From assembly GCF_014647195.1 (NCBI RefSeq), contig NZ_BMOS01000001.1, positions 14,350 through 78,349 of the forward strand: a stretch of 64,000 bases of DNA. Direction: 5' to 3'. Below the pieces are notes generated by a model. It saw only the letters and a program-made list of their open reading frames with translations. It was not told the DNA's origin and made no database searches. Made by a program: the position numbers and the translations under genes. Positions 1 to 64,000 of the stretch are shown here, piece after piece; position 1 is the first letter of the stretch, and every line of letters begins with the position of its first letter. This DNA comes from Oceanobacillus indicireducens. Lineage in GTDB: Bacteria; Bacillota; Bacilli; Bacillales; Amphibacillaceae.

Positions 1-255
1 CGTGCGGAAGATTATTCTTAATGGAAATTATTCCATCTTAGCGAATATTGCTCTATTGAAACGAAATTAGTGTTCCAAATTCGGTCTTCCCTGGGAGCAG
101 TCCAGACACCTCGAGACTCCTGCGGGAGGATAGGCCTAGGTGAGACCCCGCAGCGGGCTTGCCCGCGAGGAGGCTCACCAGCCGCCCGCGGAAAGCGAGA
201 GGTGTCTGGACTGCGGACCCCGGAAAGAGAGTTGAGGACTTACGCTGAATGAAAG
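1..255 (+). repeat. Composite palindromic repeat, copy 1 (cut by window start)
   Basis: This is the right part of the composite element seen complete at 11048-11599. The 16-bp arms GCAGTCCAGACACCTC (97-112) and GAGGTGTCTGGACTGC (199-214) enclose a GC-rich core with its own apical stem CGGGC-TT-GCCCG (154-165). The right terminal repeat CTTACGCTGAATGAAAG ends at 255. Bases 1-90 match the linker that joins the two hairpin modules in the complete copies, so the other module should lie just left of the window. No gene is visible here. Confidence 0.85.
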
Positions 256-373
256 TATTTGGTTGTTAAGGTGTGAAAGTTGAGTGTATTACATTAACTA
301 TAGCATTTTCCCTCCAAAATCCCAATTTATATGGTATGATTAAAGGGGAAGAAAGATAATGGAGGGGCATAGT

Positions 374-811
374 ATGTATTTTGTCGACCGGAAAAAGATA
401 GAAGAAAACTTAACATATATGGATCATTTACTTAATTTATTAGAAAATGAATCATTTGATTCACCAATCGAAAAACTTGGCAAAGAGCGAATTGTTCATA
501 TCTTAATCGAATCCACACTTGATGTTGGGAATATGATGATTGACGGATTTATTATGCGAGATCCGGGAAGTTACGAAGATATTATCGATATCCTTGTAGA
601 TGAAAAAGTAATTCCAGCCGAACACGAAGTAGCTTATAAAAATTTTATCTCGTTGAGAAAGAATCTCGTCACGGACTATGTGAATGTGGATGAAGTGCAG
701 CTGGATGAAACGATCGCTGAGTGTCTTCCGATGCTTAACGGTTTTAGCTCACATATTCAGGCATATTTGAAGAATGAACTTGGTGTCGCAAATGCTTTCT
801 TAAAAGAATAA
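374..811 (+). CDS. yutE: DUF86 / HepT-like protein YutE
   Basis: A 145-residue all-helical protein that I recognise as the DUF86 family (B. subtilis YutE). Relatives include HepT-type RNases of HepT-MntA toxin-antitoxin pairs, but no MntA-like nucleotidyltransferase partner lies next to it, so here it is probably a stand-alone housekeeping member of unknown role. The start MYFVDRKKIEE follows GGAGGG (361-366) at good spacing and matches the family N terminus; an in-frame ATG 15 bp upstream overlaps the ribosome site and is less likely. It precedes the SufR-like regulator by about 15 bp, suggesting cotranscription. Confidence 0.85.
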   Translation: MYFVDRKKIEENLTYMDHLLNLLENESFDSPIEKLGKERIVHILIESTLDVGNMMIDGFIMRDPGSYEDIIDILVDEKVIPAEHEVAYKNFISLRKNLVTDYVNVDEVQLDETIAECLPMLNGFSSHIQAYLKNELGVANAFLKE

Positions 812-826
812 GCAAAGGTGATGAAG

Positions 827-1459
827 ATGAAAGAAACGACGAAGGAAAGACTCATTGTGATCTTAAAAAAGAATAAGGCAATCACGATGGATGAATTAAT
901 GAAGTTTTTCACAATCTCGGAACCCGCAGTGCGTAAACATCTTCATGAACTTGAAAACCAAGAGCTTGTTAAAAAGAAAAAGCAAAAACAAGAGATTGGT
1001 CGTCCTTATTATACATATGAGCTCACTAAAAAAGGACATGGTCAGTTTCCAAACCAATATGAACAATTACCGGTTGAATTATTACAGGATTTGGAGGAAC
1101 TGCAAGGTCCCGAATCGGTGAAGGCATTGTTATATAAACGGATGGAAAGAGAGCAGGGGCAATTGCTTGAGAAGCTAGATGGAAAGAACTTTGATGAGAA
1201 GGTGCATGCCCTTGTTGAGATGCAGAACGATGCTGGCTATATGATAGATATTGAGGAAACATCAGATGGGGATTATATATTAACGAATTATAATTGTCCT
1301 ATTGTTAACATTGCTAAAGAGTACCGTCACGTCTGTTCCAATGAAAAAATAATGTATAATCATGTATTCGATGAAAGTGAAGTAAGGCCAGAAGGATATA
1401 TTACAACTGGTGCCCATGTATGTAAGTGGGTTATAAAAGCACCAAAAAAAGATGATTGA
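827..1459 (+). CDS. SufR-like winged-helix transcriptional regulator
   Basis: A 210-residue regulator with an N-terminal winged helix (about residues 5-65, ISEPAVRKHLHELE as recognition region) and a C-terminal domain with three spaced cysteines: NCPI, HVCSNE and HVCKW. This arrangement is typical of the SufR-like branch of COG2345, where the cysteines ligate an Fe-S cluster that controls DNA binding; cluster binding here is inferred. Genes for Fe-S assembly lie about 2 kb downstream, which fits an iron-sulfur sensing job. AAAGGTGA (814-821) best serves ATG 827; GTG 818 and ATG 821 are alternatives. The terminator overlaps the stop codon. Confidence 0.8.
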   Translation: MKETTKERLIVILKKNKAITMDELMKFFTISEPAVRKHLHELENQELVKKKKQKQEIGRPYYTYELTKKGHGQFPNQYEQLPVELLQDLEELQGPESVKALLYKRMEREQGQLLEKLDGKNFDEKVHALVEMQNDAGYMIDIEETSDGDYILTNYNCPIVNIAKEYRHVCSNEKIMYNHVFDESEVRPEGYITTGAHVCKWVIKAPKKDD

Positions 1460-1480
1460 TCGCGCAATCATCTTTTTTAT
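1445..1480 (+). terminator. Intrinsic terminator after the SufR-like gene
   Basis: GATGATTG (1451-1458) and CAATCATC (1465-1472) form an 8-bp stem with a 6-nt loop, followed by six T. The A run before it could also serve opposite-strand transcripts coming from yutG. Confidence 0.85.
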
Positions 1481-1490
1481 TGCAAAGAAA

Positions 1491-1535
1491 CATCCGCTCC
1501 GCGCGCATACTTAGCCTGTAACGGCGCTTGCGTTT
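1491..1535. repeat. Short GC-rich repeat fragment
   Basis: The stretch ending GGCGCTTGCG-TTTTT resembles the tail GGGCGCTTGTGCCTTTT near 16790-16803 and the GGGCGCTTACGCCTTT tail of the element ending at 5250. It is probably the remnant of a dispersed Bacillaceae intergenic repeat. It is short, so the call is weak. Confidence 0.35.
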
Positions 1536-1537
1536 TT

Positions 1538-2050
1538 CTAGTCAATTAAACTTTCGGGGTCGACGGTGGAGTGGGCGAGTCTGCTGGATGCCGCTGCTGC
1601 GATTGCACCGACGATGTCATCAAGGAATGTGTTGACGCTGCCAGTTGAATGGTCATTCAGCTTTTTTAAAATCCCTGGTTTCTGTTTGTCGATATAGCCG
1701 TAGTTGGTAAGCCCGATTGATCCATAAACGTTTACAATCGAAAGGGCAATAATTTCATCAATGCCGTATAAGCTTTCGTCTGTAACGATCGTTTCAAGTA
1801 AAGGCTCGTCCAAAAGTTTTTTCTCCGCCAGAACGTCTAATTGAATACCGGTAATGACAGCATTTTGCACTTCTCGTTTGGAGAGGACACGGTTGACATT
1901 GAAGCGGCATTCATCCATCGTTAACTCGTTATGATAGCTTGACTGCAAATAATAAACGAGTTCCGCAATATCCTCGATTTTTACCCCCCGTTTCTCAAGA
2001 AGCTCTCTGGCTTTCTTTTCTAAATCGCTTATCTTTACATGTTTACTCAT
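1538..2050 (-). CDS. yutG: Phosphatidylglycerophosphatase A-like protein YutG
   Basis: A 170-residue protein recognised as YutG, whose C-terminal part (about residues 60-160) is the PgpA fold. Family members may dephosphorylate phosphatidylglycerophosphate, although Bacillus YutG is soluble-looking, unlike membrane-anchored enterobacterial PgpA. The motif YGSIGLTNYGYIDKQKPG and the segment NTFLDDIVGAIAAA are the conserved features visible. It is convergent with the SufR-like gene and divergent from yutH, sharing a gap of about 90 bp with it. Function by family only. Confidence 0.8.
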   Translation of the reverse strand: MSKHVKISDLEKKARELLEKRGVKIEDIAELVYYLQSSYHNELTMDECRFNVNRVLSKREVQNAVITGIQLDVLAEKKLLDEPLLETIVTDESLYGIDEIIALSIVNVYGSIGLTNYGYIDKQKPGILKKLNDHSTGSVNTFLDDIVGAIAAAASSRLAHSTVDPESLID

Positions 2051-2140
2051 TTTATCACCTTTTTCAAATAGTGGTTAAGTTAAGTTCTTCTTATTCATAT
2101 AGTTTAAGTATACCCATATCATTATGAGGAGGATCTTAAC

Positions 2141-3112
2141 TTGTCTTTGCGTGAGTTGTTAACTAATTATTATCAAATACATCCGGAAGAAAAATTGGTG
2201 ATTGATGGAAGAACTGGATATCTTGCGGACGGTTTCGTTTATTTTAACATGGAATCCCGGAATCTTGAAATGATTCAGATGGAACAAGCGGTACTTGCTT
2301 ACTACTTAATGGAAAATGGTTTCCGACATATCGCGCTACCTGTTAAAAATATGAATGAAGAATGGTTTACAGAATATCAAACATCTACGTACTTAATTTA
2401 TCAAGTGAGTGATCGGAATACGGTAAAAGAAAGCTTAGGCAGAAATTTAGCGTTATTTCATGAAACGGGTTCCGCGTATTATTATGAGCCCCAGTCCATT
2501 TCAAGTTATGGGGAATGGAAGCGCCTTTGGACGGATAAGCTGAATTTATTTGAAGAACGGATAGCTCAGCTCACAACAGAGGAAACGGTATCTCCAACAA
2601 TTTTTGATGTTCTACCCTATATTATAGGTATGAGTGAAAATGCTATTCAATACCTGCGGGAAACAGAAGAAAATGAAGCACGTTATACGGAAGTCGATCA
2701 AGGGACAATAGCCTTTCTCCGGTTCAATAATCAAGTGGAACGTGAAGTAATCTGGCCTGATGAGCTGTGCTTCGATCATCCTGCCAGGGATATAGCTGAG
2801 TATATCCGCAATTGTCTTTTGAGTGGACAGTCGGACAATGTATTGCATGAATTCTTTAGAGATTATCAGGCCATAAGGCCGCTTTCCGTATTTAGCTGGC
2901 GACTAATTTATGCGCGCTTACTTTTTCCCATTCATTTTTTTGATGCGGTGGAACCATTGATCAATGGGGAAAACAGTCAAACAGGAGAGGCTGGACTTTA
3001 TAAAATGATTAAATTGCAGGAAGTATATGAAGAGCGCTTACGTAATTTTTACGAGAAAATGGAAATCGATAAGGAAGCATTTGAGCTTGTTGAGGCGGAT
3101 TGGCTTTCATGA
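2141..3112 (+). CDS. yutH: Spore coat-associated protein YutH
   Basis: A 323-residue protein recognised as YutH, a CotS-related kinase-like protein found in the spore coat of Bacillus. It indicates that the host is an endospore former. The start is TTG, with GAGGAGG at 2126-2132 and about 8 nt of spacing, giving MSLRELLTNYYQIHPEE. No complete kinase catalytic set is evident (for example no clear HxDxxxxN followed by D), as is usual for coat members of this fold. It is convergent with the nfu-type gene. Confidence 0.85.
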   Translation: MSLRELLTNYYQIHPEEKLVIDGRTGYLADGFVYFNMESRNLEMIQMEQAVLAYYLMENGFRHIALPVKNMNEEWFTEYQTSTYLIYQVSDRNTVKESLGRNLALFHETGSAYYYEPQSISSYGEWKRLWTDKLNLFEERIAQLTTEETVSPTIFDVLPYIIGMSENAIQYLRETEENEARYTEVDQGTIAFLRFNNQVEREVIWPDELCFDHPARDIAEYIRNCLLSGQSDNVLHEFFRDYQAIRPLSVFSWRLIYARLLFPIHFFDAVEPLINGENSQTGEAGLYKMIKLQEVYEERLRNFYEKMEIDKEAFELVEADWLS

Positions 3113-3132
3113 GGGTAATTATGATTTGGCAT

Positions 3133-3164
3133 AAAAAGAAAAAAGGCAGCTTTAGTTCGCTGCC
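3133..3164 (-). terminator. Terminator of the Nfu-type gene
   Basis: GGCAGC (3145-3150) pairs with GCTGCC (3159-3164). Read on the minus strand the stem is followed by a T-rich run (complement of 3133-3144), so it ends transcripts from the Nfu-type gene. Confidence 0.8.
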
Positions 3165-3167
3165 TCA

Positions 3168-3392
3168 TTAGAATACTTGTTCAATTTCCTTAACGCCTGG
3201 AACTTCTGCCATTAAAGCACGCTCAATTCCGGCTTTTAATGTAATCGTGGAACTTGGGCAGTTACCACAAGCACCCATCAAACGGAGTAGGACAATACCG
3301 TCCTCATCCACATCTATTAATTCAACATCTCCACCATCACGGAGCAAAAATGGACGTAATTTGTTTAAAACTTCTTGTACTTGCTCATGCAT
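3168..3392 (-). CDS. yutI: NifU C-terminal domain Fe-S scaffold (YutI/NfuA type)
   Basis: A 74-residue protein that is just the NifU C-terminal (Nfu) domain. The motif [10 protein letters not shown] carries the CxxC pair that bridges a 4Fe-4S cluster between two subunits before transfer to client proteins. [27 protein letters not shown] is the standard N terminus, and the start follows AGGGGGATG. The gene is divergent from yuzD and the HesB-type carrier, making a small Fe-S maturation group. Length is normal for the Bacillus member. Confidence 0.93.
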
Positions 3393-3561
3393 GAATCACA
3401 TCCCCCTTTCGTCATACTAGTAAAAAAATGGATTTGCTAATGAATCTATTGGTAACACTTAAAACTTCTATCGATTAATTATATTGTACCTTTGCTTCTC
3501 TATTTTGTAAAATGAAAGAAACTCCCTTTTTATAAATCAAGGAGAGGTAGGAGGCGTGCCA

Positions 3562-3894
3562 ATGAGTGCAAAAGTTAAAGTTACCATCTACGGGGCGGAA
3601 CAGCTCTGTGCCAGTTGTGTAGGAGCACCAGGTTCAAAAGATACGTATGAATGGCTGCAAGCTGCAATCGGGCGGAAATATGGAACAGATGCCATTACTT
3701 ATGAGTATGTCGATATAGATGAGCCACAAACAGAAGAGAAGCACCAGGACTTTGTCCGTCGAATCGTTGAGGAAGATTTATTTTGGCCAATTGTATTTGT
3801 CGATGAGGACTTGGTCGCGGAGGGGATTCCCCGCTTGAAAACAGTTTATCAATCATTGGAAGCAAAGGGACTCGTGCCGGTTGAGGAGATATAA
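3562..3894 (+). CDS. yuzD: YuzD-family (DUF1462) thioredoxin-fold protein
   Basis: A 110-residue protein of the YuzD family. The N-terminal strand VTIYGAEQLCASCVGAP contains a CxxC pair at the position used by thioredoxin-like proteins, and FWPIVFVDEDLVAEG with its following segment resembles the cis-Pro region. The role is unknown; its position between the Nfu and HesB-type genes suggests redox support for Fe-S cluster work (inference). ATG 3562 lies 8 nt after AGGAGG; the GTG 6 nt upstream is too close to that site. Confidence 0.85.
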   Translation: MSAKVKVTIYGAEQLCASCVGAPGSKDTYEWLQAAIGRKYGTDAITYEYVDIDEPQTEEKHQDFVRRIVEEDLFWPIVFVDEDLVAEGIPRLKTVYQSLEAKGLVPVEEI

Positions 3895-3965
3895 ACAGAA
3901 CGATTGCTTAAATTATTTATCATTTGTATAATTAAAGGAAAATGAGACCGAAGGAGGTAATGCAT

Positions 3966-4322
3966 ATGTCAATTATAATAACGGATAAGGCGAGCGTTCA
4001 AATCAAAGAGATGATGCAGGATGAAGAGGAAGGGGTACGCCTTCGTTTTGGTGTGCAAGGTGGAGGCTGCAGCGGCCTTTCATACTCCTTAGGATTTGAT
4101 GAAGAAATCAACGAAGAGTTAGATGTCGTGGAAGAAATAAATGGTATTCCAGTCGTCCTGTTCAGCCAGGACCTTCCTATTATCGAAGGGACGAAGATTG
4201 ACTTTAAAGAAAACTTGATGGGTGGGGGATTCAGTATCGATAATCCAAATGCTGTACTGTCCTGTGGTTGCGGCTCATCTTTCCGTCCGAAAGAATATGA
4301 TGGACCAGTTGAAAAGTGTTAA
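3966..4322 (+). CDS. yutM: HesB/IscA-family iron-sulfur carrier (YutM/ErpA type)
   Basis: A 118-residue A-type Fe-S carrier. Conserved cysteines appear in GGGCSGLSYSL (about residues 33-43) and in the terminal SCGCGSSF, the pattern that binds a cluster or iron. It probably delivers clusters to apo-enzymes together with the neighbouring Nfu scaffold. The start at 3966 follows GGAGGT (3953-3958); two upstream in-frame ATGs are poorer. The stop overlaps the start of the Crp/Fnr gene by 7 nt, implying cotranscription and perhaps coupled translation. Confidence 0.92.
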   Translation: MSIIITDKASVQIKEMMQDEEEGVRLRFGVQGGGCSGLSYSLGFDEEINEELDVVEEINGIPVVLFSQDLPIIEGTKIDFKENLMGGGFSIDNPNAVLSCGCGSSFRPKEYDGPVEKC

Positions 4323-4999
4323 AGGACACGAGTAGACTTTGTGTAGCGAAAGTTCCATTCTTCAACCATTTAACGCATGAAGAAATGGTTAAAATTGCTG
4401 AAAGAAGTACCCATAAGAACTATCGAAAAGGGGAAATTATTATCCATGATGGCGACCCATTGGATTACTTATACATCGTCCACCAGGGAAGAGTGAAGAT
4501 TTACCAAGTTTTTGAATCTGGTAAAGAACAATTATTACGTATCTTGGAACCTGGTGAGTTCATGGGGGAAATGGCGATTTTCACAAAGAAAGAAATGGAC
4601 AGCTATGCAGAAGCGATCGAAAAGTCGGAGATCTGTGCAATCCATCGGGACGAGATGCAGTTATTAATGAAGGAACACCCATCGATTGCACTGAAAATCT
4701 TAGAGCAATTTAGTAAGCGTTTGGACCAAACTGAGAAGCTCGTTGGAGAATTGAGTTCGAAAGATGTGGAAATGCGGATTGCTACGTATTTAGTTGAACT
4801 CGTGGGAAAAAATAAGCAGCTGGACATTGTGCTTCCAATGAGTAAAAAAGATCTTGCATCCTATTTAGGAACAACGCAAGAAACAGTAAGCAGACGGCTG
4901 TCTACATTTCAGACAAACAACTGGATTGTGCAAGATGGTCATCGGAAAATAAAAATAATGGACCTAGAAGCACTGAAACAAGTTGCAGTACTAGAATAG
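4316..4999 (+). CDS. Crp/Fnr-family transcriptional regulator
   Basis: A 227-residue regulator: cyclic-nucleotide-like beta-roll at about 15-130 (GEFMGEMAIF) and a C-terminal helix-turn-helix at about 165-215 (MSKKDLASYLGTTQETVSRRLSTF), which is the classic Crp signature. Only two cysteines are present, so a Bacillus Fnr-type or E. coli-type cysteine-ligated 4Fe-4S cluster is unlikely. The effector is unknown. GTG start overlapping the carrier gene suggests it is read with the Fe-S operon and may sense oxygen or redox state (inference). Confidence 0.85.
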   Translation: MLKDTSRLCVAKVPFFNHLTHEEMVKIAERSTHKNYRKGEIIIHDGDPLDYLYIVHQGRVKIYQVFESGKEQLLRILEPGEFMGEMAIFTKKEMDSYAEAIEKSEICAIHRDEMQLLMKEHPSIALKILEQFSKRLDQTEKLVGELSSKDVEMRIATYLVELVGKNKQLDIVLPMSKKDLASYLGTTQETVSRRLSTFQTNNWIVQDGHRKIKIMDLEALKQVAVLE

Positions 5000-5000
5000 A

Positions 5001-5040
5001 AAAAGGAGCCTCCTTCATATAGGATTAGGCTCCGATTTTT
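5001..5040 (+). terminator. Terminator after the Crp/Fnr gene
   Basis: GGAGCCT (5005-5011) and AGGCTCC (5027-5033) form a stem, followed by GATTTTT. Confidence 0.85.
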
Positions 5041-5089
5041 ATTGTATAGAAAACTATAGATAAAAAAGCTATGATAACTTAGGTATCTA

Positions 5090-5250
5090 GGGCTAGCCAC
5101 GTCCGGCTCCAGCGCCCAGCAACTATCAAACTTCACACTCCTCCAATCGATAAGTCAACATCAACTCACTATCGTTCGTTGTGTTTCCTTTATCTCATTC
5201 CGAAGTGCTCCAGTTTGTACGTTGCTAAACGGGCGCTTACGCCTTTGTTA
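5090..5250. repeat. Dispersed intergenic repeat with AGCGCCC ends
   Basis: AGCGCCC-AGCAA near 5111-5123 is inverted as TTGCT-AAACGGGCGCT near 5221-5236. The preceding CTAGCCACGTCCG recurs as CTAGTCACGTCCG around 14078-14090, and GCTCCGGCGCCCG at 27772 looks like another fragment. I read this as a dispersed non-coding repeat placed exactly between the convergent crp-like gene and yumC. Confidence 0.55.
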
Positions 5251-5251
5251 T

Positions 5252-6244
5252 TTAGAAAATAGCCATGTCGGTGGAGTGTCTTGGTTGGACGCGTGCTTTT
5301 GGATCCATATAGCGCATGGCGTTGTTGACTGCCGTTGGTCCCTCACCAAAGCCGGTCACAATCAATTTAACTTTACCATCGTAGGTTGTCACATCTCCAG
5401 CAGCATAAATGCCTGGAATATTTGTTTCCATTTTTGTGTTGACGACAATACTATTCTTCTCGATTTCCAGTCCCCAGTCTTTAATTGGACCGAGGGAAGA
5501 AATGAACCCGTAATTACAAATGAGCTCATCCACATCCAGGGTGATTTTACTTTCTCCACGCACTTCCTGGAGTGTTAGTGAATTGATCCGGTCAGTCGCT
5601 GTTATTTCTTGTGCTGCATATGGAGTAATGACTTCAACCGCTGAATTTTTTAGCTGTTCTACACTCGCTTCGTGGGCGCGGAATTGGTCTCTGCGGTGGA
5701 CGAGCGTTACGCTTTTTGCGGATTTCTCGAGCATCAGGCTCCAATCGAGAGCGGAGTCTCCACCACCAAGGATGACGACATTTTTATCCTTGAAATGGTT
5801 CATATCGGTAACATGATAATGCAAGTTAATTCCTTCGAAGTCCTCGCTATTATCAATATTTAAACGTCTCGGAGTAAATGCGCCGTTTCCAGCTGTAATA
5901 ATAATTGTTTTCGTATAGTGAACGTCTCCACCCTTACTGACAAGCTTGAAGCTATCATCTGCCAATCGTTCGACTGTTTCAATTTGCTGGTCAAGAATGA
6001 TTGTTGGATCAAAGAACTTCGCTTGCTCTTCTAAATTATCGATGAGATCAACTGCCTTAATCTTTGGGAAACCAGCGACATCATATATATATTTCTCCGG
6101 ATAAAGGGCTGCAAGCTGTCCACCGATTTGTGGTAAACTCTCAATAATCTTTACTTTCGCTTGACGCATTCCACCATAAAAAGCAGTAAACAAACCTGCT
6201 GGTCCGGCACCTATTATTGTTATATCATAAAGTTCTTCAGACAA
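5252..6244 (-). CDS. yumC: Ferredoxin/flavodoxin-NADP reductase, thioredoxin-reductase type
   Basis: A 330-residue FAD flavoprotein that moves electrons from NADPH to ferredoxin or flavodoxin. The FAD-binding [14 protein letters not shown] sits at the N terminus and the NADP-binding [13 protein letters not shown] near the middle. There is no redox CxxC, which separates it from thioredoxin reductase. The C-terminal YAAGDVTTY is the second FAD contact. I chose TTG at 6244 because GAGAGGGA lies 6 nt upstream and [12 protein letters not shown] fits the family; the open frame extends 12 codons further. It is divergent from yumB. Confidence 0.92.
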
Positions 6245-6415
6245 CAGAATTCCCTCTCTCTGTACTATAATTATCAACAATCTAATCCTACCATAAAACG
6301 AAACCGAATCGTTACTATCTAGCTCATGAACAAAAGGAAAAATGGTTTATTTCGCAGGTGAATAATTCTATTGTAACAAACGTGTAACATTTACATTTTA
6401 TTTTCATTACAATTG

Positions 6416-6424
6416 TGTTATAAT
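6416..6424 (+). promoter_or_regulatory. Extended -10 promoter for yumB
   Basis: TGTTATAAT is a perfect extended -10 (TGnTATAAT). No strong -35 is seen at 16-18 bp. It lies about 110 bp before yumB, leaving a leader of roughly 100 nt in which I see no obvious riboswitch. Confidence 0.55.
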
Positions 6425-6534
6425 CTTATGATGTAATTCGTATATACGAAAAATAGCCAATCTGTTATCGAGTTCTATACAGAAATTTTAAGTAATTTTA
6501 AGTAAATCTAAGGCTGATGGAGTGTTTTAAAAAG

Positions 6535-7755
6535 ATGTATAAACCACATATCGTAATTTTAGGAGCGGGATATAGTGGTCTTATGACCGCTACTAAATTA
6601 CAGAAGTTATTGCGCCGGAATGAAGCAGATATTACGCTCGTGAATAAACATGATTACCATTATCAAACGACTTGGCTTCATGAAACGGCGGTAGGATCAT
6701 TAAAGCCGGAGCGAACAATGATTCCAATTCGTGATATCATCAATCAAGATAAGATAAACTTTGTAATCGATGAAGTAACAATGATTGATGAGAAAAATAA
6801 GAAGGTAAAGCTTCTAAACCAGGAGCTTTCTTATGATATCCTTGTCGTTGGGCTAGGATTTGAAGCTGAAGCTATCACAAATCCGAATTTAAATGAAAAT
6901 ATTTTTCCGATTGGAAATTTAAATAATGCAAGAGTCTTGAGAGAACATTTGGAATATAACTTTGCCAAGTATGCGAACGAAGAAGAGAAGAATGCTGCAC
7001 GGATTAATATTGTTATTGCAGGTGGAGGATTTACCGGAATTGAATATGCCGGTGAACTCGCTGACCGGATTCCAGAGCTCGGCAGTGAGTATGATGTGGA
7101 ACGAACGCAGGTCCGTATCATTATAGTAGAATGTGAATCTACTATTCTACCAGGATGCAAGCAAGAATTTGTAAATTATGCAATGAACTCTCTTGAATCT
7201 CGTGGTGTCGAATTTATAATGGACGCTAAAATTGTTGAATCGAAACAAGATCGTGTTGTCTATGAGAAGGAAGGAAAGCGTGTCGAAATCCCAGCAAAGA
7301 CAATCGTCTGGACTGCTGGTGTCCGTGGTAATTCATTGCTTGAAAAATCAAGTATCCCGACTGTTAATGGAAAAGTAGAGGTTAAAAGCGATTTACGCGT
7401 TCCGGGTTATGACGATGTCTATGTCTTAGGAGACTGTGCACTGATTACGAATCCGGAAACAGGAAGGCCATACCCAGCGAATGCGGAAACGGCAATTGCT
7501 TCTGCTGGAATTGCAGCTCGGAATATAAAAGCGCAAATTAATAAAAAAGCATTATTACACTTTCGATCAAGAAAGAAGGCGATCATTGCTTCACTCGGCT
7601 CATCCGACGGTGTTGCCATATCATTAAACGGTCGGCAGCATTTCGGGTGGAGAGCGACAATTATGAAGAAACTTTATTTAAATAGATACTTACTCCAATT
7701 AGGAGGAATCCATCTATTAATGAAGAAAGGCAGATTTAATTTCTTCCATATGTAA
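6535..7755 (+). CDS. yumB: Type II NADH dehydrogenase-like flavoprotein YumB
   Basis: A 406-residue monotopic FAD/NAD(P)-dependent dehydrogenase of the NDH-2 family, which passes electrons from NADH to quinone without pumping ions. Visible are the FAD site VILGAGYSGLMTATKL, the NAD site VIAGGGFTGIEYAGEL, the motif TIVWTAGVRG, and the second FAD site VYVLGDCALI. The order matches B. subtilis YumB more than Ndh. MYKPHIVILGAG fits the family start; an ATG six codons upstream (6517) is possible. YuiB follows, as in B. subtilis. Confidence 0.9.
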   Translation: MYKPHIVILGAGYSGLMTATKLQKLLRRNEADITLVNKHDYHYQTTWLHETAVGSLKPERTMIPIRDIINQDKINFVIDEVTMIDEKNKKVKLLNQELSYDILVVGLGFEAEAITNPNLNENIFPIGNLNNARVLREHLEYNFAKYANEEEKNAARINIVIAGGGFTGIEYAGELADRIPELGSEYDVERTQVRIIIVECESTILPGCKQEFVNYAMNSLESRGVEFIMDAKIVESKQDRVVYEKEGKRVEIPAKTIVWTAGVRGNSLLEKSSIPTVNGKVEVKSDLRVPGYDDVYVLGDCALITNPETGRPYPANAETAIASAGIAARNIKAQINKKALLHFRSRKKAIIASLGSSDGVAISLNGRQHFGWRATIMKKLYLNRYLLQLGGIHLLMKKGRFNFFHM

Positions 7756-7787
7756 AGCAAAGGCTATATGTCTTTGCTTTTCTTTCT
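7754..7787 (+). terminator. Terminator after yumB
   Basis: AAAGCAAAG (7754-7762) pairs with CTTTGCTTT (7772-7780), followed by TCTTTC. It separates yumB from yuiB, so yuiB is at least partly transcribed on its own or by readthrough. Confidence 0.75.
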
Positions 7788-7842
7788 ATTTATTATAAAA
7801 TAAGCGTGGGTGTTATCTAACGAAGCGAAGGGAGTCACATCA

Positions 7843-8154
7843 TTGATACAGCTAGTAGTTTCCATTATGTTATATTTTGTCATTTTCTTTGGTATCGCTT
7901 TTATTTTAAATATGCTTTTAAGAAGAACTTGGCTTATGTCTATTCTATATCCAATTGTTGCCATAATGATTATCGATGGCATTTCCACATTTGATTATTT
8001 TACGAACACAGCGGAATCTTTTAAACTATTAGGAGATACACTTGCTGCTTTAAAAATTGCTGACTATGTTATTATGGGAGCCGGTTTCCTCGGTACAATA
8101 GTTTCGGGATTTACAATTCGTATTTTAAGAAGAAGTGGATACCAAATGTTTTAA
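7843..8154 (+). CDS. yuiB: YuiB-like small membrane protein
   Basis: A 103-residue protein with about three membrane segments: VVSIMLYFVIFFGIAFIL, WLMSILYPIVAIMII and YVIMGAGFLGTIVSGF. The motif FFGIAFILNMLLRRTWLMSILYP is characteristic of YuiB, found beside yumB in Bacillus. Function is unknown. I place the start at TTG 7843, 8 nt after GGGAG (7830-7834), rather than at the first in-frame TTG at 7810, which has no ribosome site and would add charged residues before the first membrane helix. Confidence 0.8.
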   Translation: MIQLVVSIMLYFVIFFGIAFILNMLLRRTWLMSILYPIVAIMIIDGISTFDYFTNTAESFKLLGDTLAALKIADYVIMGAGFLGTIVSGFTIRILRRSGYQMF

Positions 8155-8168
8155 TGATTATAACTGGA

Positions 8169-8202
8169 TAAAAACCACAGTCCATGTGCACTGTGGTTTT
8201 TA
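8169..8202 (+). terminator. Terminator after yuiB
   Basis: AAAACCACAG (8171-8180) pairs perfectly with CTGTGGTTTT (8191-8200). Confidence 0.85.
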
Positions 8203-8302
8203 GGATATTGTATAGATGGTAAACAAAGAGTTACAGCATTTCTCTGAAGAAGAAATTTACCATTTTAATTTTTCTTTTATTAGCCTTAGTTTGTAAAAAT
8301 TT

Positions 8303-8311
8303 TGTTATAAT
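8303..8311 (+). promoter_or_regulatory. Extended -10 promoter for putB-putP
   Basis: TGTTATAAT is an extended -10 about 100 bp before putB. The predicted start of transcription (near 8318) lies upstream of the cre site, as expected for a CcpA roadblock. Confidence 0.5.
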
Positions 8312-8343
8312 AAGATTTAGCTTTTAAAAAATATACCCTTTAA

Positions 8344-8357
8344 TGAAAGTGCTTTCA
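8344..8357 (+). promoter_or_regulatory. Catabolite-responsive element (cre) before putB
   Basis: TGAAAGTGCTTTCA differs by one central base from the optimal palindrome TGAAAGCGCTTTCA bound by CcpA. It lies 54 bp before the putB start codon and about 30 bp downstream of the predicted transcription start. CcpA itself is encoded in this window (33000-34004). Repression of proline use by preferred sugars is the natural reading (inference). Confidence 0.75.
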
Positions 8358-8410
8358 CTCATTAAAAGGTAAATACTTCATATGGAATGACAGACAAAGG
8401 AGAATGAACA

Positions 8411-9418
8411 ATGGTTAACTTAACTCGAGACTTTTTCATTGCTTTATCGAACAATCAATTTCTGAATGACAATGCCAAAAGGTGGGGATTCCGACTAGGT
8501 GCAGAGAAATTTGTAGCTGGTACAGATTTGCCCCAGGCCGCTGAAAAGGTCAAGGAATTGAATGAGCGCGGTATTTCCGTGACGCTCGACAATCTAGGGG
8601 AGTTTGTTAATGATAGGGCTGAAGCCGAAGCGGCAAAAAATCAAATCCTTCAAGTAATTGAATATATTCATAAGGAGAGACTGAACGGTCATGTATCCGT
8701 AAAATTAACGCAGGTCGGTCTTGATATTGATAAAGAATTTTGTATGGAGAACATGCGGGAAATTCTTACTAAAGCAAGTGAATATGATATTTTTGTAAAT
8801 ATTGATATGGAGAAATATATTCATTACCAGCCGACATTAGATATTGTAAAGGAACTTCATAAAGACTATGAAAATGTCGGAACGGTCATGCAGACTTATT
8901 TATACCGCACATTGGATGATTTAAAGGATCTTGAAGATGTGCGGCTAAGGATTGTAAAGGGAGCTTATAAAGAGTCTGAAGAAGTAGCCTTCCAAGAAAA
9001 AGAAGATATTGATTCGAATTTCATGGAAGCGGTAAAAATAAGATTGCAAGGGAATGCGTTTACATCGATTGCGACGCATGATCACAATTTGATAGAAAAG
9101 GTAAAAAAATATGTGGAAGAGCATCAGATTGATAAGAGAAAATTTGAATTCCAAATGCTTTACGGCTTCCGTGTAGAGATGCAATATGCATTGGCCGAAG
9201 AAGGTTATAATTTCTGTACGTATATTCCGTTTGGTGATGATTGGTATGGGTATTTTATGCGCCGGCTAGCGGAGCGCCCGCAAAATATCAATCTCGTACT
9301 TAAAGATACCTTTTATACAGAAGATAACAGACTAAAAACAGGGGCGGTTGTTGCTGGGGCAGCTGGGATCGCAACACTTGGATTTATTGCCGGTAGGAGA
9401 AGTCGCAAAAACAAATAG
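8411..9418 (+). CDS. putB: Proline dehydrogenase
   Basis: A 335-residue FAD enzyme that oxidises proline to pyrroline-5-carboxylate, the first step of proline catabolism. The family motif appears as LRIVKGAYKESEEV and the substrate end as YFMRRLAERPQN. Length matches stand-alone Gram-positive enzymes. An extra hydrophobic C terminus (GAVVAGAAGIATLGFIAG then RRSRKNK) could anchor it to the membrane where it reduces quinone. AAAGGAG lies 9 nt before the ATG. putP follows by 84 bp; no P5C dehydrogenase gene lies in the window. Confidence 0.93.
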   Translation: MVNLTRDFFIALSNNQFLNDNAKRWGFRLGAEKFVAGTDLPQAAEKVKELNERGISVTLDNLGEFVNDRAEAEAAKNQILQVIEYIHKERLNGHVSVKLTQVGLDIDKEFCMENMREILTKASEYDIFVNIDMEKYIHYQPTLDIVKELHKDYENVGTVMQTYLYRTLDDLKDLEDVRLRIVKGAYKESEEVAFQEKEDIDSNFMEAVKIRLQGNAFTSIATHDHNLIEKVKKYVEEHQIDKRKFEFQMLYGFRVEMQYALAEEGYNFCTYIPFGDDWYGYFMRRLAERPQNINLVLKDTFYTEDNRLKTGAVVAGAAGIATLGFIAGRRSRKNK

Positions 9419-9502
9419 AAATAACAATTTTCGTCTTTTTTTAGATAACTGGCTATAAAATGGGAGGAATACATTATAGTTTCATAAAAGGGGAGAGATG
9501 AA

Positions 9503-10990
9503 ATGTCTGATTATACGTATCAGCTATTAGCCATCATCATATATTTTATCGGGATGATTTTGATTGGACTAATGGGTTTCCGAAAGACAAAAAACTTAGA
9601 TGATTACATGCTTGGCGGCCGGCAGCTCGGCCCGTTAGCGTCAGCGCTTAGTGCTGGTGCTTCTGATATGTCCCAATGGCTCTTGATGGGACTTCCTGGA
9701 GCACTTTATGTTGCCGGACTTGTGGAAATTTGGATGCCAATTGGTTTAGCTACAGGTACCTGGTTAAACTGGAAGATTGTCGCACCAAGACTACGGACTT
9801 ACACACAAGTGGCGAATAATTCTATAACCATTCCGAGTTTTCTAGACAACCGTTTCAAACGAAATGCGAAAGTTTTACGGGTTGTTTCTGGAATCGTGAT
9901 TCTGCTCTATTTTACTTTTTATGTTTCTTCCGGGATGGTTGCAGGGGGAGTGTTTTTCCAGAGTGCATTCGGCTATGACTATACGACCGGATTATTGATT
10001 GTTGGAGGGGTCACCATTCTCTACACATTCATCGGCGGATTTTTAGCGGTAAGTTACACAGATGTTGTACAAGGAACGATGATGTTCTTAGCACTGCTCC
10101 TTGTTCCAATCTTTGGTATCTTTGCAACGGGTGGCTTAAAAGAAACAGCATCGAGTGCGATGGCGTTCAACCCGGATGTCTTTAATTTGTTTTCTACAGC
10201 TACCTTTGCCGGTGTCGTGTCCCTGTTAGCTTGGGGTCTCGGTTATTTCGGACAGCCACATATTATTATCAGGTTCATGGCAATTAAATCTGCGCAAGAA
10301 ACAAGAACAGCGCGTCGAATAGGTTTTGGCTGGGTTGTTCTATCACTTGGCGGGGCAATAGCTACAGGTATCGTCGGTGCTGCATACTTCCAGCAGAATG
10401 TAGATGTTACATTATCAAATTCGGAAGCCGTTTTTCTTATTTTAGGTCAAATCCTCTTCCATCCGTTTATTGCTGGAATGATGCTTGCCGCGGTGCTTGC
10501 AGCGATTATGAGTACCGTATCCTCGCAGTTGCTAGTATCTTCATCCGCACTTGTAGAGGATATTTATAAAGTTGTATTCAAGAAGGAAGCAAGCCAGAAG
10601 TTCTATGTTAATTTAGGGAGAATTGCAGTGCTATTCATAGCGCTGATCGCAATCTACTTTGCCTGGGAACAAAACGATACGATTCTAAGCCTGGTTGCCT
10701 TCGCATGGGCAGGGTTTGGATCATCCTTTGGACCGGTCATTCTATTATCCTTGTATTGGAAGAAGTTCACGAGTGCTGGAGCGCTTTGGGCAATGGTCGT
10801 TGGGGCAATCACGGTCTTTGTCTGGGGAAATTCAAAAGTTTTATCCGGCTTTCTATATGAAATCGTTCCAGGATTCACCCTTGCTATGATAGTTGCGATA
10901 GTAGTAAGTCGAATAACATATAAGCATAATCCTGAAATTGAGGCGGAATTTGACGAAGCAGTTGCACTAGCTAAGCAATCAAATGATTAA
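9503..10990 (+). CDS. putP: Sodium/proline symporter PutP
   Basis: A 495-residue solute:sodium symporter with about 13 membrane helices. PutP hallmarks are visible: LDDYMLGGRQLGPLASALSAGASDMSQWLLMG, GLGYFGQPHIIIRFMA, and AAIMSTVSSQLLVSSSALVEDIY. It imports proline with Na+, supplying putB or serving as osmolyte uptake. GGGGAG lies before the start. Located directly downstream of putB, it is probably in the same CcpA-controlled unit. The next feature is a composite repeat, with no clear terminator between. Confidence 0.94.
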   Translation: MSDYTYQLLAIIIYFIGMILIGLMGFRKTKNLDDYMLGGRQLGPLASALSAGASDMSQWLLMGLPGALYVAGLVEIWMPIGLATGTWLNWKIVAPRLRTYTQVANNSITIPSFLDNRFKRNAKVLRVVSGIVILLYFTFYVSSGMVAGGVFFQSAFGYDYTTGLLIVGGVTILYTFIGGFLAVSYTDVVQGTMMFLALLLVPIFGIFATGGLKETASSAMAFNPDVFNLFSTATFAGVVSLLAWGLGYFGQPHIIIRFMAIKSAQETRTARRIGFGWVVLSLGGAIATGIVGAAYFQQNVDVTLSNSEAVFLILGQILFHPFIAGMMLAAVLAAIMSTVSSQLLVSSSALVEDIYKVVFKKEASQKFYVNLGRIAVLFIALIAIYFAWEQNDTILSLVAFAWAGFGSSFGPVILLSLYWKKFTSAGALWAMVVGAITVFVWGNSKVLSGFLYEIVPGFTLAMIVAIVVSRITYKHNPEIEAEFDEAVALAKQSND

Positions 10991-11047
10991 CAATCTAATT
11001 TTTAACAGTAATGTAGGTTTGTGAAATTTGATAAAACCGCGGATTAC

Positions 11048-11599
11048 CTTTATTCAGCGTAAGTGTCTGGTTCATTCACTAATTATGGCGTTCTGATCGC
11101 CGTTCAGCTGCCCGGTGTACGGATGCTTTCCGCGGGCTCCGCGCTGAGCCTTGACGCACAGGACGTGCTAATGCAGACGTTGCCACATACGAGAGCGTTC
11201 TTAGTCTGCCTCGGGCTACCGCCCTGCGGGGTCTCCGGACTCGTGCTATTCCCGCAGGAGTCACCGTCCACCGGGCAACTGAACTGGCAGAGAGGGTTAT
11301 TATTAATGGAAAATATCCCACCACGATAGGTGCCCTCTTACTAAAATGAAAAGTAGTGCTCCAAATTTGGCCTTTCCTTGGAGCAGTCTAGACACCTCGA
11401 GACTCCTGCGGGAGGCCGGCTAAGAACGGTCACGTCCTGTGACCAACGCCGGCATTAGAACCTCCTGTTCGTCGATAGGCTTGGTGAGACCCCGCAGGGC
11501 GGTAGCCCGAGGAGGCTCACCAGCCGCCCGCGGAAAGCGAGAGGTGTCTGGACTGCGGACCTTCAGAAGGAGGTTGCACACACTTAAGCTGAATGAAAG
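11048..11599. repeat. Composite palindromic repeat, copy 2 (552 bp, both modules plus inserts)
   Basis: The terminal repeats CTTTATTCAGCGTAAGTG (11048-11065) and CACTTAAGCTGAATGAAAG (11581-11599) are inverted. Module A has arms GTTCAGCTGCCCGGTG at 11102 and CCACCGGGCAACTGAAC ending 11284. Module B has arms GCAGTCTAGACACCTC and GAGGTGTCTGGACTGC (11386-11558). Apical stems are GGGC-TACC-GCCC (11213-11224) and GGGC-GGTA-GCCC (11497-11508). Both modules carry an extra cassette of about 60 nt: near 11152-11211 in A and, inverted, near 11413-11475 in B. Open frames inside are artefacts of the palindrome. Confidence 0.9.
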
Positions 11600-11718
11600 G
11601 AATTAGAGTCCTTATAAAAATATGATTAGGTTTAAATATTCATGATCTGGGATAAGATTAGACTGCTTTGACTTTTTTGATACGTTAGTTAAGTTAATAA
11701 TTAGTAAAGAGTGATTGT

Positions 11719-12192
11719 ATGAGGAAGACGAATGTTCATCGTTTGCTTGATAAGGAAAAAATTGCTTATCAGATCCATGAGTATGCTTGGAAGGAAGATA
11801 GCCTTGATGCGGAAACTGCAGCGAGTCAAACGAATATTCCGCTTGATAGGGTATTTAAAACACTCGTAACGGTCGGAGATAAAACAGGGCCAGTCGTTGT
11901 TGTTATTAGTGCGCAAGATGAACTGAACTTGAAAAAACTCGCCAAAGTAAGTGGTAATAAAAAGATTGACATGCTTCCAATGAAAGATTTGGAGAAGACG
12001 ACAGGGTATATACGGGGCGGTTGTTCACCGATTGGCATGAAGAAAAGCTATCCGACATACATTGATTCCTATGCAGAAGGCTTAGAATATCTCGTCATTT
12101 CAGCGGGGAAACGCGGTTCCCAAGTCGAACTCTCTCCAGCAGATCTAAAAGAAATGACCAAAGCGGCGTATGCTGACCTACGAGCAGAATAA
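11719..12192 (+). CDS. ybaK: Cys-tRNA(Pro) deacylase YbaK/EbsC
   Basis: A 157-residue member of the YbaK family, trans-editing enzymes that hydrolyse Cys mischarged on tRNA-Pro by prolyl-tRNA synthetase. The conserved lysine region VFKTLVTVGD and the motif GYIRGGCSPIGMKK (about residues 103-116) identify it. Length is standard. It stands alone between a repeat and a convergent transporter operon. Confidence 0.92.
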   Translation: MRKTNVHRLLDKEKIAYQIHEYAWKEDSLDAETAASQTNIPLDRVFKTLVTVGDKTGPVVVVISAQDELNLKKLAKVSGNKKIDMLPMKDLEKTTGYIRGGCSPIGMKKSYPTYIDSYAEGLEYLVISAGKRGSQVELSPADLKEMTKAAYADLRAE

Positions 12193-12199
12193 TTTAGAA

Positions 12200-12227
12200 A
12201 AAACGGTCCCAAGATGAGGACCGTTTA
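12200..12227. terminator. Bidirectional terminator between ybaK and the SSS symporter
   Basis: AAACGGTCC and GGACCGTTT (12200-12225) form a perfect stem with A-rich left and T-rich right flanks. The right arm overlaps the stop codon of the minus-strand symporter. Confidence 0.8.
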
Positions 12228-13703
12228 ATTATTTTTCCGTTCTTTTTGTAATGCAACTTTTACTGTAGTTAAGAATTCTTCGGCTTTTTCTTCTGGTGCT
12301 TTCGTAACGAAGCTGACACCGATGAAAATAATCGTGGATAAAATAATTCCCCAGACCCCTGAAGCGAGCCCGAGCGGCTTCCATTGAAATGCTTCTAAAA
12401 AGATGACAATAACCCCCGTAACCCCAACACTTGCTAATACTCCAGCGGCCGTACCTCGTTTCCAGAAAAACGTTCCAAATATAGCTGGAACCGCAATGAT
12501 AAGACCAGCTGAAGAGGCAACGGAGAGGAGTACGATGATACTTAACTCCATTTCAGCAAATAGATAAGCAATGATAGCAATGACAGGAATGACGAATTTT
12601 CCAATCTGTAGCTGCATACGGTCAGTTGGCCGTTTCCTCAGATTTCCATACACATCTTTCGCAAATACGGATGCAAGGGTCAGTAAAATTGAATCAATCG
12701 TTGAAATTGCTGCTGCCATAATTCCTACCATCACAATGACTCCAAGAATTGGTGGAACGAGATCACTAGAAAGAATCAATGGTGTTGCCATATCAACATT
12801 GTCAAGGTTCGGGAACATAATTGTCGCTGAAAAGCCCCAAAAAATCGCAACAAGCGTATAAATGAGTCCAAAGATCATAAATCCGAGAATCATAATTTTT
12901 AAGTTCTTTAAAGATGACGGCATGAATAACCGTTGACTCACCTGTGGATTGGAAAGGCTGAAAAACATCCATGGCAAGGTCATTCCAATAAATGTAAAAA
13001 TATTAAAAAATCCGTTGCCAGGAACAGCTAATGAAGCTGGGTGTTCTGTTTCCAGCGTCTGGAAGAAACTACTGAACCCTCCTAGCCCGTTGATAAGAAC
13101 AAGAACGACAACGGTCGATGTGATAATCATGAATATCGCTTGCAAGGAATCTGTCCAGGCAACGGAGCGAATTCCCGCAATATAAGAAAATAAAATTGCC
13201 ATGATCGTTGCAATCAATACACCGGTTGAAAAGGTTATTTCATTATTCGTAAGACCAGAAAGTAAGTAACCGACACCAGTTAGCTGTACTGCGCTATAGG
13301 GGATGAGGAAAAGACAGCTTGTTAATGCGACGATGACTGCCACCCTTTTATCTTGATAGCGGTCACCAAGCATCTCGGATGGTGTGACATAGCCATATTT
13401 TTTACCGACAACCCAGAAACGCGGTCCAAAAAAGGCAATCAGTGAAACACCCATCAGATAAATTAATTCAAATCCAAGCGCACCAACCCCGCCACTGTAT
13501 GTAAGTCCGGCTAAACCAACAAGCATGAATGCACTATAAGTAGTTGCACTATAGCTGAGTGCAGATACGATTCCGCCGAGTTTCCTATCGCCAAGGAAAT
13601 AACTGACCATATCATTTTGTTTGCCAGAACGCGATAGAAACGCAATGAACAAAGAAATGATAATATAGATGGCAACAGCCCACCAAACGTACGACGTATT
13701 CAT
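12225..13703 (-). CDS. Sodium:solute symporter (SSS family, YhjB-like)
   Basis: A 492-residue transporter with about 13 membrane helices. The SSS signature is spread over MVSYFLGDRKLGGIVSALSYSATTYSAFMLVGLAGLTYSGG near residue 32 and MAAAISTIDSILLTLASVFAKDVY. It is nearer to pantothenate/monocarboxylate-type members and B. subtilis YhjB than to PutP. The substrate cannot be read from sequence. Its ATG overlaps the upstream DUF3311 gene by 4 bp (ATGA), so the two are translationally coupled and probably form one transport unit. Confidence 0.85.
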   Translation of the reverse strand: MNTSYVWWAVAIYIIISLFIAFLSRSGKQNDMVSYFLGDRKLGGIVSALSYSATTYSAFMLVGLAGLTYSGGVGALGFELIYLMGVSLIAFFGPRFWVVGKKYGYVTPSEMLGDRYQDKRVAVIVALTSCLFLIPYSAVQLTGVGYLLSGLTNNEITFSTGVLIATIMAILFSYIAGIRSVAWTDSLQAIFMIITSTVVVLVLINGLGGFSSFFQTLETEHPASLAVPGNGFFNIFTFIGMTLPWMFFSLSNPQVSQRLFMPSSLKNLKIMILGFMIFGLIYTLVAIFWGFSATIMFPNLDNVDMATPLILSSDLVPPILGVIVMVGIMAAAISTIDSILLTLASVFAKDVYGNLRKRPTDRMQLQIGKFVIPVIAIIAYLFAEMELSIIVLLSVASSAGLIIAVPAIFGTFFWKRGTAAGVLASVGVTGVIVIFLEAFQWKPLGLASGVWGIILSTIIFIGVSFVTKAPEEKAEEFLTTVKVALQKERKNN

Positions 13704-13888
13704 TGTTTTTTACCCCAATCCCTAATTAATAAATAATTGACGCCAATTACAATTACAGTAAGTACCGTCCAAAATAAAAAGCTGCCATACCACTTTTCGA
13801 CATTAGGAAGCAATGTGTACGGTACAACAAAAGCAATCAGAATCAAGCATGTAATAATAATGGCATAAACCCCTTCGTTCTCTTTCAT
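13700..13888 (-). CDS. DUF3311 small membrane protein (YhjC-like)
   Basis: A 62-residue protein with two membrane helices (AIIITCLILIAFVVPYTLL and FLFWTVLTVIVIGVNYLLI) and a basic end RDWGKKQ. This matches DUF3311 proteins, which habitually precede an SSS permease, much like small partner subunits of other symporters. A good AAGGAGG site precedes the ATG. Direct role in transport is inferred from conserved pairing only. Confidence 0.8.
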   Translation of the reverse strand: MKENEGVYAIIITCLILIAFVVPYTLLPNVEKWYGSFLFWTVLTVIVIGVNYLLIRDWGKKQ

Positions 13889-13928
13889 TGTCGATATTCC
13901 TCCTTTTTAATAGTATAAGAAACTATAA

Positions 13929-14070
13929 AGTGAAACTTCATTCAGTGGGGAATTCCTTACCTCCCCACTGAATGTTAGTTAAACCGAATCAGGTATTTAC
14001 GGACTGTATATCCCCCACCTTCACATATTGGTCTTCCCTCATGTTTAGGGATGGGGGTATTACAGACCGT
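13929..14070. repeat. Two-hairpin repeat R1
   Basis: First hairpin CATTCAGTGGGG / CCCCACTGAATG (12 bp), then the linker GTTAGTTAAACCGAATCAGG, then a larger hairpin opening with ACGGACTGTA and closing with TACAGACCGT. A second copy lies at 29130-29270 with the same linker. R1 lies in the shared upstream gap of the DUF3311 and DUF4349 genes. The remaining 240 bp before 14315 show no gene. Confidence 0.85.
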
Positions 14071-14314
14071 TTCTAGGACTAGTCACGTCCGCTCTGTGCC
14101 TTTGTTCAGGTTAATACGAAGTGAATTAGCGCTAAATTATGTGAAGAAAATCACATAGTTTTCCGAATTTCTCATATTTTCGATGTAAAGTTACAAAACC
14201 TATCATACCAGATTGTGATAAAGAAGGCTACACGAAAAAATCTTTTAATTAAGAAACTTTTGTATGTGACGGACGTCCAATGTAGTAAGAAGGAAAGAAA
14301 GGGGCTAAGTTCAA

Positions 14315-15217
14315 GTGAAGAAATATATAAGTATATTGGTGTTCAGTCTATTGCTTGCAGCTTGTACTGGTGAAGAGGCGGATGGCACTGCCGAGGGGAC
14401 GGCCGATATTGCTTATGATACGGAAAGCTACGGAGTGGAAGAGAGTGAACTGCAAGTTTCTGATGGGGAAGAGGGTCAAGATGCGGAAACGGAAAACTCA
14501 GTGGAAGATGTTGAAGTGGATAGTGCTGAATCAAATCGTAAAGTTATTTATACGGCAGATATAAATGTTGAAACGGATGATTTCACAGCATTTTCTAATC
14601 AAGTTCAAAAAGAAGCTGCAAGGATTGGTGGCTACGTGCTTGAGTCGACATTATATAATGAGCAAGCAGAAGATTTGAAAAGTGGTCAGATGACCATTCG
14701 TATTCCACAAGAAGATTTCCATCCATTCCTAGATTTTATCGAGGAGGGAAGTACAAAGGTGCTGGATCATTATGTTTCTGGCGAGGATGTTACAGAGGAA
14801 TTTGTTGACCTGGAGTCCCGCCTGAAATCGAAAGAACAAGTGGAAGAAAGATTACTGGATTTTTTAGCGGGCGCGGAAGAAACAGAGGACTTATTAAAAA
14901 TCTCAAATGATTTAGCACAGGTGCAAGAAGAGATTGAAATGATTGTCGGCCGGATGAATTATCTTCAGGATAAAACGGATTTTTCAACGATAACGATATC
15001 AATTCGTGAGCGTAATGTAACACTTACAAATGTCAATGATGACTTGAACACATGGCAAGAAACGAAACAACAGTTTATGAAAAGCATTAATTCCATCATT
15101 ACCACCCTATCTAAACTAAGCATACTCATCATCGGTAACTTGCCAGTATTAGCAATTATTGGAGTGCTTGCCCTGAGCGGTTTTTTCATCTGGAGAAAAC
15201 AAAAGAAAAACAAATAA
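14315..15217 (+). CDS. DUF4349-domain lipoprotein
   Basis: A 300-residue protein with a lipoprotein signal peptide: lipobox LAAC, so Cys17 would be acylated. A very acidic linker follows (about residues 18-75), then the DUF4349 domain (about 78-260, RKVIYTADINVETDDF and VDLESRLKSKEQVEERLLDF), a C-terminal membrane helix (LSILIIGNLPVLAIIGVLAL) and a lysine tail. It would therefore be tethered at both ends. Function of the family is unknown. GTG start at 14315 has the site GAAAGG upstream. Confidence 0.8.
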   Translation: MKKYISILVFSLLLAACTGEEADGTAEGTADIAYDTESYGVEESELQVSDGEEGQDAETENSVEDVEVDSAESNRKVIYTADINVETDDFTAFSNQVQKEAARIGGYVLESTLYNEQAEDLKSGQMTIRIPQEDFHPFLDFIEEGSTKVLDHYVSGEDVTEEFVDLESRLKSKEQVEERLLDFLAGAEETEDLLKISNDLAQVQEEIEMIVGRMNYLQDKTDFSTITISIRERNVTLTNVNDDLNTWQETKQQFMKSINSIITTLSKLSILIIGNLPVLAIIGVLALSGFFIWRKQKKNK

Positions 15218-15220
15218 GTA

Positions 15221-15252
15221 GTGGGACGGGGGTGTCTGACCCTCTGTCCCAG
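15221..15252. repeat. GGGACGGGGGTGTC...TGTCCC mini-palindrome
   Basis: GGGAC at 15223 and GTCCC ending 15250 close a short palindrome containing TGACCCTCTGTCCC. The inverse GGGACAGAGGGTCA occurs at 44734-44747. It is a small dispersed intergenic element, possibly acting as a terminator after the lipoprotein gene. Confidence 0.5.
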
Positions 15253-15312
15253 TTTGCTTATCCGAGTATGGGTGATAAACTAGTAGTAAATGAGAGCAAG
15301 AGGGGGAAAAGG

Positions 15313-16179
15313 ATGGAAAAATTACAGGTTGGCAGGGCAGAATTGACTTGGTTACGTGGTGGTGTGAATCATTTGGATGGCGGTGCCATGTTCGGTGTAG
15401 TGCCGAAAGCTTTATGGGCAAGAAAGTACCCGACTGACGAGAAGAACTTGATAGAATTAAGGACCGATCCGATTTTGCTCCAATTGGATGGGAGGAATTA
15501 TCTCATAGATTCTGGCCTCGGAATAGATAAACTGTCAGAGAAGCAGATTCGTAACTTTGGAGCAAGTGAACTTTCTTTTGTAGAAGAATCATTAAGTGAA
15601 CTTGGAGTGGAGCCAACTGCCATTGACGGTATATTAATGACTCATTTACATTTCGATCATGCAAGTGGCTTGTCAAAAAAAGGAAAAGAAGGGTATGAAA
15701 CAATTTTTCCCAATGCGATTATTTATACGACGGCAATTGAATGGGAGGAAATGCGTCACCCCAATATTCGTTCTGTTAATACATACTGGGAGAGGAATTG
15801 GCGACCGATTGAACATCAAGTAGAGACTTTCGCAGATGAACTGGAAGTTGCAAAAGGACTGCGGATGATCCATACAGGAGGACACAGTGAAGGACATGCC
15901 ATTATTGTTTTTGAAGATGGAGAAGACTGTTTCATTCATATGGGAGATTTAATGCCAACGAATGCACATGAAAATAAGCTTTGGGCGCTGGCCTACGACG
16001 ATTACCCGGTGACATCGGTCCACGAAAAACAGGAGTGGATGGAATACGGGTACAATAGACAGGCATGGTATACATTTTATCATGACGCTTATTACCGAGC
16101 GATCCGCTTTAATGAAAGAGCTGAACGGATTGACGCGGTTGAGAGGGCACGAGTATTGAAAGGAGAGCGCTTCAATTAA
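15313..16179 (+). CDS. ytnP: Metallo-beta-lactamase-fold lactonase YtnP
   Basis: A 288-residue enzyme recognised as YtnP. The zinc-binding motif THLHFDHASG (HxHxDH) is intact, with further ligands in IHTGGHSEGH, MGDLMPT and YHDA. YtnP of B. subtilis is an AHL-lactonase-like quorum-quenching enzyme reported to act on Streptomyces signalling lactones; the natural substrate here is not known. I use ATG 15313, just after AGGGGGAAAAGG; the open frame begins 27 codons earlier inside a repeat. Confidence 0.9.
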   Translation: MEKLQVGRAELTWLRGGVNHLDGGAMFGVVPKALWARKYPTDEKNLIELRTDPILLQLDGRNYLIDSGLGIDKLSEKQIRNFGASELSFVEESLSELGVEPTAIDGILMTHLHFDHASGLSKKGKEGYETIFPNAIIYTTAIEWEEMRHPNIRSVNTYWERNWRPIEHQVETFADELEVAKGLRMIHTGGHSEGHAIIVFEDGEDCFIHMGDLMPTNAHENKLWALAYDDYPVTSVHEKQEWMEYGYNRQAWYTFYHDAYYRAIRFNERAERIDAVERARVLKGERFN

Positions 16180-16192
16180 GAAGCGCTCATCT

Positions 16193-16507
16193 TTAAGCGG
16201 TTTCAGTCGTCGCAATGATACCGCCTGTTTCTACATCAACATAGAATTCGTACTGTTTACTTTCCCCATCGATATTTCGCGTAATTCCGCCGCGATAGGC
16301 TTGATACACCAGGCCATTTTTCTCCACTTCTTCAGGTTTCATATAAATCCATGATCCGCTGATTGGTCCGTTTTGTTTAAAAGCTTCCTTCGCATTACTT
16401 AAAGCTTTCTCTGGCGTCACTTTCTGCTTCGTATCCAATTGGCTCTTCAATAGATAACCTACCGCGAACCCGATACTTGCAGCAAGTAAAAGATTTCTTT
16501 TTTTCAA
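16193..16507 (-). CDS. ytzB: YtzB-like small PepSY-type exported protein
   Basis: A 104-residue protein: start TTG 16507 after GAGGTGG, basic KKRNLLL, membrane segment (LLLAASIGFAVGYLLKSQL), then a PepSY/YpeB-like propeptide domain with YQAYRGGITRNIDGESKQYEFYVDVETGGII. This matches B. subtilis YtzB. PepSY domains are thought to modulate extracellular proteases; the partner is unknown. Tail-to-tail with ytnP, 13 bp apart. Confidence 0.75.
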   Translation of the reverse strand: MKKRNLLLAASIGFAVGYLLKSQLDTKQKVTPEKALSNAKEAFKQNGPISGSWIYMKPEEVEKNGLVYQAYRGGITRNIDGESKQYEFYVDVETGGIIATTETA

Positions 16508-16689
16508 CTTGTTCCACCTCTCATTAATGAAATAGACATTCATCTTCTTTTAATTATACCTTAGTTACTTGGAAATTTAAAATTCCATCTTAGTTTACTA
16601 AGGAGTAAAAAAACTAGTTAGGTCAGCCTGCTAAAGTTTAAATAAATACATAAAATGTACGATGCTTGTGAATAAAGACATGAGATAGA

Positions 16690-16815
16690 ACCCCCCTTGC
16701 CATCTTTTTGAGTCATCCATGACAAGATTTCGAGCCGCTTTTGCTCCAGGCGTTGTGAAACGAATCGCGCAACATACTGTAAGGGCGCTTGTGCCTTTTC
16801 CCTTGCATTTCATTT
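16690..16815. repeat. Dispersed non-coding repeat remnant
   Basis: Part of the 360-bp gap before the S66 peptidase. It carries GCGTTGTGAAACGAATCGCG, which resembles GCGTTGTGATACGAATCGCG in the repeat at 60361-60559, and a GGGCGCTTGTGCCTTTT tail like other repeat ends here. A 60-codon minus-strand frame covers it but has no ribosome site and looks like repeat translation. The rest of 16508-16871 shows nothing clear. Confidence 0.5.
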
Positions 16816-16871
16816 AACAAACTCACATAAATTAATAATAGTGCAAAGGCGAACATGAAGGGGGAGGAGCT

Positions 16872-17792
16872 ATGGCGATAAAACCACCGATTTTACAACA
16901 AGGGGATACCATCGGAATCGTTACCTTGGGCAGTCCGTTAGATGCAAGTATTATTAACGCCGGAATAGAAACGTTACAAAATATGGGATTTAATGTGATC
17001 CTAGGAAAATATGTCTATTCTCAAAATGGGGTTCTTGCAGGAACAGATCAACAACGTGCCTCGGACTTGATGAGCATGTTTGAAAATGACCAGGTAAAAA
17101 TGATCCTTCCTACTAGAGGTGGCGTGGGAGTAGCGGGCATTCTTCCTTACCTTGACTATTCTGTGATCACAAGCAATCCGAAAATTGTATCGGGTTATAG
17201 CGACATAACGATATTATTAAATGTCCTATACCAATACGCCGATTTGATCACATTCCAAAGTTTAATGCTCATTGATTTCGTATCGGGAGGTCCAGCCTAC
17301 AACGTCAATCAATTTTTTACTGCTACGTCTACATTAACTTCACCAAGACAAATACAAAATCCACCGGGCATTCCAACTGTGAGTACGGTCCAGGGTAATG
17401 TAACCGGTCCAATTGTCGGGGGCAACCTGGCCTCTTTTGTTGATAACCTCGGAACCCCTTACGAAATCGATACAAAAGAAAGTATACTCCTTATTGAAGA
17501 AACCCATGAATCAATTAATACGGTTTATAGATATCTGAATCATTTAAAGTTAGCCGGAAAATTTGACGATTGCATTGGCATCATCATGGGAGAATGTACA
17601 AATTGTCCCGCCGCATATAACACGACTTACAATGATTTGATTAATACCTTTATGACTTCCTTTGGCAAGCCACTTATGACCAACCTTACCACCGCACACG
17701 GAACGTATAAAGCCGCAATTCCAATTGGAGCTATAGCAAATTTAAATACAACGAATAATACATTAACGGTACTTGAACCGACCGTAAGTTGA
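16872..17792 (+). CDS. LD-carboxypeptidase family (S66) serine peptidase
   Basis: A 306-residue S66 peptidase. The nucleophile region is GYSDIT (about residues 113-118), the glutamate region LLIEETHES, and the histidine region TAHGTYKAAIPIGA. Family members cut the L,D bond of murein tetrapeptides (LdcA) or self-immunity substrates (MccF). No signal peptide, so it acts in the cytoplasm, likely in cell-wall recycling. GGGGGAGGAG precedes the ATG. It stands alone, with no microcin genes nearby to support an MccF role. Confidence 0.88.
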   Translation: MAIKPPILQQGDTIGIVTLGSPLDASIINAGIETLQNMGFNVILGKYVYSQNGVLAGTDQQRASDLMSMFENDQVKMILPTRGGVGVAGILPYLDYSVITSNPKIVSGYSDITILLNVLYQYADLITFQSLMLIDFVSGGPAYNVNQFFTATSTLTSPRQIQNPPGIPTVSTVQGNVTGPIVGGNLASFVDNLGTPYEIDTKESILLIEETHESINTVYRYLNHLKLAGKFDDCIGIIMGECTNCPAAYNTTYNDLINTFMTSFGKPLMTNLTTAHGTYKAAIPIGAIANLNTTNNTLTVLEPTVS

Positions 17793-17840
17793 TTGGGACG
17801 TAGGAACGGTACTTGTACCGACTCCTGTCGTCCCGTTCTA
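17793..17840. repeat. GGGACG...CGTCCC mini-palindrome
   Basis: GGGACG near 17797 and CGTCCC near 17831 enclose an inner GGTACTTGTACC. It resembles the GGGAC mini-palindromes at 15221 and 44733 in type, not in exact sequence. Confidence 0.45.
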
Positions 17841-17896
17841 TCGTTCGGGTTTCGCGTTTAATAAGTAAAACGTACAAAGTGCTGATAGCTGTTCCA

Positions 17897-17929
17897 ATAT
17901 ATGTTGCGGCGACATATATCCATTTTTTT
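17897..17929 (+). terminator. Likely terminator after the S66 peptidase
   Basis: ATATATGT (17897-17904) pairs with ACATATAT (17912-17919), followed by CCATTTTTTT. Confidence 0.6.
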
Positions 17930-18035
17930 CAATTCTTAGCCCGCTAATTAAATGTATAAGTGGAAAGTCGTTTCCTTTATCCGGTATACTGAAAAGACAT
18001 AGGGAAAATAGAATATATATAAAAGGAGTTTAAAC

Positions 18036-19103
18036 ATGAATCAGGAAACCTTAGAACTTTTTAAAAATTTAACAGAATTACAGGGAGCTCCGGGGAATGA
18101 ACATGCTGTCCGGGCTTTCATGAAGAAGGAATTAGAGAAATATGCAGATGAGGTTGTGCAAGATAATCTCGGAAGCATCTTCGGTGTAAAAAAAGGAGAA
18201 GGCCCCCGCATCATGATTGCCGGACATATGGATGAAGTTGGCTTTATGGTTACCCAAATAACGGATAACGGAATGATTCGCTTTCAGCCATTGGGCGGCT
18301 GGTGGAATCAAGTCATGTTAGCCCAGCGTGTTCAAGTAATGACAGAAAACGGTCCTGTGATTGGTGTTATTTCATCGATTCCGCCCCATCTGCTTACGGA
18401 AGCCCAGCGAAAGAAACCGATGGAAATTAAAAATATGCTTATTGATATTGGGGCAGATAACCGGGATGATGCGAAAAGAATTGGTGTGAAGCCAGGAGAT
18501 TCAATCGTTCCTGTTACCCCATTCCAACCGATGGCAAATGAAAAGAAAATTCTTGCTAAAGCTTGGGACAACCGCTATGGCTGCGGATTATCCATCGAAT
18601 TATTAAAAGAATTAAAGGATGAATCGTTACCGAACACTTTATATTCCGGAGCAACCGTTCAAGAGGAGGTTGGACTTCGCGGGGCTCAGACTGCATCTAA
18701 TATGATTCAGCCGGATATCGCTTATGTTCTTGATGCCTCACCTGCGAATGATGCTTCAGGGGATAAAAAAGCGTTTGGTCAGCTTGGGAAAGGGGCCTTG
18801 GTGCGAATATTCGACCGGACGATGATCACACATCGGGGCATGCGTGAATTTGTACTTGATACAGCAGAAACGAATGATATCCCGTATCAATATTTTATAT
18901 CTCAAGGTGGAACAGATGCAGGACGAATCCATCTATCGAATAACGGCGTACCAAGTGCGGTGATTGGTATCTGCTCACGATACATCCATACGTCAGCTTC
19001 CATTATTCATGTTGATGATTATGCAGCGGCGAAAGAATTGCTCGTGAAATTGGTAAAAGCTACTGATCAAACGACAGTTGATACAATTAAAAATAATAGC
19101 TGA
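18036..19103 (+). CDS. ytoP: M42-family glutamyl aminopeptidase YtoP
   Basis: A 355-residue dinuclear zinc aminopeptidase of the M42 (PepA/FrvX) family. Metal-site segments visible are [47 protein letters not shown] and [16 protein letters not shown]. It trims N-terminal residues from cytoplasmic peptides and usually forms a dodecameric tetrahedral shell. AAAAGGAG precedes ATG 18036. The DUF84 gene starts 10 bp after its stop, so the two form an operon. Confidence 0.93.
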
Positions 19104-19113
19104 GGAGTAAGGA

Positions 19114-19620
19114 ATGAAATTAATAATCGGTTCTAAAAACCCAACGAAAATCCGTGCATGTGAAGCGGTTTTCACAGATTACACTGTCCGGGGAATGGAA
19201 GTCTCGTCTGGTGTTTCCCCGCAACCACGTACTGATGAAGAAACGAGACAAGGTGCAATCAATCGTGCACTTCAATCACTTAACATGAAAGAAGCGGATG
19301 TTGGTGTCGGTCTTGAGGGTGGAGTCATGCTCGTTGATGATTGTCTCTATGTAACGAATTGGGGCGCACTTGCTGTTTCAACAGATCTAATTTATACCGC
19401 AGCTGGAGCGCGAATCGCTTTGCCGAATGAATTTTTACCAGAGTTAGAAGAAGGAAAAGAGCTAGGAGACATCATGGAAGTGTATGCTGAAAGGGAAAAT
19501 GTCCGCTCGAACGAAGGAGCAATTGGCATCTTCACCAACAATCTAATCGACCGCGGTATGATGTTCACCCACATTACCCAAGCACTAAGAGGGCAATTGG
19601 AATATTGGTCAAAAAGTTAG
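19114..19620 (+). CDS. DUF84 inosine/xanthosine triphosphatase-like protein
   Basis: A 168-residue protein of the DUF84/YjjX fold, related to ITPase enzymes that hydrolyse non-canonical purine NTPs (ITP, XTP). Conserved stretches are IIGSKNPTKIRACEAVF at the N terminus, PRTDEETRQGAINRA, and VGLEGGVML. House-cleaning of the nucleotide pool is the likely role, by family. GAGGAG lies before the start, and it is coupled to ytoP. Confidence 0.85.
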   Translation: MKLIIGSKNPTKIRACEAVFTDYTVRGMEVSSGVSPQPRTDEETRQGAINRALQSLNMKEADVGVGLEGGVMLVDDCLYVTNWGALAVSTDLIYTAAGARIALPNEFLPELEEGKELGDIMEVYAERENVRSNEGAIGIFTNNLIDRGMMFTHITQALRGQLEYWSKS

Positions 19621-19718
19621 AGAATAACAAAGGCGCAAGAAGATGACTCATAAAAGCTTAGTCAGCTACCCACTCGAAATTTATTAAGAGCATTGTTATT
19701 TTATAGTTTCCTAGAGGA

Positions 19719-19758
19719 ATGAAAAGAGGAGTGCCACTCTGGGCGCTCCTCTTTTCAT
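19719..19758 (-). terminator. Terminator of ytoQ
   Basis: GAAAAGAGGAGTGCC (19721-19735) pairs with GGCGCTCCTCTTTTC (19742-19756) almost perfectly. The T-rich side reads on both strands, and the right arm touches the ytoQ stop codon. Confidence 0.85.
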
Positions 19759-20195
19759 TCATAGATATAGGCTAATACATCTAATGCTTGATCAATCGTT
19801 TCAACTGTAATATTCGCTTTGTTGGATAGCTCTTTCAATGGGTGAATAAACTCTTCCGGTCGAACAAGAATCGTCGGTTTATTCAATGTAATTGCCGCGG
19901 AGGCATCCATCGCCGTATTCCACTGTCTGTATTTCTCACCAAACAGCGCAATAACGACATCAGCTTTCTGCATAAGCACCTGTGTTCTTAAATTATTCAC
20001 AGCAGAAGCTGCATCATCCCGGTAATAATTGCCAGGCTGCTTCCCTAGAATCTTTTCTCCAATATCATCTGAAAGGTCATGATTCGTCTGTGGTCCGACA
20101 AAGGTTAACGGTAAATTCTTTTCCTTTGCTTTTGCTTTTAATTGATCTCGCCAGTCTGAGTGAATTTCACCAGCTAGATAAACAGTTAGTTCCAT
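19755..20195 (-). CDS. ytoQ: YtoQ-family protein
   Basis: A 146-residue protein recognised as YtoQ, a conserved Bacillus family with the nucleoside 2-deoxyribosyltransferase-like fold (YLAGEIHSDWRDQL at the start, ADVVIALFGEKYRQWNTAMDASAA in the middle). The biochemical role is unknown. GGAGGTG precedes the ATG. It is divergent from ytpP. Confidence 0.83.
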   Translation of the reverse strand: MELTVYLAGEIHSDWRDQLKAKAKEKNLPLTFVGPQTNHDLSDDIGEKILGKQPGNYYRDDAASAVNNLRTQVLMQKADVVIALFGEKYRQWNTAMDASAAITLNKPTILVRPEEFIHPLKELSNKANITVETIDQALDVLAYIYE

Positions 20196-20354
20196 TTCAG
20201 CACCTCCAAATAATATGACTCCACTTTCATACTAACGAATTGTATAATAATTGCAAATTATTTACATGAGCATTTCAAAATTCGTTAAATCAGGGCGTGT
20301 GAATTGAAACAGACGGGAAGGAAAGCTATGATAGAAAGAAGGAGATGATTGAAA

Positions 20355-20675
20355 ATGAGGCCATTGCAATCTGTAAAAGAATTTAACGAACTCAAAAATA
20401 ATGAAAAAGCAATTTTTCTTTTCACAGCTGGCTGGTGTCCAGACTGTCGCTTCATTGAACCAATCTTACCAGAAATAGAAGATAAATATCCTGAGTACAC
20501 TTTAGTTGAAGTGAATCGAGACGAATTTATGGAACTGGCACAAGAAAATGAAATTTACGGTATCCCTAGCTTTGTTGCTTATGAAAAAGGGTTAGAAGTA
20601 GGCCGATTTGTCAGTAAAGACCGGAAGACAAAGGAAGAAATCATTTCGTTTATCGATGGCTTTGCGAAAGTGTAG
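20355..20675 (+). CDS. ytpP: Thioredoxin-like protein YtpP
   Basis: A 106-residue thioredoxin-fold protein with the active site AGWCPDC (CPDC instead of CGPC) and cis-proline loop GIPSF. Such YtpP proteins are small cytoplasmic thiol-disulfide reductases, connected in Bacillaceae with bacillithiol-dependent redox control (family knowledge). ATG 20355 is preferred to TTG 20349 because GGAG sits 10 nt upstream. ytpQ follows in 26 bp. Confidence 0.88.
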   Translation: MRPLQSVKEFNELKNNEKAIFLFTAGWCPDCRFIEPILPEIEDKYPEYTLVEVNRDEFMELAQENEIYGIPSFVAYEKGLEVGRFVSKDRKTKEEIISFIDGFAKV

Positions 20676-20701
20676 ATTAAGTTTGTAAGGAGGTACCATC
20701 G

Positions 20702-21505
20702 ATGAAAATGACAAGTACCCGCATGCGGGACATATTGAAAGAGCGTCTGTCAAATGATAAATATCATTTTAGATTTAATCGTAAAGAGGACACACTCCGT
20801 ATCGAGTGGAAGGAAACGAAGCAAGGCTTAACCTTGACGCTTCCAAATATCATTGTAAAATATAATACGCGCGGTGAAACAGTAATTGATGAAGTTGTTG
20901 AACATATTGAGGAAGCGCTAAGAATGATGAATGAACATGTTGAATTGACAGGAATGGAGAAGTATATCTATCCTGTGATTCGCTCGACATCATTCCCGAC
21001 TAAAACAAAAGCTGAAAAAAAACTGATCCACAAAGATCATACCGCGGAAACGAGAATATTCTATGCACTTGATGAAGGGAAATCATACCGATTAATTGAT
21101 GAAGATTTGCTTCAGGAAGCAGAGTGGACTGGGAAGCATCTAGAAGAAATCGCAATGTTTAATGCCCGCTCTCTTTCAACCGATTATAAAACGGATAAAG
21201 TAGCTGGGAATGATTTTTACTTTATTGCAACTCAAGATGGATATGATGCAACCAGAATATTGAATGAAGCATTTCTGGAAGAGATGAAAGCAAATATGAA
21301 AGGTGATATGACCGTTGCAACCCCGCATCAGGATGTATTGATTATTGCAGATATTCAGAATGAGACTGGTTATGATATTTTAGCTCAGCTTACAATGAAA
21401 TATTTCTCGGAGGGGCGCATCCCTATTACTTCGTTACCGTTTATTTACGAAGATAAAAGATTAGAGCCAATCTTTATCCTCGCGAAAAACCGCCCAGAGA
21501 AATAG
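20702..21505 (+). CDS. ytpQ: DUF1444 family protein YtpQ
   Basis: A 267-residue DUF1444 protein with the N terminus MKMTSTRMRDILKERLS, corresponding to B. subtilis YtpQ. The family has no known reaction. No membrane segment or obvious catalytic motif is visible. A strong AAGGAGGT site is at 20688-20695. It sits between ytpP and ytpR, 16 bp before the latter, in a conserved operon. Confidence 0.85.
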   Translation: MKMTSTRMRDILKERLSNDKYHFRFNRKEDTLRIEWKETKQGLTLTLPNIIVKYNTRGETVIDEVVEHIEEALRMMNEHVELTGMEKYIYPVIRSTSFPTKTKAEKKLIHKDHTAETRIFYALDEGKSYRLIDEDLLQEAEWTGKHLEEIAMFNARSLSTDYKTDKVAGNDFYFIATQDGYDATRILNEAFLEEMKANMKGDMTVATPHQDVLIIADIQNETGYDILAQLTMKYFSEGRIPITSLPFIYEDKRLEPIFILAKNRPEK

Positions 21506-21521
21506 AGAAAGGACGAAATAG

Positions 21522-22124
21522 ATGAACGTATTTTATAATCCAAATGGAATTGGGGATGTACTCCTCATCCCGCTAAAAGATGGCAATCGTTACGAATGGA
21601 CATATGGAACAAACGGAGATATTGTCCGAGTACTTGGAAAAGATCAGGAAGTGCTCGGCTACAACATTTACCGCGCTTCGGAAAAATTTGCACTAACTGA
21701 AACAGGTGCAATTAAATTAACGGAAGCATTACTTGGAGAAATTAAAGACCTGTTTAAAGCCAATAATCTCGATGATGAGCTTGACTTTGATCTAAGCCCG
21801 AAATTTGTCGTCGGCTATGTCGAGGAAAAATTACCTCATGAGAATGCAGACAAGTTAAGTGTTTGTAAGGTTGATGTTGGTGGGGAGGTATTGCAAATCG
21901 TTTGTGGTGCACCAAATGTCGATGTTGGCCAAAAAGTTGTTGTTGCGAAAGTAGGAGCAACGATGCCAAGCGGTCTACGCATTAAACCATCTGAACTTCG
22001 TGGAGTTCCATCAAACGGAATGATATGTTCCCAGAAAGAATTGGCTATCCCCAATGCACCGGAAGAAAAAGGAATATACGTACTAGACGACAGCTATCAA
22101 ATTGGTGAAGAATTTACCGTTTAA
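21522..22124 (+). CDS. ytpR: tRNA-binding domain protein YtpR
   Basis: A 200-residue protein: N-terminal DUF4479 part (about 1-90) and a C-terminal EMAP/Trbp111-type OB fold (about 95-198, VVGYVEEKLPHENADKLSVCKVDVG, then LRGVPSNGMICSQKELAIP). This OB domain resembles the N-terminal tRNA-binding module of bacterial PheT. It probably binds structured RNA non-specifically. It closes the ytpPQR operon and is followed by a terminator. Confidence 0.9.
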   Translation: MNVFYNPNGIGDVLLIPLKDGNRYEWTYGTNGDIVRVLGKDQEVLGYNIYRASEKFALTETGAIKLTEALLGEIKDLFKANNLDDELDFDLSPKFVVGYVEEKLPHENADKLSVCKVDVGGEVLQIVCGAPNVDVGQKVVVAKVGATMPSGLRIKPSELRGVPSNGMICSQKELAIPNAPEEKGIYVLDDSYQIGEEFTV

Positions 22125-22132
22125 AAAAGAGG

Positions 22133-22163
22133 CACACGCTATTTTCTAATAGGGTGTGTTTTT
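22133..22163 (+). terminator. Terminator after ytpR
   Basis: CACACGCTATT (22133-22143) pairs with AATAGGGTGTG (22148-22158; one G-T pair), followed by TTTTT. Confidence 0.85.
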
Positions 22164-22192
22164 AATTACCTCAAAATATAAACTGCTAATTA

Positions 22193-22633
22193 CTTTCATT
22201 CAGCGTAACTGTGTGCAACTTACTTCTGGAGGTCCGCAGTCCAGACACCTCTCGCTTTCCGCGGGCGGCCGGCAAGCCTCCTCGCGCTATCGCGCTGCGG
22301 GGTCTCGCCAGGCCTTTCCTCCCGCAGGAGTCTCGAGGTGTCTGGACTGCTCCGAGGGAAAGCTAAATTTGGAACCCTACTTATTATTTTAGAAATAGAA
22401 CTCTCATCATGATGGGATAGTTTCCAATAATAATAACGCTCTTTACCAGTTCATTTGCCCAGCGGACGGTGACTCCTACGGGAAAAGCACGAGTCCGAAG
22501 ACCCCGCAGGAAGCGAACTTCTTCCGAGGAGGCTGAGGCCGTGCCCGTGGAAAGCATCCGTCCGCTGGGCAAATGAGCGGTGATGAGAACGCCAAAATTA
22601 GTGAATGTGCAAAACACTTACGCTGAATGAAAG
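22193..22633. repeat. Composite palindromic repeat, copy 3 (441 bp)
   Basis: The terminal repeats CTTTCATTCAGCGTAACTG and CACTTACGCTGAATGAAAG are inverted. Orientation is opposite to copy 2: module B comes first (arms GCAGTCCAGACACCTC and GAGGTGTCTGGACTGC), then module A (TTCATTTGCCCAGCGGACGG and CCGTCCGCTGGGCAAATGA). Apical stems are CGCG-CTAT-CGCG (22283-22294) and GGAAG/CTTCC (22509-22525). Note that the module A arm has changed on both sides (CAGCGGAC / GTCCGCTG here, CGGTGGAC / GTCCACCG in copy 5). Confidence 0.92.
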
Positions 22634-22788
22634 CAATCCGCGCTTCTCATGACAGAGGTACACTTAGCTGCTTCAGACGCTGAAAAGTGGAGTTATTTAT
22701 AATATAATTTCAATAAAACTACATCCAACTCTAAAAAACTGGTAAAATGGAAAAGTAACATGGATTGAAAAAGAAATGAGTGAATGAA

Positions 22789-25152
22789 ATGTTAAAGCAT
22801 TGGTTAGATAAAATGAAAAACTTTTTCCTGACTGAAGTAGAGGAAGAAATTGAAATAGAGGATTCGGAACTACCTCAACAGAATCATCAGGAAATAAAAG
22901 CGAGAATGACTTATAAGTATCCAGAGAATCGACCTTTCCGGTTTCCAGTAATTCCAGATCCAATGGAAAAACGGGAGAAAGATGAATATAAACCTGCATA
23001 TGTAAGAAGAAATCAAGAATCTGTGCAACCGGCCCAGCCGAAAAAAGAAAAGAAAATATCCAGTCCAACTCCAGTTAGAAAAGTATATAAAGATGAAAAT
23101 GCACCGCCATTTCAAGCATCAGATGTCCCTTCTCCAATATATGGTTTTCAAAAAAGGGATAATGAAGTCGAAAATGTGCCCGCTTATGCTCGGAAGAAAG
23201 CTAAAAAAGAAGAGCGATCGGAAGTCCAAATAGAAGAACAAATAGAAGAACAAATAGAACAAATAGAACAAATAGAACAAAAACAAGAAGAACTACTGAT
23301 TAGTGAAACGATTAAGCCGGAACAGGAAACGGCAGCAATAATCGAGTTAGCGACAGGAGAGACGGAGCAACCAATAAAAACAGAAGAAAAACTAGAAACA
23401 GAAGAAAAATTAGCAACAGAAGAAAAACCGGAAATAGAAGAAATTAAAACAATCCAACAATTGGCGCAGGAAGAAACAACAGAAAACCAGGTACATAAAA
23501 AAGCGTCTCAACCTGAAAAGAACAGAAAGAGAAGCGAAAGAAAACAGGGGAATGAACGAGAAGTACCGTTTAACGTTGTCATGACACCACTCGATAAAGC
23601 GAAAATGGAGCGGAACGAGAGGGTGAGGATGCGGGGATTAGAGCGGCACAAAGAGCGCCCAGAAAGAAAACCGGAGAACGAGTCTGTAAAACCAGTGGCA
23701 ATACAGTCGGAAGTGGATCAATCAGAAGTGGAACAACCAGCAAAAGATATTCATATTCCGCTACATCTTTTAAATGACCCACAAGAAGAAGATTATGCAA
23801 ATGATCCGTGGATTGAAGAACAGCAGAACTTGCTTGAACAGACACTGAAACATTTTAACGTTGGTGCACGGGTTGTTCACGCAACACAAGGCCCATCTGT
23901 TACAAGATTTGAAGTGCAACCAGAATTAGGTGTAAAGGTAAGTAAAATTAGAAACTTAAGCGATGATTTAAAATTAAATATGTCTGCTAAAGATATCCGG
24001 ATTGAAGCACCGATTCCGGGGAAAAATACAGTTGGAATCGAAGTACCGAACCCAACAGCGCAAATGGTTGGACTGCAAGAAATTGTGGAGACGGAAGAGT
24101 TTAAACAGAGCAAATCTCCACTTACAACTGCATTGGGTCTAACGATTGAAGGTAAACCTAAAATTACAAATATCCAAAAAATGCCGCATGGCCTAATAGC
24201 TGGTGCAACCGGATCAGGGAAGAGCGTGTGCATTAACACAATCCTTATCAGTGTTTTATATAAAGCGAGTCATGAAGATGTGAAATTGCTCTTGATCGAC
24301 CCGAAAATGGTGGAGCTAGCGCCATATAACGGTGTGCCGCACCTTGTCTCACCAGTTATTACCGATGTAAAAGCAGCGACACAGAGCTTGAAGTGGGCAG
24401 TTAATGAAATGGAAGAACGTTATGAACGTTTCGTGGAAGAAGGCGTTAGAGACATTGAGCGGTTCAACCGGAAAGTAATGAGCGAACATAGAAAGAATGA
24501 AAAAATGCCATATATCCTCATCGTCATTGATGAATTGGCTGACTTAATGATGATGTCACCACAGGATGTGGAGAATGCCATCAGTAGAATTGCACAAAAA
24601 GCACGGGCTTGCGGAATTCATCTTTTACTTGCTACCCAGAGACCATCTGTTGATGTTATAACGGGACTCATTAAAGCAAATATTCCAACTCGGATTGCCT
24701 TTAGTGTATCTTCGCAAGTGGACTCCCGTACAATCCTTGACGCGAGTGGGGCAGAGAAGCTCCTAGGTAAAGGTGATATGTTGTTCATGGAGAACGGCAC
24801 AGGAAAAAGTGTCCGATTACAGGGTCCATTTGTATCTGACGAAGAAATTGAAAGAGTTACAGCCTTTGCAAGAGATCTTGCCGAACCGGACTATTTGTTT
24901 GAGCAAGAGGAGCTACTGGAACAAATTCATATGGAAGAAGATGAGGACGAGCTGCTTGAAGATGCAATTCAGTTTGTCGTCCATCAACAATCAGCAAGCA
25001 CCTCCATGTTTCAGCGCCATTTCAAAATCGGCTATAACCGGGCGGCAAGGTTAATTGATACGTTGGAAGCGCGTGGTATTATATCTGGGCAAAATGGAAG
25101 TAAGCCGAGAGAGGTCCTCGTGTCGGAAGCCGCTGCCCGAATAAGCGATTAA
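22789..25152 (+). CDS. sftA: DNA translocase SftA
   Basis: A 787-residue FtsK/SpoIIIE-family translocase, recognised as SftA (YtpS) by context after ytpPQR and lack of N-terminal membrane helices. It pumps chromosome DNA away from the closing septum. A long charged linker (about 30-330) holds repeats of EEQIEQ and TEEKLE. The motor has Walker A GATGSGKS (about 472), Walker B region ILIVIDELADLMM, and a C-terminal gamma winged helix (SASTSMFQRHFKIGYNRAARLID). ATG 22789 or GTG 22780 could be the start; neither has a strong ribosome site. Confidence 0.92.
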   Translation: MLKHWLDKMKNFFLTEVEEEIEIEDSELPQQNHQEIKARMTYKYPENRPFRFPVIPDPMEKREKDEYKPAYVRRNQESVQPAQPKKEKKISSPTPVRKVYKDENAPPFQASDVPSPIYGFQKRDNEVENVPAYARKKAKKEERSEVQIEEQIEEQIEQIEQIEQKQEELLISETIKPEQETAAIIELATGETEQPIKTEEKLETEEKLATEEKPEIEEIKTIQQLAQEETTENQVHKKASQPEKNRKRSERKQGNEREVPFNVVMTPLDKAKMERNERVRMRGLERHKERPERKPENESVKPVAIQSEVDQSEVEQPAKDIHIPLHLLNDPQEEDYANDPWIEEQQNLLEQTLKHFNVGARVVHATQGPSVTRFEVQPELGVKVSKIRNLSDDLKLNMSAKDIRIEAPIPGKNTVGIEVPNPTAQMVGLQEIVETEEFKQSKSPLTTALGLTIEGKPKITNIQKMPHGLIAGATGSGKSVCINTILISVLYKASHEDVKLLLIDPKMVELAPYNGVPHLVSPVITDVKAATQSLKWAVNEMEERYERFVEEGVRDIERFNRKVMSEHRKNEKMPYILIVIDELADLMMMSPQDVENAISRIAQKARACGIHLLLATQRPSVDVITGLIKANIPTRIAFSVSSQVDSRTILDASGAEKLLGKGDMLFMENGTGKSVRLQGPFVSDEEIERVTAFARDLAEPDYLFEQEELLEQIHMEEDEDELLEDAIQFVVHQQSASTSMFQRHFKIGYNRAARLIDTLEARGIISGQNGSKPREVLVSEAAARISD

Positions 25153-25217
25153 ATTTGTTTCAATTGCAATATTTTTATATCATATTGTTAATAGGATAAA
25201 TAATAAGGAGAAAAATG

Positions 25218-26327
25218 ATGAAAGAAATCGATCGAAAGCTTGCAGGTGAGATTGACCGTTTAACAAATAAAACATTTAAATTTGATGAACGTATTGGGGA
25301 AGGCTGGTTTTCTGCAGTATATTTTTTAAAAACGAAAAAGATTGCCGAAGAGAAAATCCCTAATAATCATGTAACGATGCAATTTTTTCAAAAAGATGAT
25401 GCAGTTCTTTGCGGTACGGATGAAGTGATTGCTTTACTTCATTCGTTCGCGGATAATCCAGAAACACTAGAAATCAAATCATTGAAAGACGGAGACCGGA
25501 TCAGTCCGTATGAGACGGTTCTTACGATATCAGGCGCTTATCAGCAATTCGGCTATTTAGAAGGGATTATTGATGGAATTCTTGCGAGAAGAACATCTGT
25601 CGCAACGAATGTATACAATGTGGTAAAAGCAGCGAGCATAACTGAAAAGCCTAAGCCTGTCATTTTCATGGGGGACAGGGATGACCATTATACGACTCAA
25701 GCAGGAGACGGATATGCAGCATTTATTGGCGGTTCCACTGCACAGGCAACCCATGCAATGAACGAATGGTGGGGGAAAGAAGGTATGGGGACAATGCCGC
25801 ACGCACTCATCCAGATGTTCCGCGGCGATGTCGTGGCAGCGGCTGAAGCATATCACGAAGTATTCCCTGGCGATGAATTATCCGCACTTGTCGATTATAA
25901 TAATGATGTCATTACCGATTCATTAAAAGTAGCAAAGCGTTTCGGCGATAAATTGAGCTCTGTCCGTCTTGATACTTCCCGTACGTTAGTGGATAAATAT
26001 TTCCTAAGAAATCATCATTTACTTGGAACATTCGACCCACGTGGGGTTAATCCAGAGCTATTATTTGCTTTACGGAAAGCGCTTGATGATGAAGGATTCC
26101 AGCATGTGAAAATTATGGTATCCGGCGGCTTTACGGAAGAACGTATTAAAGATTTTGAAGAAGCTGGCGTCCCGGTTGATATGTATGGCGTAGGAAGAAG
26201 CTTATTACGGCATAATATCGGGTTCACAGGGGATCTCGTCCTATTGAATGGTTCACCGGAAGCGAAGGAAGGACGTAGATTTCGTCCGAATCCACGGCTC
26301 GAGGTAGTGGAATATAAAAACGTATAG
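25218..26327 (+). CDS. pncB: Nicotinate phosphoribosyltransferase
   Basis: A 369-residue type II phosphoribosyltransferase that makes nicotinate mononucleotide from nicotinate and PRPP for NAD salvage. Recognisable segments are ARRTSVATNVYNVV, GSTAQATHAMNEWWG, the conserved LVDYNNDV region, SVRLDTSRTL and VSGGFTEERI near the PRPP site. It belongs to the shorter family seen in Bacillaceae and archaea rather than the 490-residue PncB. ATG 25218 gives better spacing from AAGGAG than ATG 25215. It lies between sftA and murC, as in related genomes. Confidence 0.88.
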   Translation: MKEIDRKLAGEIDRLTNKTFKFDERIGEGWFSAVYFLKTKKIAEEKIPNNHVTMQFFQKDDAVLCGTDEVIALLHSFADNPETLEIKSLKDGDRISPYETVLTISGAYQQFGYLEGIIDGILARRTSVATNVYNVVKAASITEKPKPVIFMGDRDDHYTTQAGDGYAAFIGGSTAQATHAMNEWWGKEGMGTMPHALIQMFRGDVVAAAEAYHEVFPGDELSALVDYNNDVITDSLKVAKRFGDKLSSVRLDTSRTLVDKYFLRNHHLLGTFDPRGVNPELLFALRKALDDEGFQHVKIMVSGGFTEERIKDFEEAGVPVDMYGVGRSLLRHNIGFTGDLVLLNGSPEAKEGRRFRPNPRLEVVEYKNV

Positions 26328-26450
26328 AAACAAGGTGGGCTGAAAGGATTATTTTCATGTCCTTGATTGTTTGCTATAATAAGCTATTGTGTGATAATCT
26401 ATCACAAACAGTAAGACAAATCCTTTTTTGTACATGTGGAGGTTCTTTTT

Positions 26451-27764
26451 ATGACAACTTACCATCTTATTGGTATAAAGGGAACTGGAATGAGTGCACT
26501 CGCACAAATTCTCTACGACTCCGGTGAGACCGTTCAAGGCTCGGATGTGGGAAAACATTTTTTCACGGAAGAAGCTTTACTTGAAAAAAACATTCCAATT
26601 CTCCCGTTTTCTAAAGATAATATTAAAGCGGAATATACAATTATTGCAGGGAACGCATTCCCCGATGACCATGAAGAAATTGAAGAAGCAAAACGTTTAG
26701 GCTGTAAATTTTATCGATATCACGATTTTCTCGGCGATTGGCTGAAGAAATTCCGGAGTATTGCAATTACAGGTTCCCATGGTAAAACTTCAACGACTGG
26801 TTTACTTGCCCACGTATTAAATGAGGCTTTTCCAATCTCTCATTTGATTGGAGATGGAACAGGAAAAGGCCATGTGGATAGTGAATATTTTGTCTTTGAA
26901 GCCTGTGAATATCGCCGGCATTTCCTGAGCTATGAACCAGATTATGCAATTATGACAAATATTGATTTCGATCACCCGGATTATTTTACAAGTGTCGATG
27001 ATGTCTTTTCTGCCTTCCAAGAGATGGCAGACAGAGTGAAAAAAGGTATTATCGCTTGCGGTGATGATAAGTATTTGCAGCGAATTACCGCCAATGTTCC
27101 CGTTCTTTATTATGGACTTGAACCGGGCAATGATTTTCAAGCTAGAAATATTAAAACATCAGAGGAAGGTACTGTTTTTGATGTTTTTATCAGAAGTAAC
27201 TATTATGATACATTCACGATCCCTATGTACGGAGATCATCATATTTTAAACGCGCTCTCGGTTATTACATTATGCCATTATGAAGGCATCCCAGCTAAAG
27301 AGGTAAAGAGCTTGAGTTCGTTCGGTGGAGTGAAACGGCGCTTTACAGAGAAGCGTGTGAATGATCAAATAATTATTGATGATTATGCTCATCACCCAAG
27401 AGAGATCAGAGCAACAATTGAATCAGCGCAGAAGAAATATCCGGATAAAGAGATTGTAGCTATCTTCCAACCGCATACATTTACACGGACAAAGACATTT
27501 CTGCAGGAATTTGCTGATAGTCTTGAAGGTGCTGACTTTATCTATTTATGCGAAATCTTTGGGTCCGCTCGGGAAGAAGCCGGTCAATTAACAATCGGCG
27601 ATCTTCAGGCATTAATCGAAGACTGTGAACTTCTAGATATTAATCATACAGAGGTTCTAACAAAGCATAAGGACAGTGTGCTGATCTTTATGGGAGCAGG
27701 CGACATACAGAAGTTTATTGAAGCCTATAAGCCTGAAATTCACACACAAGTATTGAATAAATGA
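26451..27764 (+). CDS. murC: UDP-N-acetylmuramate-L-alanine ligase MurC
   Basis: A 437-residue Mur ligase adding L-alanine to UDP-MurNAc, the first step of the murein stem peptide. Visible are the Rossmann start [15 protein letters not shown], the ATP loop [10 protein letters not shown] (about 107), the motif [10 protein letters not shown], and [14 protein letters not shown] in the C-terminal domain. Length is normal. TGGAGG precedes ATG 26451. Located outside the main division cluster, after sftA, as in B. subtilis. Confidence 0.95.
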
Positions 27765-27804
27765 ACAAAGCTCCGGCGCCCGCTTAGGGTGCTGGAAGTA
27801 GATA

Positions 27805-27855
27805 AAGTCTGCCTGGGGTAACCTTAGAAAGGAAGCCGTTTGGGCAGGCTTTTTT
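27805..27855 (+). terminator. Terminator after murC
   Basis: AAGTCTGCC (27805-27813) pairs with GGCAGGCTT (27843-27851), ending in TTTTTT. The preceding GCTCCGGCGCCCGCTTAG (from 27771) looks like a fragment of the dispersed repeat at 5090-5250. The rest of the gap up to ytxG shows nothing definite. Confidence 0.65.
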
Positions 27856-28067
27856 ACATATTTCTTCATGAGGGTTCAAATTATTGAACTTTTGCAGGAA
27901 GGACTCTCTTTACCCCTGTGTCTCGCCGTATCATTCGAAATTTCATTCATTAAGTTATATACTATTTCTATAAGTTCATGTTTAGTTAGGGATAGTTGGG
28001 GTATAAAGTAATCAAGTACCGCTATTCTATCAAACAAAAGCAATTATTTGTTAAAGGAGCTGAAAAA

Positions 28068-28481
28068 ATGGAAGTTATGCTTTATATTGCTATAATCATC
28101 GCAGTTATAGCTCTTGTGGTACTGACGTTTTACATTATCCATACCGTAAAGGTAACGAAAGAGTTTTTGAACGATACGAAGACAACACTGCAGGGACTCG
28201 AAACACAGTTAAAGGGGATAACGAATGAAACAACCGAACTTCTAAATAAAACGAACCGGCTTGCGGATGATGTTGAACTGAAATCCAGCAAAATAGACGG
28301 TTTAGTTGATGGGGCCCAGGGAATCGGTGAGACGATGAAGGAGTTTGATCATTCGTTAAAACAACTAACGAATAGTATCTCCCGTGCATCGCAGGAAGAA
28401 CAAGCGAAGACAAATGAAGCGGTGAAATGGGGAGCATCTATTTTAGAATATGTCCTAAAGAGAAAAGAAAGTAAGTATTAA
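28068..28481 (+). CDS. ytxG: DUF948 membrane protein YtxG
   Basis: A 137-residue protein with one N-terminal membrane helix (VMLYIAIIIAVIALVVLTFYII) and a coiled-coil cytoplasmic part. This is DUF948, B. subtilis YtxG, a general-stress gene (sigma-B regulon) in that species. AAAGGAG precedes ATG 28068, and the longer open frame upstream has no ribosome site. It forms a unit with ytxH. Confidence 0.85.
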   Translation: MEVMLYIAIIIAVIALVVLTFYIIHTVKVTKEFLNDTKTTLQGLETQLKGITNETTELLNKTNRLADDVELKSSKIDGLVDGAQGIGETMKEFDHSLKQLTNSISRASQEEQAKTNEAVKWGASILEYVLKRKESKY

Positions 28482-28514
28482 TTAATTTTATTCAAATATA
28501 TGGAGGGAATAACA

Positions 28515-29129
28515 ATGGCAGAAAACAATAATACGAAAGACTTTGCAATTGGTGTCGTACTAGGAGCAGTAATCGGTGCATCTACAGCATTATTATTCGC
28601 ACCTAAATCGGGGAAAGAAACCCGTTATGATCTAAATAGGGGTGTTCAGCAAGTAAAAAACCGTGCTGGAGAATTTAAAGATATCGCAGTCGAAAAAGGA
28701 TCAGACTGGAAAGATAAAGCGTATACAACCGGTGCAGAATTCAAACAAAAAGCAATGGATACAAGTGCGGAATTAACAAAGAAGTCTAAAGAACTAACAA
28801 AAACAGCTGCAAATAAAGCGCAGGATATCACTAAAGAAGTCGCTGAGAAGACACAAGATGTCACAAAGCAAGCCGCAGATAAAACGGAAAAAGCAGTTTC
28901 TGAAGCGGATAATAAGTTAAATGAAGCGAAAGACAAAGTGGGACAAGCCGCAAAGAAAGCGGATAAGAAAGTTGAACAAGCTGCCAATAAAGCGGATAAA
29001 AAGGTAGAAAAAACTGCAAAAGAAGTAAGTAAGAAAATAGAAGAAGATGCTGATAAAGCAGCTGAATCAGTGAAAACGGGCGATAAAGAACTGAAAAGCA
29101 ATAAAAACAGCAGTGGAACAACGAGATAA
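28515..29129 (+). CDS. ytxH: YtxH-family general stress protein with LEA-like repeats
   Basis: A 204-residue protein. The N-terminal YtxH domain holds a glycine-rich membrane helix (FAIGVVLGAVIGASTALLFAP) followed by KSGKETR. After about residue 50 comes a long Lys/Ala/Glu/Asp-rich region with loose 11-residue repeats such as NKAQDITKEVAEKTQDVTKQ, resembling LEA or apolipoprotein-like amphipathic helices. B. subtilis YtxH is clearly shorter in the repeat part. It probably protects membranes or proteins under salt or desiccation stress (inference). Start follows TGGAGGG. Confidence 0.82.
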   Translation: MAENNNTKDFAIGVVLGAVIGASTALLFAPKSGKETRYDLNRGVQQVKNRAGEFKDIAVEKGSDWKDKAYTTGAEFKQKAMDTSAELTKKSKELTKTAANKAQDITKEVAEKTQDVTKQAADKTEKAVSEADNKLNEAKDKVGQAAKKADKKVEQAANKADKKVEKTAKEVSKKIEEDADKAAESVKTGDKELKSNKNSSGTTR

Positions 29130-29270
29130 AGTGAAACTCATTCAGTGGGGTATCCTTACCTCCACTGAATGTTAGTTGAACAGAATCAGGTATTTACGGA
29201 CTGTTTTTTATCCCGACCCTTCACATCTTGGGCTTCAGCCATTTTTAGAGAAGGGGATATTACAGTCCGT
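29130..29270. repeat. Two-hairpin repeat R2
   Basis: Second copy of the family at 13929-14070. Hairpin CATTCAGTGG / CCACTGAATG, linker GTTAGTTGAACAGAATCAGG, and a closing hairpin ACGGACTGT / ACAGTCCGT that pairs perfectly. Located between ytxH and the convergent FtsA-like gene. Confidence 0.85.
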
Positions 29271-29292
29271 TAATACGTGATAAAGAAAGAAG

Positions 29293-29329
29293 AAAGGCTA
29301 CAGTGCTTATTAGCGGCTGTAGCCTTTTT
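29293..29329. terminator. Bidirectional terminator between ytxH and the FtsA-like gene
   Basis: AAAGGCTACAG and CTGTAGCCTTT form a perfect 11-bp stem with T-rich continuation on the plus strand and a TTTCTTTC run on the minus strand. Confidence 0.85.
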
Positions 29330-29334
29330 GCCGT

Positions 29335-31467
29335 TCAATCATCCCATACAATTGCTAAGGCATCCCGGTCGTGGATAGGGGTATCAAAGCCAGCTCTTTC
29401 ATCATTGCAATATAATTTGAAATTCCCGGTCGCATGTGTTAAATCTAGTGCAACATGTCGAAAAACATCTTGAAAAACGAAGGAAGGAGTTTCTCTTTCT
29501 TTCATCGTTAGACGGATATACGGATGTAATTCACTATCATTATGTAAAATCTTTTCCATATTCGTAACCATATATGCAGGTTTATAAAGAGAGACAGGTT
29601 CTTTGTTAAAGGTCACTTGAATCGAATAGGAATCGGACTTTCCGAGATACTCGAAGATATCCTTTACAGTAGGTGTCTTAGCAGAAGTAAATTTTAATTC
29701 ATCTCCATCATGTAAAACTGTTTCCGTAGTTGCTTCCTTATCGTTTACAAGTATTGTCGTCTTTCCAACAGGAAGATCAATTTTCTTTTGATTGACAATG
29801 ATTGGAAACTCTAAGTTAACATCTTTACGAAGCTCGTAATAATCAAGAAAATCTTGTACGCTTTCTAGCCGCGACCAGTGAATGTCGTCTTTATCTTGTA
29901 CATAATAGCTTGGAGATTTGGGCTTACCATTTACAGTATATTTTGTGCCGAGTGAATAAAATGTATCATTAAACTTAACCCTTATCGGCTCTGTTTCCCC
30001 TATCAATTCTTCTAATGTAATCGCAGCAGCATCCCCATCACGCCCTTTTTCCAGTTTAATAACGTCCATTTGCTTTATACGGGTTTCGGTTGTAGCCGGT
30101 TTATCGTTTAAATAAATGGTTGGTGATTCGCCGAACCCTCCTGGAATCGTAACTTCTTTCCCGTTAACCTTTATCATTGCAGCGATGCCAGGTTTTCCAT
30201 AATAATTGTGAATTTTAAGGCCTGCCTGTATCAGTGCATCACCAATCGTCTGCTCATTTACCTCAAATAGGCGGATGGTTTCTTCGTTAATTATAATTTC
30301 TGTGTATTGGACTGGACGTTCCTTTGCAGTAATGGCAATTCCGATCGGCGTTACAAAGATAGGACCGCTAGGAAATGCAGCATTCGGCTGCAGTTGCTGG
30401 ATAGCTTCCACACCACGGATTGCAACCCGGTTAGGTGGTAAATTCAGATTTACAGCAATTTCATTTGCGATGGTTGGGGTAAGACTACCGCCACCTACTA
30501 ACATAACAGCGCGAGGGGCTTTTCCGTTTAATTTTTTAATTTCTTCTGCTATCACCGTTGCGAGTCGGTTAATTTCATCTTTTATATGATCAACGAACGC
30601 ATCGTAGGTAATGGTAGAAGTGAAGCCGAGAATATCTTCAATCTCTGTTTCATTTTCCAAAACAACTTTTCTTTTTACCTTTTCCGCTTCTGGAAAGTCA
30701 AGTAAATATTGGTCGCTGAGTGCTTCGGTAATCTCATCTCCTGCAAGAGGCACCATACCATAGCTGACCACCGTTCCATGCTCGGTTATCGCTATATCGC
30801 TTGTACCGGCGCCAATGTCTACTAGAACGACATTTAAGCGGCGCATGGACTCGGGGATGAGAACGTGAAGGGCAGCAATTGGTTCCAACGTCATCGCTTC
30901 TACTTCAAGATTTGCCATTTTGACTGCTGTGAGTAAGGACTCAACAACTACTTTCGGCAGGAAAGTCGCAATTACTTCTGCACTTGCTTCGTTTCCCGTT
31001 TGCTTGATTAGTGAGCCAATCCGTTCCTTGTCTAATTTATAATATAGTAAGGAGTAGCCGACGCAATGATAATTCTGATAGCTATCTGCATATTTCTTTG
31101 CCCCGAGCTTTTCTTGGGCAGCTTGGAGAGCGGCAAGTTCCAAATGTTTTACGTCTTCTTCATTTTTTATCGGAAATTTAGTTAAATCAATTGTCGCACT
31201 TGCTTCAATCGTTTTTAATGACCGGCCAGCAGCTGCGACACATACTTTATGTAAAGGGGAACCATAGCTTATCTCAAGTGATTTTTTTACTTTTTTAATC
31301 GTGGCTGTAACTGCGGGGACATCATGAATCTGTCCGTCCCGCATGGAGCGTGCCTCATGTTCGATCATGCAATAATCAATCAACTGGATGGAATCCTCAT
31401 CCTTTTTGACAATTACACCTGTAACTGATCTTGTCCCTATATCTAAAGCGAAAATTATATTTTCCAT
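29335..31467 (-). CDS. Long FtsA-like actin-fold protein
   Basis: A 710-residue protein. Residues 1-390 are an FtsA/PilM-type actin fold: phosphate-1 IFALDIGTRSVTGVIV, 1C-like region with LEPIAALHVLIP, phosphate-2 VVLVDIGAGTSDIAI, adenosine motif AVMLVGGGSLTPTIAN. The last 300 residues are an added all-beta-looking region with repeated segments (VNGKEVTIPGG, VNDKEATTETVLHDGDELKF). True FtsA is about 440 residues and ends with an amphipathic anchor, not seen here. Role unknown, perhaps envelope or division related. ATG 31467 follows AGAGGTGAG. Confidence 0.8.
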   Translation of the reverse strand: MENIIFALDIGTRSVTGVIVKKDEDSIQLIDYCMIEHEARSMRDGQIHDVPAVTATIKKVKKSLEISYGSPLHKVCVAAAGRSLKTIEASATIDLTKFPIKNEEDVKHLELAALQAAQEKLGAKKYADSYQNYHCVGYSLLYYKLDKERIGSLIKQTGNEASAEVIATFLPKVVVESLLTAVKMANLEVEAMTLEPIAALHVLIPESMRRLNVVLVDIGAGTSDIAITEHGTVVSYGMVPLAGDEITEALSDQYLLDFPEAEKVKRKVVLENETEIEDILGFTSTITYDAFVDHIKDEINRLATVIAEEIKKLNGKAPRAVMLVGGGSLTPTIANEIAVNLNLPPNRVAIRGVEAIQQLQPNAAFPSGPIFVTPIGIAITAKERPVQYTEIIINEETIRLFEVNEQTIGDALIQAGLKIHNYYGKPGIAAMIKVNGKEVTIPGGFGESPTIYLNDKPATTETRIKQMDVIKLEKGRDGDAAAITLEELIGETEPIRVKFNDTFYSLGTKYTVNGKPKSPSYYVQDKDDIHWSRLESVQDFLDYYELRKDVNLEFPIIVNQKKIDLPVGKTTILVNDKEATTETVLHDGDELKFTSAKTPTVKDIFEYLGKSDSYSIQVTFNKEPVSLYKPAYMVTNMEKILHNDSELHPYIRLTMKERETPSFVFQDVFRHVALDLTHATGNFKLYCNDERAGFDTPIHDRDALAIVWDD

Positions 31468-31608
31468 AATGCTCACCTCTAATCATTCTCTCCCTACTAA
31501 TCTATCACACATTAACGGACTGTAGTACCTTGACCTCTAACAAGAGGAAGGTGTAACGTGATGGAAACCCGATAGTAGCCGGCGTTTTAATATTTTACTA
31601 AATTAATA

Positions 31609-31637
31609 GTGACAAATAACAGATTTTTAGCTATAAT
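31609..31637 (+). promoter_or_regulatory. Sigma-A promoter of aroA
   Basis: GTGACA (31609-31614), 17-bp spacer, TATAAT (31632-31637). The start of transcription would fall near 31644, leaving a short leader before ATG 31676. Confidence 0.75.
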
Positions 31638-31675
31638 TGTGTCTAATTATTAAAAACTGTGCAGGGGGCTTACGA

Positions 31676-32749
31676 ATGAGTAATCAAATGGAACAGCTGA
31701 GAGAGCAACTAGATGAAGTGAACTTAGAGATTTTGGATTTAATTAACCGTCGGGCTGAATTAGTTCAGGAAATCGGTAAGGTGAAATCGAAACAGAGTAT
31801 GTATAAATTTGATCCGGTCCGTGAAAGAGAAATGCTTGATAATATTAAAAAGCATAATACCGGCCCGTTTGAAGATGCAACAATCGACCATATTTTTAAA
31901 GAGATCTTCAAAGCTGGTCTAGAGCTGCAAAAAGATGATCATCAAAAAGCTCTACTCGTTTCAAGGAAGAAACAACCGGAAAATACGGTCATTGAAATTA
32001 ATGGAACGAAGATAGGAAACGGCTCCGCAAATTATGTATTTGGACCATGTGCAGTTGAAAGTTATGAACAAGTAGCTCAGGTTGCTGAAGCGGTTAAAGC
32101 AAAGGGCTTGAAATTACTCCGTGGGGGCGCATTTAAACCACGTACATCCCCATATGACTTCCAAGGACTTGGAGTTGAGGGATTACAAATATTAAAACGT
32201 GTCGCTGATGAATATGATTTAGCGGTGATTAGTGAAATTGTTAATCCGGCTCATATTGAGGAAGCGGTAGAATATATCGATGTTATTCAAATTGGTGCAA
32301 GAAACATGCAGAACTTTGAATTATTAAAAGCTGCAGGGGAAGTGGACAAGCCGGTTCTCTTAAAGCGTGGTCTATCTGCAACAATTCAAGAATTCATTAA
32401 TGCTGCGGAATACATTATCTCCCGTGGAAATGCGAATATTATTCTTTGTGAACGTGGAATTAGAACGTATGAAACAGCTACACGGAACACGCTTGATATT
32501 TCAGCAGTACCGGTACTGAAAAAAGAAACACACCTGCCAATCCTAGTGGACGTTACACATTCAACAGGCAGAAGAGATCTATTATTACCGACAGCGAAAG
32601 CAGCACTGGCAATCGGAGCAGATGGAGTCATGGCTGAGGTTCACCCAGACCCAGCAGTAGCATTATCCGACTCTGCACAACAAATGGACATCCCAACTTT
32701 TGATAAGTTCTTTGAGGAAATCACAGATCTGGAAAACCGTTTGAAATAA
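31676..32749 (+). CDS. aroA: Bifunctional chorismate mutase / DAHP synthase AroA(G)
   Basis: A 357-residue fusion, as in B. subtilis: an AroQ chorismate mutase domain (about 1-85, [20 protein letters not shown]) then a type Ib DAHP synthase (about 105-355). Synthase signatures are [42 protein letters not shown] and [14 protein letters not shown]. It condenses PEP and erythrose-4-phosphate; the mutase domain lets chorismate or prephenate inhibit it. GCAGGGGG precedes ATG 31676. A strong terminator separates it from ccpA. Confidence 0.95.
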
Positions 32750-32836
32750 AGGAACATAGTGGACGTGGTTAGAGTTAGAAACGATTCTATCCAGAATATC
32801 TTTATCATTTGATTTCTTATGTAATGAATAGATTAG

Positions 32837-32886
32837 GACATAACTATTTTTCCTTCTGGTAAAATAGTTATGTCCATATTTTTTTG
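32837..32886 (+). terminator. Terminator after aroA
   Basis: GACATAACTATTTT (32837-32850) pairs perfectly with AAAATAGTTATGTC (32861-32874), followed by CATATTTTTTT. Confidence 0.92.
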
Positions 32887-32908
32887 GGTAGAATAGGTTA
32901 TATACAAG

Positions 32909-32951
32909 TTTTCATGAAAATTTTCATGTTATTTTTGAAAAAATTTTCATG
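32909..32951 (+). promoter_or_regulatory. Palindrome and TTTTCATG repeats upstream of ccpA
   Basis: TTTTCATG occurs three times (32909, 32921, 32944). The first two overlap in the perfect 16-bp palindrome CATGAAAATTTTCATG (32913-32928), immediately upstream of the -35; the third sits in the promoter spacer. The layout looks like an operator. The binding protein is unknown. Confidence 0.5.
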
Positions 32952-32963
32952 GTAGAGTATGAT
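32935..32963 (+). promoter_or_regulatory. Sigma-A promoter of ccpA
   Basis: TTGAAA (32935-32940), 17-bp spacer, TATGAT (32958-32963), 37 bp before ATG 33000. Confidence 0.75.
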
Positions 32964-32999
32964 AGAAAAAAGAGAACGAATATACTGGAGGTATATGTG

Positions 33000-34004
33000 A
33001 TGACTGTAACTATTTATGATGTCGCAAGAGAAGCGAACGTATCCATGGCGACTGTCTCCCGTGTTGTTAACGGGAACCCGAATGTTAAACCTACTACAAG
33101 GAAAAAAGTGCTTGCTACTATAGAACGCTTAGGCTATAGACCAAATGCTGTAGCCCGTGGGCTGGCAAGTAAGAAGACGACAACCGTAGGGGCAATAATT
33201 CCGGATATATCGAATATTTTCTTTTCAGAACTTGCAAGAGGAATTGAAGATATTGCTACGATGTACAAATATAATATTATTTTAAGTAACTCAGATTCCA
33301 AAAAAGAAAATGAGTTGCAGTTGATTAATACGATGCTTGAAAAACAAGTGGACGGAATTTTATTTATGGGCGGTAACATTACCGACGAACATATCCAGCA
33401 ATTTAAAACGTCTTCCGTACCGGTTGTGCTTGCTGCGACTTATGACTCGTCCAACGAAATCCCATCTGTCAACATTGATTATGAGTTGGCAGCTTATGAA
33501 GCGACGAAGGAATTGGTCAATAACAATGAAAATAAACAGCCTGCTTTTGTAGGCAGCTTACGCGAGACCGTTGTTAATAGCCTAAAGTACGAAGGTTACG
33601 TCCGTGCAGTGAGAGAGTCGAATATCGAATTCAATGAGGATCTCGTATTTACAATCGATTCTTCTTATGATGAAGGACTCGCAGTAGCAGAGAAATTGAT
33701 TGAACTGGACAGTAAGCCATCTTCTGTATTTGTAACATCCGATGAAGTGGCAATCGGTGTTATTCATGGATTCCAGGATCGTGGACACAATGTGCCGGAA
33801 GACATTCAAGTATTCGGTTTCGATAATACGAAGCTTGCTAAAATGGTCCGCCCGACGTTATCAACGGTCGTTCAGCCTATGTATGATATCGGTGCTGTTG
33901 CAATGCGATTATTGACGAAGTATATGAACAAAGAAGAAGTGACGGATAAAAATGTCGTTCTTCCACACCGTCTTGAAAAAAGAGATTCAACTTTATCTGA
34001 TTAA
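33000..34004 (+). CDS. ccpA: Catabolite control protein A
   Basis: A 334-residue LacI/GalR regulator. The helix-turn-helix is at residues 3-23 ([20 protein letters not shown]) with hinge helix [11 protein letters not shown], and a periplasmic-binding-like core follows. The residues around [11 protein letters not shown]-like [17 protein letters not shown] and the context (aroA upstream, motPS downstream) identify CcpA. With HPr-Ser-P it binds cre sites; two candidates lie in this window (putB, acuA). CTGGAGGT precedes ATG 33000. Confidence 0.94.
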
Positions 34005-34063
34005 TGCCGATATAAATATAGAGGAACTACTCACGTATTTAATTGATGTTTGGAGAGATTTGG

Positions 34064-34909
34064 ATGACAAAAAAAGACATACTTACTCCGATCGGCATTA
34101 CAGTTGGGTTTATGATGATTATCTTCGCCATCAGCACGAGTGGAGGAGTAGGGGAAGTAGTAATTTTCCTTGACGTTCCTTCTATCTTTATCGTGCTTGG
34201 TGGTGTCATTGGTTCTTTATTAATTAACTTTAAGTTGGAACAGATTAAATTGACTGGCAGGGTACTTAAGGAGTCTTTCGTCAAGACAGAAGACCGTTTG
34301 CCGGAGATGATTGAACTGTTCATTCGTTTATCTGAACGTGCCAGAAGAGAAGGAATCCTGGCACTGGAGAATGAATTGGACGAAGTAGAGGATCCTTTTA
34401 TTAAAAAGGGTATTATGCTTGCAGTCGATGGAATTGAACCAGAAGTGATCACCGACATAATGGATGCGGAAATCACGGCAATGGAGGAACGGCATTATAA
34501 AGGCCGTACAATCATTGAAAAGGCGGGTGAGTATGCTCCGGCTTGGGGGATGATTGGAACGCTAGTAGGGCTCGTATTGATGCTAAATCAGCTATCCGAC
34601 CCGGCTACATTAGGTCCGGCAATGGCAATAGCTCTTATTACGACTTTATACGGTACCGTTCTTGCCAATTTGGTATTCATCCCGATGGCAAGTAAATTGG
34701 AAGCAAAGACGGAAGAAGAAGTTTTCTTGAAACAAATTATCATCGAAGGTATTATCGGTGTCCAGTCTGGACAAAATCCTCGAATATTGGAAGAGAAGCT
34801 AAGTGCATTCATTTCCCATACAGATAAACGGAAATATGAAGAAATGAAAGAAAAAGAAGAAGAAGCAGCGCGTTCCGGATTTGTGGAGGATCGGGTAAAT
34901 GAAGCGTAA
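34064..34909 (+). CDS. motP: Flagellar stator protein MotP (Na+ type)
   Basis: A 281-residue MotA-family protein with four membrane helices: two at the N terminus (ILTPIGITVGFMMIIFAIS, IFIVLGGVIGSLLINF) and two after the cytoplasmic loop (YAPAWGMIGTLVGLVLML, LGPAMAIALITTLYGTVLANLVF). The loop RLSERARREGILALENE carries the charged residues that touch FliG. Location after ccpA with motS matches the B. subtilis sodium-driven stator. Start chosen at ATG 34064 after TTTGGAGAG. Confidence 0.92.
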   Translation: MTKKDILTPIGITVGFMMIIFAISTSGGVGEVVIFLDVPSIFIVLGGVIGSLLINFKLEQIKLTGRVLKESFVKTEDRLPEMIELFIRLSERARREGILALENELDEVEDPFIKKGIMLAVDGIEPEVITDIMDAEITAMEERHYKGRTIIEKAGEYAPAWGMIGTLVGLVLMLNQLSDPATLGPAMAIALITTLYGTVLANLVFIPMASKLEAKTEEEVFLKQIIIEGIIGVQSGQNPRILEEKLSAFISHTDKRKYEEMKEKEEEAARSGFVEDRVNEA

Positions 34910-35678
34910 ACGTAAACAAAGAAAACCGGAAAAAGGTGCAGCAAAATGGCTTGTCACTTATTCGGATATGGTAACGTTGATCCTTGTTTTTTTCATTTTG
35001 TTATTTTCGATGTCTCGAATCGATCAGATTAAATTTGAAGCTGTCGCAGAATCATTTCAGAATCGTGAAGTACTTGATTTTCTTCCTTCTATTGTACCGA
35101 ACAGTTACCCGCAGGACGGGAATAATGTAGAAGAGAGCGGAAAAGATGAAGCAGATGATCCGATTGATGTTAATGTCAGTCGGGATGCCTACATAAGCAA
35201 GCAACAAGAAGAAGAATCTTTAAATCAGCTTGTGGAAAGTGTTGAAGCATATTTGGATGAGCATGAGTTAAATGATGAAATTACGGCTACAATTACGGAA
35301 CGTGGTGTCCTGCTTGTGCTTCAAGATAGCATCTTTTTCGATATGGGGGAAGCGATTATTTTAGATGAAGGAAAGCCATTCCTTAAGGAAATCGGCAGTT
35401 TATTCTCACAAATGCCGAACGATATCAAGGTGGAGGGCCATACAGACTCAAGGCCAATCAACACCTATCGTTATCCGTCCAACTGGGAATTATCTGGCGC
35501 AAGAGCAAGTAGTGTAGTCAGATACTTGATTGACGAATTTGGCTTGGAGGAGTCGCGTTTCTCAATTGCGGGCTATGGTGACACAAGACAAGTTGTCCCG
35601 AATGATTCAGAAGAGAATATGAGTTTGAACCGACGTGTGGAAATTACAATATTAAATACGGATTATGAAGCTGACTAA
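34899..35678 (+). CDS. motS: Flagellar stator protein MotS (Na+ type)
   Basis: A 259-residue MotB-family protein. The single membrane helix VTYSDMVTLILVFFILLFSM holds the ion-binding Asp23. A periplasmic acidic stretch follows, then the OmpA-like peptidoglycan-binding domain (about 130-255, VEGHTDSRPINTYRYPSNWELSGARA). With MotP it forms the Na+-driven stator ring anchored to the wall. Its start overlaps motP by 11 bp, so translation is coupled. A terminator follows. Confidence 0.92.
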   Translation: MKRKRKQRKPEKGAAKWLVTYSDMVTLILVFFILLFSMSRIDQIKFEAVAESFQNREVLDFLPSIVPNSYPQDGNNVEESGKDEADDPIDVNVSRDAYISKQQEEESLNQLVESVEAYLDEHELNDEITATITERGVLLVLQDSIFFDMGEAIILDEGKPFLKEIGSLFSQMPNDIKVEGHTDSRPINTYRYPSNWELSGARASSVVRYLIDEFGLEESRFSIAGYGDTRQVVPNDSEENMSLNRRVEITILNTDYEAD

Positions 35679-35693
35679 TACTTCTTTATAAGC

Positions 35694-35727
35694 AAAAAGC
35701 AGAAAGAAAAAATCTCTCTGCTTTTTT
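35694..35727 (+). terminator. Terminator after motS
   Basis: AAAAAGCAGA (35694-35703) pairs with TCTGCTTTTT (35717-35726). It also faces the convergent murE-like gene. Confidence 0.8.
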
Positions 35728-35735
35728 ATGCATTA

Positions 35736-37208
35736 TCAAAATGTTTTAGTCTGCATTGCTTCTTGGACAATTTCTTTTTCCGAGAAGTGAATTTCTCTGT
35801 CTCCAATAATTTGTGTTGTTTCATGACCTTTACCGGCAAGCAAGATGCAATCATCCGAATGACTCATTTCTATTGCACAGCGAATTGCTTCAGCTCGGTC
35901 TTCTATCGCGATGTAACTGCCTTTATTTCTTTCAAGAGCATCAGTTGTCTCTTTCATAATCGTTTTGATGTCATGCTTTTTTGGATTATCTAATGTGACA
36001 ATGGAGAAATCGGCATATTCTGCAGCGACACGTCCCATGCCATAACGTTTATCTCTCCCGTTTTCACTCATGTCAGCATAAACTCCGAAGACAAGGATAA
36101 GTCTTCCACTTACAAATGGCCGAAGTACCGTGAGAGCTTTTTGCAACGCATCTTCTGTATGGGCAAAATCTACAACAACACGGAAATCCCCTTGCTTATA
36201 AACCGTCTCGAGTCTGCCTGAAATATTTTTTACCGTGTTAAGGCCGTTTTGAATTGCTTCCATATTTATTCCATTGCAATAAGCGGCTGCAATAGCGGCT
36301 AAGCTATTCGAAACATATATTTCACCTGGCAGATGAATCGTAATTTGCGCTGATTCATTTGGCGTATGGACTGTAAATGTTGTTTGATCGAAGGAATAAT
36401 TGATATCTGTCGCATAAAAGTCAGCTTTTTCATGGATGCCATAGGAGAGTGTCTTCACTTCCGGATTGTTTAATTGTTGGACTAGTTTTTGTCCATAAAA
36501 ATCATCGACATTGACGATATTAAATTTATTCGTCATTGTAAATAATTCGGCTTTCGCTTCAAAATAGTCATCCATTGTTTTATGTAATTCCAGATGATCC
36601 GGGCTTAAGTTTGTAAAAATCCCCGTACTAAATGACGTGTATGCAGAACGTTTCAACTGCAGGGAGTGGGAAGAAACTTCCATTAGGCAATAATCATGTT
36701 CCGAATCTTTCATATCGCTTAAGAAGCGCTGGAGATCGATAGCCTCCGGTGTCGTGTTATTCGTGGGAATAATTTTTTCATTCATCAGCGTGCCTAACGT
36801 TCCAATTATTCCGGTTTTCTTATCAGCTTGATCTAGGATCACTTTTAGAAAATGGGTGATAGAAGTTTTCCCGTTTGTTCCGGTAATTCCGATCACATTT
36901 AAAGAATCAGCTGGTTTATTATAAAAGTTAACTGCTGCTTTAGCCATGCCATTTCTTGTATCTGCAACCTTTATTACGGTGATATCGTCAGAAATAGGGA
37001 TCTCTCTTTCTACTAGAATTGCTCGAGCTCCATTACCTACCGCTTCTTGTGCTTTGTCATGACCATCCAAAGTAAATCCTTTTATACATACAAAAAGGCT
37101 ATCAACCTTTTTTTCTCGGGAATCATATGTAAGAGCTGAAATTTCTTGGTTTATATCTCCCTGGATTACTTCATAATCCATGTTTTTCAAAATGTCTTTT
37201 AGTAACAA
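35736..37208 (-). CDS. MurE-like UDP-MurNAc-tripeptide ligase, divergent
   Basis: A 490-residue Mur ligase of the MurE type: N-terminal UMP-binding part (ALTYDSREKKVDSLFVCIKG), ATP loop GITGTNGKTS (107-116), carbamylated-lysine region YFEAKAELF (Lys219), and DFAHTEDALQKAL. The specificity loop reads DNPKKHD (407-413), not the DNPR typical of diaminopimelate-adding enzymes, and the usual GCGGDRD segment is replaced by GVYADMSENGRDKRYGMG. It lies outside a cell-wall cluster, so it may be a second MurE with another substrate. Start TTG 37208 after GGAGATGA. Confidence 0.82.
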   Translation of the reverse strand: MLLKDILKNMDYEVIQGDINQEISALTYDSREKKVDSLFVCIKGFTLDGHDKAQEAVGNGARAILVEREIPISDDITVIKVADTRNGMAKAAVNFYNKPADSLNVIGITGTNGKTSITHFLKVILDQADKKTGIIGTLGTLMNEKIIPTNNTTPEAIDLQRFLSDMKDSEHDYCLMEVSSHSLQLKRSAYTSFSTGIFTNLSPDHLELHKTMDDYFEAKAELFTMTNKFNIVNVDDFYGQKLVQQLNNPEVKTLSYGIHEKADFYATDINYSFDQTTFTVHTPNESAQITIHLPGEIYVSNSLAAIAAAYCNGINMEAIQNGLNTVKNISGRLETVYKQGDFRVVVDFAHTEDALQKALTVLRPFVSGRLILVFGVYADMSENGRDKRYGMGRVAAEYADFSIVTLDNPKKHDIKTIMKETTDALERNKGSYIAIEDRAEAIRCAIEMSHSDDCILLAGKGHETTQIIGDREIHFSEKEIVQEAMQTKTF

Positions 37209-37256
37209 TCAGTTCATCTCCTTAATTAGAAAGACATGGTAAATCACTTGTTATAT

Positions 37257-37272
37257 AGTGAAACTCATTCAA
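37257..37272 (-). repeat. Fragment of the two-hairpin repeat family
   Basis: AGTGAAACTCATTCAA matches the first bases of R2 (29130) and then diverges. Probably a truncated copy upstream of the murE-like gene. Confidence 0.35.
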
Positions 37273-37353
37273 CTTCCAGTTTTAAAGCTTTACTTTTTTA
37301 TTATATCCCTTCTAAAAAAGAAAGTCTATTGTAGGATGGATGAATTCATGGAT

Positions 37354-37401
37354 TGAAAAAAGCTCCTAACTATCCAGTAATTGCAAAGGATGAGTAGGAG
37401 C
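37354..37401 (-). terminator. Terminator of the acuABC operon
   Basis: On the minus strand GCTCCTA...GGATAGTTAGGAGC forms a stem (37362-37401) followed by TTTTTTC. Confidence 0.8.
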
Positions 37402-37412
37402 AGATCTTAAGT

Positions 37413-38585
37413 TTAGCTTTGTGAGTTTTGCTTATGAAGGGTGGCGTATTTCAGCATAGCTTCAAGCAGTTTTAAATTTTTCTCTTCGATTTCCCGCTTC
37501 CTCGGAATTTCCGGGAAAGCCTCTTTTCTGTCATGCCACGTAATTGGCAGTGGAACGGGGGACTCTTTTTGCCATTTATTTAACCAGCTAGAAGGCAGAT
37601 CACCTTCCATTACCTTGTTTTGTTTCATCACACTCCAAATCTGGGCCCATGCTCGCGGAACAACCCGCCAAATATCATAGCCTCCTCCACCAGTAGCAAT
37701 CCATTTACCATCACAATATTCATGGGCAAGCTCATGGGCGAGTAGTGGAATTCTTTCATAAATTGCCATTGATGCACATAAATGGGTGAGTGGGTCAAAT
37801 GTGTGGGCATCTGCACCGTTTTGTGTAAGGATAACATCAGGCTTAAAGTAATCGACAATTTCTTTGAAAGCCGTTTCATAAAGCTCCAGAAAAGATTCAT
37901 CTTGAGTGTATGCGTCAATTGGCAAATTAAATGAATATCCATGTCCTTCTTTAATACCGCGTTCGCGAACGTCGCCGGTTCCTGGAAATAAATAGCGTCC
38001 TGTCTCATGAATCGATAAGGTACAAACATTAGGATCATCATAAAAAGCCCACTGGACGCCGTCACCATGATGCGCGTCTGTATCTACATACAACACTTTC
38101 AAATTGTATTTCTCTCGTATATATTTAATCGCAATCGCGCCATCATTGTATATGCAGAATCCAGATGCTTGCCGTTCAAATCCATGGTGCAGACCACCAC
38201 CAAGATTTAAGGCGTGGTTAGCTGCACCAGACAATACAGCATCCACTGCTGTGAGTGTTCCACCGACAAGGTAACTGGATGCTTCATGCATATTAGGAAA
38301 CATTGGGGTATCCTCTGTACCAAGTCCAAAAACCGCTCCTTGTTCTGGTGTCAGTCTATCTTTACCAGCTCTTTTTACCGCATCGATGTATTCATGATTA
38401 TGAAAAAGTGCCAGTTCTTCCTCTGTTGCTTTCCTCGGAGGGATAATATCATCGTCTTGTAATAAATCGACCGCTTCCAATAATTCCTTTGTAAGCAAAA
38501 CCCGTTTTTGATTAAATGGATGCTCTGGATTAAAATGATAGGTTAAAAAGTCATCGGAGAATACAAATTTAACTTGTTCACTCAT
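37413..38585 (-). CDS. acuC: Acetoin utilisation protein AcuC, class I deacetylase
   Basis: A 390-residue zinc deacetylase of the arginase/histone-deacetylase fold. Catalytic histidines appear in GGGLHHGFERQASGFC, metal ligands in YVDTDAHHGDGVQWAF, and the tyrosine region in ATGGGGYD. In B. subtilis AcuC removes the acetyl group that AcuA puts on acetyl-CoA synthetase, restoring activity. It ends the acuABC operon; its ATG overlaps the acuB stop by 4 bp. Confidence 0.94.
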   Translation of the reverse strand: MSEQVKFVFSDDFLTYHFNPEHPFNQKRVLLTKELLEAVDLLQDDDIIPPRKATEEELALFHNHEYIDAVKRAGKDRLTPEQGAVFGLGTEDTPMFPNMHEASSYLVGGTLTAVDAVLSGAANHALNLGGGLHHGFERQASGFCIYNDGAIAIKYIREKYNLKVLYVDTDAHHGDGVQWAFYDDPNVCTLSIHETGRYLFPGTGDVRERGIKEGHGYSFNLPIDAYTQDESFLELYETAFKEIVDYFKPDVILTQNGADAHTFDPLTHLCASMAIYERIPLLAHELAHEYCDGKWIATGGGGYDIWRVVPRAWAQIWSVMKQNKVMEGDLPSSWLNKWQKESPVPLPITWHDRKEAFPEIPRKREIEEKNLKLLEAMLKYATLHKQNSQS

Positions 38586-39232
38586 ATTTTTGGCTCCATA
38601 ATATTATTCGGCCAAAGCAGTTTAAAACCAGCTTCCCTAATTCCTCGAATAATTGGCATCGGATTCATGGTCTGGACACGGAAAACGAGCACTTTATACT
38701 CGGGATCATCTCCATATGGATAAATAAGAATGGATACGATATTCACATTATGATCTCCGATGATTTGAGCTACTTCGGGAAGGACGCCTGGCCGGTGCGG
38801 CACTTTGACTTCAATCTGAGAACTTTGTACATGGGTTCCAGTTAGCTGAATAAAGGTATGCAGCATATGCTTTTCGGTTACCATACCAACGAGTTGTTCA
38901 TTCTTGACGACGGGGACACAGGCGAATTCTTTTTCATAAAAAATTCGGGCTATTTCTTCAACAAAATCTAATGGATGAACGGTGATGACCGGCTGTGTCA
39001 TAATTGTTTGGATTTCATTTTGTAATTCTTTCCGATCAGCATCCTTAAGAAAACTTGATGGCATGGCGTCACGGACATCCCGGTCAGAGACGATTCCGAT
39101 TACTCGGGTATCTTCTTCAACAATTGGTATGTGCCTAATTTTATTTTCTTTTAATAAACGGAGTGCTTCCTCAATTGTTGCAGTAGGCGGGAGCGTAATA
39201 ACATCGGTGTTCATGATGCTTTCTACTAACAT
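38582..39232 (-). CDS. acuB: CBS- and ACT-domain protein AcuB
   Basis: A 216-residue protein: two CBS domains (about 1-60 and 75-130) that usually bind adenine nucleotides, and a C-terminal ACT-like part (VKVPHRPGVLPEVAQIIGDHNVNIVSI). This is the usual AcuB plan. It probably tunes acetyl-CoA synthetase control in response to energy charge; the mechanism is not established. Packed between acuA (3 bp) and acuC (overlap). Confidence 0.92.
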   Translation of the reverse strand: MLVESIMNTDVITLPPTATIEEALRLLKENKIRHIPIVEEDTRVIGIVSDRDVRDAMPSSFLKDADRKELQNEIQTIMTQPVITVHPLDFVEEIARIFYEKEFACVPVVKNEQLVGMVTEKHMLHTFIQLTGTHVQSSQIEVKVPHRPGVLPEVAQIIGDHNVNIVSILIYPYGDDPEYKVLVFRVQTMNPMPIIRGIREAGFKLLWPNNIMEPKI

Positions 39233-39235
39233 GAT

Positions 39236-39886
39236 TCATCCCTCACTTTTTTTTCGTTGGTTGTATCTTGAAAGAAAACGTAAATTATCAAATTCTTCTA
39301 CAGCAGCATCCGAGACATTTTTCCCGATGCGGACCATTAATGTGTTGACCGGATGGGAAATGATTTCCGGGTCATCGGTGGGAGCCGGGCTAAGCCCGCC
39401 TGCAGCCATCATTTTTTCCATGACTTTCCGGTAGTCCCAGATGCTTAATTGGGTACCTTCCAGATCCCAGTGCCAATAATATTCTGTCGAGATTATGATA
39501 TAATTTTCCATATAATCATCCATCATCGATACTTTTAATAAGTTAGATGCTACTCGTTCTCCGCGATATTCTGGGATAATTTCAATGGCACCTAAAACGA
39601 TTAATTCTTTCATATTAAAAGTGGACCAGCGTTCAAGAGGGTCGGGGTAGAGATAGGTTACATAACCGATAATCATTTCTTCGGTTCGGGCGACGATAAT
39701 TCTTGCCTCTTCAAAGGTTGCGATTTCAAGAAGGGCTTCAAATTGTTTCTTTGCGGGCCGGAATGCAGTCAGTTTGTCGTGAAAGTTGTACTTTTGTAAT
39801 TCGTCTACTGAGAGGGGACCCTCGATTGTAAGTGGTCCGCTTGATGTTTCGTAAGTTATTGAATGAAAGGTTTTTATATGCTCCAC
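39236..39886 (-). CDS. acuA: Protein acetyltransferase AcuA
   Basis: A 216-residue GNAT acetyltransferase. The acetyl-CoA-binding motif is IEIIPEYRGERVASNLLKVS. In B. subtilis AcuA acetylates and switches off the acetyl-CoA synthetase AcsA. GTG start at 39886 follows AGGTGGTGA. The first gene of acuABC, with a cre-like site directly upstream. The usual divergent partner acsA is not here; a class A PBP gene occupies that side. Confidence 0.92.
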   Translation of the reverse strand: MEHIKTFHSITYETSSGPLTIEGPLSVDELQKYNFHDKLTAFRPAKKQFEALLEIATFEEARIIVARTEEMIIGYVTYLYPDPLERWSTFNMKELIVLGAIEIIPEYRGERVASNLLKVSMMDDYMENYIIISTEYYWHWDLEGTQLSIWDYRKVMEKMMAAGGLSPAPTDDPEIISHPVNTLMVRIGKNVSDAAVEEFDNLRFLSRYNQRKKSEG

Positions 39887-39904
39887 TGCTTCACCACCTA
39901 TTAA

Positions 39905-39918
39905 TAAATGCGCTTACA
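39905..39918 (-). promoter_or_regulatory. cre-like CcpA site upstream of acuABC
   Basis: On the minus strand TGTAAGCGCATTTA matches the cre consensus TGWAANCGNTNWCA except at two positions. It lies about 20 bp before the acuA start. acuABC is a CcpA target in B. subtilis, which supports the call. Confidence 0.6.
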
Positions 39919-39973
39919 TTTAGTATACAACACTTTCTGTATATTTTTTAGTACTTTATATGTAGGCTTATAG

Positions 39974-40007
39974 AAAAGAAAAAATCAGGAGCAGCTTAGC
40001 TCCTGAT
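39974..40007 (-). terminator. Terminator of the PBP gene
   Basis: ATCAGGAGC (39984-39992) pairs with GCTCCTGAT (39999-40007); on the minus strand it is followed by TTTTTTC. Confidence 0.88.
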
Positions 40008-40040
40008 TTAAAATTGGACGTTGGTGTATTCCGTTGTGCG

Positions 40041-43028
40041 CTATTCGTCTTTATTTTCTTTGTCGTCTTTTTTCTTCTCTTTCTCTTTTTCTTTTTCTTT
40101 ATCATCTTGCTGTTTGTCTTCATTATCCTCATCTATGTCTTTCTTTTTATCATCTTTTTCGTCGGCTTCTTTAGATTCTTTTTCAGAGGTTTCTTCTTTG
40201 CCTTTATCCTCTTTCTTATTATCTTTATCTTGATCCTTCTCTTTCACTTTCTTTTTCTCGGCTTTACCAATGGTTACCGCTGTAGAAGGTTTGGATTCGA
40301 GACCGAAGTAGTCGACGGCCCGGATATGATAGATTCCATCTCCGCTTCCTGATTTAAAGCTTGTAGATGTCGTGCTGCCGACTCTTGAAAAGCTGTCGCT
40401 TCCTTTTGTTGCCCGGTAGATACGATAGCCGACAATATCATTGCTCGATGAAGCGTTCCATGTAATCTGGTTACCGGAAGCGTTGACCGATGTCGGCGGC
40501 TCTGGTGCTTTTCCGTCATCACTAATACTATACGTTGTTGTATTTGTATTAGGAAATCCTATTTTTTCCCATTTACTTCGGTCCTCATTCAGTGGAATGA
40601 GTTGTGTAATATCCGGAAGTTTATCGTAGCCTTTTTCTTTTAAAAATTCCGGATTAAACATGAGCCCGCCGCCTTTTGTAAATTCTCCAGGAGTGTCAGG
40701 GCCTGGTGAAACAGCTTTCCCATTCACAATAATTTGATCACCGGTTATTAAACTATTATCCACTTCGGTCGGAACAAACTTCGCATTGAATAAGTCGGTC
40801 TTGACGAGTCCCGCTTTTTCACATAGTTCACTTGGAAGCTTTCCTGAAATTGCACAGTAGCTTCTTTGGACAATGCCATCCGGTTGTTGGAAAGCACGGT
40901 CAGGAGCAACAAGTTCTGGGTTGATGTCACTTGCAGCATTGATAAATTTAGTCCAGAAAGCAAGGTTTCTCTTACTGTGGTTTAAATGTTCCAGGCCATC
41001 TGGTATTTTGTAGCCCATCCAGGTTGCAAAGGTGATATTCGGATTACTTGCAACAAAATGGACGTTCTCCGTATTTTGGGAGGTTCCCGTTTTCCCAGCC
41101 CAATCTACATTACTGTATTTCAGCATGGAACGTAGGCCAGCTGCTGTTCCGTCTGAAATAACATCCCGCATCATATCAATTAATAAGTAACTCGTTTGCG
41201 GGGAGAATACTTCTTTCGTTTTCACTTCATGCTCATAGACTGTATCGCCGTCTTTTGTCGTTATTTTTTCAATCATATACGCGTCGGCAAATTGTCCGCC
41301 ATTGGCAATGGTGGAGAAAGCGTTCGTGTTCTCTTCAATCGTGATCCCGTGCTCCAATCCGCCAAGTGGGAGAGAGGCGTTGGCATATTCCTCATCCTCT
41401 ATGGTACTGATTCCCATTGGCCGCAAATATTTATCGACTGGATTGATGTCAATCATTGGTAGATAAGTTCTTACGGCTGGTATGTTATATGACTTAGCCA
41501 AGTTCGTCCGAGCCGGTAACAAGCCGTGATGCCTTAAGTCAATATTCTTGATTTCTTTTGTTCCACCGCCATCCGGAACTGCCAAGTACGCATCGGCAAT
41601 AGGTGTTCCCGGCTGGATAAGTCCTTCTTCCATCGCTGGTCCGTATACAAGAATTGGTTTCATCGCACTTCCATTTGAGCGCACTGCTTGTGTTGCATAA
41701 TTATAATGATTCTCAATACTTGGGTTCCGGTTCCCAAATAAACTAATAATCCGCCCAGTAGAGTTTTCAATCATGATAGCTGCACCTTGTACAGCCTGTT
41801 CAATCATCTCACCGGATCCTTTTGGATATTCGGTGAACTTGTTATTGCCGTATTGATCAAAGTTTTTTCCGATTTCCTGGAACACATCGTACAATTCTTT
41901 ATCGATCGTCGAGTGGATTTCATACCCATTCGTTTGCAAAGCACGAGCCGCACGTGATTTATATTCATCTTTAAGTTTCGGGTTTTCTTGTAAATCTTCT
42001 TTTGTAATCCCGTCTTCTTCTAAAAATACGTTGTACAAAATATCTTTTGCATCGGTTTGAATTTGTGCTGCCAAGACCGGGTACTCTTCAAATGGTGACT
42101 TTTGATCTTCTTTAAAATCTGCAACAAGATCGTAGTTGATTGCTTCATCGTATTCTTCTTGTGTAATGTACTCCATATCAAGCATTCTGTTTAAGACGGT
42201 CTTCATTCGGTTCAGCCCATACTGAATATCTTCCTCATCCTTTAAGCCACCGCCGCTGACGAACGGAGTGTAAGCTGATGGACTTTGCGGTAAACCAGCG
42301 AGATAGGCTGCTTGGGCTAGATTCACATCTTTCGCATCAAGGCCAAAGATTCCCTGAGCCGCTGTCTGGACACCAGCAATATTTCTTCCCGATGAGTCAC
42401 GGCCATATGGAACGATATTTAAGTAGGCTTCGAGAATTTCATCTTTTTCAAAGAATCGTTCCAATCTTAGTGCTAACAGAATTTCTTTCGCCTTTCTTTC
42501 AAAGGACACTTCATTCGTTAAAATTTGGTTCTTAATTAATTGCTGTGTTAGCGTACTACCACCTGTTTGGGTGGAAGCATTTGTCAATTCCTGTAAAACA
42601 GCCCGTACAATAGCTTTTGGAACAACACCTTGATGTTCATTAAAATATTCATCTTCCGTGGCGATTACTGCACTAATAAGCTCGGGAGCGATATTATCCA
42701 GTGTCGTTTCATCCCTATAAAGATCTGCATTGATATCACCTAAATAGACGTTATTAGCAAAATACATGCTCGATGTTTCGGCATAATCGTAAATTTCCTG
42801 AGCCATTGTTTCATAATCAAGGATTTTTTCATCTTTTACGAGGGAAGCAAAGTAACCTGCACCAATTCCTCCAATGAAAAACATGCCGATAAAACTAATA
42901 ATTAAAAAGAATAAAATGACATTCCACATCACACCATATGTAATTCGGCTTGTCTTTTGGATTTTTCCTGCTTTCCAGGATTCTTGTATTTTATTAAAAA
43001 ATTGTTGGATGCTTTTTTTAAAATCCAT
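40041..43028 (-). CDS. Class A penicillin-binding protein with FnIII domain and charged tail
   Basis: A 995-residue bifunctional murein polymerase. One membrane helix (about 33-58), then a GT51 glycosyltransferase domain (TEDEYFNEHQG, GGSTLTQQLIKN), a transpeptidase domain with SAMK, SYN and KTGTS motifs, a fibronectin type III domain (APEPPTSVNASGNQITWNASSS), and about 85 C-terminal residues of almost only K, E and D. It polymerises and cross-links peptidoglycan outside the cell. The tail is low complexity, with a KEKEKEKEK run, and could bind wall polymers or cations. AGGAGGG precedes the ATG. Confidence 0.93.
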   Translation of the reverse strand: MDFKKSIQQFFNKIQESWKAGKIQKTSRITYGVMWNVILFFLIISFIGMFFIGGIGAGYFASLVKDEKILDYETMAQEIYDYAETSSMYFANNVYLGDINADLYRDETTLDNIAPELISAVIATEDEYFNEHQGVVPKAIVRAVLQELTNASTQTGGSTLTQQLIKNQILTNEVSFERKAKEILLALRLERFFEKDEILEAYLNIVPYGRDSSGRNIAGVQTAAQGIFGLDAKDVNLAQAAYLAGLPQSPSAYTPFVSGGGLKDEEDIQYGLNRMKTVLNRMLDMEYITQEEYDEAINYDLVADFKEDQKSPFEEYPVLAAQIQTDAKDILYNVFLEEDGITKEDLQENPKLKDEYKSRAARALQTNGYEIHSTIDKELYDVFQEIGKNFDQYGNNKFTEYPKGSGEMIEQAVQGAAIMIENSTGRIISLFGNRNPSIENHYNYATQAVRSNGSAMKPILVYGPAMEEGLIQPGTPIADAYLAVPDGGGTKEIKNIDLRHHGLLPARTNLAKSYNIPAVRTYLPMIDINPVDKYLRPMGISTIEDEEYANASLPLGGLEHGITIEENTNAFSTIANGGQFADAYMIEKITTKDGDTVYEHEVKTKEVFSPQTSYLLIDMMRDVISDGTAAGLRSMLKYSNVDWAGKTGTSQNTENVHFVASNPNITFATWMGYKIPDGLEHLNHSKRNLAFWTKFINAASDINPELVAPDRAFQQPDGIVQRSYCAISGKLPSELCEKAGLVKTDLFNAKFVPTEVDNSLITGDQIIVNGKAVSPGPDTPGEFTKGGGLMFNPEFLKEKGYDKLPDITQLIPLNEDRSKWEKIGFPNTNTTTYSISDDGKAPEPPTSVNASGNQITWNASSSNDIVGYRIYRATKGSDSFSRVGSTTSTSFKSGSGDGIYHIRAVDYFGLESKPSTAVTIGKAEKKKVKEKDQDKDNKKEDKGKEETSEKESKEADEKDDKKKDIDEDNEDKQQDDKEKEKEKEKKKDDKENKDE

Positions 43029-43139
43029 TTGAAACCCTCCTAAAACTCGTTTATAATTATACCATATAACGATTTTTTCATGAACGCTTTTTCAGAAAAG
43101 GTTGCTAAGGAACTATTTTTGTGTTAATAATATAATTTA

Positions 43140-43378
43140 AATAAACTTATTATGCTAAGAAGGAACCAGTAGTCTAGTAAATCCCTATTAAAGAGAGTTG
43201 GCGGTCGGTGCAAGCCAATATATATTTACAGGCGAATTACAATCTGGAGCATTTCTTTTGGTGAGCAGCCTTAAGAACGGTGGAGACATCGTTAACAATC
43301 CCAAGTGGCACAGTTGTGCAACAAGGGTGGTACCGCGTGAATAAGCTCGTCCCTTTTTTATAAGGAGCGAGCTTTTTT
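43140..43378 (+). ncRNA. Tyrosine T-box riboswitch of tyrS
   Basis: Typical T-box leader: AGAGAG followed by a GGCGGTCGGTGCAAGCC stem region, a specifier loop with TAC (43238-43240, tyrosine), the T-box AAGGGTGGTACCGCG (43323-43337), and a terminator AAGCTCG / CGAGCTT (43343-43374) with T run. Uncharged tRNA-Tyr pairing at both places would favour antitermination and tyrS expression. A TATAAT at 43131-43136 is the likely -10. Confidence 0.93.
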
Positions 43379-43405
43379 GATTTTTATTATAAAGGAGACA
43401 GTAGG

Positions 43406-44680
43406 ATGAATATATTAGAAGAGTTGGAATGGCGGGGACTAATCAATCAAGTCACGGACCGGGAAGGTTTGGAAGATTTATTAAATACACAATCTGTTAC
43501 ATTGTATTGCGGGTTCGACCCGACAGCAGACAGTCTTCATATCGGCCACCTTGTACCAATTGTCATGCTGAAAAGATTCCAGAAAGCTGGACATAAGCCA
43601 ATAGCACTAGTTGGTGGTGGTACGGGGATGATTGGTGACCCGAGCGGACGTTCAGCGGAGCGCTCTTTGAACACTGCAGATGTTGTGATGGGTTATGCGA
43701 ACAGTATCCAGGAGCAAATTGGTCGTCTTGTAAAATTCGGGGAAGGGGAGAACCCTGTGGTCTCCCGGAATAACCATGACTGGTTAAGCAATATGACATT
43801 TATTGATGTATTACGCGATGCAGGAAAGCATTTCAGTATTAACTACATGCTTGCGAAAGAATCTGTTTCTTCTCGGATTGAATCAGGTATTACGTACACT
43901 GAATTCAGTTACATGCTGCTTCAGTCGATTGATTACATGAAATTGTATGAAGAAGAGAATGTTCAACTGCAAATTGGTGGTAGTGATCAGTGGGGGAACA
44001 TTACAGCAGGAATGGAAATGATCCGCCGGACGAGAGAGAATCCGGAGGAAGAGGAAGTTAACGTATTCGGTTTAACCGTTCCTTTAATTACGAAAGCAGA
44101 CGGTACGAAATTCGGGAAAACTGCTGGTAACGCAATCTGGCTTGACCCGGAAAAAACGACTCCATATGAATTTTACCAGTTCTGGATCAACACAGACGAT
44201 CGCGACGTTGTGAAATTCTTACGGTACTTTACATTCCTCTCGAAAGAAGAAATTGAAGAGCTAGAGAAAGAAGTAGAAACACAGCCAGAGAAGCGAGTTG
44301 CCCAAAGAAGACTTGCTGAAGAAATGACAAAAATGGTCCACAGTGAGGAAGCACTCGAGCAGGCAATCCGCATTTCAGAAGCATTATTCAGCGGGAATAT
44401 TAAGGAATTATCGATCTCGGAAATCGAGCAAGGATTTAAAGATGTGCCGACACATGCTTTAGATAAAGAAGATATCGGTTTAGTCGACTTGCTCGTTCAA
44501 ACGAAGATTTCCCCATCGAAACGCCAGGCAAGAGAAGATATTTCAAATGGTGCGATCTACATTAATGGCGAAAGACAGCAGGACGTCGCATACACAATAA
44601 CTGCAAACGACCGTATCGAGGATGTATTTACCATCATCCGCCGCGGGAAAAAGAAATATACCCTAATTGATTTTAGTTAA
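43406..44680 (+). CDS. tyrS: Tyrosyl-tRNA synthetase
   Basis: A 424-residue class I synthetase. The HIGH motif is in CGFDPTADSLHIGHL, tyrosine-binding residues in SDQWGNITAGMEM, and the KMSKS-equivalent is KFGKT. An S4-like RNA-binding domain closes the protein (about 355-420, SPSKRQAREDISNGAIYINGER). AAAGGAG precedes the ATG. Expression is controlled by the T-box leader upstream. Length and layout match TyrS of B. subtilis. Confidence 0.96.
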   Translation: MNILEELEWRGLINQVTDREGLEDLLNTQSVTLYCGFDPTADSLHIGHLVPIVMLKRFQKAGHKPIALVGGGTGMIGDPSGRSAERSLNTADVVMGYANSIQEQIGRLVKFGEGENPVVSRNNHDWLSNMTFIDVLRDAGKHFSINYMLAKESVSSRIESGITYTEFSYMLLQSIDYMKLYEEENVQLQIGGSDQWGNITAGMEMIRRTRENPEEEEVNVFGLTVPLITKADGTKFGKTAGNAIWLDPEKTTPYEFYQFWINTDDRDVVKFLRYFTFLSKEEIEELEKEVETQPEKRVAQRRLAEEMTKMVHSEEALEQAIRISEALFSGNIKELSISEIEQGFKDVPTHALDKEDIGLVDLLVQTKISPSKRQAREDISNGAIYINGERQQDVAYTITANDRIEDVFTIIRRGKKKYTLIDFS

Positions 44681-44688
44681 ACTTTGAT

Positions 44689-44725
44689 AAAGAGCTTAAC
44701 AGGAACAAACCTGTTGAGCTCTTTT
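44689..44725 (+). terminator. Terminator after tyrS
   Basis: AAAGAGCTTAACAGG pairs with CCTGTTGAGCTCTTT, followed by TCTG. It marks the left border of the accessory region. Confidence 0.88.
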
Positions 44726-44732
44726 CTGATTT

Positions 44733-44762
44733 GGGACAGAGGGTCAGAGCATTTGTCCCAGT
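44733..44762. repeat. GGGACAGAGGGTCA...TGTCCC mini-palindrome
   Basis: Inverse copy of the element at 15221-15252 (14 identical bases GGGACAGAGGGTCA). It stands directly after the tyrS terminator. From 44763 to 45280 no convincing gene is visible; frames there lack ribosome sites and family features. Confidence 0.5.
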
Positions 44763-45280
44763 GAAAACCTCTGTCTGTGATCTAGATAGTGATTATCCAC
44801 AGAAGAGGGAAATGATAAACATTCTATATTCACTCATGGCAATAGTTCATGTGAAAGTGCACGGACAAGCATACTCTCTTGCTCATAGCCGCCAACAATC
44901 TATTAAAAAAGAAATGAGAGGGTCTCTCGCCGCATTCCATGACCTGAGTCTTTCATAGATTGTTCATTTTTTCGGTAGCTGCGTTCGCTAAAATTACATG
45001 ATATAATATCTTTAAGTAAAAATGAGCAGAAGGCACAATGATGGATCAAGCGCTGATTTTTTGAACCCTCATTGGCGGTGGAGAAAATCTATCAAATTTG
45101 TTTGATTACGTTATCGTGCGTAAACAAACGAGGGAAGCATGGGTTATATCTGCACATCAAACTGGTCTATTTGAAATTACGGGTTCTTAGAAGGAAAGAG
45201 TTAACTAGAGATTTGGAAGGACTATCCTTTAAATGTGTTGGTTTAGAAATAGAACTAAATCAGAAAGGTGTGCTTAATCC

Positions 45281-45415
45281 ATGTTAACCACAGCTTGTAT
45301 TGGTGTGAGTGCGAAAAATCATCAAGTATTAACTGTTTTAGAAGTGGTAGAAGCCGAAACCAAATCGGCAAAAGAATGGGAAATAGAAAAGTTAATGCAA
45401 GGAGGGATAAAATGA
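45281..45415 (+). CDS. Small open frame overlapping the Gfo/Idh start
   Basis: A 44-residue frame, MLTTACIGVSAKNHQVLTVL then EVVEAETKSAKEWEIEKLMQ, whose TGA overlaps the ATG of the next gene. The helix with LEVVEAETKSAKE resembles the last helix of Gfo/Idh-type dehydrogenases, so it may be the tail of a lost neighbour rather than a real peptide. No strong ribosome site is visible (only AGAAAGGTG 12 nt upstream). Confidence 0.3.
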   Translation: MLTTACIGVSAKNHQVLTVLEVVEAETKSAKEWEIEKLMQGGIK

Positions 45416-46404
45416 GAATAGGAACCATTGGAACAGGCCCGATTGTAGATACCTTCTTATCAGCATTAGATAATGTGGAGGGTGCGGATTGCATAGCGAT
45501 GTATACACGCCCGAATTCGACTTCGAAGGCAGAATCGTTAGCCGCTAAATATAACGTAAAAAAAATATATACAGATTTAGAAGAAATGTATAGCAATCCA
45601 GATATCGATTTTGTTTATATAGCCTCCCCTAATAGCTTACATTTTGAACAAGCTTTCAAGGCATTACAACAAGGTAAAAATGTAATTTGTGAAAAACCGT
45701 TTACTTCAACGGTACGTGAGGCGGAAAAGCTTATAGAATTAGCTAAAGAGAATAATTTAATGTTATTTGAAGCTATTTCCAACATTCATTTACCGAACTT
45801 TAGGATAGTTGAGGAAAATCTCAAGCTGCTGGGAGACATCAAGGTCATTCAATGTAATTATAGTCAGTTATCCAGTCGATATTTAAAACTATTAGAAGGG
45901 GAAATTCCGAATATCTTTAACCCGGAATTCTCTGGAGGAGCTTTATCCGATCTTAATATTTATAATTTACATTTTGTTATCAAGTTATTTGGTCAACCTG
46001 AAAAAGTCCAATATATGGCTAATAAACATTCAAATGGAATTGATACATCTGGTATCGTCACAATGGAATATTCGGGTTTTGTAGCCCAATGTGTTGGTAG
46101 TAAGGATACCAATAGTATGAATTTTATCCTGATTCAAGGAGAGAATGGATTTATACATGTTGTTGGTGATCCGAATTCTTGTACAGAAGTTTTACTTCAT
46201 TTAGGTGATAAGGAAGTAAAATTGAACAACCAGGCTCTATCAAACAGGTTGTACTATGAGCTCGAAACCTTTAATCAAATATACAAAGAAGCAAACTATG
46301 TTAAGTGCTATGGTTTATTGGATCATTCACTTTCAGTCATGGAAACATATGAGAGGGCTAGAGAAGATGGAGGAATTGTGTTTGCAGTAGATAAACAAGC
46401 ATAA
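45412..46404 (+). CDS. Gfo/Idh/MocA-family oxidoreductase (A)
   Basis: A 330-residue NAD(P)-dependent oxidoreductase. Rossmann start RIGTIGTGPIVDTFLSAL, the catalytic lysine motif CEKPF, and a C-terminal sheet domain with FSGGALSDLNIYNLHFVIKLFG, where the histidine of the usual DxGxH-type motif is displaced. This subgroup is common in lactobacilli and enterococci beside sugar uptake genes. The substrate is unknown, probably a sugar or sugar phosphate. GGAGGG precedes ATG 45412. Separated from the PTS genes by a repeat and two opposite genes. Confidence 0.83.
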   Translation: MRIGTIGTGPIVDTFLSALDNVEGADCIAMYTRPNSTSKAESLAAKYNVKKIYTDLEEMYSNPDIDFVYIASPNSLHFEQAFKALQQGKNVICEKPFTSTVREAEKLIELAKENNLMLFEAISNIHLPNFRIVEENLKLLGDIKVIQCNYSQLSSRYLKLLEGEIPNIFNPEFSGGALSDLNIYNLHFVIKLFGQPEKVQYMANKHSNGIDTSGIVTMEYSGFVAQCVGSKDTNSMNFILIQGENGFIHVVGDPNSCTEVLLHLGDKEVKLNNQALSNRLYYELETFNQIYKEANYVKCYGLLDHSLSVMETYERAREDGGIVFAVDKQA

Positions 46405-46478
46405 TTTGTATAATAAATATCAAATGATCAGTTAGTTAATCGCAAACTTAAATCCCGCGTCATAAAGCCCAAAAAATT

Positions 46479-46778
46479 GAGGCTGGGACATAACTTCTTA
46501 GTATGGTTATAAATCCGAACAAATGATAAGAAAGAGCATCAACAACCGCTCCGGGAATATACTACGCTTTCCGCAGGCGGCTGGTGAGCCCCCTCGGGCT
46601 GCTGCCCTGCGGGGTCTCACCGATGCCGGCCGACGAACAGGAGGTTCTAGTGCCGGCGTTGGTCACAGGACGTGACCGTACTTAGCCGGCCTCCTGCTGG
46701 AGTCTCCGTATATTCCCGGAGCTAGTTAGCAGTTTTGTTCGGATTTAATTCATATTAGAATAGTTATGTCCCAGCCTC
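46479..46778. repeat. Palindromic repeat, copy 4 (300 bp, other arms)
   Basis: Perfect 16-bp terminal repeats GAGGCTGGGACATAAC and GTTATGTCCCAGCCTC. Inside are arms GCTCCGGGAATATAC / GTATATTCCCGGAGC and the same core as the composite elements (CGCTTTCCGCAGGCGG, CTGCGGGGTCTCACC). The apical stem is GGGC-TGCT-GCCC (46596-46607). A cassette of about 60 nt (near 46630-46692) matches the one in copy 2. So the outer ends differ from copies 1, 2, 3 and 5 while the core is shared. Confidence 0.9.
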
Positions 46779-46806
46779 TTTAATTTACTCTTTGTACTTC
46801 TGAGGA

Positions 46807-47541
46807 TTAATAATTTTTTGTTAATAATGATGCAGCAGCTTCATCCATGATGAATGTCACATTAGGATGCTTTTGTAAAATAGAAGCTGGGACATCCTCG
46901 GTAATAGGTCCTTCGAGTGTATCCTTAACGGCCTGTGCCTTTCTCTCACCTGATGAAGCAACTAAAATATGTTTTGCTTCCATAATATCGGCAAGCCCCA
47001 TTGTCAACATTTGCGTAGGAGCTTCTTCACGAGTTAAACCTTGATATTTCATTGTACTTTGAATTGTTGATTCATCACTGTCAGCTAAGAAAAGTCGTGA
47101 ATTAAAATCTGTACCAGGTTCGTTGGCTGCTAAATGAGCATTTGTACCTAAACCGACAATTTGTAGATCTCTTGGATACTTCGTCAAGATCTCGTTATAA
47201 CGATCGATTTCATTTTGTATATCGCTGACACTTCCATCCATAAGGCCGATAAATTTAGGCTTAGATTTTATTAGATCATAAAACTTTTTGTGCATATACG
47301 TATATACCGTAAACTTTTTATCTCTTTCTGAAATATACTCATCCAAATTGGTGAAGATGGAATGATTGATCTTGAGGTCATCGTTATTAATTGCTTCCAC
47401 AAGCAATTCAAATGTTCCATCATAACTTGCACCTGTTGTCGTATTAATGCTCGGCTCATCATTGTTTTCCAACGTCTCTTTGATGACCTCAAATGACTTT
47501 TGTGATAACTCATCGTAATTTTTAACTTTAATAATATTCAT
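46807..47541 (-). CDS. NagB-like amino-sugar phosphate deaminase/isomerase, variant
   Basis: A 244-residue protein of the glucosamine-6-phosphate deaminase fold, which normally converts GlcN6P to fructose-6-phosphate and ammonia. LDEY (66-69) holds the catalytic Asp. The second motif, normally GxGxDGHIAFNEP, reads GLGTNAHLAANEPG: Asn134 replaces the triad Asp (Asp141 of E. coli NagB), while His136 and Glu141 stay. A changed substrate or reaction is likely. AGGAGA precedes ATG 47541. It lies downstream of the DeoR gene on the same strand. Confidence 0.8.
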   Translation of the reverse strand: MNIIKVKNYDELSQKSFEVIKETLENNDEPSINTTTGASYDGTFELLVEAINNDDLKINHSIFTNLDEYISERDKKFTVYTYMHKKFYDLIKSKPKFIGLMDGSVSDIQNEIDRYNEILTKYPRDLQIVGLGTNAHLAANEPGTDFNSRLFLADSDESTIQSTMKYQGLTREEAPTQMLTMGLADIMEAKHILVASSGERKAQAVKDTLEGPITEDVPASILQKHPNVTFIMDEAAASLLTKNY

Positions 47542-47656
47542 AAAGCATTCTCCTCTTATCTTTAATATACCGTAATATGCATACATGCAAATTTGTAAAT
47601 CGAATTTTAGATTTATATATCATTCACTTACAGTTCTAACAGCTAACTACCGCCGG

Positions 47657-48430
47657 CTAAGTCTTAGGTTGATTAACTGCTACAATTTTAGTCATTTCTT
47701 TTATATCCTGATAAGTCTTTTCGTCTATATTGTTATTTGTAACAATATAATCAAAATCATGTACTTCTCCAATTTTATAAGCATAGTCCTTTCCAAATTT
47801 ACTACTATCAGCTACAAGAATTTTACATTTCGATCGTTTCATAACAGCTCTTTTCGTAAAGGCATCGTTATCATTTAGCAGAGTAACTCCCGAGGTAACA
47901 CTAATCCCTTCGGCGCCTATTAAACAATAATCAAAATTAAAATTTTGAATGAAATCACTAACTTGAATACCTAAAAATCCTTGAGAAAGATCACGGTATT
48001 TACCTGGAACGGAATACAAATTTATTTCTTCATAATTTGAGAGTGAATTCATAACTAATAACGAGTTTGTATAGAATGTACAATTCTTTTTTTGGAATAT
48101 TTCTTTTGCTGCTGCGAGCGTAGTTGTTCCGGTTTCTATGAAAACCAAACTACCAGATGGAATAATTTTATTGCAATAGTTGCCGATAGCTTTTTTTTCA
48201 TTAATATTTGCTAATTCTTTGATAGACATTGGCTTTTCTAAAATACTATTTTCCTTATATGTTGCCCCTCCATAAATTAGATTAATTTCACCTTCCTTTT
48301 CTAATTCATTTAAATCGCGACTTATCGTCATCGTTGAAACACCAAATTGTTTGGCTAGCTCTTTAGATCTCACTTCGCCATTTACTTTTATCATTTCTAA
48401 TATTAATTTTCGTCTTTTAACCTGATTCAA
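47657..48430 (-). CDS. DeoR-family sugar operon regulator
   Basis: A 257-residue regulator: winged helix at the N terminus (RSKELAKQFGVSTMTISRDLNELE) and the DeoR sugar-phosphate-sensing domain (VFIETGTTTLAAAKEI, TNSLLVMNSL, LIGAEGISVTSG, VADSSKFGK). It should repress the PTS genes until its sugar phosphate appears. TTG 48430 follows GGGGGG at good spacing. It is divergent from the PTS operon; an inverted repeat lies between them. Confidence 0.88.
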   Translation of the reverse strand: MNQVKRRKLILEMIKVNGEVRSKELAKQFGVSTMTISRDLNELEKEGEINLIYGGATYKENSILEKPMSIKELANINEKKAIGNYCNKIIPSGSLVFIETGTTTLAAAKEIFQKKNCTFYTNSLLVMNSLSNYEEINLYSVPGKYRDLSQGFLGIQVSDFIQNFNFDYCLIGAEGISVTSGVTLLNDNDAFTKRAVMKRSKCKILVADSSKFGKDYAYKIGEVHDFDYIVTNNNIDEKTYQDIKEMTKIVAVNQPKT

Positions 48431-48520
48431 TCTCAACCCCCCTAAAATTAAAGGTAGCAATATCTAATGGTCTGGATAAAACAAACGTAACATTTATTCA
48501 CAAAAAGTACAACAAGATTT

Positions 48521-48553
48521 AACATAAGGGACTGAAAACTGTTTACTTATGTT
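48521..48553. promoter_or_regulatory. Candidate DeoR operator
   Basis: AACATAAG (48521-48528) is inverted as CTTATGTT (48546-48553), centres about 25 bp apart, overlapping the -35 of the PTS promoter. Binding there would block that promoter. Confidence 0.5.
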
Positions 48554-48570
48554 GTTTTGTTAGGTATAAT
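48542..48570 (+). promoter_or_regulatory. Sigma-A promoter of the PTS operon
   Basis: TTTACT (48542-48547), 17-bp spacer, TATAAT (48565-48570), about 100 bp before the DUF956 gene. Confidence 0.7.
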
Positions 48571-48577
48571 ATTGTTG

Positions 48578-48591
48578 TGAGAACCCTTACA
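48578..48591 (+). promoter_or_regulatory. Weak cre-like sequence at the PTS operon start
   Basis: TGAGAACCCTTACA has two mismatches to the cre consensus, one in the central CG, and overlaps the expected transcription start. CcpA control of a PTS operon would be usual, but the match is weak. Confidence 0.3.
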
Positions 48592-48669
48592 ATTAATAGA
48601 GGGGAGGAAAACGAATAGAGGGAAAAATACTATCATTATTAGATTCAATAAAGAAATGGAGTAGGTCGA

Positions 48670-49041
48670 ATGGTCCGATCAATCAATTCAAAAGTCGATT
48701 TAGTAGTCGATGCAACCTCGCATCTGGGTCTTTCGGAGTATGGTAAAATCATGATTGGAGATAAAGGCTTTGAATTTTACAATAGTAGGGACCCTAGTAA
48801 GTTTATTCAAATTCCCTGGGAGGAAGTTGATTACGTAATTGCTTCAGTCATGTTTAAAGGGAAATGGATTCCACGTTTTGCTGTTCAAACGAAGAAAAAT
48901 GGAACGTTTTCATTTTCTTCTAAAAAACCACGAGATGTTTTCATAGCAGTTCGTAAATACGTTGACCCGAATCGCATGGTTCAATCATTAAGTTTCTTCG
49001 ACGTTATTAAACGCGGATTGAAGGGTGTTTTCAAAAGGTAA
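48670..49041 (+). CDS. DUF956 mannose-PTS accessory protein (ManO-like)
   Basis: A 123-residue DUF956 protein (VDATSHLGLSEYGKIMIGDKGFEFYN). Such genes sit beside mannose-family PTS operons in Firmicutes, where ManO is thought to influence man operon expression; its action is not known. GGAGTAGG precedes the ATG. It is the first gene after the promoter at 48542. Confidence 0.82.
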   Translation: MVRSINSKVDLVVDATSHLGLSEYGKIMIGDKGFEFYNSRDPSKFIQIPWEEVDYVIASVMFKGKWIPRFAVQTKKNGTFSFSSKKPRDVFIAVRKYVDPNRMVQSLSFFDVIKRGLKGVFKR

Positions 49042-49407
49042 TCCTGTTACGTTCATGACAGCTTTCTGTTAGGGATTCCTTACAGAAATTCATCAATCAG
49101 CGAGTAAAAGGATTTTATACGTAAAATGTAATGTGACTTTCTTGCAGAAGTGGTAATCAATGCAGTTTTAATATCCTTTATCCATAAATTTTACTAAAGA
49201 AATTATTTTAATACGGTAAACCGAATACGGTACCAAGTATTAAAACCTACTTTTTGTGAAGATGAAAAGAAGAATGATCATTCTGTTCGTAATCTATTGT
49301 TACGGAATAAACTTACTAGAAGTTCCGCATTAATAATAGTGATTACAGATTCTTTTAAAGTTATTTATATTATTAATCTGTAACAAATTATAAAAGGAGG
49401 TAAAAAG
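49042..49407. other. Gap of 366 bp inside the PTS region
   Basis: No open frame, terminator or recognisable riboswitch between the DUF956 gene and EIIAB. It is AT rich. The gap is long for an operon, so EIIAB may have its own promoter, but I cannot assign one. Confidence 0.4.
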
Positions 49408-50388
49408 ATGGTAGGAATTATTCTTGCAAGTCATGGTGATTTTGCCAATGGTATCTTGCAATCTGGAGAAATGATCTTTGGGGAGCAAGAAAATGTGAAA
49501 GCTGTTGTACTTACACCAAGTGAAGGTCCTAATGATATTAGGGAAAAGATGAAAGAAGCAATCGCCTCTTTTGACAATCAAGATGAAGTATTATTCCTAG
49601 TTGATCTATGGGGAGGAACCCCTTTCAATCAAGCAAATGCCCTGTTAGAAGAACGCGAACGTAAGGACGCTTGGGCAATTGTTGCTGGTTTGAACTTGCC
49701 GATGTTAATTGAAGCATTCGCGTCACGAATGTCAATGAACACATCGCATGAAATTGCTACACATATTTTGAATACAGCGAAGGAAGGCATCAATGTATTA
49801 CCTGAAAATTTACAACCAAAAGTACCAGCAACAAAACCAGCTGCTGCTAAAGCTTCAAATGTAGGAACGCCTGGTAAATTTGAATATGTTTTGGCACGTA
49901 TCGATACACGTTTACTTCACGGGCAAGTCGCAACTTCTTGGACAAGAGCGACAAATCCAACTCGCATTATCGTTGTATCTGATGTTGTTGCGAAGGATGA
50001 ACTTCGTAAAAAAATGATCCAAGAAGCTGCTCCACCGGGAGTAAAAGCGCATGTTGTTCCCATCCATAAAATGATTGAGCTTGCACAAGATGATCAACAC
50101 TTCGGAGGACAGCGTGCGCTACTTCTTTTTGAAACTCCACAAGACTTGCTTAAAGCAGTTGAAGGTGGCGTTCCATTGGATACAATCAACGTAGGTTCAA
50201 TGGCACATTCAACAGGTAAAGTTCAACCGAATAGGACGTTGGCATTTGACCAAGATGATATTGATACTTTCGCTAAATTGAAAAAACTTGGTTTGAAGTT
50301 TGATGTCCGTAAAGTCCCTAGTGATACAAAACAGAACATGGACGAAATTCTCAAACGGGCGCAAGAGGAGTTAAACAAAAGACCCTAA
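49408..50388 (+). CDS. PTS mannose-family EIIAB component
   Basis: A 326-residue fusion. The EIIA domain (1-130) has the phosphoryl-acceptor His9 in LASHGDFANGI; a Pro/Ala linker (about 135-155) leads to EIIB (158-326), with its histidine in RIDTRLLHGQVATSW. The phosphate passes from HPr to EIIA to EIIB and to the sugar. The sugar cannot be read from the sequence; the mannose family includes mannose, glucose, amino sugars and others. AAAGGAGG precedes the ATG. Confidence 0.92.
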   Translation: MVGIILASHGDFANGILQSGEMIFGEQENVKAVVLTPSEGPNDIREKMKEAIASFDNQDEVLFLVDLWGGTPFNQANALLEERERKDAWAIVAGLNLPMLIEAFASRMSMNTSHEIATHILNTAKEGINVLPENLQPKVPATKPAAAKASNVGTPGKFEYVLARIDTRLLHGQVATSWTRATNPTRIIVVSDVVAKDELRKKMIQEAAPPGVKAHVVPIHKMIELAQDDQHFGGQRALLLFETPQDLLKAVEGGVPLDTINVGSMAHSTGKVQPNRTLAFDQDDIDTFAKLKKLGLKFDVRKVPSDTKQNMDEILKRAQEELNKRP

Positions 50389-50414
50389 TTGTAAAGGGTA
50401 AAGGAGGATTAATC

Positions 50415-51227
50415 ATGGTTTTGGATTTGAATGTAATTCAAATAATATTAATTTTGATCATAGCATTTATAGCTGGAATGGAAGGGATTTTAGACCAATT
50501 CCATTTTCATCAACCAATTATTGCTTGTACGCTCATCGGCTTAGTTACAGGACAATTAGTACCAGCCCTTATTCTCGGCGGTACCCTGCAATTGATTGCT
50601 TTAGGTTGGGCAAATATCGGCGCTGCTGTCGCACCGGATGCTGCGCTTGCATCCGTAGCTTCTGCAATTATATTAGTTTTAAGTGGACAAGGTGAAGCCG
50701 GTGTATCTTCTGCAATCGCTATCGCCGTTCCACTTGCAGTTGCAGGTTTATTATTGACAATTATTGTTCGGACAATTACGACAGGGATCGTACACATTAT
50801 GGATAGTGCTGCTGAAGAAGGTAATATCCGGAAAATTGAAATGTGGCAAATGATTGCTGTCTCACTACAAGGATTACGTATTGCTATTCCGGCTGGATTA
50901 ATATTAGCTATTGGGGCGGGTCCGGTTAGAGGATTACTTGAAGCTATGCCATCTTGGCTAACAGATGGTTTAGCAATTGGTGGTGGAATGGTCGTAGCGG
51001 TTGGTTATGCAATGGTTATTAACATGATGGCTACCAGAGAAGTATGGCCATTTTTCGCGATTGGTTTTGTTTTAGCAACAGTTTCGGAAATCACACTTAT
51101 CGGTCTTGGTGTTATCGGCTTGTCTCTTGCACTTATCTATATTGCACTTTCTAAAAAGGGTGATTCTGGCGGCGGAAACGGCGGCAACTTTGGTGATCCA
51201 CTAGGCGATATTATTGATAATTATTAA
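50415..51227 (+). CDS. PTS mannose-family EIIC component
   Basis: A 270-residue membrane protein with the family hallmarks LDQFHFHQPIIACTLIGLVTGQL and LGGTLQLIALGWANIGAAVAPDAALASVASAI. EIIC and EIID together form the sugar channel. The C terminus is glycine rich (GDSGGGNGGNFGDPLGDI), as in other ManY proteins. AAAGGAGG precedes the start. Tight spacing to EIIAB (26 bp) and EIID (18 bp) shows an operon. Confidence 0.93.
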   Translation: MVLDLNVIQIILILIIAFIAGMEGILDQFHFHQPIIACTLIGLVTGQLVPALILGGTLQLIALGWANIGAAVAPDAALASVASAIILVLSGQGEAGVSSAIAIAVPLAVAGLLLTIIVRTITTGIVHIMDSAAEEGNIRKIEMWQMIAVSLQGLRIAIPAGLILAIGAGPVRGLLEAMPSWLTDGLAIGGGMVVAVGYAMVINMMATREVWPFFAIGFVLATVSEITLIGLGVIGLSLALIYIALSKKGDSGGGNGGNFGDPLGDIIDNY

Positions 51228-51245
51228 AAAGGAGGCAGACATAAA

Positions 51246-52157
51246 ATGGAACAAGAAATAAGATTAACTAAAAGAGATCGTATTGCTATTTGGTGGCGTT
51301 CAACTTTTCTTCAAGGATCTTGGAACTATGAACGTATGCAAAATGGTGGCTGGGTATATTCGATGATTCCCGCAATCAAGAGATTATATACAACTAAGGA
51401 GGATCGTTCAGCTGCTTTACAACGACACTTAGAGTTTTTTAATACTCACCCATATGTAGCTTCACCTATTCTTGGTGTAACATTAGCACTTGAAGAAGAA
51501 CGTGCAAATGGTGCTCCTGTTGATGATGTTGCAATTCAAGGGGTTAAAGTAGGTATGATGGGGCCATTAGCGGGTGTAGGGGATCCACTTTTCTGGTTCA
51601 CTGTTAAGCCAATCCTTGGTGCATTGGCGGCTTCACTAGCTATGACCGGTAACCCCCTTGGTCCAATTATTTACTTTGTTTTCTGGAACCTCATTCGTAT
51701 GGGAACCATGTGGTATACACAAGAACTCGGTTACAAAGCCGGTTCTAAAATCACGGAAGACTTATCTGGTGGCCTGCTTCAGGATATTACGAAGGGGGCA
51801 TCCATCCTTGGTATGTTCATCCTTGGTGCATTAGTAAACCGATGGGTATCGATAACATTTACACCGATTGTTTCTTCAGTTAAACTGAGCGAGGGTGCTT
51901 ATATTGATTGGGCAAATTTACCTGCAGGTGCAGAAGGGATTAAAACTGCGCTGGAACAGATGGCTGCTGGTCTTTCGTTGAGTGAGACCGAAATAACCAC
52001 TTTACAAGATAACTTGGATATGTTAATTCCTGGTTTAGCTCCATTGCTGTTAACGCTTTTCTGTATGTGGTTGCTTAACAAGAAAGTTAACCCAATTGTA
52101 ATCATTCTAGGATTGTTCGTTGCAGGTGTAGTCTTCCACGTATTAGGTATCATGTAA
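51246..52157 (+). CDS. PTS mannose-family EIID component
   Basis: A 303-residue membrane protein of the EIID family: STFLQGSWNYERMQNGGWVYSMIPAIKRLY at the N terminus, then LEEERANG, VKVGMMGPLAGVGDPLFWFT, and C-terminal membrane helices. It completes the transporter with EIIC. AAAGGAGG precedes the start. A gap of 159 bp with a weak hairpin follows before the YhhX-like gene. Confidence 0.94.
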   Translation: MEQEIRLTKRDRIAIWWRSTFLQGSWNYERMQNGGWVYSMIPAIKRLYTTKEDRSAALQRHLEFFNTHPYVASPILGVTLALEEERANGAPVDDVAIQGVKVGMMGPLAGVGDPLFWFTVKPILGALAASLAMTGNPLGPIIYFVFWNLIRMGTMWYTQELGYKAGSKITEDLSGGLLQDITKGASILGMFILGALVNRWVSITFTPIVSSVKLSEGAYIDWANLPAGAEGIKTALEQMAAGLSLSETEITTLQDNLDMLIPGLAPLLLTLFCMWLLNKKVNPIVIILGLFVAGVVFHVLGIM

Positions 52158-52316
52158 AAAATCCTCATCATCCGTACGCTTAAGGTAGGATTAATGTGGC
52201 GTCCTATCTACAAGGGTGGGTGGCTTTTTAACATGACGGTTCAGGTTTTTGATCGTGTGGGTTGTGAAGATTATACTAGTATTAACTAAGGATATTAATT
52301 AGATAAGGAGTTTATT

Positions 52317-53330
52317 ATGTTAACAATAGGGTTTATTGGAAATGGGAAAAGTACAAATAGATATCATCTGCCGTTTGTACAACAAAGAGAGAATATAAAA
52401 GTAAAAACAATCTATCAAAGAAATCCTAACCGTGAAAGCTGGGATCGGATTCCTGGAGTAAATTATATTTCTGATTTAGGTGAACTATTAAATGATAAGG
52501 AAATTCAACTCATTGTGATTTGTACAGGAATGGACAGTCATTATGAATACGCAAAATTAGTATTAGAACATAATAAACACTGTTTGGTTGAAAAACCTTT
52601 TATGGAAACCTCTGAACAGGCTAAAGAAATATTTGCAATGGCCAGAGAAAAAGAATTAATTGTTCAGCCGTATCAAAATAGACGTTTTGATAGCGACTTT
52701 TTAACCGTTCAAAAGGTTATTGAAGAAGGAAAACTAGGTGACTTACTAGAAGTGGAAATGCATTTTGACTATTATCGTCCTGAAATACCGGAGTCTGCCC
52801 ATTCATTTGATCGTGTTGAGTCATTTTTATATGCGCATGGTACGCATACAATAGATCAGGTTATTAGTTATTTCGGTAAACCGGATGATATACACTATGA
52901 TGTAAGGCAATTATTAGGACAAGGAAGAATGAATGATTACTTTGATTTGGATTTATATTATGGTAATTTAAAGGTATCTGTTAAATCGAGTTATTTTAGA
53001 ATCAAAGAGAGACCCAGCTTTGTCGTTTATGGCAAAAAAGGGAGCTTTGTGAAAAAAACTAAAGATCGCCAGGAAGAACACTTAAAGTTATTTTATATGC
53101 CTAATAATAAAGATTTTGGTGTGGATACAATAGAACATTACGGTGTACTAACATATATGGATGAAGAAGGTATCCATGAAGAAAAAGTGACATCTGTAAA
53201 TGGCGATTATGGAAGAGTTTATGATGATTTATATGAAGCCATCATAAATGGAAAAGAAAAAACGATTACAGACGAACAGACATTGTTGCAAATGGAAATA
53301 CTAGAAACTGGAATTAAAAATTTGGGGTAA
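52317..53330 (+). CDS. Gfo/Idh/MocA-family oxidoreductase (B), YhhX-like
   Basis: A 337-residue oxidoreductase that closely follows the pattern of E. coli YhhX: GFIGNGKSTNRYHLPFV at the nucleotide site, LVEKPFMETSEQAKEIF with the catalytic lysine, YQNRRFDSDFLT, HFDYYRPE, HGTHTIDQVISYFG and VVYGKKGSFVK. YhhX has no assigned substrate. Placement as last gene of the PTS operon suggests it acts on the imported sugar phosphate or its product. TAAGGAG precedes the ATG. A strong terminator follows. Confidence 0.87.
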   Translation: MLTIGFIGNGKSTNRYHLPFVQQRENIKVKTIYQRNPNRESWDRIPGVNYISDLGELLNDKEIQLIVICTGMDSHYEYAKLVLEHNKHCLVEKPFMETSEQAKEIFAMAREKELIVQPYQNRRFDSDFLTVQKVIEEGKLGDLLEVEMHFDYYRPEIPESAHSFDRVESFLYAHGTHTIDQVISYFGKPDDIHYDVRQLLGQGRMNDYFDLDLYYGNLKVSVKSSYFRIKERPSFVVYGKKGSFVKKTKDRQEEHLKLFYMPNNKDFGVDTIEHYGVLTYMDEEGIHEEKVTSVNGDYGRVYDDLYEAIINGKEKTITDEQTLLQMEILETGIKNLG

Positions 53331-53451
53331 AACAATGCCTGATTCTATTATAAATTCTAGATAAGGAATTTGGGATTAGCCTAGATTACGATAGAGGTCA
53401 TAACAGCATCATTTAAGGAAAAGTATTGAAAATGAACCATAATGGAGTAAA

Positions 53452-53493
53452 AAGTGAAACAATCATATGCTCATTAATATGATTGTTTCACTT
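53452..53493 (+). terminator. Terminator after the PTS operon
   Basis: AAGTGAAACAATCATAT (53452-53468) pairs perfectly over 17 bp with ATATGATTGTTTCACTT (53477-53493). The stem is symmetrical enough to stop transcription from both sides. Confidence 0.85.
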
Positions 53494-53521
53494 ATTAAAG
53501 ATTTATAAGCCTTTCTTGTTC

Positions 53522-53807
53522 TTATTTATCCATATTATGCTGGATTTCAAGAGCTTCTTCTTTTATCAGATCCGTTATTTCCATAATATGTTAAACGTAC
53601 GCTTCATTTGCTAAAAGGCGCTGCGTTATTACTTCTTTAGCTATTCTTTCTCCCTTTTTTCTTCGGTTGTGCCCAGAGTTCAGCTTCGTGCTTAGCTGAT
53701 TCTTCGTCCATAATATGTTTTAGGCGGGATTCACAGCCAAAAATTGTTCAGGGACCATGCTAAGTTCTTCCAAGTTATGAAAGATTTTTTAGTGTTTTCT
53801 CGTTCAT
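53522..53807 (-). pseudogene. Decayed Rpn/transposase-like (COG5464) C-terminal gene
   Basis: A good ribosome site GGAGGTGATAGCA leads into MNEKTLKNL, after which stops and frame changes interrupt the reading. The pieces line up in order across frames: LEELSMVPEQFLA, RLKHIMDEESAKHEAELWAQ, GERIAKEVITQRLLANEAYV, EITDLIKEEALEIQHNMDK. This is the usual C-terminal pattern of PD-(D/E)XK Rpn-type recombination-promoting nucleases. At least three frame disruptions are needed, so the gene is dead. Confidence 0.65.
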
Positions 53808-53823
53808 TGCTATCACCTCCAGT

Positions 53824-54072
53824 TCACGCGATAAATGTCCTCATAATATTTGTCAAAATGAATTTATCCATATTTTCATGCAAGAGATAGAATGTATGGA
53901 ACCGTTCTGTTTGTTTAATCATATAAAGCTCATATAAAATATCCTTAAGCGGCTTGCGTCCTGTCTTGCTTGTTTTTCTCATTACCAAAAAGCTACTTGA
54001 AGACACAAAAAAGAGTGCCAAAAATACTCGAGTGAAAAGGGTACTAAGAAAAGCTTGACACAAACTGTTCAT
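53824..54072 (-). pseudogene. Possible upstream piece of the decayed gene
   Basis: An 82-codon frame just upstream of the pseudogene. Its second half (RKPLKDILYELYMIKQTERF then HTFYLLHENMDKFILTNIMR) could correspond to the middle of an Rpn-type nuclease; its first half is hydrophobic and may not be coding. Weak. The remaining 200 bp up to the lipoprotein gene show nothing clear. Confidence 0.3.
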
Positions 54073-54288
54073 GAATTGCCATTGAAAGGGGTTCGTTTCT
54101 TTGATAAGGTTATATTAGGTGTCGTTAGAACTTGTTTAATTCTGTTTTCCCTTACCAGAACAAAAGGATGAGAAGAACAAGCTATTTGCCGTGACTTCCT
54201 ACTACAGACGACAATCATTACCAGCCAAGCCTGGTATTAATGTACTTTCAAGCATAAGAAACAAGAAAAATTGATATGGAGGATTTAT

Positions 54289-55044
54289 ATGAAAAAAATC
54301 ATTACGCCATTTATTATCGTATTAATTCTTTTACTTTCAGCGTGTGGAAATGGGGAAAAGGAGGAAGTAACAGAAGGAACGGATGAGTTAGTTGCGCTTG
54401 AAGTAGAGTTCAATGTTCCGGAAACTGCTGAACCAGGAGAAACCGTCGAACTTGAAGCTATTGTCAGCTATGGAGACGAGCTTGTTGAGGATGCGGATGA
54501 AGTGAACTTTGAGTATTGGTTAAAAGGTGATGAAGATGACAGTTCCGAAATAGACGGTATACATACAGAAGACGGAAGATATACGGCAGAAGTGACTTTC
54601 CCGGAAGATGGTACGTACGAAATATATGCCCACACGACTGCTCGTGGTTTGCATACGATGCCACTTAAATCCATTATCGTCGGTGATGGCGGTGAAGCAG
54701 CAGGGGAATCTGGACATCACGCACATCATGAACACAACGCTCATACAGACGGCTTCCATTTGCACTTCATGGAGCCAGATACCGTTCAAACGAATGAAGT
54801 AATTGATCTGACTGTCCATCTACAGTTGGAAGATAAAGCAATGGAAGATGCAATCGTTCGTTATGAAATTGCCCCAGAAGGAGACGATGAGAATACAGCT
54901 TGGGTTGATGCTGAAGAAACAGTAGCTGGAGAGTACATTGCAGCTCACGAATTTACCGAACCAGGAACGTATAAGCTTGTCATTCATGTTGAAGATGACG
55001 CAGATCTTCATGAGCATGATGAATATATGATTGAAGTTGAATAG
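54289..55044 (+). CDS. Lipoprotein with two YtkA-type domains and His-rich linker
   Basis: A 251-residue lipoprotein: lipobox LLSAC with Cys19, then two YtkA-like Ig-fold domains (about 35-132 and 163-250). Between them lies a His-rich segment (HHAHHEHNAH, residues 143-152, and HLH at 157-159). YtkA/FixH-type domains occur in copper and oxidase-assembly settings, so extracytoplasmic metal binding is plausible (inference). Strongly acidic. GGAGG precedes ATG 54289. It stands alone with its own terminator. Confidence 0.8.
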   Translation: MKKIITPFIIVLILLLSACGNGEKEEVTEGTDELVALEVEFNVPETAEPGETVELEAIVSYGDELVEDADEVNFEYWLKGDEDDSSEIDGIHTEDGRYTAEVTFPEDGTYEIYAHTTARGLHTMPLKSIIVGDGGEAAGESGHHAHHEHNAHTDGFHLHFMEPDTVQTNEVIDLTVHLQLEDKAMEDAIVRYEIAPEGDDENTAWVDAEETVAGEYIAAHEFTEPGTYKLVIHVEDDADLHEHDEYMIEVE

Positions 55045-55057
55045 TACTTATAATATT

Positions 55058-55092
55058 AGTGCGGGCTATTAAAAAAGCTCCGCACTATTTTA
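55058..55092 (+). terminator. Terminator after the YtkA-type lipoprotein
   Basis: AGTGCGG-GCT (from 55058) pairs with AGC-TCCGCACT (to 55086), followed by ATTTTAT. Confidence 0.75.
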
Positions 55093-55212
55093 TGTTATGT
55101 AATTGGAGAGAATTGGATTATTCTTAGAGGTTTTAGGGTGTATTATTGCAACAAATCATCTACTGAATTAGGGACAGGAGAATATTGTTATGATAGCGGC
55201 ACATGCAAATAG

Positions 55213-55632
55213 TATGATCCGGCTCATGAAGCAATAAAGCAGATGGTGAAAGCGGGAGTGACTGTCGGTTTTTTTATTGGGTGGATCGTAGGACTTCCAC
55301 AATGGTCTTCAGCCATTGTGATGCAGAGTCTTTATGTCATACTAATCGTTACTATGTTAACCATTGTTCTAAGTACTCCTGTTGCTTTCTTTGCAAGTTA
55401 TAGTCGTGGATATTTAGCTCCGGTAGGCTTTGTCATTATTACACTTATTTCTTCTCAAATTGTTGCAGCTGTAGGACACGGTGAATATTTTCCATGGGCG
55501 GTACCGGCACTCTACAGTGGTTTAACGGGAGAAAACATCATCAGTTGGAGCAGTTTAATCATCATCTGCATTACAAGTTTGTTAGGCTTTCTTAGTACAT
55601 TATATTGGTGGCTTTTTGCAGACCAGCATTAA
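55213..55632 (+). pseudogene. Truncated ABC-2 type permease
   Basis: The frame opens after a TAG with YDPAHEAIKQMVKAG and covers only the C-terminal part of a bacitracin-type ABC-2 permease, with three to four membrane helices (VTVGFFIGWIVGLPQWSS, LYVILIVTMLTIVLSTPVAF, PVGFVIITLISSQIVAAV, LIIICITSLLGFLSTLYWW). A full permease has about 230-250 residues and there is no ATPase gene nearby. No ribosome site precedes ATG 55243. Most likely the remnant of a lost transporter. Confidence 0.6.
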
Positions 55633-55680
55633 GAAAGGTATGATATTGCTAAGATACGAATACTACGGGAGGAGATTTAC

Positions 55681-56064
55681 TTGGATTTACAAATTGGAGA
55701 TATCATCCGTTTTGAACGGACATTCACAAAAAAAGATGTCGCAATGTTTACAACAGTATCTAAAGATGAAGGAGACCATCATACGGAGCCCGATGAACTT
55801 GGAAGGTTAGTAGTTCAAGGGTTGCTGACTGCTACATTGCCGACGAAGGTTGGGGGAGACTATAACGTATTAGCTCGTACAATGAAATTTGAATTCTTTA
55901 GACCTGTTTTCACCGGAGATACAATTAGCTGTGAAGTAACAATCGAGGAATTGGAAAAGAAAAAGAATAATCGATTTTCCATTATGGCAACGTTTACATG
56001 TGTGAATCAACATGAAAAGGAAGTACTAAGCGGATATTTTGCTGGAGTAATCTTGACGGATTGA
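55681..56064 (+). CDS. MaoC-like hot-dog fold protein
   Basis: A 127-residue single hot-dog domain of the MaoC dehydratase family (LQIGDIIRFERTFTKKDVAMFTTVSKDEG, LVVQGLLTATLPTKV, FEFFRPVFTGDTISCEV). Family members hydrate enoyl-CoA or related thioesters, but the usual catalytic D/H pair (DxNPxH) appears here as SKDEGDHH, so activity is uncertain. TTG start after GGAGGAG. Located in accessory DNA after the broken permease. Confidence 0.75.
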   Translation: MDLQIGDIIRFERTFTKKDVAMFTTVSKDEGDHHTEPDELGRLVVQGLLTATLPTKVGGDYNVLARTMKFEFFRPVFTGDTISCEVTIEELEKKKNNRFSIMATFTCVNQHEKEVLSGYFAGVILTD

Positions 56065-56153
56065 AACTTATTTGACGCTTAACTGGGTTGTTGGTACGCT
56101 AAGAATAGAAGATCGATAGATTATGATTACTTATAGGATGGGGGAGAAGCGTT

Positions 56154-56669
56154 TTGAATAAGGATGTCATGTTCCCAATTGGTGAATTAGAAGTTCCGGA
56201 AAAGGTAACATTAGAAAATGTTCAAGAATGGTTAAAGCAAATTGAGTCATATACGGGTCGATTAAGAGAAACCGTCGATTCATTGAATGGTGAGGAACTA
56301 AGCAAAACGTATCGGGATGGTAGTTGGAACGTGAGGCAGCTCGTTCATCATATTGCAGACTCTCAGTTGAACATGTTCCAACGGTTAAAACTTGCTTTGA
56401 CAGATGATAATCCAACCGTACCAAACTTCATTCAAGATGAGTGGGCAGTTCAACCGGATACAGAACTCCCTGTAGAACCTTCTATTAAAATGTTAGAAGG
56501 GATCAATGAGCGGATTGTAGCTTTGGGAAATAGCTTAACGGAAGATCAATTAAAACGAACCTTTACACATGAAATAAACGGAAAAATAACCGTTGCAACC
56601 AAGGTAGCCAAATTAGCCTGGCATGAAGAGCATCACTTGGCTCACATTAAACTTGCATTAGCTAAATAA
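56154..56669 (+). CDS. YfiT/BstA-like DinB-family protein
   Basis: A 171-residue four-helix DinB-superfamily protein close to B. subtilis YfiT. The metal-binding histidines appear in VRQLVHHIADS and in AWHEEHHLAHI. YfiT/BstA-type proteins are metal-dependent and some transfer bacillithiol to electrophiles, as in FosB-independent detoxification; the substrate here is unknown. TTG 56154 follows GGGGGAG with 8-nt spacing. Confidence 0.8.
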   Translation: MNKDVMFPIGELEVPEKVTLENVQEWLKQIESYTGRLRETVDSLNGEELSKTYRDGSWNVRQLVHHIADSQLNMFQRLKLALTDDNPTVPNFIQDEWAVQPDTELPVEPSIKMLEGINERIVALGNSLTEDQLKRTFTHEINGKITVATKVAKLAWHEEHHLAHIKLALAK

Positions 56670-56670
56670 T

Positions 56671-56739
56671 CAACTAGTTGATTCTGATTTTAGAAATGCA
56701 TTATTAAAAATTAGCGAACTTTTAGATTCGGGAGATGAA
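56671..56739 (+). pseudogene. Partial copy of the PemK-like toxin 3' end
   Basis: About 59 of 69 bases match 57634-57702 inside the intact toxin gene by my count, coding for QLVDSDFRNALLKISELLDS against QLVDFDLKNALLKINEFLDS. No upstream part of the toxin exists here, as the YfiT-like gene ends two bases earlier. A recombination or deletion scar. Confidence 0.75.
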
Positions 56740-56777
56740 TTAAACAAGGCTATTCTTAAATGGTTAGGATTGGTTGA

Positions 56778-56966
56778 GAAGGAAACTATTCAATCAGCAG
56801 AAATGATGCTTATGATCTTGTTAGGCATGGCCATCTCCAGGCTTTAAAGCTTGGGAGGCTTAAAGTATCTACCTTTGAACTTGAGGACTTCATGAAGCGG
56901 AATGTAAATAAAGATTTTTCAAACTTGAACAATGTAACGGATTTAACTTTTCCAGAGGAGAAATAA
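56778..56966 (+). pseudogene. Excisionase/AlpA-like HTH remnant
   Basis: The frame ISRNDAYDLVRHGHLQALKL, then GRLKVSTFELEDFMKRN, is the helix-turn-helix and wing of an excisionase-type (HTH_17) protein, ending at a stop after LTFPEEK. There is no start codon or ribosome site, and a stop lies at 56775, so only the C-terminal 62 codons remain. It points to a former mobile element at this site. The stretch 56967-57156 shows no further gene. Confidence 0.6.
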
Positions 56967-57156
56967 ACTGTTCATAGTAGCAATCAGGTGTAAATTTGGT
57001 TATTCAATGCAAATTTAACCTTATAAGGTTTACATTAAGTATGAAGATGATATACTTATAATACAAGATGTTTTCAAAGATGTTTTTCAAACATAGGTAT
57101 TTTATTGACAATTGACAGCGATACTATTCATACATATAAGTAAGGATGTGATATGT

Positions 57157-57339
57157 ATGAATAGTGACGATAAAAGAGGTAAAGGGGATGAGGATATGAC
57201 TGTAGCAGAACTTAGAAAGAGCATAAAGTCAAAAAATCATACAAGAAGAATTCCACATTTAAATTCAGTAAATGGGAAAGTTAAGATTGATTCTAAGGAC
57301 CCTAAGCAAGTTAAGTGGTTTGAAGAATTTAAAAAGTAA
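57157..57339 (+). CDS. Putative antitoxin
   Basis: A 60-residue highly charged protein (DDKRGKGDEDMTVAELRKSI, KDPKQVKWFEEFKK) directly before the toxin, stop and start 3 bp apart. It has no match I can name; size, charge and place are those of a type II antitoxin. AAGGATGTGAT serves ATG 57157; ATG 57196, after GGGGATGAGG, is a serious alternative giving 47 residues. Confidence 0.65.
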   Translation: MNSDDKRGKGDEDMTVAELRKSIKSKNHTRRIPHLNSVNGKVKIDSKDPKQVKWFEEFKK

Positions 57340-57342
57340 AGT

Positions 57343-57711
57343 ATGAAGCTAAATATTGGTGATGTGTATTGGTTAACAGTTACTTACCCTAAAACGTCTG
57401 AAGTTGAAACAAGACCAGTTGTCATATATGACTTTGAAAATGGTTCACCTGTTATCGCATCTTTTGCAACTATTACAGGTGCGGAGATAAAGGATTTTGA
57501 AGGTAAATATGATAAATGGAAATCTCCTATATTCCAATGGAAAAATGCAGGTTTAGATAAAAAATCATATGTTAAAGCAAATAACATTGCAACTGTTGAT
57601 GCAAATGTATTTAATAAAAAAGATTATATTGGACAATTAGTTGATTTTGATTTAAAAAATGCGTTATTAAAAATTAATGAGTTTTTAGATTCGGGAGAAG
57701 AACCATGGTAG
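57343..57711 (+). CDS. PemK/MazF-like toxin
   Basis: A 122-residue protein with the PemK/MazF-type beginning LNIGDVYWLTVTYPKTSEVE followed by TRPVVIYDFENGSPVIASFA. This fold cleaves mRNA. The family arginine is present in ETRPVVI; the later Thr/Ser of MazF may be the T in FATITG. I infer a ribosome-independent RNase neutralised by the upstream small protein. The 3' end is duplicated at 56671-56739. AT-rich relative to rpsD next door. Confidence 0.75.
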   Translation: MKLNIGDVYWLTVTYPKTSEVETRPVVIYDFENGSPVIASFATITGAEIKDFEGKYDKWKSPIFQWKNAGLDKKSYVKANNIATVDANVFNKKDYIGQLVDFDLKNALLKINEFLDSGEEPW

Positions 57712-57822
57712 TATTCATTACTATTATGGTTTTTATTTTTGTGAAAATCAAGGATGATACAAATCTAAACAGCCCCAAATACATACATTTCTATGCTTTA
57801 TCCTGCATTCTTGATAAAATAG

Positions 57823-57866
57823 AAAAAGCCTAGAAATGCTGATGTATCAGCACTTCAAAGGCTTTT
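57823..57866. terminator. Bidirectional terminator between the toxin and rpsD
   Basis: AAAGCC (57825-57830) pairs with GGCTTT, with an inner stem TGCTGAT / ATCAGCA. T runs are present on both strands. Right border of the accessory region. Confidence 0.8.
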
Positions 57867-57892
57867 ATGCTATAGTTTGCAAAGTTAAAATC

Positions 57893-58495
57893 TTAACGTG
57901 AGTAGAACTCAACGATAAGAGATTCGTTAATCTCTGCTGGAAGCTCAGAGCGCTCTGGGTAACGAGTGTATGAACCTTCCATGTTGTCTGCGTTGAATGT
58001 TGTGTACTCTGGTACGAAGCTGTTCACTTCGATTGCTTCTTTCACGATGTCAAGATCTTTTGAACGTTCGCGTAAGCCGATTGTTTGACCAGGAGTAACA
58101 GTGTAAGATGGAATATCTACACGACGGCCATCAACTAGAACGTGACCATGGTTTACAAGCTGACGAGCTTGTTTGCGTGTACGAGCAAGACCTAAGCGGT
58201 AAACAAGGTTATCAAGACGAGATTCAAGTAAAATCATGAAGTTCTCACCATGAATCCCTTTCATTTTACCTGCTTTATTGAATAGGTTACGGAATTGACG
58301 CTCGTTTAATCCGTACATATAACGTAATTTTTGCTTCTCTTGAAGCTGTAATCCATATTCAGAAAGCTTTTTTCTTTGGTTTGGACCATGTTGTCCAGGA
58401 GCGTAAGGGCGCTTATCTAATTCCTTACCTGTTCCAGTTAATGAAATGCCAAAACGACGAGACTTTTTCCATACAGGACCTGTATAGCGTGCCAT
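57893..58495 (-). CDS. rpsD: 30S ribosomal protein S4
   Basis: A 200-residue primary rRNA-binding protein that nucleates assembly of the 30S body. [19 protein letters not shown] is the typical start and the S4 RNA-binding domain is at about 90-155 ([32 protein letters not shown]). No zinc-type cysteines near the N terminus, so it is the zinc-independent form. ATG 58495 is 8 nt after GGAGG. In B. subtilis it lies beside tyrS; here 13 kb separate them. Confidence 0.97.
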
Positions 58496-58690
58496 AGACA
58501 TTTCCTCCTTCGATTTTATTTTTGTATAAAAATAAATCACCACGTCAATTACACTGGCTAGTTTGTTTTTCTTGTACCATCGCTCCAGCAGCAGAGAGTT
58601 ACACGATACACCCTTATTTCTGCATAAGGAACAAACTAGTGGCAATGCACTGAGCGCAAAGGCTACCTTAAATTTACACAAGTTATATTA
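58496..58690 (-). ncRNA. Structured rpsD leader, probable S4 autoregulatory RNA
   Basis: The leader holds a perfect 10-bp long-range pairing (CTAGTTTGTT at 58558-58567 with AACAAACTAG at 58630-58639) enclosing at least one more hairpin region, and CCTTAT / ATAAGG (58612-58629) next to it. In Bacillus, S4 binds its own mRNA leader and represses translation. The position and structured nature fit, but I have not matched it base by base to a known model. Confidence 0.55.
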
Positions 58691-58947
58691 TATAAGTTAT
58701 TAGCGGGGAAGTCAATTAGAAATATAAATAATCTATTGTTGATTAGTAGTTTCCGTACATTTTCATTTTAGACGTCTAAAAAGAATGGTGTTTAGAATGA
58801 ATAAAGCAACTTTACATAGAAAAACAGGAACTAGCTCATGTGTGATATATATTAAAGACAGCAATACATTCTAGCGATTTAAAATAGGTTGACGGATATA
58901 CATCATAAAAAATGAGCAGTGCCTAGAAAAAGATACTCGTTTTTTGC

Positions 58948-59424
58948 TTAGAGATAAGCGATCAATGCCTCAACATACTTCTCAAGATAATGTTTATCGG
59001 TTTCGTCAAAGCGGTCTTTAATTGGGCTATCGATGTCCAGGACACCATATATTTCTCCGTTTCGTAAAATCGGAACAACGATCTCAGAATTACTCGCTGT
59101 GTCGCAAGCAATATGTCCAGGGAATGCATGGACGTCTGCAACGAGTTGGGTTTCTTTCTCCTTGATCGCCGTGCCACAAACTCCTTTACCATATGGAATT
59201 CGTACACAAGCCGGCAATCCTTGGAATGGTCCTAGTACGAGTTCATCGTTCTTCCAAAGGTAGAATCCGACCCAGTTCACTTGATCTAGAAACTGATTCA
59301 ATAAGCTCGAGGCATTAGCAAGCAGCGCAGTCTCGTCTTTCTCATCCTCAGATAGTGCTTGAAGCTGTTTGATTAATAATTCATATGCTTTTATTCGATC
59401 TGAATAAGTAAGTTGTTCAAACAT
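58948..59424 (-). CDS. ytsP: Free methionine-(R)-sulfoxide reductase (GAF domain)
   Basis: A 158-residue single GAF domain. GLPACVRIPYGKGVCGTA and DVHAFPGHIACD contain the three cysteines used for catalysis and disulfide exchange in fRMsr enzymes, which reduce free Met-(R)-sulfoxide; NSEIVVPI and VLDIDSP complete the pattern. ATG 59424 lies about 7 nt after GAGGGGG. Its place between rpsD and refZ matches B. subtilis YtsP. Confidence 0.92.
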   Translation of the reverse strand: MFEQLTYSDRIKAYELLIKQLQALSEDEKDETALLANASSLLNQFLDQVNWVGFYLWKNDELVLGPFQGLPACVRIPYGKGVCGTAIKEKETQLVADVHAFPGHIACDTASNSEIVVPILRNGEIYGVLDIDSPIKDRFDETDKHYLEKYVEALIAYL

Positions 59425-59612
59425 CATAATCCCCCTCAATTTCTCGTTATTCTATTTGCCGATTGAATGGACTTGAGCTTTGCACTTCATTTCCAGTAAG
59501 ATAGATGTATGTAACTATCAGTAGGTTTCGACATGGATGAAATTCCTGTCGAACAAAAGTTGCAGGATTTCCAGCAAGTTTGTCGTATTGGATAGGTAAG
59601 GAGCTGAGTATA

Positions 59613-60218
59613 TTGAAGAAAAATCTATCCAAACAAAAAGTAATCCATGCTGCTTCCTCCCTGTTTTTTCAAAAAGGCTTCCATGGCACGTCAGTGAGAG
59701 ACATTGCCCAAAAAGCAAAAGTGAATGTATCTTCCGTCAGTTACTATTTTAACGGGAAACAAGGTTTGCTTGAATATGCCGTTACAAAATATTATGAAGA
59801 GTATCTGAAAACAATAGAGGCTACACTGGAAGCAGCGGAGAATTGGTCTGCTATCGATCGGCTAAACGAATTGATTTTCACAATTATACAATATAAACAG
59901 TCGAAACTTCAATTGACTTGTTTTATTCAGCGTGAACTAACTCTTGATTCAGTGTTCGTGCGGGAAATGGTAATCACCTATCTAGCGAAAGAAAACTTTC
60001 ATATTCGTACGGCGTTTTATAATGTTCTAGCGGGAAAGAAATTGCCGGGGGATGAGAAGGATTATTTGCTCATGCAGCTGAAAGGGATGTTGATTACGCC
60101 ATATATTTTACACAATGAATGGAAAGACCGGGTAATCGGTGACTATTCGCATGAAGTTTTTGTCAATAAATACGTAAAAACCATTCAAAACTGGCTAAAA
60201 TTTATTGTCGAAAACTAG
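59613..60218 (+). CDS. refZ: TetR-family division-site regulator RefZ
   Basis: A 201-residue TetR-type protein (helix-turn-helix TSVRDIAQKAKVNVSSVSYYF, about residues 25-45). In B. subtilis RefZ (YttP) binds sites around the origin, helps capture the right chromosome part at the forespore septum and can inhibit FtsZ rings. Identification is by position between ytsP and ezrA, length and C-terminal pattern. TTG start after AAGGAG. Confidence 0.87.
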   Translation: MKKNLSKQKVIHAASSLFFQKGFHGTSVRDIAQKAKVNVSSVSYYFNGKQGLLEYAVTKYYEEYLKTIEATLEAAENWSAIDRLNELIFTIIQYKQSKLQLTCFIQRELTLDSVFVREMVITYLAKENFHIRTAFYNVLAGKKLPGDEKDYLLMQLKGMLITPYILHNEWKDRVIGDYSHEVFVNKYVKTIQNWLKFIVEN

Positions 60219-60360
60219 GATTTGACAGACAAATTTCACGGGGAATAATAAAAATTAGACAAAATTTTCTTTTTCTTAGCCAAAGTGACTGATTACATGC
60301 TATATTAATACTATACCATAACAGATTTAATGAAATATATTTAAATACATGTTAGAGGTT

Positions 60361-60559
60361 GTTCAAAAGTCGGTAAAAATGACACATCAAACTTCTGCGT
60401 TGGTTCGCTTTTCCGCTCCTATGTACCCATCGATGTACATTCCGGTGCGGAGAGCTTCGCCGCATTTGAAGTCTTGCGCACAGGAAGTGCTCATGTCGGC
60501 GTTGTGATACGAATCGCGAATTTAGCCGACCTCGGTCCTTTTTATCCTCCTTTTTGAAC
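60361..60559. repeat. GTTCAAAA-ended repeat with cassette-like core
   Basis: The ends GTTCAAAA (60361-60368) and TTTTGAAC (60552-60559) are inverted. The inner half carries GCACAGGAAGTGCTCATG and TTAGCCGACCTC, which match the cassette inserted in repeat copies 2 and 4. It fills most of the gap between refZ and ezrA. The predicted frame on the minus strand is not a gene. Confidence 0.7.
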
Positions 60560-60613
60560 ACATACTGTTACTTGTATAAATCCTCTTGTTGAAATGGGGC
60601 TAGGAGGTACGCT

Positions 60614-62308
60614 ATGGAATTATTCATTGGAATTATTTTGGCAATTATTGTGTTAATCGTCATCGGTTTAATATTACGGAAACGCGTGTACGATCAGGTG
60701 GATCGCTTGGAAGCGTGGAAGTTAGATATTATGGCGAGAAATGTAGCCGGTGAACTCAGTAAAATTAAAAATCTCACTTTATCCGGTGAGACACAAGAGA
60801 AATTTGAAGCTTGGAAGGAACGCTGGGATTATATCGTAGGTAAAGAACTTGCTGATATTGAAGAACACTTGCTGGATGCAGAAGATGCAGCGGATAAGTT
60901 CCGAATTTCTAAAGCGAAGAAAGTGTTAAAGGAAACAGAAGAAATCCTTCAATCGATTGAGGGAAGTATCGACAATATCTTATCTGAACTTGAGGAATTA
61001 CTCGAATCCGAGAAGTCGAGCAGAATGGAAGTAGAAGAAGTCGAGCCGGCAATTCGTGAATTGCGCAGGCAAATATCACAAAACCGCTACCAATATGCAA
61101 AAGCGGATCGGTATTTCGATGCAGAGCTGGACAAACTGGAAGCAGCTTTAGAGAATTTTCATGAAGAAAGTGCTGCCGGTAACTATATGGAAGCGAAAAG
61201 AATCGTCGATGAGTTGAAAGTCGAGTTAAAAGAACTGGATGAGAAGATCCACGCATTTCCTGAAGTGTATAAGAAAGCGAAGCACGAACTTTCTTCTCAA
61301 CTGGATCAACTGCTTTCCGGTATGAAAGAAATGAAACAAGATGGTTTTTATATCGAACATCTTGATTTTGAAAAAGAAATACGTACATATCAGCAACGAA
61401 TTATCGATGTGATGACAACGCTTGAAGAAGGTAATCTAGAGGAAGGTACAAAGGTTCTCGATGAAATGGAAGAAAGAATCTCTGAAATGTATGAATTGCT
61501 TGAGGAAGAGGCTTTGGCGAAGAACTATCTGGACCAAAATGTTCCCTCTTACAAAGAGGCAATCATGACACTACATACATCCTTCACAGAAACAAAGGCA
61601 GAAGTAGAGGAGCTAAAGAAAGCTTATTATGTAGAAGACGAAGAACTGGAAAAATTCCTTGCAGTTGATAAGAAAACACAAGCTTTAAATAACGAATTGA
61701 CAGAAGTGTTGGCAGGTCTTGAGGCGAATGATGTTGCACATAGTGAATTGCGCGGTAGAGTTGAAGCGGCCTTGGGGCAGATTGATGACTTGAAGGAAAA
61801 GCATGATACATTTAAAGAAGCGATTCAGACATTAAGGAAAGATGAGCTGCTGGCAAAAGATAAGTTGGCGGAAATGTATGGACAGATTAAAGAATTGCAC
61901 CGCCGCTTGCGTAAAAGTAATATCCCGGGAGTGCCAACCTTTATCTGGACGAGCTTAGAAGAAACACAACAGAGAAATAAAAAAGTATTAGAGGCGCTGG
62001 AACAACATCCATTAGATACAGGTGCGGTCCACCGCTCATTGTTAGAAGCGGAGAGTGCAATCGAACAAGCTAAAGAAAAAATCGATATGATGCTTGATCA
62101 GGCTTATTTAACAGAGCGTGTGATTCAATATGCGAACCGTTACCGGAGTAAAAATCCAATGCTTGCTGCTGAATTAGTAGAGGCGGAGCGATTATTCCGC
62201 GCATATGAATATGAGCTTGCTTTAGAAAAGGCGGCAAAAGCGATTGAACAAGTTGAACCAGGTGCCTTAAAACGCATTGAAGAAACCCAACTAGTTGTGA
62301 ATGATTAA
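60614..62308 (+). CDS. ezrA: Septation ring formation regulator EzrA
   Basis: A 564-residue protein with one N-terminal membrane helix (LFIGIILAIIVLIVIGLIL), cytosolic side spectrin-like coiled coils over the rest. EzrA restrains FtsZ ring formation at wrong places and connects FtsZ with wall synthesis. The conserved patch near the C terminus reads YANRYRSKNPMLAAELVEAERLFRAYEYE, including the QNR-like motif. AGGAGG precedes the ATG. Length matches the B. subtilis protein. Confidence 0.96.
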   Translation: MELFIGIILAIIVLIVIGLILRKRVYDQVDRLEAWKLDIMARNVAGELSKIKNLTLSGETQEKFEAWKERWDYIVGKELADIEEHLLDAEDAADKFRISKAKKVLKETEEILQSIEGSIDNILSELEELLESEKSSRMEVEEVEPAIRELRRQISQNRYQYAKADRYFDAELDKLEAALENFHEESAAGNYMEAKRIVDELKVELKELDEKIHAFPEVYKKAKHELSSQLDQLLSGMKEMKQDGFYIEHLDFEKEIRTYQQRIIDVMTTLEEGNLEEGTKVLDEMEERISEMYELLEEEALAKNYLDQNVPSYKEAIMTLHTSFTETKAEVEELKKAYYVEDEELEKFLAVDKKTQALNNELTEVLAGLEANDVAHSELRGRVEAALGQIDDLKEKHDTFKEAIQTLRKDELLAKDKLAEMYGQIKELHRRLRKSNIPGVPTFIWTSLEETQQRNKKVLEALEQHPLDTGAVHRSLLEAESAIEQAKEKIDMMLDQAYLTERVIQYANRYRSKNPMLAAELVEAERLFRAYEYELALEKAAKAIEQVEPGALKRIEETQLVVND

Positions 62309-62317
62309 TATAAGCAA

Positions 62318-62356
62318 AAAGGCTGTATAAAAAGGATCTCCTTTTATACAGCCTTT
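62318..62356 (+). terminator. Terminator after ezrA
   Basis: AAAGGCTGTATAAAA (from 62318) pairs with TTTTATACAGCCTTT (to 62356) around a small loop. Confidence 0.9.
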
Positions 62357-62436
62357 CATTATGTAAAAGAATCATCCGCAAGAATCCACAAACCTAATAT
62401 ATATCCCCATCTCGAACTTAAATGAACTACTTATTG

Positions 62437-62877
62437 CTTTCATTCAGCGTAAGTGTGTGCAACTTACTTCTGGGGGTCCGCAGTCCAGACACCTCTCGCT
62501 TTCCGCAGGCGGCTGGTGAGCCTCCTCGTACGCTTTGCGTACTGCGGGGTCTCACCTATGCCTATCCTCCTGCAGGAGTCTCGAGGTGTCTGGACTGCTC
62601 CGAGGGGAAAAGCCAAATTTGGAACACTATTTATTAATTTAGGAATAGAACTCTCATCATGATGGGAAAATTTCCAATAATAATAACGCTCTCTACCAGT
62701 TCAGTTGCCCGGTGGACGGTGACTCCTGCGGGAATAGCACGAGTCTGGAGACCCCGCAGGGCGGTAGCCCGAGGAGGCTCCAGCTGTGCCCGCGGAAAGC
62801 ATCCGTCCACCGGGCAACTGAACGGCGATTAGAGATCTAGCCAAGAGAACATGCTAAACGTTTACGCTGAATGAAAG
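62437..62877. repeat. Composite palindromic repeat, copy 5 (441 bp)
   Basis: Same length and orientation as copy 3. Ends CTTTCATTCAGCGTAAGTG (62437-62455) and CGTTTACGCTGAATGAAAG (62859-62877). Module B has arms GCAGTCCAGACACCTC / GAGGTGTCTGGACTGC and apical stem GTACGC-TTT-GCGTAC (62528-62542). Module A has perfect arms GTTCAGTTGCCCGGTGGACG and CGTCCACCGGGCAACTGAAC with apical stem GGGC-GGTA-GCCC (62759-62770). About 200 bp without a visible gene follow before nifZ. Confidence 0.93.
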
Positions 62878-63081
62878 TGATTAATTGCTATAAGCGTTAT
62901 GGACTGTGGGTTTTCTAAAATTCGTAACGGTATATTCCGATTGTGGATTGGGGAGGGTTTCTTTGAATTATCAAGCAAAGGGCTTGTTTTTTAAGACTGA
63001 ATGCAGTAAGATTCTTAAGGAATTATTTGGCGTAAATCTAAATCAATATAGAATAAATAATAAGGAAGGGAGGAGTTTTTG

Positions 63082-64000
63082 ATGATTTATTTGGATAATA
63101 GCGCGACAACAATCCCAGATCCCTCCGTTGTCGAAAGCTACCAAAAAGCATCAGAGAAATTTTTTGCAAATCCATCATCAGTCCATCAACTCGGAGGTGC
63201 AACAGAAAAACTTCTACAGACAGCAAAACAGCAAGCAGCATCATTCCTGCAAGTTGATGCAAATGAGATTATTTTCACATCAGGTGGAACGGAGGGGAAT
63301 AATATTGCGATTAAAGGCATTGCCTTAGAACATCAAAATCGCGGAAAACATATTATCACTACAGCGGTCGAACACCCATCTGTTGACGAGGCTTGTCAAA
63401 GTCTTGAAACCCTAGGTTTTGAAGTAACGGTTCTCCCAGTGGATGAGAAAGGGCTGGTCGACGTAAGAGATGTGAAAGAAGCGATTCGAGAGGATACGAT
63501 TCTTGTAAGTATTATGCATGTGAATAATGAACTCGGTACCATCCAACCGATTGAGAAAATAGGAAAATTATTAAGCAATTATCCTAAATTATATTTCCAT
63601 GTCGATGCGGTTCAAAGTCTTGGGAAAGTTCCGCTCGATATTCAGAAAGCCCAAATTGACCTTTGCAGTTTTTCCGGGCATAAAATCCACGGTCTAAAAG
63701 GGACGGGGATCCTATTTGTAAGGAAGCAAGTCTCGCTTTTCCCGCTTTTCCATGGAGGAGGACAAGAGAACGGCCTTCGCTCCGGAACCGAGAACGTCGC
63801 TGGGGGTGTATCGATGGTTCGAGCATTACGCTTGATAAAGGAAAAGCAGCAAAATCAAACGAACCATCTACAAGCGATGCATGACTATTTATGGAATGAG
63901 CTAGAAAGTATAGAGGGTGTCCAGATCAATAGTCCTCATAACGGAGCGCCACATATTCTTAACCTGTCCGTACCGGGGATTAAACCGGAAGTGATTATTC
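63082..64000 (+). CDS. nifZ: Cysteine desulfurase, NifS/IscS family (partial)
   Basis: The first 306 codons of a PLP-dependent cysteine desulfurase; it runs off the window. MIYLDNSATTIPDPSVVESY is the family start, EHPSVDEACQSL holds the conserved His, HVDAVQSLGKVPLD the PLP-ring Asp region, and SFSGHKIHGLKGTG the PLP lysine. Position after ezrA matches B. subtilis NifZ (YtbJ), which gives sulfur to ThiI for 4-thiouridine in tRNA; thiI would be expected next. GGGAGGAG precedes ATG 63082. Confidence 0.92.
   Translation, partial: MIYLDNSATTIPDPSVVESYQKASEKFFANPSSVHQLGGATEKLLQTAKQQAASFLQVDANEIIFTSGGTEGNNIAIKGIALEHQNRGKHIITTAVEHPSVDEACQSLETLGFEVTVLPVDEKGLVDVRDVKEAIREDTILVSIMHVNNELGTIQPIEKIGKLLSNYPKLYFHVDAVQSLGKVPLDIQKAQIDLCSFSGHKIHGLKGTGILFVRKQVSLFPLFHGGGQENGLRSGTENVAGGVSMVRALRLIKEKQQNQTNHLQAMHDYLWNELESIEGVQINSPHNGAPHILNLSVPGIKPEVII

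Follow-up and report, generated by a model that had tools for sequence, protein, structure and literature searches.

A conserved mannose-family PTS-oxidoreductase unit beside a divergent NagB-like enzyme in Oceanobacillus indicireducens

Mannose phosphotransferase system (PTS) operons of the manLMN-manO type occur in Firmicutes, and in the D-glucosaminate (dga) and glucoselysine (gfr) systems a mannose-family PTS feeds an amino-sugar derivative to dedicated enzymes. A locus within the 64,000-nucleotide stretch of Oceanobacillus indicireducens DNA analysed here (the window; contig NZ_BMOS01000001.1, positions 14,350 to 78,349) resembles each of these systems in part. Like the manLMN-manO operons it encodes EIIAB, EIIC, EIID and a DUF956 protein, but in 27 family genomes a YhhX-like dehydrogenase gene closes the unit, and the window adds a divergent gene pair for a DeoR-family regulator and a NagB-like enzyme (NagBx). 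It recalls dga and gfr in that a mannose-family PTS may feed an amino-sugar derivative to dedicated enzymes, but the eight genes of the locus include no ammonia-lyase, aldolase or SIS-type deglycase. With the nagA-nagB-nagE route it shares a PTS and a NagB-family enzyme; however, NagA deacetylase is absent from the eight genes and a nagA-nagB cluster, recognised by eye, sits elsewhere in the genome, in agreement with the mismatch to the usual nagA-nagB route first suggested for this locus. The presence of two Gfo/Idh-type dehydrogenases (Gfo1 and Gfo2) is reminiscent of the inositol dehydrogenases IolG and IolW, reported to act in sequence in B. subtilis (PMC9768902). In S. pneumoniae, GlcNAc is reported to raise nagA, nagB and manLMN together (PMC5110562), and Lmo0356 has been assigned to the YhhX family (PMC3721983).

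All eight genes at 45412-53330 are present, open and as the original prediction described them, including the head-to-head layout of the DeoR and NagB-like genes against the PTS operon. Parts of its overall interpretation are borne out, but not their combination as one conserved pathway: the locus is made up of two modules. Module A, on the forward strand, comprises DUF956 (48670-49041; PF06115, 180 bits), EIIAB (49408-50388), EIIC (50415-51227), EIID (51246-52157) and Gfo2, a YhhX-like Gfo/Idh/MocA oxidoreductase of 337 amino acids (52317-53330). Module B lies on the reverse strand, divergent from module A across 239 bp, and comprises the DeoR-family regulator (47657-48430, from a TTG start codon of our choosing) followed by NagBx (46807-47541), a divergent glucosamine-6-phosphate-deaminase-like enzyme of 244 amino acids with a TGASYDG variant motif. 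The remaining gene, Gfo1 (45412-46404, forward strand), encodes a Gfo/Idh/MocA oxidoreductase of 330 amino acids whose nearest solved chains, 2ho5 and 4iq0, provide a family name only. A dispersed repeat of roughly 300 bp with inverted ends (46479-46778), which contains a Bacillaceae-1 RNA match (46634-46700, reverse strand), separates it from NagBx, and the two genes probably do not share a transcript with Gfo1's neighbours in modules A and B; Gfo1 is most likely transcribed apart from them.

Module A is a real, conserved unit, as expected from the initial placement of the YhhX-like gene in the EIIAB-EIIC-EIID operon. Among 146 family genomes EIID occurs in 30, Gfo2 in 31 and both in 28 (p = 2e-24); thus 28 of the 30 EIID genomes carry Gfo2, which adjoins EIID in 27 of the 28, this genome included. 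The PTS is of the Man/Fru/Sor type, with the EIIA, EIIB, EIIC and EIID Pfam families all above cutoff, as are TIGR00824, PRK15065 and TIGR00828; the EIIB model TIGR00854 is slightly below (154.7 versus 163.6). EIIAB contains the SHG motif of EIIA and the LLHGQ motif of EIIB, which carry the phosphorylatable histidines, and the Gfo/Idh EKPF motif is intact. Gfo2 scores 349 bits against the curated YhhX model PRK10206 (cutoff 352), and it matches the solved structures 3hnp (333 bits) and YhhX (3f4l, 317 bits). YvaA (IolW) is a distant relative (168 bits), but Gfo2 is far closer to YhhX and 3hnp, and there is no inositol gene among the eight. The 366-bp gap between DUF956 and EIIAB gives no Rfam match at gathering scores that would indicate an RNA leader. 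A weak terminator-like hairpin is located between EIID and Gfo2 (52204-52223); the window as a whole has 10 such hairpins versus 5.0 expected.

The regulator of module B is best matched among NCBIfam models by AgaR, at 168 bits against a curated cutoff of 260, and its generic DeoR domains score above cutoff. Among 27 other genomes of the genus only one, G014, has an ortholog (80% identity); there the divergent DeoR-PTS arrangement is kept, NagBx is absent and a creatinase-N-type gene occupies the place of NagB. The intergenic region contains a candidate operator and promoter for the PTS operon (48521-48570, forward strand), in which an 8-bp inverted repeat (48521-48528 and 48546-48553) covers the -35 box of a predicted sigma-A-like promoter (TTTACT-17-TATAAT) that is kept in G014. 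The inverted repeat pattern was not found at the G014 locus (L088), where one arm is kept, nor beside DUF956 in the eight DeoR-less relatives scanned. No match to the cre consensus falls within the DeoR-DUF956 gap, while the window contains 7 matches versus 3.6 expected.

The fold of NagBx is clear from sequence. Pfam Glucosamine_iso matches above cutoff, and the curated NagB equivalog model TIGR00502 scores 168.8 bits, below its cutoff of 236.9. In a midpoint-rooted tree of 50 of the 73 proteins collected (15 NagBx, window included, 6 of the sister group NagB2 and 29 ordinary NagB; the truncated L116 NagBx was excluded), NagBx and NagB2 split from ordinary NagB with support of 100/100 and a branch length of 1.05. 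An alignment of the collected proteins, excluding one of 180 amino acids or less, comprises 16 NagBx rows and 50 ordinary ones. D67, N134, H136, E141 and K201 are conserved in 16/16 NagBx rows; D67, H136, E141 and K201 correspond to Asp72, His143, Glu148 and Lys208 of E. coli, such that the catalytic Asp/His/Glu and Lys positions of solved NagB enzymes (2bkx, 2ri1 and 1cd5, from B. subtilis, S. mutans and E. coli) are kept. In contrast, position 40, the proline of TGxTP in all 50 ordinary rows, is tyrosine in all 15 NagBx rows with a letter there (TGASY for TGxTP), and N163T and F139A occur in 16/16 rows and likewise in NagB2. Position 165 is arginine in 47/50 ordinary NagB proteins, versus glycine in nine, lysine in two (the window among them) and arginine in one of the 16 NagBx rows; it is the equivalent of Arg172 of E. 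coli NagB, a presumed phosphate-site residue. The NagB-like gene is a variant, as had been proposed, on a separate branch altered at positions 40, 139 and 163 and, mostly, 165.

Because this branch has lost presumed phosphate-site residues, plain glucosamine 6-phosphate (GlcN6P) is doubtful as its substrate, although phosphate binding may persist in the window enzyme given its lysine at the arginine position. Deamination followed by entry into glycolysis, as put forward for this locus, stays plausible. Ordinary glucosamine use, with the mannose PTS delivering GlcN6P and NagBx serving as another GlcN6P deaminase, would account for the retained catalytic positions, the Glucosamine_iso and TIGR00502 matches, and the arginine of one NagBx row and lysine of the window; mannose PTSs also carry amino sugars. 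We nevertheless consider it unlikely, given the TIGR00502 score below cutoff and the loss of P40, and mostly of R165, across the branch. Furthermore, four ordinary nagB genes exist in the genome besides NagBx. By eye, one of them belongs to a nagA-nagB-EIIBC-type cluster and another to a cluster of the murQ/murP type, and a NagA-like gene adjoins nagB at locus L101; NagBx therefore seems not to be needed for GlcN6P. A plain GlcN6P deaminase is disfavoured by the residues seen.

Elsewhere, the usual neighbours of NagBx genes are uptake systems, kinases or PTSs, and metallohydrolases of the M81 or M20 family. The metallohydrolase is found at 13 of 15 other NagBx loci versus 0 of 50 ordinary nagB loci, and a ROK kinase at 11 of the 15; no mannose PTS lies within 7.5 kb at any of the 15. 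These three counts were query-tested (other neighbour names are partly by eye). For one set of 47 matches, 20 regions were collected, picked by identity; L106 and L116, with little flanking DNA, are scored as misses, and L167, which had no NagB match in the neighbour comparison, lies outside the 50. The queries came from L107, L112, L111, L105, L118 and L088, and therefore these loci match themselves; L107 and L108 are near-copies, and the M81/M20 count without L107, L108 and L112 is 10/12. The NagB2 loci likewise include near-copies (L085/L086 and L118-L120). At the window locus neither a ROK kinase nor an M81/M20 hydrolase is present among the eight genes. ROK proteins are encoded elsewhere in the genome, away from NagBx, and a protein query found no M81 in the genome; the same search found M81 in genomes G013 and G150.

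As a conserved unit, a single pathway is rejected, since none of the 15 other loci places NagBx near a mannose PTS. In addition, the PTS-YhhX unit normally stands without DeoR and NagB, and NagB is replaced in the one genus genome that shares the DeoR ortholog. Neighbourhood comparison thus upholds the proposed co-occurrence of the PTS with the YhhX-like gene, but not that of the NagB branch with the mannose PTS. The modules may even be adjacent by chance, the PTS-YhhX unit being a general hexose importer and DeoR-NagBx an independent pair sharing only the intergenic region. The occurrence of the PTS-Gfo2 unit without DeoR or NagB in other family genomes (G014 excepted, for DeoR) is consistent with this, as are the dispersed repeat adjoining NagBx and the family sample, in which two of four NagBx genomes have EIID (p = 0.19, not significant) and the two genes lie 0.66 Mb apart in G013. 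However, regulator and operon diverge across 239 bp in a layout that G014 retains along with a DeoR of 80% identity, and the inverted repeat over the -35 box was not found beside DUF956 in the eight DeoR-less relatives. We consider a chance neighbourhood rather unlikely.

The two Gfo/Idh types were also predicted to belong together, and as neighbours they do: a Gfo1-type gene adjoins or is close to a YhhX-type gene at 15 of 25 loci, or 14 of 24 without L221, which was collected because the pair had already been seen there. Among YhhX-type genes at the 25 loci without a mannose PTS, 17 have an RpiR-like regulator nearby and three a beta-glucoside-type PTS (by-eye names for the queries used), and one, at L215, a fructose-type PTS (by eye); these neighbours fit a sugar-phosphate substrate. 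Relatives of Gfo1 with 59-61% identity are found in nine other genus genomes. Upstream of Gfo1, a decayed region (about 45000-45400) gives four weak or short matches to Gfo1-locus proteins (E 0.006 to 0.07), the best two of which, to one gene collected twice, span 27 amino acids at 41% to a YhhX-like protein. Together with Gfo/Idh genes at three of the 15 other NagBx loci (L111, L114 and L115), the 15 neighbouring pairs favour the full route of the original prediction, in which the sugar phosphate delivered by the PTS would be epimerised or oxidised in two Gfo/Idh steps before NagBx acts. Yet in the window Gfo1 lies beyond NagBx, with the repeat between them; its 59-61% relatives at L080, L217, L218 and L221 partner a YhhX type of 42-44% rather than that of Gfo2, and they have neither YhhX type within 1.5 kb at L188, L191, L194 and L195; and the Gfo/Idh genes of L111, L114 and L115 are best matched by the L111 query, not by Gfo1 or Gfo2. 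We regard the full route as very improbable.

Our tentative preference, held at somewhat below even confidence, is that an existing mannose-family PTS was recruited to import an amino sugar, and that the non-canonical NagBx opens the resulting phosphate and deaminates it. In this model, the PTS would import a hexose-type sugar as its phosphate, and Gfo2 may act on that phosphate or on one derived from it. Given the head-to-head arrangement of the DeoR-NagBx pair and the PTS operon in this lineage, we propose that a single sugar phosphate relieves repression of both. NagBx would catalyze ring opening, isomerisation and deamination of an amino-sugar phosphate, yielding a ketose phosphate and ammonia; the missing canonical phosphate-site arginine and TGxTP proline suggest that its substrate is another or a modified amino-sugar phosphate, probably not plain GlcN6P. 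Weighing against this recruitment are the lack of a mannose PTS at all 15 other NagBx loci, the DeoR arrangement of G014 without NagBx, the absence from the locus of the usual M81/M20 and ROK genes, the lysine at position 165 and the hairpin before Gfo2.

A broader version, which we judge somewhat unlikely, is that the NagBx branch is an undescribed deaminase/isomerase for amino sugars or their conjugates in a new Bacilli pathway. Uptake would be through a GPH symporter, an ABC transporter or a PTS; an M81 or M20 metallohydrolase would cut an N-acyl or amide bond in place of NagA; a ROK kinase or PTS would phosphorylate the product; and NagBx would open the ring and deaminate a substrate other than GlcN6P. 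Here the pathway would have been re-plumbed onto a mannose PTS already carrying a sugar-phosphate dehydrogenase, and so a free amino sugar could enter without kinase or hydrolase. Separately, the same reading treats RpiR-YhhX-Gfo1 as an undescribed module whose two dehydrogenases act on sugar phosphates.

Among the titles and abstract openings covered, we found none describing these gene sets and none assigning a function to YhhX, although structures have been solved; likewise, no paper was found joining MlrC with glucosamine-6-phosphate deaminase, or NagB with Arg172 or Lys208. The linkage of YhhX to phosphotransferase systems and RpiR-like regulators provides a concrete substrate class for testing. 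NagBx-type genes also caution against automatic nagB annotation. Among the glucosamine-phosphate deaminases NagBx forms an uncharacterised branch, and because it travels elsewhere with sugar kinases and amide-cutting enzymes it hints at an unknown amino-sugar catabolism. The branch would represent another hexosamine-phosphate deaminase gene set, with an M81 'microcystinase-like' or M20 enzyme where NagA is expected, and, if so, some M81 proteins would gain a role in sugar metabolism.

All eight genes named in the original prediction are present between 45412 and 53330, and its observation as a whole was right. EIIAB, EIIC and EIID belong to the mannose/fructose/sorbose-family phosphotransferase systems (PTS), with intact motifs in EIIA and EIIB that we take to be the phosphorylation sites. 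Together with DUF956 and the YhhX-like Gfo/Idh oxidoreductase Gfo2 at the operon's end, they form a conserved unit. We searched 146 family genomes and found an EIID ortholog in 30 (E values up to 1e-100) and a Gfo2 ortholog in 31 (79-89% identity). The pair is present in 28 genomes (Fisher p = 2e-24); the two genes adjoin in 27 of these and lie 4.8 kb apart in the exception, genome G096. Counting the window's genome, 26 of the 31 with Gfo2 show the complete order DUF956, EIIAB, EIIC, EIID, Gfo2, and G058 has EIIC, EIID and Gfo2 only. Three genomes carry Gfo2 without EIID (G040, G071 and G017) and two carry EIID without a Gfo2 of at least 79% (G037 and G052); in G037 a 67% relative lies on a different contig. 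This co-occurrence and adjacency across the family mean that the predicted linkage of a YhhX-like gene to EIIAB-C-D is genuine and conserved. The portions of the literature available to our search assign the unit no function.

YhhX relatives occur in 36 of 348 genomes of the class (47 matches at E values up to 1e-70). We examined 25 YhhX-type loci that lack a mannose PTS. Twenty of these regions were taken from the matches just given and four came from the family; the last, L221, was included on account of a Gfo1-type/YhhX-type pair already observed there. A Gfo1-type gene adjoins or lies near the YhhX-type gene in 15 of the 25 (14 of 24 without L221), and therefore a second dehydrogenase partnering the YhhX-type enzyme is a real theme. 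An RpiR-like regulator is nearby in 17 of the 25 loci and a beta-glucoside-type PTS in three, and L215 has what appears by eye to be a fructose-type PTS; these neighbors suggest that the substrates of YhhX-type enzymes are sugar phosphates. The loci with an RpiR-like regulator beside the oxidoreductase (L201-L205, L207, L208, L210-L213, L217-L219, L221, L080 and L099) come from Bacilli outside the window's lineage, and most carry a Gfo1-type oxidoreductase too.

The window's Gfo1 is of a type that partners a different YhhX branch (42-44%), as in L080, L217, L218 and L221, or that stands with neither YhhX type within 1.5 kb (L188, L191, L194 and L195). In addition, a dispersed repeat with inverted ends (46479-46778) separates it from NagBx, and for both reasons we do not count it in the operon. 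The repeat contains a Bacillaceae-1 RNA match; partial copies lie at 11399-11539, 62497-62562, 62748-62800, 133-197 and 22253-22306, among others, and two further Bacillaceae-1 RNA matches at 11404-11471 and 60477-60544. A T-box leader (43148-43357) lies upstream of tyrS (43406-44680).

NagBx, the deaminase-like protein, scores 168.8 bits against the NagB equivalog model, whose cutoff is 236.9. Scanning named genomes gave 64 loci, with 14 branch members at 62% or more; adding L082 (genome G013, 67%) gives 15 NagBx loci besides the window. In a tree of 50 proteins, midpoint-rooted for drawing, the 15 NagBx rows (window included, truncated L116 omitted) group together with support of 99/97, beside six rows of a sister branch, NagB2 (98/95), and the two branches are split from 29 ordinary NagB rows with 100/100 support and a branch length of 1.05. 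In an alignment of 72 proteins, D67, H136, E141 and K201 are conserved in all 16 NagBx rows. Position 40 is P in 50/50 ordinary NagB and Y in the 15/15 NagBx rows with a letter there; positions 163 and 139 are N and F, each in 49/50 ordinary sequences, and T and A in 16/16 NagBx and 6/6 NagB2. Position 165, which by alignment we take to be the phosphate ligand Arg172 of E. coli NagB, is R in 47/50 ordinary sequences; in NagBx it is G in 9/16 and K in 2/16, the window's among the latter, and R is kept in one row.

An M81 or M20 metallohydrolase lies within 7.5 kb in 13 of the 15 NagBx loci outside the window versus 0 of 50 ordinary nagB loci (p = 6e-12), and a ROK kinase (at least 50% identity) is near in 11/15 versus 0/50 (p = 2e-9), with queries drawn from some of the same loci and L107 and L108 being near-copies; omitting L107, L108 and L112 leaves 10/12 loci with a hydrolase. 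The recurring set, found at L107 (8604-14700) and in related form at L082, L108-L115, L117 and L163, comprises NagBx and a hydrolase of the M81 or M20 family, joined in most cases by a ROK repressor, a ROK kinase, and a GPH symporter or ABC transporter. Family assignments were tested on representative proteins: ROK repressor, ROK glucokinase-type kinase, GPH symporter, M81/MlrC, aldose epimerase and ArgE/DapE-type M20. Hosts of the set are Bacillus, Paenibacillus, Oceanobacillus, Gracilibacillus, Pseudogracilibacillus and Staphylococcus nepalensis, and the part of the literature open to our search contained no description of it. L105, whose gene is the closest relative of the window's NagBx (82%), has an M81 gene (39% to that of L107) and a beta-glucoside PTS in the kinase's stead. 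Each of the six NagB2 loci (L084-L086 and L118-L120, which include near-copies) carries an M20 gene of the hydantoinase/carbamoylase type together with an EIIBC whose nearest match is MalX. The simplest common reading of the NagBx and NagB2 loci would be uptake, amide hydrolysis, phosphorylation and deamination. In S. nepalensis (L117, 4457-8399), the NagBx genes adjoin what by eye resembles a glucosaminate-type set of sugar kinase, aldolase, SelA-like lyase and amidohydrolase. At the contig end in L104 (10450-10752), the translation is a repeated short motif, possibly a CRISPR array.

The evidence does not support the multi-step pathway first proposed as a single conserved system: a mannose PTS lies within 7.5 kb of NagBx in none of the 15 other loci of the branch, of which L106 and L116 have little flanking DNA. 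A 239-bp gap separates DeoR-NagBx from the divergently oriented PTS operon. Among the 27 other genomes of the genus, one, G014, has this divergent DeoR (80%); there (L088, 14082-16349) it lies opposite a mannose PTS and is followed by a creatinase-N-type gene in NagBx's place. The PTS operon has a sigma-A-like promoter that is kept in both genomes. An 8-bp inverted repeat in the window overlaps the -35 box of this promoter; the pattern was found neither in the G014 locus, where one arm is kept, nor next to DUF956 in eight scanned relatives without DeoR. Judged from these sequences, the divergent layout, the kept promoter and the position of the repeat make joint control likely.

The host genome (3.87 Mb, 99.97% complete; same genus as G150) has four ordinary nagB genes, one in an apparent EIIBC-nanE-EIIA-nagA-nagB cluster and another in a murQ/murP-type cluster, both recognized by eye. 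The three NagB-branch genes of G150 agree with those of Oceanobacillus neutriphilus in their identities (82, 74 and 49%), and two of the three also in the protein starts compared, which suggests that the host is an Oceanobacillus-type Bacillaceae. ROK proteins are encoded elsewhere in it, and a whole-genome search found no M81 gene. The DeoR-NagBx and mannose-PTS arrangement was seen in this genome only, and a union of the NagBx half with the PTS-YhhX half here is plausible. NagBx itself belongs to an unusual branch, whose members elsewhere point to an amino-sugar route not yet described.
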